The notes beneath the pieces were generated by a model. That model did not search any database, was not told the origin of the DNA, and was given only the letters and a program-made list of their open reading frames with translations. From Actinomycetota bacterium (lineage in GTDB: Bacteria > Actinomycetota > Acidimicrobiia > Spongiisociales > UBA5794), in the NCBI GenBank assembly GCA_013151445.1, contig JAADIG010000011.1, positions 1 to 48,192 of the forward strand: DNA of 48,192 nucleotides, in the 5' to 3' direction. Position numbers and translations under genes: made by a program. Positions 1-48,192 of the stretch are shown one piece after another (within the stretch, counting starts at the first letter, position 1; every line of letters begins with the position of its first letter).

Positions 1-2501
<2,501 letters not shown>

Positions 2502-2553
2502 GTTTAGTCACCTCAAGAAACATGACGGCCCGGGAATTCCAGGACGCATCCCG

Positions 2554-2582
2554 ATTATAGCGGTAGCAAGGTTCATACTTAA
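2554..2582 (-). promoter_or_regulatory. Predicted sigma-A-type promoter of clpC
   Basis: On the minus strand a perfect TATAAT (2559-2554) sits 17 bases downstream of TTAAGT (2582-2577). Transcription would start near 2546 and give a leader of about 45 bases before the GTG start of clpC. I saw no clear CtsR or ClgR operator around it. The rest of the 2502-2726 gap shows nothing I can name. Confidence 0.5.
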
Positions 2583-2726
2583 CCACCGCGTCGCCGCCTT
2601 TCCATCTTTTGTAACTCTACTATCGACAAGTAGAAGCCTGGGATGAAGGAAACACCTGAAGTCGACCGATTGTTCCCGCTGGGTTCGAACCGACCCTACA
2701 CCGGCCGGACGACACGGAACCAACGG

Positions 2727-3563
2727 TCAGAGGGTGGCCGCAAGCGCAACTACCAACGTTGATGCACCCGCTTCGATCGGTTCGCCGTGTCCAAACAGAA
2801 CAGTCCCAAACGTGAGCTGTGCCAACTTCTTCACCGATGCGTTCGCCGCCGGCATATCCGGTGAGAACTGCGGGTTGGCTCCGATCACACCACCGTTCGA
2901 GCCGTTCATCGAATCGCCGGCTACCAACAGCCCCCCGACCGGATCCAGTACTGCGATATGTCCGGGCGTGTGCCCGGGTGTGTCAATGATCTTGAGACCG
3001 AACACCGAGTCGCCATCACCGACGGGCGTTACCGATCGCGGTGAATCTATTGCCGGCACATCAGCGGCCCCCGCATAGGCGACCGCATTGGCGGCGAGGC
3101 GTATCACCGCGGGAAGGCTCCCCTGGTGGTCGTTGTGGCGGTGGGTAAGGATCACATGGGAGACGTCGTCCCAGCCGAGGTTGATCGCTGCGAGGCTGTC
3201 CCCAATCGAACCCTCGCTACCCGCCACCCCAGTATCGATGATCACTGCCTCTCCGGCGCGAGCCAGCACGTACGCCGACACAAACCCGAGGTTTGCTCGT
3301 TCCCAGACAACCGCTGCCGTCTCATCGACCGGTGGCGGTACCTCGGTAGTGGTCGGTGCGGCATCCTGGGGCGCCCGCGTGGTCGTGGTGGTGACAAGAT
3401 CCGTCGCACCCGTTGTCGGGGTGGGTGCCGGTGCAGAGGTCGTGATCCCCTCGCTCTCCGAGCTGCATGCTGTGGCGACGATCCCAACAACCGCGACCGT
3501 GGCCGCACCTCGGCCGAGGTTGGTGAAAAAATTCCGGCGGCTCATCGGGGTATCTGTGCTCAT
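2727..3563 (-). CDS. Exported metallo-beta-lactamase-fold hydrolase (Tat signal, possible lipoprotein)
   Basis: 278 residues. The N-terminus has a twin-arginine motif (SRRNFF) followed by a hydrophobic stretch ending in ATAC-SS, so it is probably exported by Tat and may be lipid-anchored at that Cys, although Ala at the -3 position makes the lipobox imperfect. A Thr/Pro-rich linker of about 50 residues follows. The enzyme domain carries the metal motif THRHNDHQG, then DTPGHTPGH, AGDS and FGHGEP, which are the five ordered motifs of the MBL fold. Substrate unknown; glyoxalase II-like or lactonase-like activities are both possible. The start at 3563 is preferred over 3584 because GGAAGGAG lies seven bases upstream. 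The gene is read away from the polyprenyl synthase across a 194-base divergent gap. Confidence 0.85.
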   Translation of the reverse strand: MSTDTPMSRRNFFTNLGRGAATVAVVGIVATACSSESEGITTSAPAPTPTTGATDLVTTTTTRAPQDAAPTTTEVPPPVDETAAVVWERANLGFVSAYVLARAGEAVIIDTGVAGSEGSIGDSLAAINLGWDDVSHVILTHRHNDHQGSLPAVIRLAANAVAYAGAADVPAIDSPRSVTPVGDGDSVFGLKIIDTPGHTPGHIAVLDPVGGLLVAGDSMNGSNGGVIGANPQFSPDMPAANASVKKLAQLTFGTVLFGHGEPIEAGASTLVVALAATL

Positions 3564-3757
3564 CGATGACTCCTTCCGAATCACGGGTCAGCGTAGCGAT
3601 CCTCCCAGGCAACGACAGCGGCGCCGCGGTGGCACCGCGGTCCACCATTCCGGCAGCGCCGCGGGTGTCGATCAAAGCAACAAAAGGAGGGGCATCGTCG
3701 AATTCCCCTTCTGGAGAGTCGCTACAATTGGGGACCCCTACGAGGAAGCAACAGTAC

Positions 3758-4747
3758 GTGGACCAGCCCGTCCTTCAAGACCTTGTACCGGTCGACGCCG
3801 TCTGGATGCGCCTCGATCAGGTCGAAACACGACTCCGCGAGGTTACGGTTGCGAACACCGCGTTCCTTACTGAAATAGCCCAACATGGCATTCAGGCCGG
3901 CGGTAAACGATATCGACCACTGTTGGCGCAGGTAGCCGGAGAGCTGGGACCCGACCCGAGCCACGGTCCGGTGGAGTCCGGGGTGTCGGTAGAGCTCGTC
4001 CATCTCGGCTCGCTCTACCACGACGACGTCATCGACGAGGCCGACACGCGGCGTGGCAAAACATCGGTCAACGCCAACTGGACCAATACGATTGCCATCC
4101 TTGCCGGTGACTTCCTGCTGGCTCGCGCCTCAGAGGTGGCGGCACCCCTGGGTGAAGAGGCGGTCGCTCTGATAGCCCGAACCTATGCCACCCTGTGCGA
4201 GGGTCAGGTACTCGAACTTCAGCTTGAACGAAATCTTGATCACGGACCCGATGACTATTACCGGGTGATCGGTGGAAAGAGTGCCAGCCTGATCCAGACA
4301 TCGGCGCGGCTCGGTGCGCTCACTGCGGGAGCCGATCGTGACAGCGTCGAAGCCGTCTCCGAGTGGGCCTGGGAGACCGGACTCGTGTTCCAGATTACCG
4401 ACGATGTCCTGGACCTGGTCGCATCAGATGATTTCCTCGGCAAACCGGCAGGCTCGGACATCGGTGAAGGGACGTTCACGCTCCCGGTGTTATACGCCCT
4501 CGCCGGACCCGAGGGGCCCGAGATGAGGGCACTGCTATCGGATGCGCCGTATGCACCCGAGGCGGTCACCAAGGTCATCGAACTTGTCCGGTCTGGCGGA
4601 TATGTTGAGCAGGTGTTGCAGGAGGCGATCGCACGGCTTTCGATTGCCGAGACTGCCATTCGACGACTCCCCAACAACGAACTTACGACGATATTCTCGA
4701 ACCTTGGCTCCTACCTCCTCAGCAGGGTCGAGGCTGCGCTCGAATAA
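3758..4747 (+). CDS. Polyprenyl diphosphate synthase (heptaprenyl/geranylgeranyl type)
   Basis: 329 residues. It condenses isopentenyl diphosphate onto an allylic diphosphate to make a long-chain prenyl donor, probably for menaquinone side chains. Motifs seen: GGKRYRPLL, the first Asp-rich motif DDVID (in LYHDDVIDEAD) followed by TRRGK, GGKSASLI, and the second Asp-rich motif DDVLD followed by GKPAGSDIGEG. Several residues before the first Asp motif determine chain length, but product length cannot be read with confidence by eye. Start chosen at GTG 3758: GAGGAAG lies upstream and the product begins just before the conserved first helix; an upstream in-frame start at 3566 would overlap the divergent gene's leader. 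A possible -10 TACAAT is at 3723-3728 with no good -35. It converges on lysS with only 37 bases between. Confidence 0.9.
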   Translation: MDQPVLQDLVPVDAVWMRLDQVETRLREVTVANTAFLTEIAQHGIQAGGKRYRPLLAQVAGELGPDPSHGPVESGVSVELVHLGSLYHDDVIDEADTRRGKTSVNANWTNTIAILAGDFLLARASEVAAPLGEEAVALIARTYATLCEGQVLELQLERNLDHGPDDYYRVIGGKSASLIQTSARLGALTAGADRDSVEAVSEWAWETGLVFQITDDVLDLVASDDFLGKPAGSDIGEGTFTLPVLYALAGPEGPEMRALLSDAPYAPEAVTKVIELVRSGGYVEQVLQEAIARLSIAETAIRRLPNNELTTIFSNLGSYLLSRVEAALE

Positions 4748-4784
4748 CGCCGCCAGCACACTCCACAGAGATTGTTGCCAGGAC

Positions 4785-6302
4785 CTACTCGGTCGGACGC
4801 ATTTGGGGGAACAGGACGACCTCCCGGATCGTGACTTGACCCGTCAGCAGCATGACAAGGCGGTCAATACCGAGACCGAGTCCACCCGTCGGCGGCATGC
4901 CGTATTCGAGTGCCGTCAGAAAATCCTCGTCAACGGTCTGCGCCTCGTCGTCGCCCGCCGCCCGCGCCTCTGCCTGAGCGGTAAAACGAGCCCGCTGGTC
5001 AAGAGGGTCGATCAACTCGGAAAATGCGTCGCACATTTCGGCTCCACCGATGTAGAGCTCAAAACGCTCGGTGAGGTTCGGATCCGACCGATGAATGCGG
5101 GTGAGCGGGGATATCTCCACCGGGTGATCGATCACGAATGTTGGTTCGATCAGGGTGTCCTCGACGAGTTCCTCGAACAAGGCGTACAACAGACGCCCAT
5201 GGCCCCACACCTCTTGCACGTCGACTCCGTGCTCGGTGGCGACAGCGCGAAGAACCGCGATATCCGTACCGAACCCAACGGGCTCATCGAGGACCGCATT
5301 CACTGCATCGATGACCGAGATGCGCCGGTAGGGACCAGCGAGGTCGACGACACCGTCGGCCGTCTCGATCGTTGAGACCCCGTTGAGATCGACGGCAACC
5401 GCCGCAAGGATCTCCTCCATCAGAACCATGAGGTCGTTGTAGTCCGCAAAGGCCTGGTATGCCTCAAGCGTCGTGAACTCCGGGCTGTGAGTCGCATCGA
5501 TCCCTTCGTTGCGGAAGATCCGACCGATCTCAAACACACGTTCCATGCCACCAACGATGAGCCTCTTGAGATGCAGCTCGGTGGCGATCCGTAACACCAT
5601 GTCGACACCGAGGGCGTTGTGGTGAGTCTCGAAAGGTCGCGCCGCGGCTCCCCCAGCCTCGGGTTGCAGCATCGGTGTCTCGACCTCCACGAACCCCCGC
5701 TGGTGAAACTGATCACGAAGCGAGCGAACCACCGTGGCACGCGCAAACGCGATGCGGCGGGCCTCCTCGTTCGTCGCAAGGTCGAGGTACCGCTGCCGGT
5801 AGCGTCGTTCCTTGTCGGCAAGCCCATGCCATTTGTCGGGGAACGGGCGCAACGACTTGCTAAGCAACTCGACGGACTGGGCCCGCACACTCAGCTCTCC
5901 CTTCTTGGAGGTCATGACGAGGCCTTCAACGCCAATCCAGTCACCCAGGTCGAGCTCCGCGAACTTTGCGAAAGCCTCGTCACCGAGCGTGCGACGATCG
6001 ACAAAGAGTTGCACCCTCCCCGCCACATCCTGAAGAACGGCAAACGTGAGTTTTCCCATCGACCGGACGTTGAACAGTCGCCCGGCGACCCGTACGACTG
6101 TCGTGGTTTCTGTCCCCGGCTCGAGTGCCGCAAACTGGTCATGAAGCTCACCGGTGAGGTGGGTACGCTCGAACCGGTACGGATAGCTGTTCGCTTCGAG
6201 CGCTGCCCGATGTTTATCGAGCCGAAGCGCAGTCAGCGGATGGGCGGACAGGTCGTCAGCGTCACTGAGCTGTTCGGAAGTGTCGGTCGCTGGGTCGTCC
6301 AT
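4785..6302 (-). CDS. lysS: Lysyl-tRNA synthetase, class II
   Basis: 505 residues, the normal length for class II LysRS. It charges tRNA-Lys in the cytoplasm. N-terminal OB-fold anticodon-binding domain (residues about 60-160, with VAGRLFNVRSMGKL), then the class II catalytic core: motif 1 around GFVEVETPML, motif 2 FRNEGID near residue 262, and motif 3 GLGIDRLVMLLTG near residue 480. The ATG overlaps the coaX stop by one base (TAATG), so translation is probably coupled. It is the last gene of the chain regulator-DUF2520-panC-coaX-lysS. No T-box leader is seen, as expected for an internal operon gene. Confidence 0.97.
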   Translation of the reverse strand: MDDPATDTSEQLSDADDLSAHPLTALRLDKHRAALEANSYPYRFERTHLTGELHDQFAALEPGTETTTVVRVAGRLFNVRSMGKLTFAVLQDVAGRVQLFVDRRTLGDEAFAKFAELDLGDWIGVEGLVMTSKKGELSVRAQSVELLSKSLRPFPDKWHGLADKERRYRQRYLDLATNEEARRIAFARATVVRSLRDQFHQRGFVEVETPMLQPEAGGAAARPFETHHNALGVDMVLRIATELHLKRLIVGGMERVFEIGRIFRNEGIDATHSPEFTTLEAYQAFADYNDLMVLMEEILAAVAVDLNGVSTIETADGVVDLAGPYRRISVIDAVNAVLDEPVGFGTDIAVLRAVATEHGVDVQEVWGHGRLLYALFEELVEDTLIEPTFVIDHPVEISPLTRIHRSDPNLTERFELYIGGAEMCDAFSELIDPLDQRARFTAQAEARAAGDDEAQTVDEDFLTALEYGMPPTGGLGLGIDRLVMLLTGQVTIREVVLFPQMRPTE

Positions 6303-7072
6303 TAGGTATCCCGGTTGAGATCGTGAATGATGCGCAGCCCCTCAAGCGTGAGATACGGGTCGATAGTCTCAACCGACGAGCAGTGCGCCACGATGGTAGA
6401 TGCCAGCCCACCCGTTGCAACTCGAGTTGCTTCAACCCCGAGTGCAGCGACGAGGCGTTCCATGATCCCATCGACCAGTCCCGCATGTCCGTACAGCGCA
6501 CCCGACTGGATGGCTTCGACGGTACCTTTGCCGATTGGGCTTCGCGGCTCGAGAAACTCGACGTTGCGCAACGCGGCCGCCCCTCGTGTGAGGGCATTCG
6601 TTGAGAGCACGAGACCGGGTGCGATCGCTCCCCCCAGATAATCGCCGTCGGGTCCAACGACATCAAAATTTGTGCTCGTCCCGAAGTCGACAACCACGAC
6701 CGGGGCACCGTAACGCTTGCGCGCCGCAACGGCGTTAACGACGCGGTCGGCACCGACCTCACGAGGATTGTCGATCGAAATCGGCATGCCGGTCTTGGTA
6801 CCGGGCTCGACTACCGTCACCGCCCCCGGAGCGATCGTCTCGGCAACACCACGCAGCGGCACCGTAATTGCCGGGACGACACACGAGATGGCAACTCCGT
6901 CGATAGCCGCGGGGTCGTAGTCCCCCAAACCCAACATGCCGCGAAGCGCTAACCGCATCTCGTCGCTCGTCAGCTCGGGGTTCGTTGTCATCCGCCAATG
7001 ACCTACGAGAGCATCTCCAGCGAATAAACCAACCGCGGTTTGTGTGTTTCCAACATCAAGTGTCAGCAGCAT
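6302..7072 (-). CDS. coaX: Type III pantothenate kinase
   Basis: 256 residues, the usual CoaX size. Phosphorylates pantothenate in the first step of CoA synthesis; type III enzymes belong to the ASKHA fold and are not inhibited by CoA. Seen: N-terminal DVGNTQT phosphate loop, GADRVVNAVAA, VVVDFGTSTNFDVV, and GGAIAPGL. Start at ATG 7072 puts the DVGNT loop at residue 6, as in the family; it overlaps the panC stop by 10 bases. Together with panC upstream this makes two successive steps of one pathway. It ends in TAATG with lysS. Confidence 0.95.
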   Translation of the reverse strand: MLLTLDVGNTQTAVGLFAGDALVGHWRMTTNPELTSDEMRLALRGMLGLGDYDPAAIDGVAISCVVPAITVPLRGVAETIAPGAVTVVEPGTKTGMPISIDNPREVGADRVVNAVAARKRYGAPVVVVDFGTSTNFDVVGPDGDYLGGAIAPGLVLSTNALTRGAAALRNVEFLEPRSPIGKGTVEAIQSGALYGHAGLVDGIMERLVAALGVEATRVATGGLASTIVAHCSSVETIDPYLTLEGLRIIHDLNRDT

Positions 7073-7977
7073 GTGTCTGAGGACCCTCCGTATAGGACGC
7101 TTTGGGACGATAGCGTCAAGCCCCGATCGGGGACCGGTCGCCCGTCGACAAAGTCGATGTGAATGTTGTCGATTAATCGGACCTCCCCGACCCATGCCGC
7201 GACGGCAAGAAAGGCCGGTTGATCCACTGACTCGAGTGGCCGTGCACCCGTCTGACTGGCGAGCTGAACATACTCCGGTGATATCCCGACCTGCTCGAAT
7301 TCGGTGCGCACAACACCAGCAAGGATCGTGGCGTCGAGCATGCCGTCGTCAATCAGCTCGGCGGCTCGAAAAAGTCCCCGGCTGAGGACGGTCGCCTCGG
7401 AACGTCGGTGTGGGTCGAGACGAACGTTGCGGCTCGACAACGCCAGACCGTCGGACTCGCGCAGCGTCGGGCAGCCAACAACACCAACCGGCAGCGAAAG
7501 GTCCCGCGCCATCGTGCGGATGACGGCTAGTTGTTGGGCGTCCTTCTTGCCGAAGTAGGCAGTGTCGGGTCGAAGGCCGGCGAATAGTTTGGCGACGACG
7601 GTCGCTACCCCCTCAAAGTGACCGGGCCGGTAGTCGCCCTCCATTCCCGTAGCGACGGCACCGACCGACACAGTGGTCGACATGTCTTCGGGATACATCT
7701 CCGCTTCCGAGGGTACGAACACGACCTCGATCCCCGCGGTTTCGGCGATCTGGAGATCTCGATCCAGGTCACGAGGATACGCCTTGAGGTCGTTTGTGCT
7801 ATTGAACTGCAGGGGGTTTACAAAGATACTGGCTACCGCAAAGTCGCTGGCGGCGACCGCAGCGTCGAACAGGGCCGCGTGCGCCTCATGGAGGAACCCC
7901 ATCGTCGGTACCAGTCCGATACTGCCCTGATCGGCAATGAATTCTCGAGCGTCCACCCAGGTTGTTGCAACTCTCAT
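7063..7977 (-). CDS. panC: Pantothenate synthetase (pantoate-beta-alanine ligase)
   Basis: 304 residues. Condenses pantoate and beta-alanine using ATP via a pantoyl-adenylate. Seen: VPTMGFLHEAH (the HxGH nucleotidyl-transferase motif, here HEAH), SIFVNPLQF, YPRDLDRDL, MEGDYRPGHFEGV, KLFAGLRPDTAYFGKKDAQQ and RESDGLALSSRN (KMSKS-like loop). All pantoate and beta-alanine contact motifs are present. The start at 7977 overlaps the upstream stop as ATGA, and the product then begins MRVATTW. The Gly-to-Ala change in the HxGH motif is the only oddity; all other conserved blocks are intact, so I expect activity. Confidence 0.95.
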   Translation of the reverse strand: MRVATTWVDAREFIADQGSIGLVPTMGFLHEAHAALFDAAVAASDFAVASIFVNPLQFNSTNDLKAYPRDLDRDLQIAETAGIEVVFVPSEAEMYPEDMSTTVSVGAVATGMEGDYRPGHFEGVATVVAKLFAGLRPDTAYFGKKDAQQLAVIRTMARDLSLPVGVVGCPTLRESDGLALSSRNVRLDPHRRSEATVLSRGLFRAAELIDDGMLDATILAGVVRTEFEQVGISPEYVQLASQTGARPLESVDQPAFLAVAAWVGEVRLIDNIHIDFVDGRPVPDRGLTLSSQSVLYGGSSDTCC

Positions 7978-8813
7978 GATGTGTGTTCCGCAACGAGGTC
8001 GGCGAACTGGTCCCATCGCCCGGCGATCTTGGCCAGAGAGGCGACATTGCTGACGAAGATGCCCAACATCGCCGGAGCATGGTCCGCTACTGCGGCAATC
8101 TGTGCGGCGACCGTGTCGACGTCACCGCGGGCTACCGGACCCGTGAGCGCTGCTCGCGGACCGATCTCGACCGCGTTGGCGACAATCGCCTCCATAAGTG
8201 GACCCAAAACTTCGATCGGAATATCAACCGCGTCGAGCAGGTCCTGGGCGACGATCAGGTTCACCAGGGTGAAGTTCGCCGCTGCTGCTGCGGCTGCGTG
8301 ATAGGTCGGCTTGGCACTGTCGGCAATCGAGAACGGCCGTCCACCCATCGACTCGGCGAACTCGGCGAGGCGATCGTACAGTTCTGGCTCCGCGGTAATG
8401 CCAAACCACGCACCCCGGAGGCGCTCCTGCCCGATCTCGGGGTTCGGCATCGTCTGCAGCGGATGTACCGAACCTATGGAGATACCGAACCTGGCCAGCG
8501 GGGCGAGTGTTTCGATTGATGAGAGACCCGAGAGGTGGATCGCCATGTCCGGCGCCTCCGTGCCCTCATCGAGCCGTTGCGCCAGCGACTCGGCAGCCGA
8601 CAGAATCGCGTCGTCGCGCGTCGCTACGATCCACAGATCGCTTGCTTCGAGTTGCCGATCTAAGACCGAGGCGGTGGCACCCAGCTTCTCGGCGGCCCTG
8701 CGGGCAGCCTCGGGACGTCTCGCGACGACGGTTACGATTTCGTGTCCCGCCTTCTTGGCTGCGTAGGCGATTGAAAGCCCGGCCCTTCCCGGGCCAATCA
8801 GCGTGATTCGCAT
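7974..8813 (-). CDS. Rossmann-fold DUF2520 protein, candidate ketopantoate reductase (PanG-like)
   Basis: 279 residues. N-terminal NAD(P)-binding Rossmann domain with GPGRAGLSIA (residues 7-16) and a second strand ending in VARR, which suggests NADPH preference; then HLSGLSS and GSVHPLQTMP, typical of the F420-dependent NADP oxidoreductase/DUF2520 family, and an all-helical C-terminal DUF2520 domain starting near the SAKPTYHAAAA motif. It overlaps panC by ATGA. No panE is seen in the window, and DUF2520 proteins sit next to panC in many genomes; I recall a family member described in Francisella as the alternative ketopantoate reductase PanG. Function here is therefore inferred from fold and neighbourhood. 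Confidence 0.75.
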   Translation of the reverse strand: MRITLIGPGRAGLSIAYAAKKAGHEIVTVVARRPEAARRAAEKLGATASVLDRQLEASDLWIVATRDDAILSAAESLAQRLDEGTEAPDMAIHLSGLSSIETLAPLARFGISIGSVHPLQTMPNPEIGQERLRGAWFGITAEPELYDRLAEFAESMGGRPFSIADSAKPTYHAAAAAAANFTLVNLIVAQDLLDAVDIPIEVLGPLMEAIVANAVEIGPRAALTGPVARGDVDTVAAQIAAVADHAPAMLGIFVSNVASLAKIAGRWDQFADLVAEHTS

Positions 8814-8855
8814 GTGTCGCTTCAGTCCTCTGTCGGTACTGGTACGCGACAGACG

Positions 8856-9542
8856 CTAGCCGTTTCCACCCGGTCCGTCGTCGGGGAACGTAACCGGTGA
8901 AGACTCAATGCGATAGGCACAACGCCTGTCCCCATCCATGAGGTACTCGACTCTCTCGACATGCACACCGTCGCCGAGCACACCTCGGAACATGTCCAAC
9001 TCCCCGGCGCAGAGCCTTTGGCAGATTGTTGCTGCCGCACACACGGGACAATGGCTCTCCCACAACAAGAACCTCCCTGCGGCCTCCTCGACCCAACCGG
9101 ACATGTAACCGTCCTCGGTACGCAGCTCGGAGAGCTTTTCGACACGATCTGCAAGCGGTGCGTCGACCTCAATGCGTTGCAGATAGTCCTGCATCTGGGC
9201 ACGGACGCGCTCGGCGATGAGGCGTTCGACTCCGGCGTCACCGAACGCCGCCCGGGCGGCAGCTATCAGGGCCAGCGTCAAGTTGGCGTGGGTATCAGGG
9301 AAACACGCGTTGGCTTCTGCGGAGGAAACAACGTGCCATCGTTTCTTCGGACGACCGACCGTTCCCGCCCTCACTTCCTCATAGTCGATCAAACCCTCGG
9401 TTTGAAGCTCACACAGATGCTGACGAATCGCAGATGATGTAACCCGCAGTTGGTCGGCGAGACCCGATGCCGTTGTCGGACCGGATTTCTTCAGCCTAAG
9501 AAGGATCTTCTCTCGTGTTGCATTGCCAGCGGTGGGACACAT
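8856..9542 (-). CDS. Winged-helix transcriptional regulator with Fe-S-type cysteine cluster (SufR-like)
   Basis: 228 residues. N-terminal winged helix-turn-helix (residues about 9-65, with TTASGLADQLRVTSSAIRQH), then GRPKKRW as the wing, a helical linker, and a C-terminal cluster of cysteines (HCPVCAAATICQRLC) followed near the C-terminus by RRCAY. The spacing resembles SufR, a regulator that binds DNA according to its iron-sulfur cluster. The start at 9542 is chosen because the HTH then begins at the normal distance; upstream in-frame residues look like non-coding. It is the first gene of a chain ending in lysS (42 bases before the DUF2520 gene). No suf genes are in view, so the target may be its own operon. 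GTGGTACTAC, an imperfect palindrome near 9560, is a possible operator. Confidence 0.8.
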   Translation of the reverse strand: MCPTAGNATREKILLRLKKSGPTTASGLADQLRVTSSAIRQHLCELQTEGLIDYEEVRAGTVGRPKKRWHVVSSAEANACFPDTHANLTLALIAAARAAFGDAGVERLIAERVRAQMQDYLQRIEVDAPLADRVEKLSELRTEDGYMSGWVEEAAGRFLLWESHCPVCAAATICQRLCAGELDMFRGVLGDGVHVERVEYLMDGDRRCAYRIESSPVTFPDDGPGGNG

Positions 9543-9613
9543 GCCACCAATGTAGTACCACTGTGAGCACCCACCGACGACGCGCAGTGCGCTGGTCACG
9601 CACGGTGGCACGG

Positions 9614-10180
9614 TCAGGAGTTGAGTAGGCCGAGTGCGAGGATCACGACGAGGAGCCCACCAACCGCGACCCACATCGCCCGCTTCAACGACCGCACACC
9701 CGGGGACTCGAGTCGACGAACATTCTGATCCGCCACCGCCGACAGGGCCCCCGCAGGATCGGGTACTCCGGGAATCTCGACGCGCGGGAATGCTTCGAGA
9801 AGGGGTTCAAGTACGAACCGACGTTCGGCGAGACGGGGATGAGGAACCGTGAGGCCGGGCTCGTCGATGCTCTCATCGCCGAACACCAGGAGGTCGAGGT
9901 CAATGGAGCGCGGCCCCCACCGTTCGCGACGGACACGCCCAAGGTCTCGCTCGATGTTTAGTAGCTCATCCAGTAACTCCCGCGCCGTCAGTTCAGTGTC
10001 GAGAACCGCGACGGCGTTGAGGAATGCATCCTGGCGCGGTCCACCGATTGGATCGGTCTCGTAGAGCGATGACATACCCACAAGAGTTCCGAGTTTGCGC
10101 ATCCGGTCAACCGCCCCGCGGAGCAGTTCGCATCGATCTCCAAGGTTCGACCCGAGCCCCACGAGGGCGCGGGTAGGCAC
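9614..10180 (-). CDS. folK: 6-hydroxymethyl-7,8-dihydropterin pyrophosphokinase with C-terminal membrane segment
   Basis: 188 residues. Transfers pyrophosphate from ATP to hydroxymethyl-dihydropterin in folate synthesis. Catalytic domain complete: GLGSNLGDR, YETDPIGGPRQDAFLN, ERDLGRVRRERWGPRSIDLD and VPHPRLAERRFVLEPL. Residues about 140-163 form a linker, then KRAMWVAVGGLLVVILALGL near residues 165-185 is a single hydrophobic helix preceded by Lys-Arg and followed by only two or three residues. Such a tail would anchor the enzyme on the inner face of the membrane; typical FolK (about 160 residues) lacks it. GTG start two bases after the upstream stop. Enzyme identity is certain; the tail is read directly from the sequence. 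Confidence 0.93.
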   Translation of the reverse strand: MPTRALVGLGSNLGDRCELLRGAVDRMRKLGTLVGMSSLYETDPIGGPRQDAFLNAVAVLDTELTARELLDELLNIERDLGRVRRERWGPRSIDLDLLVFGDESIDEPGLTVPHPRLAERRFVLEPLLEAFPRVEIPGVPDPAGALSAVADQNVRRLESPGVRSLKRAMWVAVGGLLVVILALGLLNS

Positions 10181-10182
10181 GA

Positions 10183-10656
10183 CTACGCCTTCTGGGAGAT
10201 CAACCGACGACCCTCGGGACCCATCGCGCGGCCGATGATCTCCTGAATTGTTGCCGTCGCCACGATCGGGTCTTCCACAAGACCGGTGTGGACCAAGAAC
10301 CCACCGAGTAGACCGACGACCGTGTCATCGACAAGATCTCGGTGCAACAGGACCACCGCATCGGCGGGTTTCATCGCTTCGGATAACACCGCAAAGATCG
10401 CGGGCGCTTCGTCGACATCGAAGTCCTCATCGACGACATAGTGTGCGTAGGCGAGACCTGCGAGTTCGTAGGCTGCTTCGTTCTGGTTCCCGGCGAGCAG
10501 CGACACGACGGAGTTAATCCCAGCATCAACGAGCCAGAGGATTTCTTCCTCGCGACGCACGCGCCGATGTTGGATTCCGTACCCGCCGATTCGTTCCGAA
10601 ACCGCGAGCTTTCCATTGATCACCCATGTGAAACCCCTGGGCTCTAAACCTGCCAC
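10183..10656 (-). CDS. Degenerate dual-specificity-phosphatase-like protein between folP and folK
   Basis: 157 residues from the GTG at 10656. The layout matches small dual-specificity phosphatases: FTWVINGKLAVS at the N-terminus, a helix then GINSVVSLLAGN, YAHYVVDEDFDVDEAP, and a P-loop-like position VVLLHRDLVDDTV. In active enzymes that loop reads HCxxGxxR; here the Cys is Arg and the terminal Arg is Asp, so phosphatase chemistry is not expected. The start is chosen because GAGAGG lies five bases upstream and it keeps the FTWV block; it overlaps folP by 13 bases and ends two bases before folK. This position in folate operons commonly holds folB (dihydroneopterin aldolase), which is not seen here. 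Function unknown; the fold assignment is by eye. Confidence 0.65.
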   Translation of the reverse strand: MAGLEPRGFTWVINGKLAVSERIGGYGIQHRRVRREEEILWLVDAGINSVVSLLAGNQNEAAYELAGLAYAHYVVDEDFDVDEAPAIFAVLSEAMKPADAVVLLHRDLVDDTVVGLLGGFLVHTGLVEDPIVATATIQEIIGRAMGPEGRRLISQKA

Positions 10657-11561
10657 GACGACCTCTCTGATCCCGAAATATTGTTGATGCGAGTAGCTAC
10701 GATAGCGTCCGCGACGCGTGCAACCTGAACCGTACACGCAACGTTGTGCACGCGAACAATCGAGACTCCCTGACTGATCGCCAACGCAGTGGTCGCATCC
10801 GTTGCCGGATCGCGTCCCGCCGGGGGAATATTGAACCCCTGAGACTCCAGAATCAGGCCAAGCAGTCCCTTGCGTGACGCACCGAGCAGCACCGGATATC
10901 CGAGTTCGACAAGGCTGCCAAGGTCAGCAAGCACCGCCATATTGTGATGAAACGTCTTCCCGAATCCGATACCCGGGTCGATGGCGATGTGCAACGGATC
11001 GAGCCCTGCCCCAACAAGCCGACTACCCGCCACCTGGAGAAAACCCCGCACCTCCTCCACGACGTCTCGATAGACCGGACGACTCGGCATTGCATGCGGC
11101 GAACCCTGCATGTGCATCGCAACGACCCCGGCACCAACATCGACCGCCACCTCGACCATGGCTGGGTCCGTGAACCCGGTGACGTCGTTGATGATCTGTG
11201 CACCGGCGACAACGGCGGCCCGAGCGACGTCCGGTTTGAATGTGTCGACCGAGACAACTACACCCGCCGCATCCAAACCCTCAATAACGGGGATCACACG
11301 TTCGAGTTCTGTTGCACCCGAAACCGGCGTGGACCCGGGTCGGGTACTTTCGCCCCCGACGTCGACAATGTCGGCGCCATCGGATACCAGGCTAAGACCA
11401 CGTTCGATGGCACGCGACACCAACACATCTTCGCCAACCATGACCGAGCCACCATCGGAAAACGAGTCGGGGGTGACGTTCAGAATCCCCATCACCAACG
11501 TGTGGTGCCCAAGTTCGAACGTGTGCGACCGCAGTCGCCACGAACCCTGTTGGTTAGGCAT
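10644..11561 (-). CDS. folP: Dihydropteroate synthase
   Basis: 305 residues. Joins hydroxymethyl-dihydropterin pyrophosphate to p-aminobenzoate; the classical sulfonamide target. Seen: MGILNVTPDSFSDGG, DVGGESTRPGS, VSVDTFKP, INDVTG, IDPGIGFGKT and LLGASRKGLLG, the full TIM-barrel signature set. The ATG at 11561 lies inside the end of ftsH (8-base overlap) behind GGCGAGG; longer in-frame starts run through ftsH and are rejected. With folK downstream it supplies two successive folate steps. Confidence 0.96.
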   Translation of the reverse strand: MPNQQGSWRLRSHTFELGHHTLVMGILNVTPDSFSDGGSVMVGEDVLVSRAIERGLSLVSDGADIVDVGGESTRPGSTPVSGATELERVIPVIEGLDAAGVVVSVDTFKPDVARAAVVAGAQIINDVTGFTDPAMVEVAVDVGAGVVAMHMQGSPHAMPSRPVYRDVVEEVRGFLQVAGSRLVGAGLDPLHIAIDPGIGFGKTFHHNMAVLADLGSLVELGYPVLLGASRKGLLGLILESQGFNIPPAGRDPATDATTALAISQGVSIVRVHNVACTVQVARVADAIVATRINNISGSERSSWQV

Positions 11562-13530
11562 CCTCGCCAACAACGTCGTCCATCGACGAAGGGAGTGCAT
11601 CGACGCCCTCTGTTGCCCGCACTCCCTGGGGGTCCTGCCCGTTGGTTGGCTCTGTGGCCGAGGGGAACGTGGGGTTGACCGGATACTGGACCCGGGCACC
11701 GTTTCCTTCCACGTGCTCCCACTTGGGAACGTCGTGGAACACCTCGCGAATTCCCTTTGCGTTCAAGGTCTCGACATCAAGCAACTTCTCGGCCATCCGG
11801 TCAAGTGCGTTGCGGTGCCGCTCGATAATGGCTCGGGCCTCGTCGTGTGCCTGAGTCATCAGCTGACGAATCTCTTCGTCGATCGCTTCGGCGACGTGAT
11901 TCGAGAATGTCTGATCGCTTCCGTAATCTCGGCCAAGAAATACCTGACGTTCCGGACCGGCGTAACGAATCGGGCCGAGCTTGTCACTCATTCCCCATTC
12001 GGTGATCATCTGTCGAGCCAGCGTTGTGGCCTTCTCGATATCGTTCGTGGCACCGCTCGAAGGGTCGCCGAATACGACCTCCTCGGCAGTACGCCCACCG
12101 AGGGACATCGCCAGCCGATCAATCAGCTCCGCGCGAAGTTGATAGCTCTTGTCCTCGAGCGGCAGCGACAGCGTGAAACCGCCCGACCGACCTCGAGGAA
12201 TGATCGTGATCTTGTGTACGGGATCCGAGTTTGGCAGTGCGTATCCGACGAGGGCATGACCGGCCTCGTGGTACGCGGTGATCTTGCGTTCCTTTTCCGA
12301 GATCACCTTGCTTTTGCGTTCCGGTCCAGCAATCACGCGATCGATCGACTCATCAAGGTCCGCCATCGTGATCTCATCACCGTCGCGGCGGGCGGCCAGT
12401 AGTGCGGCTTCATTGATGAGGTTGGCAAGATCAGCGCCGGTGAACCCGGGGGTTTGACGCGCCAGTGCGTTCAGATCCATGTCCTCGGCGAGAGGTTTCC
12501 CTTTGGAATGCACACGAAGAATTGCCTCGCGTCCCAAGATGTCGGGCCGATCAACGACGATCTGACGGTCAAAACGTCCCGGTCGAAGCAGTGCCGGGTC
12601 AAGAATGTCTGGCCGGTTGGTTGCCGCTATGACAATGACGCCCGACTGGGGATCGAAGCCATCCAACTCGACAAGCAACTGGTTCAACGTCTGTTCACGC
12701 TCATCGTGTCCGCCACCAAGACCGGCACCACGGTGGCGGCCAACGGCATCAATCTCATCGATGAACACGATGGCCGGGGCCGTTTCCTTGGCTTGCACGA
12801 AGAGGTCCCTGACACGGCTCGCACCGACACCGACGAACATTTCGACAAAGTCGGATCCCGAGATCGTGAAGAACGGTACGTTGGCCTCACCAGCGACGGC
12901 TCGTGCAAGCAGCGTCTTGCCGGTCCCGGGAGGGCCAAACAGTAAGATCCCGCGCGGGATCTTGGCACCCAGAGCGCGGAATTTGCCCGGGCTGGCAAGG
13001 AACTCTCGGATCTCGTCGAGCTCCTCGACGGCCTCATCCGCACCCGCAACATCTTTGAAAGAGACCTTGGGCTGATCCTTCGTGACCTGTTTTGCGCGGG
13101 ACTTGCCAAACTGCATGACACGACTGCCACCGCCCTGCATCTGTGTCATCAAGAAAATGAATAACCCAAAGATGAGGATGTAGGGAAGGAACCCGATAAG
13201 AAAATCAAGAAATGTCGGGTTCTCGGCATCGACATCGAACTTCACACCGGAGTCGAGAAGTTTTGCGGTGATGATCTCTTCGTAACCGTCCGGGTACACA
13301 ACCTCGAACCCGTTCTGGGTGGTCGCAGCACCAAGGAACTGGCCCTCAATCAGATTGGAACGGGCAAGCACCCGTACCTCAGCGATCTTGCCCTCATCAA
13401 GAGCCTGCTCGAACGCGTCGAGTGACAGCTCGTCAGGCGCGTTGGCGCTACCAACAAGGCTGCTCACAACAATGAGCAACAGGATTGCCACAAGGCTGTA
13501 GGCAAAGAGTGTTCGTACTGTGCGGTTCAA
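11554..13530 (-). CDS. ftsH: ATP-dependent zinc metalloprotease FtsH
   Basis: 658 residues. Membrane-bound AAA+ protease that degrades unstable membrane and soluble proteins. Two transmembrane helices (residues about 7-28 and 108-132) flank an extracytoplasmic loop; then AAA+ domain with GPPGTGKT near residue 203, IVFIDEID and an arginine-finger region (RPGRFDRQI), and an M41 peptidase domain with [12 protein letters not shown] near residue 422. The C-terminal 60 residues are Pro/Gly/Asp-rich. Start codon is TTG at 13530 with AAAGGAA five bases upstream, giving MNRTVRTL directly before helix 1. It lies 93 bases after hpt and overlaps folP. Confidence 0.97.
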
Positions 13531-13623
13531 GGTGTTCCTTTGGCGACGTGCCGATTCAGCATTTCGATACGGCAGCCTATGTTATTGCGTTCCGCATCGC
13601 TATCGGAACAATCGGGAAAAGGT

Positions 13624-14145
13624 TTACTCCTCTTCGAGGACCCCAATGAAGGGTAGGTTCCGGTAGCGCTCTGCATAATCCAGCCCAAACCCGACCACAA
13701 ACTCGTTGGGAATCGAGAAGCCCGGATACTTTACTTCGAGTGGCGGACGTTCGATTCCGTCCTTGATGAGCAACGCGGCTAGGTCGAGGCTGGCCGGTTT
13801 GCGAACCGCGAGATTCTTGATCAGGTAGTGCAAGGTGAGGCCGGAATCGATGATGTCCTCGACGATCAGGACATGACGTCCGGTGATCTCGGTGTCCAGA
13901 TCCTTCAGTATTCGGACCACCCCGGAGGTCTTCGTTGCCGAGCCGTAGGACGACACGGCCATGAAGTCGAACGCGACCGGGACCGTGATGTGGCGAGAAA
14001 GGTCGGCCATGACAATGAACGCACCCTTCAAGATACCGATCATCAGGAGGTCTTTGCCTTCGTAGTCGCGCGATATAGCGGCGCCCATCTCAGCGAGTTT
14101 GCTCGAGATCTCTTCTTCGGAAATCAATGTCCGACCGATCTTCAT
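13624..14145 (-). CDS. hpt: Hypoxanthine phosphoribosyltransferase
   Basis: 173 residues. Purine salvage: converts hypoxanthine or guanine plus PRPP to IMP or GMP. The PRPP motif VLIVEDIIDSGLT (residues about 95-107), the ISRDYEGKDLLMIGILKG block and the base-binding loop PNEFVVGFGLDYAERYR are all present. The ATG overlaps the tilS stop as ATGA. The order tilS-hpt-ftsH is conserved widely in Gram-positive bacteria. Confidence 0.96.
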   Translation of the reverse strand: MKIGRTLISEEEISSKLAEMGAAISRDYEGKDLLMIGILKGAFIVMADLSRHITVPVAFDFMAVSSYGSATKTSGVVRILKDLDTEITGRHVLIVEDIIDSGLTLHYLIKNLAVRKPASLDLAALLIKDGIERPPLEVKYPGFSIPNEFVVGFGLDYAERYRNLPFIGVLEEE

Positions 14146-15449
14146 TGGTCGTCCCTTTCAACGGAAAGCTCAATTGTGCCACGGCCGACCCCATCGGGTC
14201 GGACCCACGCCGCGGCACGAACCCCGGCGATCCAAGCGATCTTCCCACCAATCCACACCACAGGCCAACCGGAGCGTCGTCGCGGTGGAACACCAGCCTC
14301 GCTCAATGCGTCATGGACCAGCTTCGTCCCCTCGCCGATCTCGATCCGATCCCCGTGTTTGCAGGCACGCACCGTCATCGATTCGTGCGGATCAATCACG
14401 ACTGCGGCCCTCCCCCGGCCAATGATTGGACGATCCGCATCCCACGGACGCGCAGCGATTCGTTGGAAGCCGAAGACGACGGATCCCGGGGGCGAGAAGG
14501 TCACCGGTGTTGGAATGACAACATCATCGGGGTGGTACACAACGACGAGCGGACCTTCACGCTCGACCAGGAACCCACCATCGAGCTGTGCGCGTCGGTG
14601 GCCATGGACGACGCTCAACACCTGATCGATGTCGCGGTGTGACGCGGTTAGCGGCGGTCTTGCCTGCACCAGCATTCGACGGATTAGCCGTGTTGCGACC
14701 GGAGCGTCAAGTGTTGCCACCACGCCCCACGGAACTGCGGTGGCGCCGCCGTCTGGACGAATGACGTCGGGAACCAGCGATCGCAACAACCGATCATCGG
14801 CTGCGATGAGTCCGGACGCCCTCTCGATCGCCACCGCGCTAGACGGGAAGCGACGCGCAATGACCGGCAGCACATCGTGGCGAATCCAGTTCCGCGTCGC
14901 AGAAGTGTCGCTATTGGTCGGGTCCTCAAAAATTGGGAGCCCGGCTTCTCGCACGACAGCTGCGAGCACCGCACGTGACTCCCCCAGCAACGGTCGGGCA
15001 AAGGGCAGGTGAACCCGTCGCGGTCCCGAGAGACCACGCGGCCCTGTCCCACGAAAGAGGTTGTGGAGCACCGTCTCGACGAGATCGTCAGCGTGATGCC
15101 CAAGCAGCACCAAGGTGTCCTTGCTCGCATAGTCACCGAGAACAGCAAACCGCCGATCCCGAGCCCGCTCCTCGAAACCGGCGCCCTCCTCGATATCAAT
15201 TCGGAGAACATCGAGTGATACACCGATTTCCGAAGCGACGGATCGAACGTGATCCTCGGCAGCATCGGAATGTGGCTGTCCGTGGTGTACGTGCACCGCC
15301 CGAACCGGGCCGCACGCCGACGAGGCCAGCAGCAACGCCGTCGAGTCGGAACCTCCGCTCCATGCAACACATACGTTGCTTGGGGCGAGGGACTCGAGGG
15401 TTTGACGAACGACGACTGCGAGCGCGTCTACCCGACTCGTTGGAGCCAT
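14142..15449 (-). CDS. tilS: tRNA(Ile)-lysidine synthase
   Basis: 435 residues. Converts C34 of tRNA-Ile(CAU) to lysidine so that it reads AUA. The N-type ATP pyrophosphatase loop SGGSDST lies near residues 30-36, with VHVHHGQ and GHHADDLVETVL following; the C-terminal third is more divergent but matches the TilS substrate-binding region in position, ending with the PPRRRSGWPVVW and IAWIAGVRAA motifs. ATG at 15449 is within the end of the DUF2342 gene (22-base overlap) with only a weak ribosome site, so translation may be coupled. The ATGA stop couples it to hpt. Confidence 0.93.
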   Translation of the reverse strand: MAPTSRVDALAVVVRQTLESLAPSNVCVAWSGGSDSTALLLASSACGPVRAVHVHHGQPHSDAAEDHVRSVASEIGVSLDVLRIDIEEGAGFEERARDRRFAVLGDYASKDTLVLLGHHADDLVETVLHNLFRGTGPRGLSGPRRVHLPFARPLLGESRAVLAAVVREAGLPIFEDPTNSDTSATRNWIRHDVLPVIARRFPSSAVAIERASGLIAADDRLLRSLVPDVIRPDGGATAVPWGVVATLDAPVATRLIRRMLVQARPPLTASHRDIDQVLSVVHGHRRAQLDGGFLVEREGPLVVVYHPDDVVIPTPVTFSPPGSVVFGFQRIAARPWDADRPIIGRGRAAVVIDPHESMTVRACKHGDRIEIGEGTKLVHDALSEAGVPPRRRSGWPVVWIGGKIAWIAGVRAAAWVRPDGVGRGTIELSVERDDQ

Positions 15450-16453
15450 GACTCTGGATCGTTGATTTCGTCGAGTGTGGGAAGGGTCTGTGGCGAGTTG
15501 AACGCCGTGGCGAGTTGGCTCCAACCCGCACGTCGCTCGACGTGTCCAATGAACGCGGCACCCAGGGAGTACTGCTTGAGCTTCATTTCGATGCCGATGA
15601 ACTTGAGGAGGGCGGCGACCCGCGGGTTATCTCGTCGCGACGCAAGCACGTTGGACATTCGCTGTTGGCTGACAATCGTGCGAGCACCAATGCGGTCCAT
15701 GACGACGTGTCCATGGCCCTCAAGAAGGCACATGAGGGCCTGCACACGATCGATAGTTGCCCGTTGCTCGTCGGATGCAAGCAACCCGAGCACGCCCGTA
15801 TCGTCAAGCACCGGCCGACCTTCCGCCGAGGCAGCCCTCATCGCGGTTGTGACGCGCTGGATCTGAGAACCGGAGGTTTCGTTCTTTGAGACAAGCTCCT
15901 CGACCAGCGAAAAGAAGTAGTCACGCAACCAGGGGACTCCGAGAAACTGGGCACGGTGTGTGCATTCGTGCAGCGCGACCCAAAAACGGAAGTCCTTGGG
16001 GCGGAACTCATGGGCCCGCTCCATCGCAAGCACATTGGCACCGACGAACATCACGGTATCTCCATAGGTCCCATCGGCGGTCGGCAACACCAGCTCGTAC
16101 TGGCCCAACACCCGACGTGAGACCAAACCGAGGAGGACGCCGACCTCGGCTCCCATGACACGCAGCGGAGTGGTGCCGGTTTTACCCTTGGACAGGCGTG
16201 CGGCGACAGGCTCCAGTAGCCGCTCGAACGCGGCGAGGTTCACATCGACCCACTGCTGTCGCGAAACCACCTCGACCGTTGGTTGTCCGTCCGTGCCGAG
16301 ACCGGTCTCCTCCGTCACCAGCTCTGCCGCCCGTGCAACGAAATCGGGCGCCTGCGCCGCGTAACGTTCCTCGTGGTAGGTGCCCGCAAGCGGGTAGGAG
16401 CCAGCGAACTGGCTCGCGATACGCTGTGTGAGGTCCCACTGTGTCGTCGACAT
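15428..16453 (-). CDS. DUF2342-family putative zinc-dependent metalloprotease
   Basis: 341 residues. The HExxH zinc motif appears in VALHECTHRAQF (residues about 160-171), followed by a glutamate-rich helix (SLVEELVSKNE) and LLEGHGHVVMD, the conserved blocks of DUF2342, a family labelled zinc-dependent metalloprotease or coenzyme F420 biosynthesis-associated protein in actinobacteria. No signal peptide, so cytoplasmic. Start at ATG 16453 gives MSTTQWD; there is no GGAGG upstream on this strand, so it may be leaderless. It leads the tilS-hpt-ftsH chain. Real substrate is unknown. Confidence 0.85.
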   Translation of the reverse strand: MSTTQWDLTQRIASQFAGSYPLAGTYHEERYAAQAPDFVARAAELVTEETGLGTDGQPTVEVVSRQQWVDVNLAAFERLLEPVAARLSKGKTGTTPLRVMGAEVGVLLGLVSRRVLGQYELVLPTADGTYGDTVMFVGANVLAMERAHEFRPKDFRFWVALHECTHRAQFLGVPWLRDYFFSLVEELVSKNETSGSQIQRVTTAMRAASAEGRPVLDDTGVLGLLASDEQRATIDRVQALMCLLEGHGHVVMDRIGARTIVSQQRMSNVLASRRDNPRVAALLKFIGIEMKLKQYSLGAAFIGHVERRAGWSQLATAFNSPQTLPTLDEINDPESWLQRVG

Positions 16454-16554
16454 AGGAGGGACGGTACACCAATCCGCCAGCTGTCCCACCAGGTGGACCC
16501 GACCGAGATGACCGATGCGGCCAGAAAGCAGACCCTTGCAAGGGTCAGACTTCG

Positions 16555-16890
16555 TCAGTCCTTGACGGTGTAACGACCGCGCACCCGGAACGTGTAGTGC
16601 AAGATGATGCCGGCGAACACCGCAACACCGAGTGCGGCGAACAGCGGAGCCATGAACCGGATCGTCCACGGTTGCTCCGGCACGGACTCCGACGGAGGCA
16701 GAACCTCGACCGCAGGAACGATGCCAGAATCGTTCATCACGGGTGGCGTGTCCTCAACGACCTCGTCGCTGGGTTCCTCGGTGAACGCAACGACCACATC
16801 AGATGTGGGCGCGACAGCGAAAGCCGCTGCCGGTGCGAACAAGATCGCGATCGCAAAAATGGCTGCAAGTGGGCGTGTTCGTTTCTTCAT
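16555..16890 (-). CDS. Small secreted/membrane-anchored protein of unknown function
   Basis: 111 residues. Lys-rich start (MKKRTRP), hydrophobic signal segment to about residue 27 ending AFA, an acidic Pro/Glu/Val-rich stretch (residues 28-72), then a second hydrophobic helix (about 78-100) and a basic tail RVRGRYTVKD. Topology therefore: cleaved or anchored N-terminus, acidic segment outside, basic tail inside. I do not recognise a family. The signal-like N-terminus and strong codon usage support a real gene. Confidence 0.7.
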   Translation of the reverse strand: MKKRTRPLAAIFAIAILFAPAAAFAVAPTSDVVVAFTEEPSDEVVEDTPPVMNDSGIVPAVEVLPPSESVPEQPWTIRFMAPLFAALGVAVFAGIILHYTFRVRGRYTVKD

Positions 16891-16938
16891 CTCGATAGAG
16901 ACTAGAACCGTTCTGCGTATGAGGCGAGTTATGTCGCG

Positions 16939-17136
16939 TTAGCTGTTCTCGGAAGCGATGCGGCCACGCACACGCGGGAACTTGGCGGGTGCATGCGCAA
17001 AACAGAACTCGCGCCGGTTGTAACGAGACAATACGGTGTCGCATGTCTTCGCCGCACAGGTGCGAGACTCATTGATCTGCTTGGGGGCGCGGGCACTCCC
17101 AACGATCCTCTTCCCCTTAAGAACGTTATCCGTCAT
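16939..17136 (-). CDS. Small Cys-containing (zinc-finger-like) protein
   Basis: 65 residues from ATG 17136 (an alternative ATG is at 17148). Contains CAAKTCDTVLSRYNRREFC followed by FAH, that is C-x4-C-x12-C-x2-H, a treble-clef-like metal site with the LSRYN signature seen in small actinobacterial DNA-associated proteins. Strongly basic (Lys/Arg-rich ends). It lies 42 bases downstream of the anti-sigma gene in the same direction and could be co-transcribed with the sigma factor. Family function unknown. Confidence 0.65.
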   Translation of the reverse strand: MTDNVLKGKRIVGSARAPKQINESRTCAAKTCDTVLSRYNRREFCFAHAPAKFPRVRGRIASENS

Positions 17137-17178
17137 TGTGACGTCCATTCTGGCTACTACAAGGCAATGATATCAGCC

Positions 17179-17421
17179 CTAGGAGCCGTTTCCGATTTCT
17201 TGCTCTAATAACGTCTGCAACCGGGTAAATAGTTCCGGAGGGACGTCAGTTCGTGCGGCACGTGCGATAGCGCTCTTCAAACCGGCTTCGAAGTCGTAAG
17301 CGCCGACGCAATCACGACAGCGCCGGAGATGCCACCGGATCCGCTGCTCACGGGTCCACGAAATCTCCCCGTCGAGATAATGATAGATGTATTCGACCGC
17401 ATGGTCGCATCCGCTTTTCAT
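17179..17421 (-). CDS. RsrA-type zinc anti-sigma factor
   Basis: 80 residues. Carries the ZAS signature HxxxCxxC (HLRRCRDC near residues 30-37) with an upstream Cys at residue 5, the arrangement of RsrA/RshA, which hold the sigma factor until disulfide formation releases zinc. The ATG overlaps the sigma-factor stop as ATGA, so the two are made together. Redox control is inferred from the family. Confidence 0.88.
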
Positions 17422-17981
17422 GATGCTGGTCCTGTCATGCCGCGAGCCTCTGCAACACTCCACAACTTCTTTTGCAGTGCTTTTCTTCCCCGATGAAGCC
17501 TAGACATCACTGTACCGATCGGAACATCGAGCATCTCGGCGATCTCTTTGTACGAGAAACCCTCGACGTCTGCCATCAAAACGGGCATGCGAAAGTTGTC
17601 GGGCAATGACTCCAACGCGTGGACAATGTCGGTGTCGACGAAGTTTGCGAGAGCGTCTTCTTCCGCACTGACCGACGCACCGCTCGCTTCGCCCATTCTG
17701 CGATACAAGTAAAGATCTTGTAACTCGCCGAGTTCCACTTCGCTCGGCCGGCGCTGCTTCTTGCGGTACTTGTTGATATAGGTGTTGGTCAGAATCCGAT
17801 ACAGCCAAGCCTTCAGGTTGGTTCCATCTTGGAAGGAGCCAAAGGCACGAAACGCCTTCAGATAGGTTTCCTGCACCACATCCTCAGCGTCCGAGGGGTT
17901 CCGGGTCATGCGCAGCGCAGCCGAGTACAGCTGCCCGGCGAACGGCATGGCCTGTTCTTCGAATGTTGCTTGGTCTGCCAC
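17418..17981 (-). CDS. ECF sigma factor, SigR/SigH-like
   Basis: 187 residues. Region 2 (about 10-80): [30 protein letters not shown] split by normal ECF spacing with [21 protein letters not shown]; region 4 (about 125-175): [26 protein letters not shown] and [11 protein letters not shown]. Sequence and partner (RsrA type) place it in the SigR/SigH group controlling thiol-oxidative stress. GTG start at 17981 behind GGGAGAG. Promoter region 17984-18056 shows no clear SigR self-promoter to my eye. Confidence 0.93.
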
Positions 17982-18056
17982 ATCTCTCCCGCGTTCGGTG
18001 CCCAGTATGCCGTGAATCCGTCTCTATGACGGTCGAGTGGAAACACGCCTGCTCTG

Positions 18057-18132
18057 TGGAGCCAGGGACGGGAATCGAACCCGTGACCTACGCATTACGA
18101 GTGCGTCGCTCTACCGACTGAGCTACCCCGGC
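18057..18132 (-). tRNA. tRNA-Thr (anticodon CGT)
   Basis: 76 bases with encoded CCA. Acceptor GCCGGGG pairs with CCCTGGC; D-arm GTAGCTCAGTCGGTAGAGC; anticodon stem ACGCA/TGCGT closes the loop CTCGTAA, giving CGT, which reads ACG; T-arm ACGGG TTCGATT CCCGT. The structure is complete with one G-T pair in the acceptor stem. It lies between the sigma gene and the epimerase-like gene. Confidence 0.97.
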
Positions 18133-18258
18133 GGGGCGGCAGCATGATAGCGAGATGGACCCGTTTCGCCACTCGCGGGACGAGTACTGGACCGTCGCAC
18201 GGGCAATTCTCCCGACGCCGGAACAGCCACCTCGATGGGCGCAACAGCGGGTCTCCTA

Positions 18259-19155
18259 TCACCTGTTGAGAATGTCCCGCAAAGCTGTCTCAAGCTCTTC
18301 GTCGTGGAAAACGAACCCGGCTTCGGAGAGTCGCGCCGGTTCGATCCGCTGCGAGATGAACAGCAGCGAGTCGGCCATGTCGCGACCCAGGAGTACTCGT
18401 CCAGCGAACCGAGGGAGCGGTATCACCGCGGGACGACGGAGCACCTTCCCCAGGGTCTTGGCAAACTCCATCTGGCGGACAATCCCGGGAGAAACAACAT
18501 TGAACGGCCCGGTGAGTCGATTCTCGATGATAAAGAGGATGGCACGAACCTCATCGCGAATGCTCACCCACGGAAACCACTGGGTGCCCTGGCCAAGTTT
18601 GCCGCCGAGTCCGAAGCGGAACGGGGGCAACATTTTGCCGAGTGCACCACCAGAGTCCGCCATGACGATGCCGGTACGTAGGTGCGCAACGGGGGCATCA
18701 CATTCCTGCGCCATCGCGGTCGCGTTCTCCCATTCGGTGGTGACCTGGACGAGGAACTCGTGATCACCACCGGGCGGACTCGACTCCGAGTGTGTTTCAT
18801 CCCCACGATCACCGTAGAAACCAACGGCTGAACCGGATACCAACAACGGAGGATTCTTTGCCCGGCAGATCGATGAGGCAATGAGCCGCGTGCTGTCAAC
18901 ACGGGACCTCCGGATGGCTGCTCGGCGCTCAGCAGACCAGCGTTTATCACCGATGCCCGCACCCGCAAGATGGACCACCGCATCGGCCGCCTCAATCACG
19001 GCGTCATCGATCATGCCCTCGGTAGGGTGCCAAAGCGATTCGCCGGGGGCATCCTCGGATCGTTTCAACCGAATGACCGTATCGCCGCGGTGGCGGAGGT
19101 CGTCGCACAGCGCCGTACCGATCAAGCCGCTTGCGCCTGTCACCACGACGTTCAT
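18259..19155 (-). CDS. TIGR01777-family NAD(P)-binding epimerase-like protein
   Basis: 298 residues. Extended short-chain dehydrogenase fold: GASGLIGTAL at residues 7-16, DAVVHLAGAGIGDKRW, SGSAVGFYGDRGDE, and a C-terminal DUF1731 region (PAVIPLPRFAGRVLLG and ending ETALRDIL). This is the YfcH/TIGR01777 family, related to nucleoside-sugar epimerases; the reaction is unknown. ATG start at 19155, eight bases after the acyltransferase stop, so the two are probably co-transcribed. Confidence 0.92.
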   Translation of the reverse strand: MNVVVTGASGLIGTALCDDLRHRGDTVIRLKRSEDAPGESLWHPTEGMIDDAVIEAADAVVHLAGAGIGDKRWSAERRAAIRRSRVDSTRLIASSICRAKNPPLLVSGSAVGFYGDRGDETHSESSPPGGDHEFLVQVTTEWENATAMAQECDAPVAHLRTGIVMADSGGALGKMLPPFRFGLGGKLGQGTQWFPWVSIRDEVRAILFIIENRLTGPFNVVSPGIVRQMEFAKTLGKVLRRPAVIPLPRFAGRVLLGRDMADSLLFISQRIEPARLSEAGFVFHDEELETALRDILNR

Positions 19156-19162
19156 GCTTTCC

Positions 19163-19807
19163 CTATGGCTGCGGGGAGTTTCGCTCGCCGAGGATTTCGG
19201 ACACCGAGCGCTCCCAAGCGCCCATTATGGCAAGAGTTGGCGCTACGCAAGAAACGAAGGCGTCGGGCTCAATCGCTTCACGAATGGTAACGCGAATCGA
19301 GACTCTCCGGACCCGTGGATGGGCCAGTGAGAGTGTGCCCTCGGTGCCCTCGATCACGATGGGAACGAGCGGTGCCCCGGTCGCGATGCCGAGCCAGGCT
19401 GCCCCGCGTTTGCTTGTGCTCTCCCCCCAGTACGCCACCCGTCGACCCTCCGGAAAGATTGCGAGCGCCCCGCCCGCACGGAGATGTTCCAGCGAGGTTT
19501 TCATCGCTGACAACGGTGGATAGACGCGGGACATGGGAATCGTCCCGAAGTGCTTCGTCGCGGCATCAAATGTCCGGTTCCTCCCGAACAGCTCGTCGAG
19601 AGCGAGAAACCGTGTATATCGGTGTGCGGCGAGAATCACGATCGGTGGGTCAAGCAGCGAAACGTGGTTCGGCACCAGGATCACCGGTCCGGACTCGGGA
19701 ACGTGCTCTCGGCCAACGACCTCCAGATCTGTGAGCAGCCGTGCTGCGACGGCCACCGGCGGATGTAGAAGACGCGTCGAAATCTCTCCGCCCGAACGCC
19801 GCGTCAC
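19163..19807 (-). CDS. 1-acyl-sn-glycerol-3-phosphate acyltransferase (PlsC family)
   Basis: 214 residues from GTG 19807. Motif I NHVSLLDP (His and Asp of the HX4D catalytic pair), motif III FPEGRRV, and a proline-containing PLVPIVIEG motif IV are present. It acylates lysophosphatidate or a similar acceptor at the membrane. The start is uncertain: another GTG (19840) lies at the edge of a long inverted repeat, and the reading frame stays open through that repeat. The repeat is more likely non-coding, so I prefer the inner start. Confidence 0.88.
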   Translation of the reverse strand: MTRRSGGEISTRLLHPPVAVAARLLTDLEVVGREHVPESGPVILVPNHVSLLDPPIVILAAHRYTRFLALDELFGRNRTFDAATKHFGTIPMSRVYPPLSAMKTSLEHLRAGGALAIFPEGRRVAYWGESTSKRGAAWLGIATGAPLVPIVIEGTEGTLSLAHPRVRRVSIRVTIREAIEPDAFVSCVAPTLAIMGAWERSVSEILGERNSPQP

Positions 19808-19841
19808 GCCGGACTCACGGCGACACCGAACCCAACCCACT

Positions 19842-19889
19842 GTTTTGGCGTCCAATAGCGCATCATCGTGCGCAATTGGACGCCAAAAC
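19842..19889 (-). terminator. Long inverted repeat after holB, probable terminator without T-tract
   Basis: Two perfect 15-base arms (19842-19856 and 19875-19889) enclose an A-A mismatch, a second 5-base stem GCGCA/TGCGC and a 6-base loop. It starts 26 bases after the holB stop on the minus strand. There is no run of T behind it. A long GC-rich stem without a T-tract fits an actinobacterial terminator or mRNA-end stabiliser. Confidence 0.6.
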
Positions 19890-19914
19890 CCAGATATCTT
19901 GGGAACGACATGGG

Positions 19915-20967
19915 TTACCGGACACCCAGGGCACAAAAGAGGTTCGCAAATGCAGTCCCCGGTCGCTGGTTTGCTCGCAGGTGTTCGATCGTGTCGAGAA
20001 CCCGCTCGGCGTTGCGCATCGCCACGCGCGGACTTACGCGCATCAAAGCGGTCGGTGTGAGGTCACTGTTACGCACCCCGGCACCGAGCTGGGCCGCAGC
20101 GATGTCGCGATACACGCCGGCCAACATCTCGAGGCCCGAAATATGCAACGTCGTCGCCGCCCTCTTTAACTCGCGCTCCTGACGGTCCTTGGCAACCTTC
20201 GACGTGTCATCCCAGTTGTCGCGGTCCGCCGCATGCCGTTCGCGGATCGTTTGCAGAAGCGGATCGGTCGCCACGATGACCTTCTCTGCCAGACGAAAGC
20301 CGACACCGGGATGTTCGGTAACTTCGCCCGGGATGTCGAGCCACGCCTGACGGAAGCCGGACACCTCCGGCTGTGTTGCAAGTGCGATGGCCATGCCGGG
20401 CCTGCCGCCGGCGATGCCAGCGACCCGGTCGGCCTGGACCTCATCGATGCCGAGCGCCTTGAGCCCAGCGGCGACGTCCTCATCGGCGACACGCCCAAAG
20501 ACGACGCTGCGGCACCTTGACGCGACCGTGCTCGGCAGATCATCTTCGGAATCGACCACGATGACAAACACCGTTGTCGGTGTCGGCTCCTCAAGCGTCT
20601 TCAGAAGAGCGTTCGCGGCCTCATCATTCATCAATGACCCCTCCTCGAAGAGGAAGATCTTCCGATCGGCCTCCAGCGGAGCGAGGCTTGCCTGCAACAC
20701 CACCGAGCGCACCTGGTCAACGGTGATGGACGTACGCCCCGATGGTTCAACCGCGTTGAGATCTGGATGGCCGGGTCCGAGAGCCCGACGAAGCCCCTCC
20801 TCACCTGCTCCGAGGAGTGCGCCGGCAAACCGGCGTGCGATGGTCGCTTTTCCAATCTGTGAGGGACCGACAAAAAGGTAGGCCTGAGCCGGGGTGGCAA
20901 TCTCACCTCGCAATAGGTCTAGAACCGCGACGTTCCCAATCACATCGACAAACGGATTTATAACCAA
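19915..20967 (-). CDS. holB: DNA polymerase III subunit delta-prime
   Basis: 350 residues. Clamp-loader ATPase-fold subunit: GPSQIGKATIA modified Walker A near residue 34, GHPDLNAVEP, TVDQVRSV, KIFLFEEGSLMNDEAANALLKTLEEP split as in the family, and SRCRSV sensor region. The C-terminal third is divergent. The start codon is TTG at 20967, preceded by GGGAGGTG five bases upstream, and overlaps the tmk end by 10 bases. The tmk-holB pair is a common arrangement. Confidence 0.92.
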   Translation of the reverse strand: MVINPFVDVIGNVAVLDLLRGEIATPAQAYLFVGPSQIGKATIARRFAGALLGAGEEGLRRALGPGHPDLNAVEPSGRTSITVDQVRSVVLQASLAPLEADRKIFLFEEGSLMNDEAANALLKTLEEPTPTTVFVIVVDSEDDLPSTVASRCRSVVFGRVADEDVAAGLKALGIDEVQADRVAGIAGGRPGMAIALATQPEVSGFRQAWLDIPGEVTEHPGVGFRLAEKVIVATDPLLQTIRERHAADRDNWDDTSKVAKDRQERELKRAATTLHISGLEMLAGVYRDIAAAQLGAGVRNSDLTPTALMRVSPRVAMRNAERVLDTIEHLRANQRPGTAFANLFCALGVR

Positions 20968-21560
20968 CGTTGCACCTCCCGCAATACCGCCTGTACGACG
21001 GCGTCGCTTGTTTGGCTCGCATCGATAACCGCAAACCGTTCGGGATCACTCTCGACGAGCGAATCGAAGGTCTCTGCGACCCGATCCTGGAACTCAACAC
21101 CCTCGCTCCCAATGCGGTCGGCGACGTGCTGTCGTCCGAGGCCGGTCTTCGCATCAACTCGCAGCAGAACCACCCGATGCGGCCAGATCCCGCCGAGACC
21201 GGCCGCATTCACCATGCGAACACGATCGACCCCAAGTCGTCGACCCCCGCCCTGATACGCAAGGCTGGAGAAGACACTCCTGTCCGACAAGACGACTTCG
21301 CCGCGATCCAATGCCGGCTGCACGACCTTACGCACCAGATGTGCCCGTGCCGCAGCAAATAGCAGCGCCTCCGCCCACGCATCGAGTTCGATGTCCTGGT
21401 CCAACAAGATTGACCGGATCTGCTCCCCCACCTTCGTCGCACCCGGTTCCCGAACCGTCGTCACAACAATCCCACGGTCTACTAGGTAGCTTTCGACTGC
21501 GCTGATAGCCGTGGACTTTCCCGCACCTTCAATGCCTTCGAATGCGATATATGAAATCAT
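20958..21560 (-). CDS. tmk: Thymidylate kinase
   Basis: 200 residues. Phosphorylates dTMP to dTDP. P-loop FEGIEGAGKST at residues 7-17, REPG (DR-x-type Lid region) and SDRSVFSSLAYQGGGR are present; length is normal. The ATG overlaps the MFS stop as ATGA and its end overlaps holB, so MFS-tmk-holB form one chain. Confidence 0.96.
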   Translation of the reverse strand: MISYIAFEGIEGAGKSTAISAVESYLVDRGIVVTTVREPGATKVGEQIRSILLDQDIELDAWAEALLFAAARAHLVRKVVQPALDRGEVVLSDRSVFSSLAYQGGGRRLGVDRVRMVNAAGLGGIWPHRVVLLRVDAKTGLGRQHVADRIGSEGVEFQDRVAETFDSLVESDPERFAVIDASQTSDAVVQAVLREVQRWL

Positions 21561-22948
21561 TCCGGCGGGTCCTCATGGGTTGATCGCTGGATACCTCGTT
21601 GTCGTGAGGTTTCCTTGGCCTGGGCCATCATGGCGCGAGTCTCCGAGTCGAGGCGCGGCCAATGGATTTGGGAACGGAGAACTCGAAGCCCGGTCACACC
21701 CGTGAGAGCGATCATGATCGCACCAAACAGCAACACCGATCGAGTGGAGTCCGCAAACAACCAAGACAGATGCGCACCCTCAAGCGATTTGCGGACAACC
21801 GGGGCAAGCGACATCGACACGAATAATCCCAACCGGATCAGCAAGAACAGGGTGGCAAACACGCGACCACGCAGCTCATCTTCCACCGTCTCGTGAAGAT
21901 GCGTGAGTCCCATGACGTACGCCGCACCGGCGCCAAACCCCATGAGGAGCATCCATGCACCCGCTCCCGCGACGGTGTCAGTAAAGGCTGCGGCACCGAG
22001 ACCCAAACCCGTGAGAACCATAGCGACAGAGAAAGCGGCCTCCCGATTCTTGAGGAGATGTTCGTACACGGACACGATCCAGAACCCCACTCCGGCACCG
22101 ACACCCAGCAGAGTCACGACCGCAAAGAATCCCGAGGTGTCAGCGTTAAGGCTCGTCTCAACGAAACTCTTACCGATCACGATGATGAACCCACCGCCGA
22201 ACAGCGCCGCGGTCATCCCCACGATCACCCTGAGAACCGATTTGTCCTGCCACACAAAAGCGAGACCTTCACGAATGTCGCCCCACGTCGAGGCATCGGC
22301 CGCTGACTTGCCGTCCGAGTTCTGCGCTCGAATCTCGGGTAGCGATGCGATGATCGCCCCCGAGGCGAAGAACGTGACGGCATCGACCAGAAAGGCGAGT
22401 GCTACGACCTGGTTGAGTTCAGGTATCAAGCCGCCGAGTGAAAGCGGCGGAAACCCGGACAGTATCCAGTTGAACGCTGCGCCGAGCGGGATTGTGCCGT
22501 AGGCAGCTCCCATCATCAACGAGTTTGCCGCAACCAGATTCGACGGTTTCACGAGCCGCGGCAGTACCGCCGCTCTCGGAGATTGCCCTGCCAGGCTCAG
22601 GATCTCCATCACAAACGTGATGCCGACAATCGCGGCGAGGTTTGGTGAGAATGCCAACAGGGGAACAAAGAGCCCACGACCCCAGTCGGCGATCACGATC
22701 AGCTTGCGTCGATCCACCCGATCGGTGAGGGCGCCAATGATGGGACCAAAGAGGAGCCCCGGTAACACCCGGGCCACAATCGCCGCGACGATTCCGGCTT
22801 CGCCTCCACGATTCTCGGCAATCGCAAGTGTTGCGAAAATCGTGATCCAGTCACCGGTGCTGCCGATGAGCGCGGCCCAGAAAAACCTCGCAAAGGGTCC
22901 CTTTCGGACACCGAGTCTGGCTGAAGTTGAAGATGTCGACCCACTCAT
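21557..22948 (-). CDS. MFS transporter, EntS/MFS_3-like
   Basis: 463 residues with about 12 predicted membrane helices. Conserved loop 2-3 motif appears as GALTDRVDRRK, and the N-terminal FFWAALIGSTGDWI block is typical of the MFS_3 group that includes macrolide and siderophore exporters. Cytoplasmic C-terminus is charged (SETRAMMAQAKETSRQR). Substrate cannot be told. Follows topA, separated by a small inverted repeat, and is coupled to tmk by ATGA. Confidence 0.85.
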   Translation of the reverse strand: MSGSTSSTSARLGVRKGPFARFFWAALIGSTGDWITIFATLAIAENRGGEAGIVAAIVARVLPGLLFGPIIGALTDRVDRRKLIVIADWGRGLFVPLLAFSPNLAAIVGITFVMEILSLAGQSPRAAVLPRLVKPSNLVAANSLMMGAAYGTIPLGAAFNWILSGFPPLSLGGLIPELNQVVALAFLVDAVTFFASGAIIASLPEIRAQNSDGKSAADASTWGDIREGLAFVWQDKSVLRVIVGMTAALFGGGFIIVIGKSFVETSLNADTSGFFAVVTLLGVGAGVGFWIVSVYEHLLKNREAAFSVAMVLTGLGLGAAAFTDTVAGAGAWMLLMGFGAGAAYVMGLTHLHETVEDELRGRVFATLFLLIRLGLFVSMSLAPVVRKSLEGAHLSWLFADSTRSVLLFGAIMIALTGVTGLRVLRSQIHWPRLDSETRAMMAQAKETSRQRGIQRSTHEDPPE

Positions 22949-22966
22949 ACCACCGAAATCTAGATG

Positions 22967-22989
22967 ACGTTCGTCCGTTAGACGAACGT
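22967..22989 (-). terminator. Short inverted repeat between topA and the MFS gene
   Basis: Arms ACGTTCGTC (22967-22975) and GACGAACGT (22981-22989) pair perfectly around a 5-base loop, just after the topA stop at 22994. No T-tract follows. Could be a weak terminator or a processing hairpin; too short and unsupported to be sure. Confidence 0.4.
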
Positions 22990-22993
22990 GTAT

Positions 22994-25651
22994 CTATTTC
23001 TTCGCCGCAGCTTTCTTCTTTGCGGCAGGCTTTTTGCCCGCTGTCTTCGTCTTCGCCTTGGCCTTCGGCTTCGGCTTCTTCTTAACCGGTCCCTTGTCCC
23101 GCCGCATCTGTAAAAGCTCTGCGGCACGCTCGATCGTGATGGTCTCAACGGCGTCACCGACACGCAAGGAGGCATTGATCTCACCGTCGGTCACGTACGG
23201 TCCGAACCGACCATCCTTCACGACCACTGGTTTCTTCGAGTTCGGATCATCACCAAGCTCCTTCAACGGTGCGGCCGCCTTGCGTCCGCCCCTCCGTTTC
23301 GGTTCCGCAAGCAGCTTCACTGCATCATCGAGCGTGATGTCGAAGATCTGTTCCTCGGTCTCGATTGACCGGGTCTCCTTACCCCACTTCAGATAGGGAC
23401 CGTACCGTCCATTCGTCGCGATAATGTCGCCGCCGTCCTCCGGGTGCGCACCAACGGTCCGAGGCTGTTGCAGCAACAACAAAGCGTCGTCGAGTGTGAC
23501 CGACTCGATCGACATTGACTTGAACAACGATGCCGTCGGGGGTTTCGTCTTGGATCCCTCTTCGCGTTCACCGACCTGCACATAGGGCCCGTAGCGCCCG
23601 TTCTTCACCGTGATCGGTAGTCCGGTTGCGGGGTCATCACCAAGTACCCGATCCTGGTCTGGTGCTTCGAGGAGCTCGATGGCCTTGGCAACGTCGACCT
23701 CATCTGGAGCGATCTCGTCGGGAAGCGATGCAGTCTCCTCGCCACGCTGAACGTAGGGCCCGTAACGACCGGCGCGAGCAACGATGACCTCACCGTTGTC
23801 GTCGGCGCCGATGACGATCGAATTTATCTCACGAGCGTCGATCTCATCAAGGTTCAGCGCAACCATTTCCTTGAGACCGCGATGCCCGTTCCCGAAATAG
23901 AACCGATTGAGGTACGCAAGCTGGTTCTCTTGCCCGCTGGCGATCGAGTCAAGATCGCTCTCCATGTTTGCGGTGAAGGCGTAGTCCACGAATTCCTCGA
24001 AATGCTGTTCGAGTAGCGCAATGGTGGAGAAGGCTACGAACGTTGGAACCAGCGCCGACCCCTTCTTGAACGCATACCCGCGATCCTGGATCGTGCTGAT
24101 AATCGACGCGTAGGTCGACGGCCTACCGATGCCAAGTTCCTCAAGCCGCTTGATTAACGATGCCTCCGTATACCGGGCCGGTGGACGTGTCTCGTGTCCC
24201 GATGCCTCGGCCCGGACGACGTCGAGCGTCTGACCTGTTGTCATGTTTGGGAGGTGCTTCTCCTGGTCGTCGAGTGCCGCCTCGGGGTCGTCGGCACCTT
24301 CGACATAGGCACGAAGAAACCCTGCGAACAGAAGCGTCTGTCCGCTGGCGGCGAAACTTACGGTCTTCCCCGAGTCGGGACATGTGCCCCCGAGTCGGAC
24401 CTGGAGACCCTCACCCTTGGCGTCCCTCATTTGGGAGGCGACCGTCCGCTTCCAAATGAGGTCGTACAGACGGGCCTGGTCCGATTGCGGACCGAACTGT
24501 TTGGCGACGACGGCCGGGTCACGGAACGAATCGCCGGCGGGACGAATCGCGTCGTGGGCTTCCTGAGCACTCTTAACCTTGCTCGCATACACCCGTGGTT
24601 TCTCGGGGAGATATTCTTCCCCGTAGCGGCCCGCAACGAGACGACGAGCAGCTTCGATCGCGGTATCCGAGAGCTGCGTCGAGTCTGTCCGCATGTAGGT
24701 GATGAACCCGGCTTCGTAGAGGCTCTGAGCTGCCGACATCGTGCGGCGCGCACCGAATCGAAGTTTGCGGCCACCCTCCTGCTGCAACGTCGAAGTCCTG
24801 AACGGTGGGTACGGCCGCCGCGTGAATGGTTTTGCTTCCACACTTGTGACACTGATGTCGGTCGCGGGAATCTCGCCAGCGAGCGTCCTGGCAGCGGCCT
24901 CGTCGAGAAGCGTTCGTTTTTTTGTGGCCAGCTTGCCGTCGGCGCCGAAGTCTCGTCCTGTAGCGACGCGTTCGTCGTCGACAGCGGAGAGCGTTGCTTC
25001 GAAGTCCTGGCCGTCGACCGAGAAGACGCCGTCAATCCCCCAGTACCCAGCGTTGATGAACGCGATCCGCTCTCTTTCGCGTTCCACAATGATGCGGGTA
25101 GCCGGCGATTGAACCCGGCCAGCCGAAAGACCCTGTTTCACCTTGCGCCACAGAACCGGGGAGACTTCGTAACCGATTAGCCGGTCGAGGATGCGACGGG
25201 TCTCCTGTGCGTCGACGAGTCGCCGATCAAGCTCGCGAGGGTTCTCGGCGGCCTCGAGGATGGCACTCTTGGTGATCTCGTGGAACACCATCCGCTTGAC
25301 CTCTACCTTGGGTTTAAGGACCTCGAGAAGGTGCCACGCAATCGACTCTCCCTCGCGATCTTCATCGGTCGCGAGGTACAGAGCGTCAGCACCACTGAGC
25401 AACTTCTTGAGCTTGGTGACGTGCTTCTTCTTGTCGGCAGGCACAATGTAGAGCGGTTGGAAATCGTTCTCCACGTCGACCCCGAGGTTCGCCCACTTCT
25501 CACCCTTGAACTTGGCCGGAACATCCGCCGCACGACGCGGTAAATCACGGACATGCCCGATCGATGACTCAACAATGAAGTCATCACCCAAGTATCCAGA
25601 TATTGTTCGAGCCTTTGCTGGCGACTCAACAATGACGAGTTTTTTTGTCAT
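22994..25651 (-). CDS. topA: DNA topoisomerase I
   Basis: 885 residues. Type IA enzyme that relaxes negative supercoils. Toprim domain at the start (VIVESPAKARTISGYLG and TDEDREGE), active-site region FITYMRTDSTQLS with the catalytic Tyr near residue 317, then topoisomerase C-terminal repeats, each with GRYGPY or GRFGPY (at least five copies). The end is a Lys/Ala-rich tail of about 40 residues, and there are no zinc-finger cysteines, as in mycobacterial TopA. ATG at 25651. Certain identification. Confidence 0.98.
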   Translation of the reverse strand: MTKKLVIVESPAKARTISGYLGDDFIVESSIGHVRDLPRRAADVPAKFKGEKWANLGVDVENDFQPLYIVPADKKKHVTKLKKLLSGADALYLATDEDREGESIAWHLLEVLKPKVEVKRMVFHEITKSAILEAAENPRELDRRLVDAQETRRILDRLIGYEVSPVLWRKVKQGLSAGRVQSPATRIIVERERERIAFINAGYWGIDGVFSVDGQDFEATLSAVDDERVATGRDFGADGKLATKKRTLLDEAAARTLAGEIPATDISVTSVEAKPFTRRPYPPFRTSTLQQEGGRKLRFGARRTMSAAQSLYEAGFITYMRTDSTQLSDTAIEAARRLVAGRYGEEYLPEKPRVYASKVKSAQEAHDAIRPAGDSFRDPAVVAKQFGPQSDQARLYDLIWKRTVASQMRDAKGEGLQVRLGGTCPDSGKTVSFAASGQTLLFAGFLRAYVEGADDPEAALDDQEKHLPNMTTGQTLDVVRAEASGHETRPPARYTEASLIKRLEELGIGRPSTYASIISTIQDRGYAFKKGSALVPTFVAFSTIALLEQHFEEFVDYAFTANMESDLDSIASGQENQLAYLNRFYFGNGHRGLKEMVALNLDEIDAREINSIVIGADDNGEVIVARAGRYGPYVQRGEETASLPDEIAPDEVDVAKAIELLEAPDQDRVLGDDPATGLPITVKNGRYGPYVQVGEREEGSKTKPPTASLFKSMSIESVTLDDALLLLQQPRTVGAHPEDGGDIIATNGRYGPYLKWGKETRSIETEEQIFDITLDDAVKLLAEPKRRGGRKAAAPLKELGDDPNSKKPVVVKDGRFGPYVTDGEINASLRVGDAVETITIERAAELLQMRRDKGPVKKKPKPKAKAKTKTAGKKPAAKKKAAAKK

Positions 25652-25764
25652 GCGGTCGGTGACCCCCGGTCACAGAGTTGTGGGAACAGGCGTCATATCT
25701 ACGCCAACCCTGGCCCGTTGTCAAGGTCAAAGTCTCGAACCACCATGATTTTCCGGCAACTTCT

Positions 25765-25781
25765 CCCCTCTTTCGGAGGGG
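25765..25781 (-). terminator. Small hairpin directly after the ideR-like stop codon
   Basis: On the minus strand the TAA stop is followed at once by CCCCTC, CGAAA, GAGGGG (25781-25765), a 6-base perfect stem with a 5-base loop. Only AGAAGTT follows, so the T-tract is poor. It separates the iron regulator from topA. Confidence 0.5.
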
Positions 25782-26456
25782 TTAACGAGCCGGTTGTGCC
25801 GCAATTCGGACGAAGAGCCGCTCGGCTGCGAAACGACTAAGTCCAACACTCGTGCCGTCTACATCGACCGTGAGCGTCCCATGCGGATCTCGCTGGAGCA
25901 GCGTGATCCAGGCGTTGGGTTTGATACCGCTGTCGTCCAGGTAGGCAAGCATGTCAGCGTCGAGTTCAAGTTCCTCACTGATGCGTTCCAAATCCAGTCT
26001 CTCGCCCAACTCCATGCTGGCGATCGGCTTCATCTTTGGTGGTTTGTATCCAGCCCCGGGGATCGGATTCCCGTGTGGGCAAGTCTTGGGGTCGTCCATG
26101 ACGGCCCACATGCGTTCCTCGACATCCTCCGAGATGGTGATCTCCCACACCATGGCCTCCGCATGAACCTTCCCCCACGACAGACCAAGAACCTCGGTCA
26201 GGAACCGCTCGGCAAGACGATGCCGACGGACGATGATCTCGGCGAGATGACGGCCCTCGTCGGAGAGGGCGATCTTGGCATCGGGTTTGAGGAGCCCGTC
26301 GTCGCGCATCTTTCGCATCATCTCGGATACGCTTGCCCTACTCACCCCCAGCCAGTCGGCAATCCGTGCCTGGATTACCGGGATTCCCTCCTCTTCGATT
26401 TCCCAGATTGCCTCTGCATATTCGCGATACCTGTCGCGGTAATTCGTCTCAGCCAT
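25782..26456 (-). CDS. DtxR/IdeR-family metal-dependent regulator
   Basis: 224 residues. N-terminal winged helix (residues about 8-60, with IQARIADWLGVSRASVSEMM), dimer and metal domain with RRHRLAERFL, VHAEA and CPHGNPIP, the three blocks that hold the two metal sites in DtxR/IdeR, and a C-terminal SH3-like FeoA domain (about 150-220). Binds DNA when loaded with Fe(II) or Mn(II). It sits directly downstream of an iron-type ABC transporter, so iron is the likely metal. Whether it is IdeR- or MntR-like cannot be settled by eye. Upstream, AGTGCACT (26469-26476) is a small palindrome that could be an operator. Confidence 0.92.
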   Translation of the reverse strand: MAETNYRDRYREYAEAIWEIEEEGIPVIQARIADWLGVSRASVSEMMRKMRDDGLLKPDAKIALSDEGRHLAEIIVRRHRLAERFLTEVLGLSWGKVHAEAMVWEITISEDVEERMWAVMDDPKTCPHGNPIPGAGYKPPKMKPIASMELGERLDLERISEELELDADMLAYLDDSGIKPNAWITLLQRDPHGTLTVDVDGTSVGLSRFAAERLFVRIAAQPAR

Positions 26457-26534
26457 CGCGCGAACTGTAGTGCACTGTCATGGAATGGCGGATCGTCGGG
26501 ACTGGGTGACACGCAGGGCCGGCAGCGAAACTGT

Positions 26535-28130
26535 CTACTGCTCCGTGGCGGTCGAGCGCAAGACGAGCGTCCACGTCAGCAACGCCGACACGACGATTAG
26601 GGCAAGGGAGGTCACGCCAACATCGGCAAGAAAACCGTTCTCCGAGGCATTCCATATACGAGTTGCGAGGGTCTCGAAACCGATGGGGGCGAGTAACAAA
26701 GTAGCGGGGAGTTCCTTCATCACGGACAACATCACAAGCCCGGCACCAGCCCCGACACCGGGCAGCACGAGCGGCAGGTCGATGGTCGCAAGACGCCGCC
26801 GCTGGTCGGCACCGAGCGTCTGGGCAACCTCGTCGTAACGCGGGCTGAGCACATCGAGTGCAGCCTGCGAACTCCGCAGGGACTGGGCGCCAAAGTGCAC
26901 GACATAACCAAGGATCAGCACCGGGAACGATTGGTACAGCCATGTCCACGGAGCCTGAATTACCCAGAATCCAATGGCGAGCGCAACCACCAGTCCCGGA
27001 AGCGCAAATGAACCGACAACGACGGCCGAAGACAGTTCGGCGATACGCACTCCAAGTCTCCGTTTTGCGTACGCAACGGGAAAAACCGCTACCGCAGCAA
27101 CCACCGCGGCGATCACGCCTGCAACAGCAGTATTGAACGCCGGTCGGCCAAGCCCGCCAAGCATGTTGACCACACCACCGTACCCGGCCGCGGGAGTCGA
27201 GACTCCACCGATCCACCAGAACAAAAACACGGCCACCGGCGCAACCAGGGCCACCGCGGCGATGGCCACCATAACGAGGACCCCGACGGGGGCGGCTCGC
27301 CCCAGAGAGTAAATGCGGGGTTCCCCGACGAGTGTTCGACCGTCGTCGAGATCGGTCCTGAACCATCGTTCGGCGACTCCGACCGCAACGGCAAGCAGTG
27401 CCAACATGAGTCCAAGCGAAACTGCGGTGGGCTGGTCGGCAAGCCGCGCCGAGTAGATCGCCCGCGTCAGGGTGTCGTATCGCATGATCGAAACCGCACC
27501 GAAATCACTGAGCACATAGAGAAACACGAGCAACCCACCGGCCGCGATCGCCCCACGCGACTGCGGCAGGACGACGGTGCGAAACGTTCTCCAGGACGAG
27601 GATCCCAGCATCCGGGCGCCCTCCTCGAGACTTGGTGGAATTCGTCGCAGGCGGCTCGATACCGGCAGATACACGTAGGGGTACGACAGTGCGACCAGCG
27701 TGAGGAACGCCCCGGCAAACCCTCCGAATCGGGGAATCGCGCTGACGAGGCCGCCCGGTCCGAACGCATGGCGAATCGCGGCGGCGAAAACGAACGATGG
27801 GATGACGAGCGGCAGAGGCACCACGATCGCCCACCACCGGCGACCGGGGATGTTCGTTCGCTGAACGAGCCACGCCAGCCCGGTCCCGACCACCACGCAC
27901 CCTGCGGTGACCGCTACTGCGAGCGAGACCGACCGGGTAAGGGGACCAACCGTCCGTGCGGAGAACACGACCGATTGAAAGTCGGCACCGAGCTGAAAAG
28001 AGCGGACAACGAGGTATGCCGTGGGCGCGGCAAACACAAGGCCAACGACCGCAGCGATCAAGAGCCAACCGGGTTTGCGACGCTTAGAAGCCGCTTTCGG
28101 TTTATGAGTCCTCAAGGCCACTTTGGTCAA
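26535..28130 (-). CDS. Iron(III)-type ABC transporter permease (FbpB-like, duplicated)
   Basis: 531 residues and about 12 membrane helices. Two homologous halves, each with a permease EAA-type loop (EEGARMLGSSSWRTFRTVVLPQ and YDEVAQTLGADQRRRLATIDLP in shortened form), which marks the fused FbpB/SfuB type of ferric-ion uptake permease. The start is uncertain: a TTG at 28130 has AAGGA five bases upstream; a GTG at 28121 is the alternative. Both lie inside the end of the binding-protein gene, so the two are translationally coupled. No ATPase (FbpC) gene is seen in the window. Confidence 0.88.
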   Translation of the reverse strand: MTKVALRTHKPKAASKRRKPGWLLIAAVVGLVFAAPTAYLVVRSFQLGADFQSVVFSARTVGPLTRSVSLAVAVTAGCVVVGTGLAWLVQRTNIPGRRWWAIVVPLPLVIPSFVFAAAIRHAFGPGGLVSAIPRFGGFAGAFLTLVALSYPYVYLPVSSRLRRIPPSLEEGARMLGSSSWRTFRTVVLPQSRGAIAAGGLLVFLYVLSDFGAVSIMRYDTLTRAIYSARLADQPTAVSLGLMLALLAVAVGVAERWFRTDLDDGRTLVGEPRIYSLGRAAPVGVLVMVAIAAVALVAPVAVFLFWWIGGVSTPAAGYGGVVNMLGGLGRPAFNTAVAGVIAAVVAAVAVFPVAYAKRRLGVRIAELSSAVVVGSFALPGLVVALAIGFWVIQAPWTWLYQSFPVLILGYVVHFGAQSLRSSQAALDVLSPRYDEVAQTLGADQRRRLATIDLPLVLPGVGAGAGLVMLSVMKELPATLLLAPIGFETLATRIWNASENGFLADVGVTSLALIVVSALLTWTLVLRSTATEQ

Positions 28131-29121
28131 TGAGTTCCTTCGTCCGAGCCAGTCCCCCACCGAGCTGGTCAAGATCGTAGGTAGCCGCATCGAGATCTGC
28201 GAGCTTGGGCAGATCGCCGGCCACCGGAATACCACTAGCGAGAGGATATTCGAAGGTGTTCTCGGTGAAGAAAGTCTGTGCCTCGCTGCCGAGCAAGAAG
28301 TCAACGAGCTGTGCCGCGGCGTCCTTGGCTTCGCCATTTCCGTTGACGATTCCGACGGTTGTCACAATAAGCAACGATCCGAGATCGCCGTTGGAGAAGT
28401 AGTAGTTCTTGGTTGGCAGGGAGGGATCTTCTGCGAGTGCCCGGTAGTTGTAGTAGTGGTTGACGAGTCCCATCGGCACTTCACCGCGACCGACAGCTTG
28501 CACAATGGCGGTGTTGTTCGTATACGTCTGGGCATCGTTGGCAACAAGCCCTTCGAGCCAGTTCAGTGCGGTCTGATCGCCGTCCGTTGAGCGCAGCGCA
28601 GTGACAAAGTCTTGGAAGCTTCCATTCGCTGGAGCTACGGCGACCTTGCCACGATACTTCGCATCCACGAGGTCGTAGACAGTCGCTGGCAGATCGGCGG
28701 GATCGACAAGGTCCGTGTTATATACCAGAACCCTCACACGCCCCGATACACCCACCCATTGACCGTCGGCGTTCTCGTACTTCGTCGCGACGCGGGCGAG
28801 CGTATCACTCGAGAGAGTTTGCAGTGCACCGATCTGTTTGAGGTACCCCATCGCCCCCGGACTTTGCGAGATGAAAACATCCGCCGGAGACTTGGCACCC
28901 TCTTGCTCGATCAGAAGCGCCAGTTCTGCCGACTGACCGTAACGAACCTCGACCTGAATCCCGGTCTCCGCGGTAAACAACTCGAGAATCGGTCCGATGA
29001 GCTTCTCGGAACGCCCGGAATACACCGTGACAACCTGCTCACTCGAAGAGCTACACGCCGACGCCAATAAGGCGAAAGCAACAACCAAAACACCCACCAG
29101 AACACGACGGTCGGTTCTCAT
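28102..29121 (-). CDS. Iron-type ABC transporter substrate-binding lipoprotein (FbpA-like)
   Basis: 339 residues. Lipoprotein signal with lipobox LASAC (Cys at about residue 23). Class of extracellular solute-binding proteins for Fe(III): VVTVYSGRSEKLIGPIL at the start of the mature domain, RYGQSAEL, and VNHYYNYR near residue 223, where the tandem tyrosines are the Fe(III) ligands of FbpA. Its neighbours (double permease, DtxR-type regulator) agree with iron uptake. Promoter region 29122-29230 carries several palindromes. Confidence 0.9.
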   Translation of the reverse strand: MRTDRRVLVGVLVVAFALLASACSSSSEQVVTVYSGRSEKLIGPILELFTAETGIQVEVRYGQSAELALLIEQEGAKSPADVFISQSPGAMGYLKQIGALQTLSSDTLARVATKYENADGQWVGVSGRVRVLVYNTDLVDPADLPATVYDLVDAKYRGKVAVAPANGSFQDFVTALRSTDGDQTALNWLEGLVANDAQTYTNNTAIVQAVGRGEVPMGLVNHYYNYRALAEDPSLPTKNYYFSNGDLGSLLIVTTVGIVNGNGEAKDAAAQLVDFLLGSEAQTFFTENTFEYPLASGIPVAGDLPKLADLDAATYDLDQLGGGLARTKELIDQSGLEDS

Positions 29122-29142
29122 GCGGACACTCCAATACTCGTG

Positions 29143-29229
29143 ACAATTGTGACCGCGATGTTAATACACATATCGCCATAGTATAAATCGACCCTAACGA
29201 CATACGTATGGCATACCTGACACAATTGT
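29143..29229 (-). promoter_or_regulatory. Upstream region of the iron-transporter genes with three palindromes
   Basis: Two copies of ACAATTGT (29143-29150 and 29222-29229), each flanked by TGA/TCA-like bases, lie 79 bases apart. Between them CATACGTATG (29201-29210), a perfect palindrome, covers the -35 position of a possible promoter whose -10 is TATACT (29185-29180, minus strand). This layout suits repressor control of fbpA-like expression. The binding protein is unknown; the adjacent DtxR-type regulator is the obvious candidate, but the sites do not match the classic IdeR box. Confidence 0.45.
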
Positions 29230-29322
29230 CGTGCCTCCGAAACCGGCTCCGTTTCGGGTGTCAGCCGACGTATTCCGAAGGTTCTCCCCGGGGCCAGCAA
29301 CACCGAGTCCCCCGAAAAGAAT

Positions 29323-29373
29323 TGTGGGGCTCGATCCCGAGAATCCATAGAATTCTCGGAATCGAGCCCCACA
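29323..29373 (-). terminator. Rho-independent terminator after coxM
   Basis: Arms 29323-29335 and 29361-29373 pair over 13 bases; one C-A mismatch; then CCGAGAAT pairs with ATTCTCGG around a 7-base loop. On the minus strand the stem begins 19 bases after the coxM stop and is followed by ATTCTTTTC, a modest T-rich tail. It closes the cox operon and isolates the iron transporter. Confidence 0.8.
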
Positions 29374-29391
29374 TGATTGGTTGGTTGATTG

Positions 29392-30249
29392 TCAGCTCAG
29401 GGCTGCCCCAAGCGCACGTTTCACGTACACCTTTGCCAAATGGGCTTTGTACTCCTCCGAGCCGTACAGATCCTCAAGCACGCTGATGCCGTCGGCCGCA
29501 CGATCCGCAGCAGCCGCGATCGCCGCCTCAGATCCATCAGATCCGATAATGGCGTCCATCGCTCCCGATGACAGCATCGCCTTGGAACCGACCCCGGTGA
29601 GCGCCACACGGGCGTCTGAAACGGAGCCGTTGGTCTTACGGACCCATGCCGCCACTCCCGCAACCGCATAGTCGGACTCACCACCGCGACGTCCGAGCTT
29701 GGTATAGGCGGAGCTTTCGCCCTCGCCAGACTTCGGAACTCGTAGTTCCACCAGGATCTCGTCATCGGCTAACGCTGATGTCAGCGTGTCGACGAAGAAC
29801 TCACTGGCCGGAATCTCGCGAGTACCGGCGCTCGATCGCGCAACCATCGTGGCACCGAGGGCGAGGACGGCAGCGGTTGTATCTGCCGCAAGATCGGCGT
29901 GGGCGACTGCCCCCACCGTCGTGCCTCGGTTGCGTACCTGCACATCGCCGGTCAAAGCTGCTGCTTGGGCAAGCGCCGCCGCATAGGTGGTCACCAGGTC
30001 ACTCGAAGCCGTCTGAGCATGTCGCACCAACGCCCCGATCGCGAGATGGTCGCCACGGTCCTCGATCGCATCGAGTCCGGGGATCCGGCCGATGTCGATC
30101 ACCGTTGCCGGCGATAGGAGTCGCAACTTCATCATCGGGATGAGGCTCATCCCACCGCTCATGATCTTGGCGCCGGGATTGCTGGCTAGAACAGCCAGCG
30201 CCTCGTCGAGCGTGCCAGGAGCTACGTAGTCGAATTCTCTCGGATACAT
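29392..30249 (-). CDS. coxM: Molybdenum hydroxylase FAD-binding subunit (CoxM-like)
   Basis: 285 residues, normal for the medium subunit. FAD-binding PCMH domain with MSGGMSLIPMMKLRL (a form of the AGGT/S FAD motif) and VRNRGTTVGAVAHADLAAD (the second FAD motif TIGG-like), then a CO-dehydrogenase flavoprotein C-terminal domain from about residue 175. Passes electrons from the Fe-S subunit to the quinone pool. Last gene of coxG-coxS-coxL-coxM; two bases after coxL. Confidence 0.92.
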   Translation of the reverse strand: MYPREFDYVAPGTLDEALAVLASNPGAKIMSGGMSLIPMMKLRLLSPATVIDIGRIPGLDAIEDRGDHLAIGALVRHAQTASSDLVTTYAAALAQAAALTGDVQVRNRGTTVGAVAHADLAADTTAAVLALGATMVARSSAGTREIPASEFFVDTLTSALADDEILVELRVPKSGEGESSAYTKLGRRGGESDYAVAGVAAWVRKTNGSVSDARVALTGVGSKAMLSSGAMDAIIGSDGSEAAIAAAADRAADGISVLEDLYGSEEYKAHLAKVYVKRALGAALS

Positions 30250-30251
30250 AG

Positions 30252-32084
30252 TTATGCCCTCCCGTTTCCGGATGCAGCGTTCATGGCCTCCCAGACCCGT
30301 CTCGGTCTGAGTGGCATGTCGATGTGGGTTACGCCGTAGGACGCAACGGCATCAACTACCGCGTTTACGATCGTCTGAGCCGAACCGATAGTTCCGGCCT
30401 CGCCGATGCCTTTCACACCCAACGGATTGATGTCCGTCGGGGTTGTCGTGCGGTGCAGCTCGAACATCGGAACGTCACCCGCCGTCGGGATCGGATAGTC
30501 GACCATCGAGCCGGTAAGTAGGTTGCCGTTCTCGTCGTAGATCGCTTCTTCGAACAACGCCTGTCCGATGCCCTGGACCAGTCCCCCATGGACCTGTCCG
30601 TCCACGATCATCGGGTTGATCACGTTGCCGCAGTCATCCATCGCGACGTACCGCAGAATCTCGACGTTGCCGGTCTCGGCATCGACCTCGACCATTGCGA
30701 GGTGCGAGCCAAACGGCCATGTGGCGTTTGCGGGACTGAACACGACTTCGCTTTCGAGACCCGGGTCGGTGCCTTCCGGTGCCTTCTGGGGCTGGTACGC
30801 AACCATGGCGATTTCGGACCAAGGTACCGAACTCTCCGGTGAGCCGGCGACGTGTGCGGCACCATCCGCAAACACAATGTCGTCCTCGCTCGCCTCAAGC
30901 AGGTGAGCGGCCAGCTTGGCTGCCTTCAGGCGTACCCGATCGGCGGCTTCGTACGCCGCCGATCCGTCGACTGCCGCGGAGCGTGATCCGAATGTTCCGA
31001 TACCCATCGGCGAGTCACCCGTGTCACCGTGTTTCACGACAATGTCGTCGACCGGAATGCCGAGTCGATCCGCCACGATCTGAGCCCACGTCGTTTGGTG
31101 TCCCTGGCCACTGGGGCCGGTGCCGATGGTGACCGTGACAGTTGCGTCAGCATTCACTCGAACCAGCCCATTGCCGTTGAACGCGGAGGGCAGTCCGTAC
31201 GCCGACCAGGAGAACCCGAGGTCGGCGAGACCGGCGGGCGCAAACCCGCACACCTCAACGTACGTCGACAATCCGATGCCGACGTTGCGACCCTCAGCAC
31301 GTGCAGAGTCGCGGGCGGCCTTCATTTCGTCGTAGGCCCCGGTTTCGAGCAATGCGTCGAGGTTCATGGCGTAGTCGCCCGTATCCATGGCGAAGCCGAC
31401 CGGTGACATCGCCACCGGGAACTCCTCTGCCGGGATAAAGTTCTTACGCCGCACATCCGCGGGATCCATGCCGATTTCGCGGGCATACATGTCCATGATT
31501 CGCTCGATGTAGTACATCGCCTCGGGACGGCCGGCACCTCGATAGGCATCGGTCGTCGTCGTGTTCGTCGCGACACAGTCGATCTTCCAGTAGGTCGGCA
31601 TCTTGTACTGACCCGACGCCACGAAAAGCCCGAGGAACGGGATCGCGGCAGTGAAGTTCTGGGTGTAAGCACCCATGTCCGCAAGGCCGTCGAACTCGTA
31701 ACCGAGAATCTCTCCGTCACGCGTACCGACGATGGTCGCGGTACCAATCCACCCACGCCCCTGAATCGTTGACGTCGCTGCTTCGCGGCGCGTCTCGGTC
31801 CATCGCACGGGTCGTTCGAGTTGACGGGCGGCCCAGCCGACGAGAATCTCATCGCTGTAGACGTTGAGTTTTGCGCCGAATCCACCGCCCACTTCCGGGG
31901 CGATCACGCGGACGCTGGTTGACGGCAGACCGAGTGCCATGGCGAGCGCACCGGCTACGGCATGTGGCATCTGCGACGTTGTATGCATTCTGAGCGTCTG
32001 GTAGCCAGCCTCCCATTCGGCGAGAACTCGCCGTGGCTCGATAGCCGTCGGGATGAGCCGCTGATTCACCATTTCCTGGCTCAC
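30252..32084 (-). CDS. coxL: Molybdenum hydroxylase large subunit, C-terminal part (CoxL-like, form II); frame broken
   Basis: 610 residues from a GTG at 32084, but homology-like sequence continues in the same frame back to about 32179 ([20 protein letters not shown]), so this is the larger part of one gene split by a frameshift. Contains PHAVAGALA and VRVIAPEVGGGFGAK (molybdopterin-binding region), the active-site loop AYRGAGR near residue 180, and GVKGIGEAGTIGSA with the catalytic Glu near the end. AYRGAGR marks form II; form I CO dehydrogenases carry AYRCSFR with a catalytic Cys. Substrate is therefore uncertain: a CO-dehydrogenase-like or other aldehyde/N-heterocycle hydroxylase. The N-terminal part is at 32180-32638 in another frame. 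Confidence 0.9.
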   Translation of the reverse strand: MSQEMVNQRLIPTAIEPRRVLAEWEAGYQTLRMHTTSQMPHAVAGALAMALGLPSTSVRVIAPEVGGGFGAKLNVYSDEILVGWAARQLERPVRWTETRREAATSTIQGRGWIGTATIVGTRDGEILGYEFDGLADMGAYTQNFTAAIPFLGLFVASGQYKMPTYWKIDCVATNTTTTDAYRGAGRPEAMYYIERIMDMYAREIGMDPADVRRKNFIPAEEFPVAMSPVGFAMDTGDYAMNLDALLETGAYDEMKAARDSARAEGRNVGIGLSTYVEVCGFAPAGLADLGFSWSAYGLPSAFNGNGLVRVNADATVTVTIGTGPSGQGHQTTWAQIVADRLGIPVDDIVVKHGDTGDSPMGIGTFGSRSAAVDGSAAYEAADRVRLKAAKLAAHLLEASEDDIVFADGAAHVAGSPESSVPWSEIAMVAYQPQKAPEGTDPGLESEVVFSPANATWPFGSHLAMVEVDAETGNVEILRYVAMDDCGNVINPMIVDGQVHGGLVQGIGQALFEEAIYDENGNLLTGSMVDYPIPTAGDVPMFELHRTTTPTDINPLGVKGIGEAGTIGSAQTIVNAVVDAVASYGVTHIDMPLRPRRVWEAMNAASGNGRA

Positions 32085-32179
32085 AACAACCGTGTCGTCA
32101 CGTTCCTTGGCAGCCTCAATGCCGGCCTTGACCTCGGCCTGAGCCTCCGGTTCGGCACCAAAGGGGCCGATCCAGCTAA

Positions 32180-32638
32180 TCAGGTGTTCGACTCGGTGCT
32201 GTCGTGGACCAGGAGGCGGTCCGTTGCGGCATCCTTCAGATCGACGATTGCCTCGAGCGGCTCGTATTCGACGAAGATCGCATCGACGGCGTCTTGTGCG
32301 ACGTAGCGGTCGGTGGCGACGACCATCGCGACAGCCTCCCCTACGTGACGTACGACGTCGCCGTTGAGGAGCGGCCGTGGAACGATCGCGACCTGGGCCG
32401 CGAGCGGGCCCATGTGCTCGACATCCGATGCGGTAAAGATGGCAATAACGCCATCCATCGCTTCAGCTTCGGACGTGTCTATCGACAGTACCTTGGCGTG
32501 AGCGAATGGGCTTCGTACGAATGCGGCAGATGTCTCACCACGCACCTTGATATCGTCGACGTAGCGGGCTTTTCCCTGGATAAGAGCCGGGTCTTCACGA
32601 CGTCGGACTACTCCTCCGAGTGCACTGGTCGTGCTCAT
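32180..32638 (-). CDS. coxL: Molybdenum hydroxylase large subunit, N-terminal part (CoxL-like); frame broken
   Basis: 152 residues. Begins [21 protein letters not shown], normal for CoxL, and runs through the a/b hammerhead domain ([37 protein letters not shown]) to [13 protein letters not shown], then TGA at 32182. In the family the next residues should be the segment that is found one frame away from 32179 on. Start ATG 32638 overlaps the coxS stop as ATGA behind GGGAGGTGA. A single base missing near 32183-32190 explains everything; see findings. Confidence 0.88.
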
Positions 32639-33132
32639 GAGCTCACCTCCCACTCTGGTTCGGCGGGCTCATCGCCACGCATCTTGGCGGCGGCGTATTC
32701 GATGGCCTTCACGATGTTGTGATAGCCGGTGCATCGGCAGAGGTTGCCCTCGATACCGTGCTTGATTTCTCCTTCGGACGGGCTGTCATTCTCCGCAAGC
32801 ATGCCAGCGGCTGACATGATCATCCCGGGTGTGCAATAGCCACATTGCAACCCATGGCGCTCCCAAAAACCCTCTTGAACGGCATGAAGTTCGCCGTTGG
32901 CGAGTCCCTCAATAGTGGTGATGTCCGCACCCTCAGCCTGAACGGCGAGCATGGTGCAGGATTTCACGGGTTTGCCGTCGAGATGCACAGTGCATGCGCC
33001 GCAATAGCCAGACTCACATCCAACGTGAGTGCCGGTGAGATCTAGGTCCTCACGGAGCAAATGCACAAGCAACGTGCGAGGTTCGACATCGGAGCTGACA
33101 TTCCGTCCATTGACAGTCAGCGATACTTCCAT
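32635..33132 (-). CDS. coxS: Molybdenum hydroxylase iron-sulfur subunit (CoxS-like)
   Basis: 165 residues. N-terminal plant-type ferredoxin domain with [15 protein letters not shown] (C-x4-C-x2-C) and a downstream single Cys (KSCTML); C-terminal all-helical domain with QCGYCTPG and CRCTGYHN holding the second [2Fe-2S] cluster. Carries electrons from the molybdenum site to CoxM. First of the S-L-M order that is typical of form II operons. Confidence 0.95.
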
Positions 33133-33215
33133 AGAGCTCTCCCTCTCAGGCTACGTCGGTTATGCCGAACATAGCAAGGTGGCGCGCTCTAATGTCGAGT
33201 AATCGCAGGTTACTT

Positions 33216-33779
33216 TCAGGATCTCCCAAGAATCCTCTTGAAGAACCGGACGATCGGTGCAAACAGGCTGGCCAAGAACAGCGAAAGGCCCTTTACTTCA
33301 CTGGCGTGCACCTCGGCCGCTTCTTCGGGCGTTTCGGCCGCGAGCTTCGCTTCGATACAGGCTACGAACTGCTCGATGATCCGGCCGGTGATCTCCTTGA
33401 TGAGCCCAACACGCCCGAACTGTGCCGCCGGTCCCGACAGCACAATGTCGGCATCAACAACGACACGGGTACCAACGTCGGTCGCTTCAAGGGAGTAGTC
33501 GACCTTCATCTGTGCGCGGCTTCCGCCCCTGCGATCCGAACCCGATCCCTTGACGATTCCGCGTCGCCCGGCCTCGTCGGGTTCGATGGTGGCTTCGCCT
33601 TCAAATGACACTGCGATCGGACCGAGTTTCACCTCAACCGTGCCCTTGTAGCGAGAGTCCCCCAGATCCTCGGTAAGTTCGGCTCCGGGAAGACAGAGCG
33701 CAAGGTTCGGCACATCCTGAAACAAGGCCCACACCGAATCAACGTCACGAGCAACTTCAAACGTGTCGGTGATCTTCAT
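33216..33779 (-). CDS. coxG: CoxG-like carbon monoxide dehydrogenase subunit G (SRPBCC fold)
   Basis: 187 residues. SRPBCC/CoxG domain (VWALFQDVPNLALCLPGAE, YKGTVEVKLGPIAVSFEGE, RRGGSRAQMKVDYSLE) followed by a C-terminal hydrophobic/basic helix LFLASLFAPIVRFFKR, which fits the proposed role of CoxG in holding the dehydrogenase at the membrane. GAGGAGGTACC lies just before the ATG at 33779. TATAGT at 33812-33807 may be the -10 of the operon promoter (no good -35). First gene of the cox operon, 83 bases before coxS. Confidence 0.9.
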   Translation of the reverse strand: MKITDTFEVARDVDSVWALFQDVPNLALCLPGAELTEDLGDSRYKGTVEVKLGPIAVSFEGEATIEPDEAGRRGIVKGSGSDRRGGSRAQMKVDYSLEATDVGTRVVVDADIVLSGPAAQFGRVGLIKEITGRIIEQFVACIEAKLAAETPEEAAEVHASEVKGLSLFLASLFAPIVRFFKRILGRS

Positions 33780-33860
33780 ATGCGGTACCTCCTCATGCGG
33801 ATGCCGACTATACCGCGCTACACCCGGGGACTCTCCGCCGCCTGCCACCCATGACCACTC

Positions 33861-33915
33861 CCCGTTCTTGTGACGTTTCGAGGTGATTATCCCTTCGAAA
33901 CGTCACAAGAACGGG
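33861..33915 (-). terminator. Perfect 21-bp inverted repeat between the ABC permease and coxG
   Basis: Arms 33861-33881 and 33895-33915 match over 21 bases without a mismatch, with a 13-base spacer. It begins 18 bases after the permease stop codon on the minus strand. No T-tract follows, so either a long-stem actinobacterial terminator or an operon-boundary element also acting on the coxG side. Confidence 0.65.
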
Positions 33916-33932
33916 AAGAGGGTTGCTTTTTG

Positions 33933-36314
33933 TTACAGCGAACGTTCACGGACGACGGCGGCTACGTCGAGATTGCGGACCGAGCGGATTCCGGGGACCA
34001 ACGACAACGCCGCGACCGCGACCATGGCGAGGGCACTCAACACGAGCGTCGACCCGCGCATCTCAAGGTTGAACGAGAACAGGTCGCTACTAAACGACCC
34101 CATGTACGCAAAGGCAAAGAAGTAACCGACGACCAAACCGGGGATTATCCCGAGGATCGTCAAGAACAAGTTCTCACCCACGATCAACGCGCCAATCCGG
34201 TGCAACGAGAGACCGTTCGCTCGCATCGACGCGTATTCCCCCGACCGCTCCGCAACGTTCACCGAGATCGTGTTGAAGATGAGCGAAAACGCCATCGCTG
34301 CCCCGAACGCCAGCATCACGCCAACGAACATGTAGAAGAATCCCATGAACCCTGCGACCAGGTCGTAGAACGCCTGGTTGTCAACCACGACCGCTACCGA
34401 CGGGTCGGTCTTGAGGCCAGCGATGATCGATGCACGGTCGGCCCCGGCATCGAACACTGCGGCGACCGACGTGATCGACGGCGGGGTCAGGGCCGACGCT
34501 GGCACCGAGGGACTCGCCGCGGCGAGAGACGCCCGCAACGTGTTGACATCCATGTAGAGCACGGTTCCGACGGGTTCGGTAACGAAACCCGCAATCGTCG
34601 TGTCGATTGACGTGGAAAGCTGGGGAAACGTGAGGGTGACGACGTCACCGACACGGGCGCCGATCTGATCGACAAGGGCAGACCCGGCAAGGATCCCGCT
34701 CGGGGGCAGCAATCCGGAGTCAGTGAGAAAACCGTGGACCTGCGAGTTGGACTCGTACCCACGCAGTTCCGTTGCATATGTTCCTCCGGCACGCGCCGCA
34801 CTGACACTGAGCGTCACGACCGGTTCGGCGACCGCGACACCGCTACGTGACGCAACCTGGGAAACAACATCCGCCGTCACCGGATCCTGGAATACCACGG
34901 TGACATCTTCGATCGCGACGTCGTTGAACTGCCGGTCAAGCAGCACCTGCACCGTATCGATCATGCCCCACGATGTGAGAATCAGGACGAGGGCTAGGAC
35001 CACACCGATCACGGTCGACAGGCTACGGCGTTTGTTGCGTCCGACACCACGAATCACCATGAGCCAACGGACGGGGAGGCGTCGCACGGGTGGAACGACA
35101 CGTTCCAGGAAGCTGCGCTGACCACGACCCGCAGGGATATCACCACGCATTGCTTCGGCCGGACTCATGCGGGCCACCGCCCGCGCCGGCGCCACCGAGG
35201 CAAGGATCCCGGCCACAAGACCGAAACCAAGACCCACGATGGGGGTGGCCGGGTGCAGCGTTCGCACCGTGTCGGGTATGCCGAGAGCATCCGTGTAGGC
35301 GCCGGTAATGACCCATCCGAGGATCGCTCCCACGCCAACACCGATGACCGAACCGGCGATCCCCAGAATCACCCCATAGGACCGGTAGTGACGGGTCAGG
35401 GCCTTGCTGCTCACGCCGTTGGCGAGAAACGTCCCGATTTGGGTGCGTTGAGAGAAAACCAGACGGGTCAGTAGCGTAAACGTTGCCATCCCGGCGGCGA
35501 GCAAGAACAGCACCGGGAACATGATCGAGAGTTCCCCAAACGAACCGACATCCTCCTGCAGGGCAGCATTGGAAGGTTGTTCGAGCCTGGTTGCAACATC
35601 ACTGGCACCCGCCGCAAGAGCAGCCTTTTGCACCGCGGCATCGACCGTCGTGCGGTCAACACCAGCGTCATACAACACCAGGGTCTGGTCAACGGCGACG
35701 TTGTTTGGGGCGATCTTCAGCAGGTCCTGTGACACAAACATCACACCGAACGTGCCGGGGGCCGGAAAGAGCTCCTGTTTGCTGCGGGCGGGCCAGATGT
35801 ATTCGGGGGATACGCCAATCCCGACGACGTTGGCATCGACCCACCCCGCTCCCCCGAGGACTTTCACCGTGTCACCAACGGCGATATCGAACTCGGTCGC
35901 CATGTGGGTTTCGACAACCACGCCGTTGGGTTGTGACGGATCGAGATAGGTACCTGCAATGATGTCGATCTTGTTGACGTCCGGCTGCCGGTCCGGTGGC
36001 ATCCCCACGACCCGGCCAAGGAGCGTGTCGGTGCCGGTCCGCATCGGGATGTCGGCCTGGCGGCGTTCGGAGACCGTGGTAACCCCATCGATCCCAGCGA
36101 GCGTCGCCGGCAACGTGGAGTCACCACCGGTCACCGCGATGTCCGCAAAGGCGAGACGCTGATACGTGTTGTTGTACGACGACTCGAGATTCAAGAACGC
36201 GTCATAGGACGCGGCGTAGAGCATCACCCCGAGGGCGATGGTTACGAGGACCGCAAGGAACTGCCACCGCTGCCGTCGGAAGTCACGGCGTCGTTTCAGC
36301 CGGAGATACTTCAC
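33933..36314 (-). CDS. ABC transporter permease, double FtsX/MacB type
   Basis: 793 residues. One N-terminal helix (about 17-35), a large extracytoplasmic MacB-like domain (about 40-240), three helices with an FtsX fold (about 250-380), a second N-terminal-like helix after RSLSTVIGVVLALVLILTSW, a second outer domain, and three C-terminal helices. This is the full-length duplicated form that pairs with a single-domain ATPase of the LolD/MacB group; such systems extrude peptides, lipids or antibiotics or transmit mechanical force. Starts with GTG at 36314, overlapping the ATPase stop as GTGA. Confidence 0.9.
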   Translation of the reverse strand: MKYLRLKRRRDFRRQRWQFLAVLVTIALGVMLYAASYDAFLNLESSYNNTYQRLAFADIAVTGGDSTLPATLAGIDGVTTVSERRQADIPMRTGTDTLLGRVVGMPPDRQPDVNKIDIIAGTYLDPSQPNGVVVETHMATEFDIAVGDTVKVLGGAGWVDANVVGIGVSPEYIWPARSKQELFPAPGTFGVMFVSQDLLKIAPNNVAVDQTLVLYDAGVDRTTVDAAVQKAALAAGASDVATRLEQPSNAALQEDVGSFGELSIMFPVLFLLAAGMATFTLLTRLVFSQRTQIGTFLANGVSSKALTRHYRSYGVILGIAGSVIGVGVGAILGWVITGAYTDALGIPDTVRTLHPATPIVGLGFGLVAGILASVAPARAVARMSPAEAMRGDIPAGRGQRSFLERVVPPVRRLPVRWLMVIRGVGRNKRRSLSTVIGVVLALVLILTSWGMIDTVQVLLDRQFNDVAIEDVTVVFQDPVTADVVSQVASRSGVAVAEPVVTLSVSAARAGGTYATELRGYESNSQVHGFLTDSGLLPPSGILAGSALVDQIGARVGDVVTLTFPQLSTSIDTTIAGFVTEPVGTVLYMDVNTLRASLAAASPSVPASALTPPSITSVAAVFDAGADRASIIAGLKTDPSVAVVVDNQAFYDLVAGFMGFFYMFVGVMLAFGAAMAFSLIFNTISVNVAERSGEYASMRANGLSLHRIGALIVGENLFLTILGIIPGLVVGYFFAFAYMGSFSSDLFSFNLEMRGSTLVLSALAMVAVAALSLVPGIRSVRNLDVAAVVRERSL

Positions 36315-37030
36315 CAGTCAAGGTCCTTCGCCTGCGATGGTGATGCGTTGGTTTCGTCGCGCACAATGTGGCCGTCGCGGAGTTCAAGAACCCGGTCGGC
36401 CATGTCGGCGATTGTCGAGTTGTGGGTGACAACAACCACCGAGCGGCCGCCGCCATCGGTCGTGGCACGAAGCAGGTCGAGGACCTGAACCCCGGTATCA
36501 CTATCGAGGGACCCGGTGGGTTCGTCACACAACAGCAGCGGCGGATCCTTGACAAGACCCCGGGCAATCGAAACGCGCTGCTGTTCGCCTCCGGAGAGTT
36601 GCCCGGGGAAGTGGTCAACGCGATCGCCGAGGCCGACCTGCTCGAGGACCTTCATACTGCGGTCAACGGCGTCGCCACCGGTGAGCTCAGCGATGAGGGC
36701 AACGTTCTCTAGGGCCGTGAGCGTCGGAACGAGATTGAAGAACTGGAACACGAAACCAACGGAGCGGAGCCGGTACTCGGTTCGCTGACTCTCGTCGAGG
36801 CCCCCGAGTTCGACCCCATCGGCCTGCAGACTTCCCGAGGTCGGTGGTTCGAGTGCACCGATCTGGTTGAGCAGGGTCGTCTTCCCTGAGCCACTCGGCC
36901 CCAGGATCACGACAAACTCGCGGCGCGGAATCGTAAAGGACACACCACGCAGCGCCTGAACCGCGGTCTCCCCCTCGCCGTAGGATTTGACTAGGTCCTC
37001 GACACGCACGGCTACGGTTGCTTCCGTCAT
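36311..37030 (-). CDS. ABC transporter ATPase, MacB/LolD type
   Basis: 239 residues. Walker [10 protein letters not shown]-loop [18 protein letters not shown], signature [14 protein letters not shown], Walker [14 protein letters not shown] and H-loop VVVVTHN, all intact. The NLxPxLTxxEN stretch is typical of the LolD/MacB/FtsE branch. ATG 37030 behind GGAGGAGCAC. Works with the permease next to it; a TetR regulator is transcribed divergently 51 bases away. Confidence 0.95.
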
Positions 37031-37046
37031 GTGCTCCTCCAAATAT

Positions 37047-37077
37047 GCAAGTAACTCGCAAATGATAGCTACTATCA
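37047..37077. promoter_or_regulatory. Predicted TetR operator between the ABC and regulator genes
   Basis: In the 51-base divergent gap, TGATAG-CTA-CTATCA (37063-37077) is a perfect palindrome five bases before the tetR ATG, and GCAAGT-A-ACTCGC (37047-37059) is a near-perfect one (one mismatch) next to the ABC start. Position suits repression of both directions by the TetR protein. Inferred from layout only. Confidence 0.6.
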
Positions 37078-37081
37078 CATT

Positions 37082-37666
37082 ATGAATCGAATGGTGCCAG
37101 GCCTACGTGAGCGCAAGCGGACCCAGACGATGCTGCGGGTGCAGCATGAGGCATACCGCTTGGCTCGTATCGATGGTTATGACGGCACAACGATCGAGAC
37201 GGTCGCCGAGGCCGCCGACGTGTCCCCCGCCACCATCTACCGACACTTCGGCGACAAGGTAAACGTCTTCGTCTGGGACCCTCTGGAACCGAGTGCGTTC
37301 GCCGAAATCCACATCGATCCAACTAAGTCTGCAATGGCCGCGGTACGGGAGGGCTACTCTGCCCTCCTCGCCCAGGACCTGCCGATTTCGGAGGCCGAGC
37401 TCCTCGAACGGGTGCAGTTCATCTTCTCCCATCCACAGCTGCGCGCCGGATACGAAGCCTCGGTCGGTGCCTACCGAGAGGCTCTCGCTGACGCGTTGTA
37501 TCGGGGCGGTTTCGACGACCCTCTCGTCATCGATGTTGTAGCAGCCGCCGTCGTCGCCGCAAGCGTCGCCGCCGTCGACCGGTGGCAACGCCAGAACGGT
37601 GACCCGCCACTACACATCTTGTTGAACCGGGCGTTCGATGCGCTCGACGAACACTGGAAAGCGTGA
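37082..37666 (+). CDS. TetR-family transcriptional regulator
   Basis: 194 residues. Helix-turn-helix at residues about 30-60 with TTIETVAEAADVSPATIYRHFGDK, the standard TetR recognition region; the C-terminal two thirds is helical and ligand-binding. Divergent from an ABC export-type operon, so it probably represses that operon and itself. Ligand unknown. Confidence 0.93.
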   Translation: MNRMVPGLRERKRTQTMLRVQHEAYRLARIDGYDGTTIETVAEAADVSPATIYRHFGDKVNVFVWDPLEPSAFAEIHIDPTKSAMAAVREGYSALLAQDLPISEAELLERVQFIFSHPQLRAGYEASVGAYREALADALYRGGFDDPLVIDVVAAAVVAASVAAVDRWQRQNGDPPLHILLNRAFDALDEHWKA

Positions 37667-37696
37667 CCGACGACATCGATGCACGCCGGACCAGAT

Positions 37697-38389
37697 CTAA
37701 CGAGCGTCGCCCAACAGTTGCATAACAGCCGCTGGGATCTCCCTTGGTGTCGCGACAAGAACGTCGGGGTCAGCTGCCTCCAATTCCCCGGGTGCTGCGT
37801 AACCGAATGACACCCCAATACTTCGTATACCAACCTCACGGGCACCGTCAACGTCGTACCGTCGGTCACCGATCATGATCGTTTGATCACCGATGATTCG
37901 CTCCTTGGCGAGCACATGTTCAAGGAGGGCCCCCTTGTCGCGCCTGGTGCCATCCATCTCGGCGCCGTAGACGTGCTGGAACCACTGGCCTACCTCAAGG
38001 TGCTCGACGATCGGCAACGCATAGACGTGCGGTTTCGATGTCGCCACGAGCAGGCTGAATCCTTGATTCGCTAGTTCTTCGAGCGTCTCAGGAATGCCAC
38101 TGTAAAGCTGGCACTCATAGATACCCACGTGCGAGAACCGAACCCGATAGAGCCGTATGGCTTCCTCAATGTCGCCGCGACTCGCAACGGAGGTCCCTCC
38201 CAACAGTGTCGCAAACGAGTCGAACAGCGGTGGCCCTATGCACCAGGTAAGTTCACTCGCCAGCGGCGCCGGGCGGCCCATCTCGTGGAGTGCATAGCGA
38301 ATCGATTGGGTTATCCCCTCGAAGGGATCGATCAGCGTTCCATCGAGGTCGAAGATCACGGTGTGTTCGGCTGGGATGCGGTCAGGCAC
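37697..38389 (-). CDS. HAD-superfamily phosphatase (phosphoglycolate phosphatase/5'-nucleotidase type)
   Basis: 230 residues. Motif I FDLDGTLID, alpha-helical cap (GRPAPLASELTWCIGPPLFDSFATLL in part), motif II ATSKP, motif III lysine in RRDKGALL, motif IV GDRRYDVDGA. Substrate unknown. GTG start at 38389 shares its G with the TAG of the MFS gene upstream (one-base overlap), so they are coupled. Confidence 0.9.
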   Translation of the reverse strand: MPDRIPAEHTVIFDLDGTLIDPFEGITQSIRYALHEMGRPAPLASELTWCIGPPLFDSFATLLGGTSVASRGDIEEAIRLYRVRFSHVGIYECQLYSGIPETLEELANQGFSLLVATSKPHVYALPIVEHLEVGQWFQHVYGAEMDGTRRDKGALLEHVLAKERIIGDQTIMIGDRRYDVDGAREVGIRSIGVSFGYAAPGELEAADPDVLVATPREIPAAVMQLLGDAR

Positions 38390-39648
38390 TACTCAGTCTC
38401 CGCATCTGCGCCGTCGCTACTCGACTGCGCCAGAAGGGCCGCCGCTGTCGACGACCGGGCCGGCAGGTTCACGAATCGCCGCTGGATCGGCCGCACTTGT
38501 GAGATACCTCTTACGAGGGCGTACACCGCCACGGGGAGGAAAAATGCACCGAGACCCCAGTGATAGCCGGCGGGGCCGATGACTGCCATCAAGATGGACA
38601 CCACCAACGGACCGGCGACCGAGCCGATGCCATAGACAAACACGATACCGGCTGCGACAACCACCAGTTGATCATCTTCGATGAGGTCGTTGATCGCCGA
38701 CACACCGAGTGAGTACATCGGGAACGTGAGACTTCCATAGACCGACATGAGAACGAACAGCCCCACGCTTTCGCTATTCAACGATATCGCCATCCCCGAC
38801 ACAGCGACCGCCGCCGCCGCGACCGCGAGAATCACTGTCCTGCGGGCAAACCGGTCCGACAACCAGCCGATGGGGTACTGGGTCACGACCGCGCCGAGCA
38901 ACGAGACCGCCATGAACAAACCCACCTCGCTCGGACTCATTCCAATGTCGGTCGCATACACCGCCCCAAGACCAAGGACGGAGCTCCCCGCGGCGCCAGC
39001 GAGTGCCACCGCGACGATACCCAGCGGAGCAGAATTCGCCAGAGCACGCAGCGAAAAGGAGACGGGAATTGGCTTTGAGGGTGCTGGGATCGGAATCAAC
39101 GCGATCGGGACTATCGAGAGGGTTATCAATATGCCAACCCACATAAACAACCGACCGCCTGCGGGGTCCGAGGCTCCAAGAAGTATTTGACCGAGCGAAA
39201 GCCCAAGGGTGACGACGAGCATATAGACCGCTAGCAGCCGCCCTCTTGTGGCATTCGATGCGCGGTCGTTCAACCAGCTCTCGACGGTGACATACAACCC
39301 GGACATGCTGAACCCTGCAACGAACCGGAACAGCCCCCAAACGATCGGCGTCACGAACAAGGGATAGGCCAACGCAGCCGCGGCCGCAAACGCTGCCAAA
39401 CCTGCGAACACCCGGATGTGACCAACCGTTGAGAGCCATCGCGGAATCGTCAACGACCCCACGAGAAACCCGGCGTAGTGCATTGCCATGATGATCCCGA
39501 TAACTACCGTCGGGAAACCTTCGATGCTTGCCCGAATACCCAACAACGACCCAAGCAGACCGTTGCCAACCATCAGCAAGGCGAGCCCAACGAAGAGTGG
39601 GGAAACGGACACCAGGCCCGTGCGCTCGGTTGTTGTTCGGCTATTCAT
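38389..39648 (-). CDS. MFS transporter, YcaD-like
   Basis: 419 residues, about 12 helices. The VESWLNDRASNATRGRLLAVYM block in shortened form and SGLYVTVESWLN are characteristic of the YcaD/CynX-like branch. Substrate not known. Operon with the HAD phosphatase downstream. Confidence 0.87.
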   Translation of the reverse strand: MNSRTTTERTGLVSVSPLFVGLALLMVGNGLLGSLLGIRASIEGFPTVVIGIIMAMHYAGFLVGSLTIPRWLSTVGHIRVFAGLAAFAAAAALAYPLFVTPIVWGLFRFVAGFSMSGLYVTVESWLNDRASNATRGRLLAVYMLVVTLGLSLGQILLGASDPAGGRLFMWVGILITLSIVPIALIPIPAPSKPIPVSFSLRALANSAPLGIVAVALAGAAGSSVLGLGAVYATDIGMSPSEVGLFMAVSLLGAVVTQYPIGWLSDRFARRTVILAVAAAAVAVSGMAISLNSESVGLFVLMSVYGSLTFPMYSLGVSAINDLIEDDQLVVVAAGIVFVYGIGSVAGPLVVSILMAVIGPAGYHWGLGAFFLPVAVYALVRGISQVRPIQRRFVNLPARSSTAAALLAQSSSDGADAETE

Positions 39649-39726
39649 CGCACCATATCGATCTGACAGAATCCAGCAGGTTAACGAGTACTGGGGGCTA
39701 TGAACCCACCAGACGTTTCCAGACAG

Positions 39727-40524
39727 TCATTGCGTCATCGCGGGCCCACCGGAGCCGCCTCGCTCGAGTTCGTACGTCGTCAGCACCGGTTTGTGATCTG
39801 AAGGCGGAAACTCTCCAACATAGAAGTCCACGACGCTTGTCAGCGTCGGCCGGATAGGGCCGCGATGCATCATCCAATCCAGCAACTCGGGTGGCTGTTG
39901 GGCCAGCGGAAACGTCGGGTAGGTAGTGACTGCCTCACGGCCGAGGGCCATGAACGAGTCGTCGAACCCCTTGTAACGCAGTATCCGCAACGGATGGATG
40001 TAATCGTTGAAGTCACCCATGAACAACACTGGTTCGTCGTCGGGAACGATGCTCGCAAGCGCGTCGGCGCAACGTTGCGCCTGATCGACTCGAACGTTGA
40101 CGTTTTCCGCGATCTCGCGGATATTGCCGGTCCAACTGAAATGGGCGGTCGCCACGACCAGCGACGCACCCGATGTCGAAACGAGACGGACCCAGAACAG
40201 ACGCCGATCGGTTTCGAGTATGCCGACATCCTCGGCACCGTACTCCACCAGTTCGAAGAGTTCGGCGTTCCAATAAATGTTGCTCGCGGTCCGCCAGCCG
40301 GAGAAGGGATCGTCGACCCTCCGAAGAGATGGGAGAGCATCCAGGATGAGATCGGAAGCTGCTTGGGACAGCTCCTGGACACACAGAATATCGGGACGTT
40401 GGATCTCCAGGAATCGCCGCAGGGGGCGCTTGCGTTCATCCCACCGTTCGGTATTCCACAGGTTGTAGGTGCAGGCCAGGAAGATGAATGGATGCACAAG
40501 ACCTCGGGTACCGTCGACTGCCAT
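39727..40524 (-). CDS. Endonuclease/exonuclease/phosphatase family protein
   Basis: 265 residues from ATG 40524. Motifs of the DNase I-like fold: YNLWNTERWDERK, DILCVQELS (catalytic Glu), TAHFSW, FMGDFND (Asp/Asn pair) and PPSDHKPVL (His). A soluble phosphodiesterase or phosphatase of unknown substrate. The product may start a little later at a GTG (VHPFIFL). Divergent from the acyl-CoA synthetase with about 127 bases between. Confidence 0.85.
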   Translation of the reverse strand: MAVDGTRGLVHPFIFLACTYNLWNTERWDERKRPLRRFLEIQRPDILCVQELSQAASDLILDALPSLRRVDDPFSGWRTASNIYWNAELFELVEYGAEDVGILETDRRLFWVRLVSTSGASLVVATAHFSWTGNIREIAENVNVRVDQAQRCADALASIVPDDEPVLFMGDFNDYIHPLRILRYKGFDDSFMALGREAVTTYPTFPLAQQPPELLDWMMHRGPIRPTLTSVVDFYVGEFPPSDHKPVLTTYELERGGSGGPAMTQ

Positions 40525-40651
40525 CAGCGTACTCGACGCAACGGCAGTTCCCGCTCTGTCGAGCCCACCGACACCACGAGTGGAAGCACGATCGGGCGGG
40601 CGGCTACGCTCGATGGGAGGAGGGCTACGCGCACCGGAAGGAGTTTGGCCG

Positions 40652-42268
40652 ATGGCGAACATGGTGGACTACGAAACGACCCGGGCGGAGTTCCGGCTGC
40701 AGATACCCGACCGGTTCAACTACACGGGGGACGTCATCGGCGTACGCGCTACCGAGACACCGGACAAGGTTGCGTTGATCGGTGTCGAACCCGACGGTGT
40801 CACGGTGAACCGCTACACGTTTAGTGACCTTGCAAACCTCGCCCACCGGACCGCACATGTCTTGCGTGCCCAGGGTGTCGGCAAGGGTGACCGAGTGTTC
40901 GTCCAGCTTCCGCGTATCGTCGAGTGGTACGCCGTCATGCTGGGATGTTTCCAGATCGGTGCGATCCCGATGCCGGGTACGACCCAGCTCATGCCGAAGG
41001 ACCAGGCGTACCGCGTCAACCGCGCCGAGGCGGTCGCGGCGATCTGCGACGCGACCGGAGCGACCCGTCTCACCGAGGTCCTCGACGAGTGCCCGAGCCT
41101 CAGCGCCCGGTTTGTTGTGGGTGCCGATCAGGACGGGTGGACAACGTTTGGTACTGCTCTCGATGCCGCACCTTCGGAGCCTGCGTTCGTCGAGCCGACC
41201 CACTCCGACGATCCCCTCCTGCTCTATTTCACTTCGGGAACCACCGCACATCCCAAGATGGTGCAGCACCTGGGCTCGTATGCGATCGGTCACGAGATCA
41301 CCGCCCGGTTCTGGCACGACCTCACCCCCGACGACGTGCACTGGACCGTTTCGGATACCGGCTGGGCGAAAGCGGCATGGGGGAAACTGTTTGGCCAGTG
41401 GATCATGGGGGCCGCAGTCGTCATGTGGGACATCGTCGGCAAACCCGACTTTGACCGCATGTTGACGCTGATCGGTGAACTCGGTGTCACCTCATTCTGT
41501 GCGCCCCCGACGCTGTATCGAGCGTTCGCCCAGATGGATCTCTCGGCGTATGACTGGTCGACGTTGCGGCACTGCACGAGTGCCGGCGAACCCCTCAACC
41601 CCGAGGTGATCGAGACCTGGAAGACCGAGACCGGGACCATCCCCTACGACGGATACGGGCAGACCGAAACCATCGTGCTCGTTGCGAACTACCCGACCCA
41701 GCCCGTCAAACCCGGCTCGATGGGTCTGCCTGCGCCGGGGATAAACGTCAATGTCGTCGACGACGGCGGCAAGGTCTGTGCCAACGGTGTCGAGGGCAAC
41801 ATCGCAGTCGAGACCGACCCGTGGCCGGTGGGTCTGTTTCGCGGTTACTGGCAGGATGAGGAGCAGACCGCAGAGGTGTTCCGCAACGGCTGGTACTACA
41901 CCGGCGACCGGGCATACCGCGACGAGGACGGCTACCTGTGGTTCGTGGGCCGCGCCGACGATGTCATCCTGTCGGCGGCGTATCGGATCGGCCCGTTCGA
42001 GGTCGAGTCGGCACTCATCGAACATCCGGCGGTTGCCGAGGCCGCCGTTGTGGCCAAACCCGACGACATCCGCGGCAACATCGTGAAGGCGTTCATCGTC
42101 CTCGCCCCGGGTTACGAAGGCTCCGACGAACTCACCGTTGAGATCCAGGAGCACGTCAAGGCGATCACCGCCCCGTACAAATACCCACGCGAGATCGCCT
42201 ACATGACCGAATTACCCAAAACGATCTCCGGCAAGATCCGCCGTGTCGACCTACGCGACATGGCCTGA
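40652..42268 (+). CDS. Acyl-CoA synthetase (AMP-forming, medium-chain ACSM-like)
   Basis: 538 residues. ANL adenylating fold: YFTSGTTAHPKMV P-loop, WTVSDTGWAKAAWG, TSAGEPLNPEV, the A5 motif YGQTET, the hinge YWYYTGDRA..DEDGYLWFVGRADDVI region and the C-terminal catalytic Lys in TISGKIRRVDLR. The overall pattern is that of medium-chain fatty acyl-CoA ligases rather than acetyl-CoA synthetase. ATG 40652 is chosen because AAGGAG lies eight bases upstream; an in-frame start at 40469 lies inside the divergent gene. Possible partner of the crotonase 1.8 kb downstream in acid degradation. Confidence 0.93.
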   Translation: MANMVDYETTRAEFRLQIPDRFNYTGDVIGVRATETPDKVALIGVEPDGVTVNRYTFSDLANLAHRTAHVLRAQGVGKGDRVFVQLPRIVEWYAVMLGCFQIGAIPMPGTTQLMPKDQAYRVNRAEAVAAICDATGATRLTEVLDECPSLSARFVVGADQDGWTTFGTALDAAPSEPAFVEPTHSDDPLLLYFTSGTTAHPKMVQHLGSYAIGHEITARFWHDLTPDDVHWTVSDTGWAKAAWGKLFGQWIMGAAVVMWDIVGKPDFDRMLTLIGELGVTSFCAPPTLYRAFAQMDLSAYDWSTLRHCTSAGEPLNPEVIETWKTETGTIPYDGYGQTETIVLVANYPTQPVKPGSMGLPAPGINVNVVDDGGKVCANGVEGNIAVETDPWPVGLFRGYWQDEEQTAEVFRNGWYYTGDRAYRDEDGYLWFVGRADDVILSAAYRIGPFEVESALIEHPAVAEAAVVAKPDDIRGNIVKAFIVLAPGYEGSDELTVEIQEHVKAITAPYKYPREIAYMTELPKTISGKIRRVDLRDMA

Positions 42269-42297
42269 TCGAACAATGCCGTAAGGACTCGACCACC

Positions 42298-43476
42298 TCA
42301 TTCGGTGTCTTCGGGTTGACCAATAGCCGGCGCGTTCCCTTCAGTGACTGCGACCGGTGTGTCGCCTTCACCCAGGTCCAGGTTTTCGATCTTGTCGCCG
42401 CGACTGACGATCTTACGGGTACTTGTCTTGATCTCTTCGATGTCCCGCGATGCTTGTCCGAAGTGCCGGTCGAGGCTGACAACACGGTCGCCGAGCCTGC
42501 CGATATCCTTTAGCAGCACACCAACCTCGCTCTGAATAACCGAAGCCTGCTTTCGCATCTCGACGTCACGCAGGATCGCCCGGACGGTGGTGAGCGTCGC
42601 CATCAGCGTGGTTGGTGAAACGAGGTACACCTTGAGCTTGTGGCTCTCCGCGATCACGGTCGGGTGGTGAGCGTGGAGTTCGCCGTAGACGGCCTCCGAG
42701 GGGATGAACATCAGCGCGTTCTCCGCGGTCGTCCGATGCTCATCAATCGCTTGGCCGACGTACTTGTCGGCGATTGCGCGGATGTGATTCTTCGTATCAA
42801 CCGTGAGCTGGCGGGCGGCCTTGTCCCGTCCGTCCTGATTGGGGGCGGCCAGCATCTCCTGGTAGGCCTTGAGGGGGAACTTCGCGTCCACCGAAATCGG
42901 TCCCGGAGGGTCGGGCAGCATCACGAGACAATCGACCTGCTTCCCGTTTGAGAGCGAGGCCTGCATCTCGTAAGCAAACGACGGCAGCATGCTCTCGACG
43001 ATGTCCGCGAGCTGCACTTCCCCGAAAGCACCTCGGGCCGGGTTGTCATCGAGCACATGTTGCAGGCTGACCACTTGTTCGGATAGCGCCTTGATGTTGT
43101 CCTGGGCCTTGTCGATCGTCTTGAGACGTTCCTGCAATCCGGCGAGGGACTCTGCGGTGTCTTTGGAGGATGCCGCAAGGTTCTTCGTCATTGCGGCCTC
43201 GACCGTCTTGAGGCGTTCGTGGAGTTCCAGACTGAGTTTCTGTTGCGACGCGCTCATCGTGTCGGTGAGCGCCTTGGAGGTTGTCACCTGCTGTTGTCCG
43301 ATGGCCTCGACCTTCCCCACGAGAGAGTGCTGAGCTTGCATCAGGTCGACCAGACCCTGTTGCAGCTCGTCAGAGCGCGGATCGCGCACCGGTCTCGCGG
43401 CACGGATCTGGAGGAACACGAGAACACCCACACCGACGGCGAGCACCGCCAACACGATCAATTCGCTATTACTCAC
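42298..43476 (-). CDS. rmuC: RmuC-family DNA recombination protein
   Basis: 392 residues. N-terminal membrane helix (about 5-24), a long coiled coil (about 35-130, with repeated Leu/Gln/Lys heptads), then the PD-(D/E)xK-like RmuC core: GAFGEVQLADIV, SVDAKFPLKAY and EAVYGEL. RmuC limits DNA inversion at repeats; the nuclease reaction is inferred from the fold. Starts with GTG at 43476. Converges with the acyl-CoA synthetase. Confidence 0.93.
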   Translation of the reverse strand: MSNSELIVLAVLAVGVGVLVFLQIRAARPVRDPRSDELQQGLVDLMQAQHSLVGKVEAIGQQQVTTSKALTDTMSASQQKLSLELHERLKTVEAAMTKNLAASSKDTAESLAGLQERLKTIDKAQDNIKALSEQVVSLQHVLDDNPARGAFGEVQLADIVESMLPSFAYEMQASLSNGKQVDCLVMLPDPPGPISVDAKFPLKAYQEMLAAPNQDGRDKAARQLTVDTKNHIRAIADKYVGQAIDEHRTTAENALMFIPSEAVYGELHAHHPTVIAESHKLKVYLVSPTTLMATLTTVRAILRDVEMRKQASVIQSEVGVLLKDIGRLGDRVVSLDRHFGQASRDIEEIKTSTRKIVSRGDKIENLDLGEGDTPVAVTEGNAPAIGQPEDTE

Positions 43477-43659
43477 GACAAACAGTCCTCTCGTTCAACG
43501 GGTCAAGCGTACGTCAAGGGTATGTCACTTTCTCGGAAACCGACACGACTCGGTCGTCAGCGACTGCTTCACACCGCGATCGATCGGCTCGATCTCAAAC
43601 TCACCGCCGCCCTGCTCTTCTTGGGAGGAGGGGGAACGGCCCACGGTAGGACCGACAAA

Positions 43660-43917
43660 TCATTCTGTATCGGTGAAACGACCCCGGCGTCGTCGCAACG
43701 CCACAACTACTCCCAAAACCGGTCCCGCGACAAGGATTGCAACGGTGACTATTCCGGCAAACACATTTTCGCGAAACACATCGCCGATGCTCGCCTCATA
43801 GCCGCGGTCGATACCGATCGTGATCACGAAGTTCACGGCGACTATGGCACCGATGATCGTACCGACAAATGCCCCGACCACCGCGGCCAGTAGTGCTCTT
43901 CGACGATGGGAGTTCAT
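43660..43917 (-). CDS. Small two-helix membrane protein of unknown function
   Basis: 85 residues from ATG 43917. Basic start (MNSHRRR), then two hydrophobic helices (about 8-32 and 50-70) with small-residue zippers (AAVVGAFVGTIIGAIVA) and a basic tail RRRRGRF. Not recognised. Lies 183 bases upstream-side of rmuC; the gap 43477-43659 shows only a small GACACGAC/GTCGT hairpin. Confidence 0.6.
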   Translation of the reverse strand: MNSHRRRALLAAVVGAFVGTIIGAIVAVNFVITIGIDRGYEASIGDVFRENVFAGIVTVAILVAGPVLGVVVALRRRRGRFTDTE

Positions 43918-44069
43918 AGTGAGATTGTCGCGCCACCCCGCGACCGGAGCAACCCAGTAGGCCAGCAAACATCACGAGCAGCGTTCGGTCCTCACCTCAC
44001 AAACGCGGTAGTGTCGTCAACGAATGAGTGCAGGACCCTCGTTCTTTCAAACCATCACAGGATGCCACC

Positions 44070-44933
44070 ATGAAACAAGCAGTACGTATCGAAAACGATG
44101 GCGGGGTTCGCTCGCTGGTGCTGTGTCGGGGCGATGAGTACAACACGATCACACCGCAGTTTCGGGACGAGTTTGGGGCGGCACTCGACGAAGCCGATAC
44201 CGACCCAACGGTCAGGGTTGTCTTGATCCGTGCCGAGGGACCGGCGTTCTGTGCCGGTTTTGGACTCGACTGGTCGACACTTGCGCAGGCGACCGAGGAG
44301 TCGGGGCCGGAGCGGGTGTGGGACTCGGTTGCTGATATGGCGATGATCGGATCGTTTGCGGATACCTGGGCAAAGCTCTTCGAGTTGTCGAAACCGACCG
44401 TTGCTGCGGTCCACGGCTGGTGCATTGCCGGGGGCACAGACATGATTCTCAACGCCGACATGATCATCGCCGCCGATACGGCACGGTTTGGCTATCCACC
44501 GGCGAGGGTGTGGGGAACCCCGGAGGCACCATGGATGTGGGTTGCCCGCCTCGGTCTGGAACGCGCCAAGCGGTACCTGCTCACCGGTGACGAAATGACC
44601 GGTGCCGAGGCTGCCGAAATCGGGTTCGTCCTCGAGGCCGTCCCCGAGGATGAGCTGCTCGATGCGGCGACGGCACTCGCCCAACGCATGGCGCTGCTCC
44701 CCCTCAATCAGCTTCAAATGCTCAAACTGTTGTGCAACGACGTTGCCCGTGACATGTATCGCCCGGAGCGTTCCAGGTTGCTCGGCACCTTGTTTGATGG
44801 TGTGGCGCGACACACCCAGGAGGGACTCGACTTTGTCTCCCGCGCCCAGGAAGTTGGGTGGCGCCAGGTGGTGCGCGAACGTGACGAACCGTTCGGCGAC
44901 TACGGCTCGCGCCCGAACGACACCGGAACCTAG
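44070..44933 (+). CDS. Crotonase-superfamily protein (enoyl-CoA hydratase-like) with altered active site
   Basis: 287 residues. Crotonase fold: PAFCAGFGLDW oxyanion strand, AVHGWCIAGGTDMILNAD and AADTARFGYPPARVWG. Compared with classical enoyl-CoA hydratase, the first catalytic Glu (in GGGCEL) is replaced by Asp (GGTDMI) and the second (in FGxPE) by Pro (FGYPP). CoA binding and oxyanion geometry seem kept, so another reaction (isomerase, hydrolase, decarboxylase or lyase) is likely. ATG 44070 behind CAGGAT. Its TAG stop lies inside CTAG, shared with the opposite gene. Confidence 0.88.
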   Translation: MKQAVRIENDGGVRSLVLCRGDEYNTITPQFRDEFGAALDEADTDPTVRVVLIRAEGPAFCAGFGLDWSTLAQATEESGPERVWDSVADMAMIGSFADTWAKLFELSKPTVAAVHGWCIAGGTDMILNADMIIAADTARFGYPPARVWGTPEAPWMWVARLGLERAKRYLLTGDEMTGAEAAEIGFVLEAVPEDELLDAATALAQRMALLPLNQLQMLKLLCNDVARDMYRPERSRLLGTLFDGVARHTQEGLDFVSRAQEVGWRQVVRERDEPFGDYGSRPNDTGT

Positions 44934-45883
44934 AGAACCTCCACCCGGTCGAAACTGTCCGCAATGGCGTCGGCAAACGCCGGGCGCTGGCGCAGCAGCA
45001 GCGTCGCGTGACCACCGCCAAGCACTCGCAGCTCGGACCCATCCCAATGCTGGTGAAGACTCTTGGTCGCCGAGGCCGGGATGAACCCGTCGGATCGGCC
45101 CGCAACCAGGACCGCAGCCGAGGCCCACTCCGGTGCCGGCAGCCTCAGCACCGAGACCGATCCGAGTGCCTCGGTGAGCCGGGAACGTTGGCCCTTGCCG
45201 CCAAGCGCATCCCACTGAATGCCGTTGCTGATGACCCCGTCGAGGAACACCGGCCCCGGGGAGTGTGATGCCGCAAGCGGTGCCATCGCAACCGGGAATC
45301 CTGCGGCCGCACCAACGACGGCACTGATGTTCCCACCCATCGAATACCCGGAGACACCCATGGCGTAGTCACCCGAGAAGTACCGAACCAATGCCCGACC
45401 CTCGGCGACCGCACCAAAACCCATGCGCGCAAAGTCCGCGACCGTGGGCACGGGCTGCTCGTTGGGTCCCGTGACACGACGGTCGCCGTAGTACGGATTC
45501 TCCAACATGACACTGCCGATCCCATGTTTTATCAACTCGAGTGCGAGCCGTTCCCTGGTGTCATACCCGTGGTCGTTCCACGCCGCCATCAGGAGACACA
45601 ACCGCTGGGTGCCACTCTTCGGTTCGACCATGCGGATGCAGGCGATCCGTGCCTCGGGGGGAACATTGGCGAAGGTCTCGAAACGTCCGTCGCGGACCGT
45701 GTGGTCGGCATTGACTTCGGTGCGCCTCCACGCGATAACGATATCGGGGGTGTCCTCAGTGAACAGCGAATCGTCGCCCAGGGATTGCACACCCGCGGCG
45801 TCGCCCCAGCCACCGGGAAAGATTCGGAGCCGACGGGGTCCGCGTTTGATCATGAGGGCTGCGAAGCGGTCTACGGGGTGCAT
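44930..45883 (-). CDS. Alpha/beta hydrolase, ABHD18/DUF2048-like
   Basis: 317 residues. Nucleophile elbow GYSMGG (Ser near residue 178), the motif LENPYYGDRR typical of the ABHD18/DUF2048 group, and a C-terminal GGGHATLL with the likely catalytic His; Asp likely in VAGRSDGFIP. Convergent with the crotonase; stop codons overlap. Substrate unknown. This group is best known from eukaryotes, so family placement rests on two motifs. Confidence 0.82.
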   Translation of the reverse strand: MHPVDRFAALMIKRGPRRLRIFPGGWGDAAGVQSLGDDSLFTEDTPDIVIAWRRTEVNADHTVRDGRFETFANVPPEARIACIRMVEPKSGTQRLCLLMAAWNDHGYDTRERLALELIKHGIGSVMLENPYYGDRRVTGPNEQPVPTVADFARMGFGAVAEGRALVRYFSGDYAMGVSGYSMGGNISAVVGAAAGFPVAMAPLAASHSPGPVFLDGVISNGIQWDALGGKGQRSRLTEALGSVSVLRLPAPEWASAAVLVAGRSDGFIPASATKSLHQHWDGSELRVLGGGHATLLLRQRPAFADAIADSFDRVEVL

Positions 45884-45894
45884 TCCGCAGCACG

Positions 45895-47436
45895 CTACTC
45901 GTGGTGGCGAGGTAACCGTATCGTGAACTGCGCTCCCCCACCCACCAGGTTCTCCGCGGTGAGTTCACCGCCGTGGGCACGCACCAGTTCGCGGGCAATC
46001 GGAAGACCCAGCCCACTCCCACCGGTGGCTCGGCTGCGCGCCCGATCGGATCGGGAGAAACGCTCGAAGACACGCCCGAGGAAATCCTCGGGAATGCCCG
46101 GACCCGTGTCGCGCACCGCAATCACAGTCTCTTCGGGGCGTTGCTCCACGGCGATCGTGACAGCGCCGCCGTCAGGCGTGTGCCGGATCGCGTTCGCAAC
46201 CAGGTTGTCGATCGCCTGGCGGATTCGGATCGGGTCAATATGGATCGGGTCCGGGTCCTCTCCGGAACGCACCAACGCCACGCCCGCATCGGCGGCGCGT
46301 CTCTCATTCGCCTGTACTACCTGGTCGAGGACATCGCTGAGCACAACATCAAACGGATCGATAGTGAGCTGACCCTCGTCAACAAGCGTGAGCTGCTGGA
46401 GGTCGCCGACGAGTGTCGCCATATGATCAACCTCGTTCTGAACAACCTCGAGCACCTCGGGTGACGACGCCTCAACGCCGTCGATGAGCGCCTGCACATG
46501 GCTCGTGATGTTCGCAAGCGGTGTGCGGAGTTCATGCGCGACGTCGGACGTGAACCGTCGGCGGCGGTCCGCAGCGCCCTGCAGCTCGTCCGCCATCTCG
46601 TTAAACGACACCGCAAGCTCACCGATCTCGGTCGTGTCGGTCGCCTCGACGCGGGCAGTCAGGTCCCCCGCCCGGATCCTTCGTGTCGCATCCGTGAGCG
46701 ACGTCACCGGTTTGCTGAGCAGACGAGAGAAGAAGAATGCTGCGATTGCGAGGGCAGCGACCACGCCGGCTGCAACTACGGCGACCGCTGACCAATTCAC
46801 CGACGGGCGTTGCAGGGCACCCATGAAGAGCACCGCAGGTGGGGCAACCTCGGTTGGGAACTCTCCGAAGAACTCGCTGCCGGCGTCGGTCCGATCGGAG
46901 GCTTCCGTGTAACAGTCATCGATGATCTCGAAGCCTTGTTCTGCCACCTGCTCCGGGATGACGTCAATGAGCCCGAACTCGTCTTCAACGGTGGTGTATG
47001 GGACGTTGTTGGTGTCGAGACAGGCAGCAAGTTCGGTAGCAAACACTGCGGAGTAGTCGATCGACTCCGGAGTGAGCTCGGCCCCGAAAATATTGTTCGC
47101 GGGGTCGATAACGGCGGTTGCGAGCATGCCGTTGGTACCCGCACCGGGTTCGGACTCTGCGAACGGAAAACCGTCGAGATCGGTCAACGCGATCCGCAGC
47201 CCACTCTGCTCCGCAAGCATGAATACGAGATCATCCACACCACTCCAGGTCCCGTTGAGGACGACGTATGTCGTGAGTTCCGACAGCACACTCGTCTGAA
47301 TGCTCGCACCGGAGTCGAACTCACTGATCAGATCCGCTGATGTCGTATTTGCGACGACCAACGCGGTGATTCCCACGGCCGGCACCGCGAGCAGTAGACC
47401 AGCAACGGTGAGACGGGTACGGAGACTATTGAACAT
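45895..47436 (-). CDS. Sensor histidine kinase with HAMP domain
   Basis: 513 residues. TM1 (about 7-29), extracytoplasmic sensor (30-210) with two cysteines (AACLDTNN and DDCYTEA) that could pair, TM2 (about 215-240), HAMP, H-box SDVAHELRTPLANI (His near residue 303), N-box NLVANAIRHTP, G1 DTGPGIP, F-box ERFSRSDR and G2 GGSGLGLPIA. Start ATG 47436 overlaps the response regulator by 11 bases. Pairs with the regulator upstream. Signal unknown. Confidence 0.95.
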   Translation of the reverse strand: MFNSLRTRLTVAGLLLAVPAVGITALVVANTTSADLISEFDSGASIQTSVLSELTTYVVLNGTWSGVDDLVFMLAEQSGLRIALTDLDGFPFAESEPGAGTNGMLATAVIDPANNIFGAELTPESIDYSAVFATELAACLDTNNVPYTTVEDEFGLIDVIPEQVAEQGFEIIDDCYTEASDRTDAGSEFFGEFPTEVAPPAVLFMGALQRPSVNWSAVAVVAAGVVAALAIAAFFFSRLLSKPVTSLTDATRRIRAGDLTARVEATDTTEIGELAVSFNEMADELQGAADRRRRFTSDVAHELRTPLANITSHVQALIDGVEASSPEVLEVVQNEVDHMATLVGDLQQLTLVDEGQLTIDPFDVVLSDVLDQVVQANERRAADAGVALVRSGEDPDPIHIDPIRIRQAIDNLVANAIRHTPDGGAVTIAVEQRPEETVIAVRDTGPGIPEDFLGRVFERFSRSDRARSRATGGSGLGLPIARELVRAHGGELTAENLVGGGAQFTIRLPRHHE

Positions 47437-48112
47437 CGAGGAAGCGATAGCCGACGCCGTAGACGGTCTCGATGAAACGCGGCTCGTTCGGGTCGTCGCC
47501 CAGTTTCCGCCGCAGCGTGCGAATGTGGGCATCGGCGGTCCGCTCAAGGCCCTGGTAGTCAAAACCGAAGGCTCGCTCGAGCATCTGCGCCCGTGAGAAG
47601 ACACGCCCCGGTTCGCTCGCGAGTGTCGTCAGGAGATCGAATTCCTTTGCGGTCAAGTCGACACTCTCACCATCAACGGTGACCTCATGACGGACGGCAT
47701 CGACCTCGAGTCCGTTGAGGCTTATCCCCTCGTCTACCGTTGCTCGACTATGCCTGCGCAGCAGGGCTCGAACCCTTGCCACAAGCTCGCGAGGTTTGTA
47801 CGGCTTGGAGATGTAGTCGTCCGCGCCCAGGTCGAGACCCGCAAGTAAGTCTTCTTCGGTGCTGCGCGCAGTGACCATCATGATGGGGATATCGCTCTCG
47901 GACCGGATGACGCGACACACGTCCAAACCATCGAGGTGGGGCATCATGATGTCGAGCAGCACCAGGTCGGGTTGACGGCGGCGGATCTCCTCAAGGGCAC
48001 TCAATCCGTCGGTCGCCACAACGACCGAGTGGCCCTCCCGCTCGAGGTAGAGCGTGAGGACCTTGGCCTGTTGTGGGTCGTCTTCGGCGACGAGGATCCG
48101 ACCGGTCAGCAT
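47426..48112 (-). CDS. OmpR/PhoB-family response regulator
   Basis: 228 residues. Receiver domain with acidic pair AEDDPQ, phospho-Asp in LLDIMMPHLDG near residue 51, Thr in VTARS and Lys in SKPYKP; C-terminal winged helix with LTAKEFDLL, RVFSRAQMLERAFG and VYGVGYRF. Transcription factor partner of the histidine kinase. ATG 48112 is preceded by GGGAGG three bases away. Confidence 0.96.
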   Translation of the reverse strand: MLTGRILVAEDDPQQAKVLTLYLEREGHSVVVATDGLSALEEIRRRQPDLVLLDIMMPHLDGLDVCRVIRSESDIPIMMVTARSTEEDLLAGLDLGADDYISKPYKPRELVARVRALLRRHSRATVDEGISLNGLEVDAVRHEVTVDGESVDLTAKEFDLLTTLASEPGRVFSRAQMLERAFGFDYQGLERTADAHIRTLRRKLGDDPNEPRFIETVYGVGYRFLDVQ

Positions 48113-48113
48113 C

Positions 48114-48158
48114 GTCCTCCCATCAGCACTGTTTCCCCATCAGAATGGTCCTCCCATC
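48114..48158 (-). promoter_or_regulatory. Leader of the two-component operon with a repeated ribosome-site block
   Basis: GTCCTCCCATC (plus strand) occurs at 48114-48124 and again at 48148-48158. On the minus strand each reads GATGGGAGGAC, a strong ribosome-binding block. The upstream copy precedes a five-codon frame (48140-48123, Met-Gly-Lys-Gln-Cys-stop) that ends just before the second block. It may be a leader peptide coupling translation to the response regulator, or a repeat arising by chance. Confidence 0.35.
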
Positions 48159-48192
48159 GTGACCTTGTGGTACCCCTGCGACACAAAGTGGA

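Follow-up and report, generated by a model that had tools for sequence, protein, structure and literature searches.

The locus raises the question of why HPPK (FolK), an antifolate target that is generally regarded as a soluble enzyme, should end in a hydrophobic helix. The copy studied here, FolK1, is encoded in the 48,192-nucleotide stretch of DNA that was analyzed (the window). We asked whether its tail is genuine, whether it fixes the enzyme in the membrane, and whether folate synthesis is organized there. The relevant features are listed in Table 1.

Table 1. Coordinates in the window of folK1, its parts and its neighbors
Feature	Position	Strand	Basis and remarks
folK1 gene	9614..10180	minus	GTG start; 188 aa; C-terminal tail; starts 2 nt past the stop of protein X
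HPPK catalytic domain of FolK1, residues 7-130	9791..10162	minus	PF01288, TIGR01498
C-terminal helix of FolK1 (predicted), residues 160-187	9620..9703	minus	AlphaFold, insertion energy, kept in congeners
Best transmembrane segment of FolK1 (predicted), residues 165-186	9623-9688	minus	Lys166-Arg167 at its start, Asn-Ser after it
Protein X, 158 aa	10183..10659	minus	Dual-specificity-phosphatase fold (predicted), no catalytic Cys (HRD replaces HC)
folP (dihydropteroate synthase)	10644..11561	minus	PF00809 1.1e-76, synteny; inferred ATG start, 305 aa
HTH regulator	8856..9542	minus	71 nt downstream of folK1; inferred ATG start

The catalytic part of FolK1 matches Pfam PF01288 over residues 7-130 (2e-38, 131.8 bits versus a cut-off of 25.7), and the protein scored 142.7 bits against the NCBIfam folK model TIGR01498 (cut-off 54.1). 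The Pfam search returned nothing beyond HPPK over a cut-off, and thus no methyltransferase domain after HPPK. All 12 active-site positions checked were kept; these we take to be, in E. coli numbering, N10, N55, E77, R82, R84, R88, W89, R92, D95, D97, H115 and R121. The full set was also kept in 17 of the 18 FolK1 proteins with a transmembrane (TM) tail, and dN/dS of the HPPK part was 0.09-0.15 in the six computable pairs. These results suggest that FolK1 is a catalytically intact HPPK, its enzymatic activity being predicted from sequence. It shares the complete domain and the active site with known HPPK enzymes and differs from them by its C-terminal membrane helix; the 28 matched PDB sequences align within residues 3-142.

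Past the HPPK domain the sequence reads ...SLKRAMWVAVGGLLVVILALGLLNS, in which Lys-Arg is followed by a hydrophobic stretch and then by Asn-Ser, and the linker between the domain and Lys-Arg is AVADQNVRRLESPG. The hydrophobic stretch stops two residues short of the stop codon. AlphaFold, run with a 32-sequence alignment, predicted one helix over residues 160-187 (mean pLDDT 94.2, block means 82-96). The tail had an apparent insertion energy of -2.78, the lowest within the protein, whose HPPK domain begins at residue 7 and which has no evident N-terminal signal. For comparison, the first TM segment of FtsH gave -2.88, and eight further proteins encoded in the window gave +1.75 to +3.33 at their best segments. 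Lys or Arg stands on the N-terminal side of the helix in 17 of the 18 TM tails and is missing from the C-terminal side in 16, and the charge bias of FolK1 itself fits an N-in/C-out orientation. We therefore agree with the earlier note, which had described a complete HPPK followed by a single hydrophobic C-terminal helix, with Lys-Arg before it and two or three residues after it, and had called for a topology prediction.

It is probable, on the sequence and the models, that FolK1 is a catalytically intact HPPK whose tail anchors it in the inner membrane and whose catalytic domain lies in the cytosol; insertion and topology of the tail are predictions. The HPPK domain would fold in the cytosol, and the last ~22 residues would cross the membrane, leaving Lys-Arg on the inner side and the C-terminus on the outer one. 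The reaction that precedes FolP would thereby be kept at the cytoplasmic surface of the membrane. In the S. coelicolor survey (PMC3087755) and the E. coli study (PMC6794478), tail-anchored proteins of bacteria have a single C-terminal TM segment like that of FolK1. They share with it the absence of an N-terminal signal, the expected N-in/C-out orientation and the terminal position of the helix, which two residues follow in FolK1. The E. coli study reports that a helix of this kind at the C-terminus can insert with less hydrophobicity than it needs at an internal position (PMC6794478). Unlike those proteins, FolK1 would have a folate enzyme as its anchored domain. The main texts of PMC3087755, PMC6794478 and PMC10924467 make no mention of folK or folate, and 'pyrophosphokinase' is absent from the two of these papers in which it was looked for. 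Among the matches listed, which were open PMC papers (most subscription papers lie outside this scope), no title or abstract opening described a membrane-anchored FolK.

A frameshift or assembly error that fused an unrelated downstream frame to folK1, the artefact with which the earlier note had reckoned, is extremely improbable and was rejected. A single-TM tail is present in both congeners examined (L002, identical with L101, and L003). The first of these, Bacterium BMS3Bbin02 from a separate assembly, has a FolK1 that is 80% identical overall to that of the window and agrees with it in length, frame and stop. None of the other five frames of the tail stretch is hydrophobic, four of them scoring +4.9 or more and one being broken by stops, and tails of this kind occur at 18 non-redundant loci.

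Drift of the tail was simulated in 1000 runs each to 55% or 30% nucleotide divergence. At 55%, 0.2% of the runs ended at or below the insertion energy of L003 (observed divergence 59%, a figure that hinges on an uncertain tail alignment), and at 30%, 1.1% were as low as -2.5 (observed divergence from L101, 33%). Tail dN/dS was 0.09-0.22 in six of nine pairs, with 0.14 for the window versus L101; one pair was saturated, and the two pairs with L003 gave ~1.1 (1.17 and 1.05). The tail residues of L003 thus drift freely against the other two, yet its helix is still insertable, unlike the outcome of simulated drift, and a generic anchor therefore fits in the genus of the window. In the wider TM-tailed group, five computable pairs had tail dN/dS values of 0.09-0.22, similar to those of the remaining protein, and 14 of the 18 FolK1 proteins with TM tails have [IVL]WW close to the tail end, which fits a more constrained anchor. 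A plain anchor would not require so specific a pattern, which would suit a hydrophobic helix that binds a partner, by dimerization or through a membrane protein, rather than lipid alone. We regard this as quite unlikely, since the genus of the window lacks WW but has kept its tail hydrophobic, as a generic anchor predicts.

We investigated the distribution of the tail in a sample of 41 genomes, including that of the window. FolK1 was found in 38 of them, and three had a second FolK only. Sorted by hand, the 38 comprised 11 with a single-TM tail, 10 methyltransferase fusions, 6 thioesterase-type fusions, 2 fusions to uracil phosphoribosyltransferase (UPRT), 1 to an aminoglycoside-phosphotransferase (APH)-like domain, 2 with a Trp/Arg tail, 5 without appendage and 1 cut by a contig end. 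FolK1 lies within ~1.5 kb of protein X in 37 of the 38, the last pair being split over contig ends, and because of this adjacency an alignment of X was used for fetching further loci. The best 80 of 113 relatives were taken (each bacterial or archaeal species being represented by one genome), labeled Acidimicrobiia/Acidimicrobiaceae, Actinomycetota/Actinobacteria/Actinomycetes, Acidobacteria or plain bacterium. With the other genome loci they yielded 114 distinct FolK1 domains, 87 from the order of the window and 27 from other families of its class, after 14 FolE-fused ORFs, 7 partial and 77 duplicate domains had been left out. L101-L180 were assigned to the order by X identity (49% or more) and the tree, not by taxonomy. 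Appendages were labeled by regular-expression and hydropathy rules, and by hand for 5 AH, 3 TE, L153, L166, L179 and L206.

The 87 FolK1 proteins of the order comprised 24 methyltransferase fusions, 23 without appendage, 18 with a TM tail (the window included), 11 acyl-CoA thioesterase fusions, 5 with Trp/Arg tails, 2 UPRT fusions, 2 APH-like fusions, 1 with a weak TM tail and 1 apparently frameshifted. The survey of FolK tails suggested by the earlier note thus found such tails both within the genus and across the order. Insertion energy was below zero in 18 of 18 TM tails, a result that is partly circular because a hydropathy cut-off had defined this class, and in 0 of 23 tailless proteins of the order, 0 of 24 scorable outgroup proteins, 0 of 5 Trp/Arg tails and 0 of 1 weak TM tail (+1.0). 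The latter, at L179 2716-3303 (+), is a weaker hydrophobic C-terminal helix with basic residues on both sides. No TM tail was present in the 24 scorable FolK1 proteins of other Acidimicrobiia families, 26 of the 27 proteins from those families being without appendage and one fused to a DUF2520-like next-gene product. Nor was one found in the phylum control of 52 domain rows from 50 FolK loci in 50 Actinomycetota genomes. For this control, 50 of 79 listed places were scored, two loci gave two rows each, and three loci (L226, L234 and L249) belong to the class of the window, L234 also to its order. In L206 and L252, FolK shares one frame with a Rossmann/DUF2520-like protein, which in L206 is clearly the usual next gene.

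The appendages themselves are diverse. A PEMT/ICMT-like membrane methyltransferase is fused to FolK1 in L129, L134, L165, L176 and 20 further loci, and PEMT was over the cut-off in all four fusions tested. Thioesterase fusions are L107, L109, L113, L117, L120, L121, L123, L124, L127, L156 and L015, with acyl-CoA thioesterase over the Pfam cut-off in the three tested; L123 has lost some active-site residues, so that its HPPK active site is degenerate. L112 and L125 encode FolK1 and UPRT in one open frame (2/2 tested), and L160 and L164 carry the APH-like domain, with a Pfam APH match in L164 (1.7e-24) and none in L160. A Trp/Arg-rich basic tail occurs in L017, L135, L137, L155 and L159, whose sister in the tree is the TM-tailed L116 (support 95, starred). 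That these tails bind membranes, perhaps peripherally, is a guess, the helical moment being clearly above that of shuffled sequences in only three of the five. In this order of uncultured Acidimicrobiia the C-terminus of FolK1 is a replaceable slot, and the tailed FolK1 looks, from the sequences, like a variant of a known enzyme in which sister lineages swap the attached part.

A quick tree of 114 rows and 135 columns left 49 of 111 inner branches open. The FolK1 proteins of the order group together (100, starred), with one outgroup row, L187, inside. Methyltransferase fusions fill the first branches of the order with moderate support, the first of these (17 of 21 rows) having a support of 84, not starred. 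The tree needs 18 changes over 11 labels and 7 for the TM tail alone; independent gains of the tail are not claimed, as a single clade gave p-AU 0.148 and a single origin is not rejected. The fusions, which belong to sister families within the order of the window, have TM helices after FolK1 at the same locus, although their methyltransferase-like domain has multiple helices and the FolK1 of the window has one. The tail could be what remains of an ancestral FolK1-methyltransferase (PEMT/ICMT) fusion that lost its later helices, a leftover anchor. The abundance of the fusions and their place in most of the first branches favor such a remnant, as does their first TM segment, which in sequence lies at a similar distance past the same ...DQxV... 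junction. We consider it possible but somewhat unlikely: hhalign gave a probability of 0.2% for tails versus methyltransferase, in a comparison for which the tail is too short to decide well, and the [IVL]WW of most TM tails is absent from the first TM segment of the methyltransferase.

The genome of the window encodes a second FolK (L081 5213-6412 (+), G000:C101), fused to GTP cyclohydrolase I (GTP_cyclohydroI 2.1e-74, HPPK 8e-22) and with FolB before it. In the 13 genomes read, the second FolK carries in the same frame what we take to be the GTP cyclohydrolase I motif. FolKE of Lactococcus lactis is one fused protein, which resembles this second FolK rather than the tailed FolK1; set against the comparison, the equivalents of Trp89 and His115 are replaced in the second FolK in 14 of 14 rows from these 13 genomes. 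The folKEPQC cluster of L. lactis is named in PMC1971073, and FolK duplication is already known, that paper leaving open whether both copies are active.

Because of the second FolK, FolK1 may be dispensable. G014 (L068; 94% complete) has no FolK1 within ~1.5 kb of X and a FolE-fused FolK as the sole FolK found, indicating that FolK1 apparently can be lost. FolK1 might then be redundant wherever the FolB-FolK2-FolE cluster exists, its C-terminus drifting and gaining fusions without function. Of the 37 genomes with a FolB match, 25 have FolB beside the second FolK (12 have it at the FolK1 locus, with one FolK match), and G014 is among the three in the sample that have the second FolK alone; six kinds of appendage and the degenerate L123 point the same way. 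Such redundancy is nevertheless distinctly improbable, as the low dN/dS of the HPPK part and the intact active sites of the TM-tailed proteins argue against it, and methyltransferase fusions occur in genomes that yielded no second FolK (10 of 10 in the 41-genome sample). Where gene order was compared, the FolK1 locus included FolB in all 20 methyltransferase fusions and in 9 of the 21 tailless loci of the order.

Returning to the tail-anchored HPPK, our guess is that anchoring localizes or stabilizes FolK1, with the FolE-fused second FolK beside FolB as a separate soluble module. The anchor possibly serves hand-over to FolP or X near the membrane, or regulation, or is a leftover of methyltransferase fusion. 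A membrane position is not required, since related lineages have soluble appendages or none. The fast change of tail residues in the genus of the window (dN/dS ~1.1 in two of three pairs) and the degenerate L123 also speak against the anchored reading.

The gene order TilS-Hpt-FtsH-FolP-X-(FolB)-FolK1-[appendage]-DUF2520-PanC-CoaX-LysS is mostly kept from the outgroups to the window. Of the 26 outgroup loci without a tail, 12 have FtsH in the gene run of FolK and all 26 have X (by which they were fetched); therefore neither marks the tail. The proximity of FtsH to FolK1 is ancestral synteny and is not tied to the tail, and the hint that the earlier note saw in it falls away. The same applies to the odd protein upstream, X, which occurs throughout the class (185 of 198 Acidimicrobiia genomes) and adjoins tailless FolK too. 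Predicted TM segments were found neither in X (best insertion energy +1.9) nor in FolP (+3.33), and FolK1 therefore alone of the folate proteins in this chain looks anchored. Of the proposal of membrane-linked folate synthesis, the predicted FolK1 anchor stands and the wider organization is a guess, for which the only encouragement comes from sister lineages in which the methyltransferase fusion, and possibly the Trp/Arg tail, would lead to the membrane.

In a broader, speculative reading that is unlikely as a whole, the C-terminus would be a docking slot by which several lineages placed the step before FolP at the membrane through unrelated means (methyltransferase fusion, tail anchor, perhaps an amphipathic Trp/Arg tail). 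In lineages with two FolK proteins, soluble FolB and FolK2-FolE would make bulk precursor, membrane FolK1 would act locally or in a second role, and X would be a possible partner. A lineage with a membrane-fixed HPPK, and with sister lineages that exchange the attachment, would make the spatial organization of bacterial folate synthesis directly testable, and the class-wide X and the two-FolK genomes are further subjects to which this points.

Protein X had no Pfam match over the cut-off and no NCBIfam match. Its model (pLDDT 91.6) matched DUSP23/VHZ 4erc (E 4.4e-07, TM 0.73). Across 39 alignment rows the cysteine loop is HRD-type or similar and lacks the catalytic Cys of what we take to be the dual-specificity phosphatase motif, HCxxGxxR; one of 40 class-wide X loci (L183) reads HC, with the rest of the motif absent. 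X is thus, on its model, likely a pseudophosphatase. That it always stands beside FolK1 was rejected, as G014 and L181 (outside the order) have X without FolK1 nearby. A role as FolB replacement was also rejected, since the genome has FolB at another place, next to its second FolK (G000:C101:4921-5253), and one as the missing dihydroneopterin-phosphate phosphatase is not claimed, the fold fitting but the catalytic Cys being absent. On the other side of folK1, the HTH regulator adjoins FolK1 in the two congeners and, at a threshold of E 1e-4, is missing from all other loci whose gene order was compared; its best segment has an insertion energy of +2.30.
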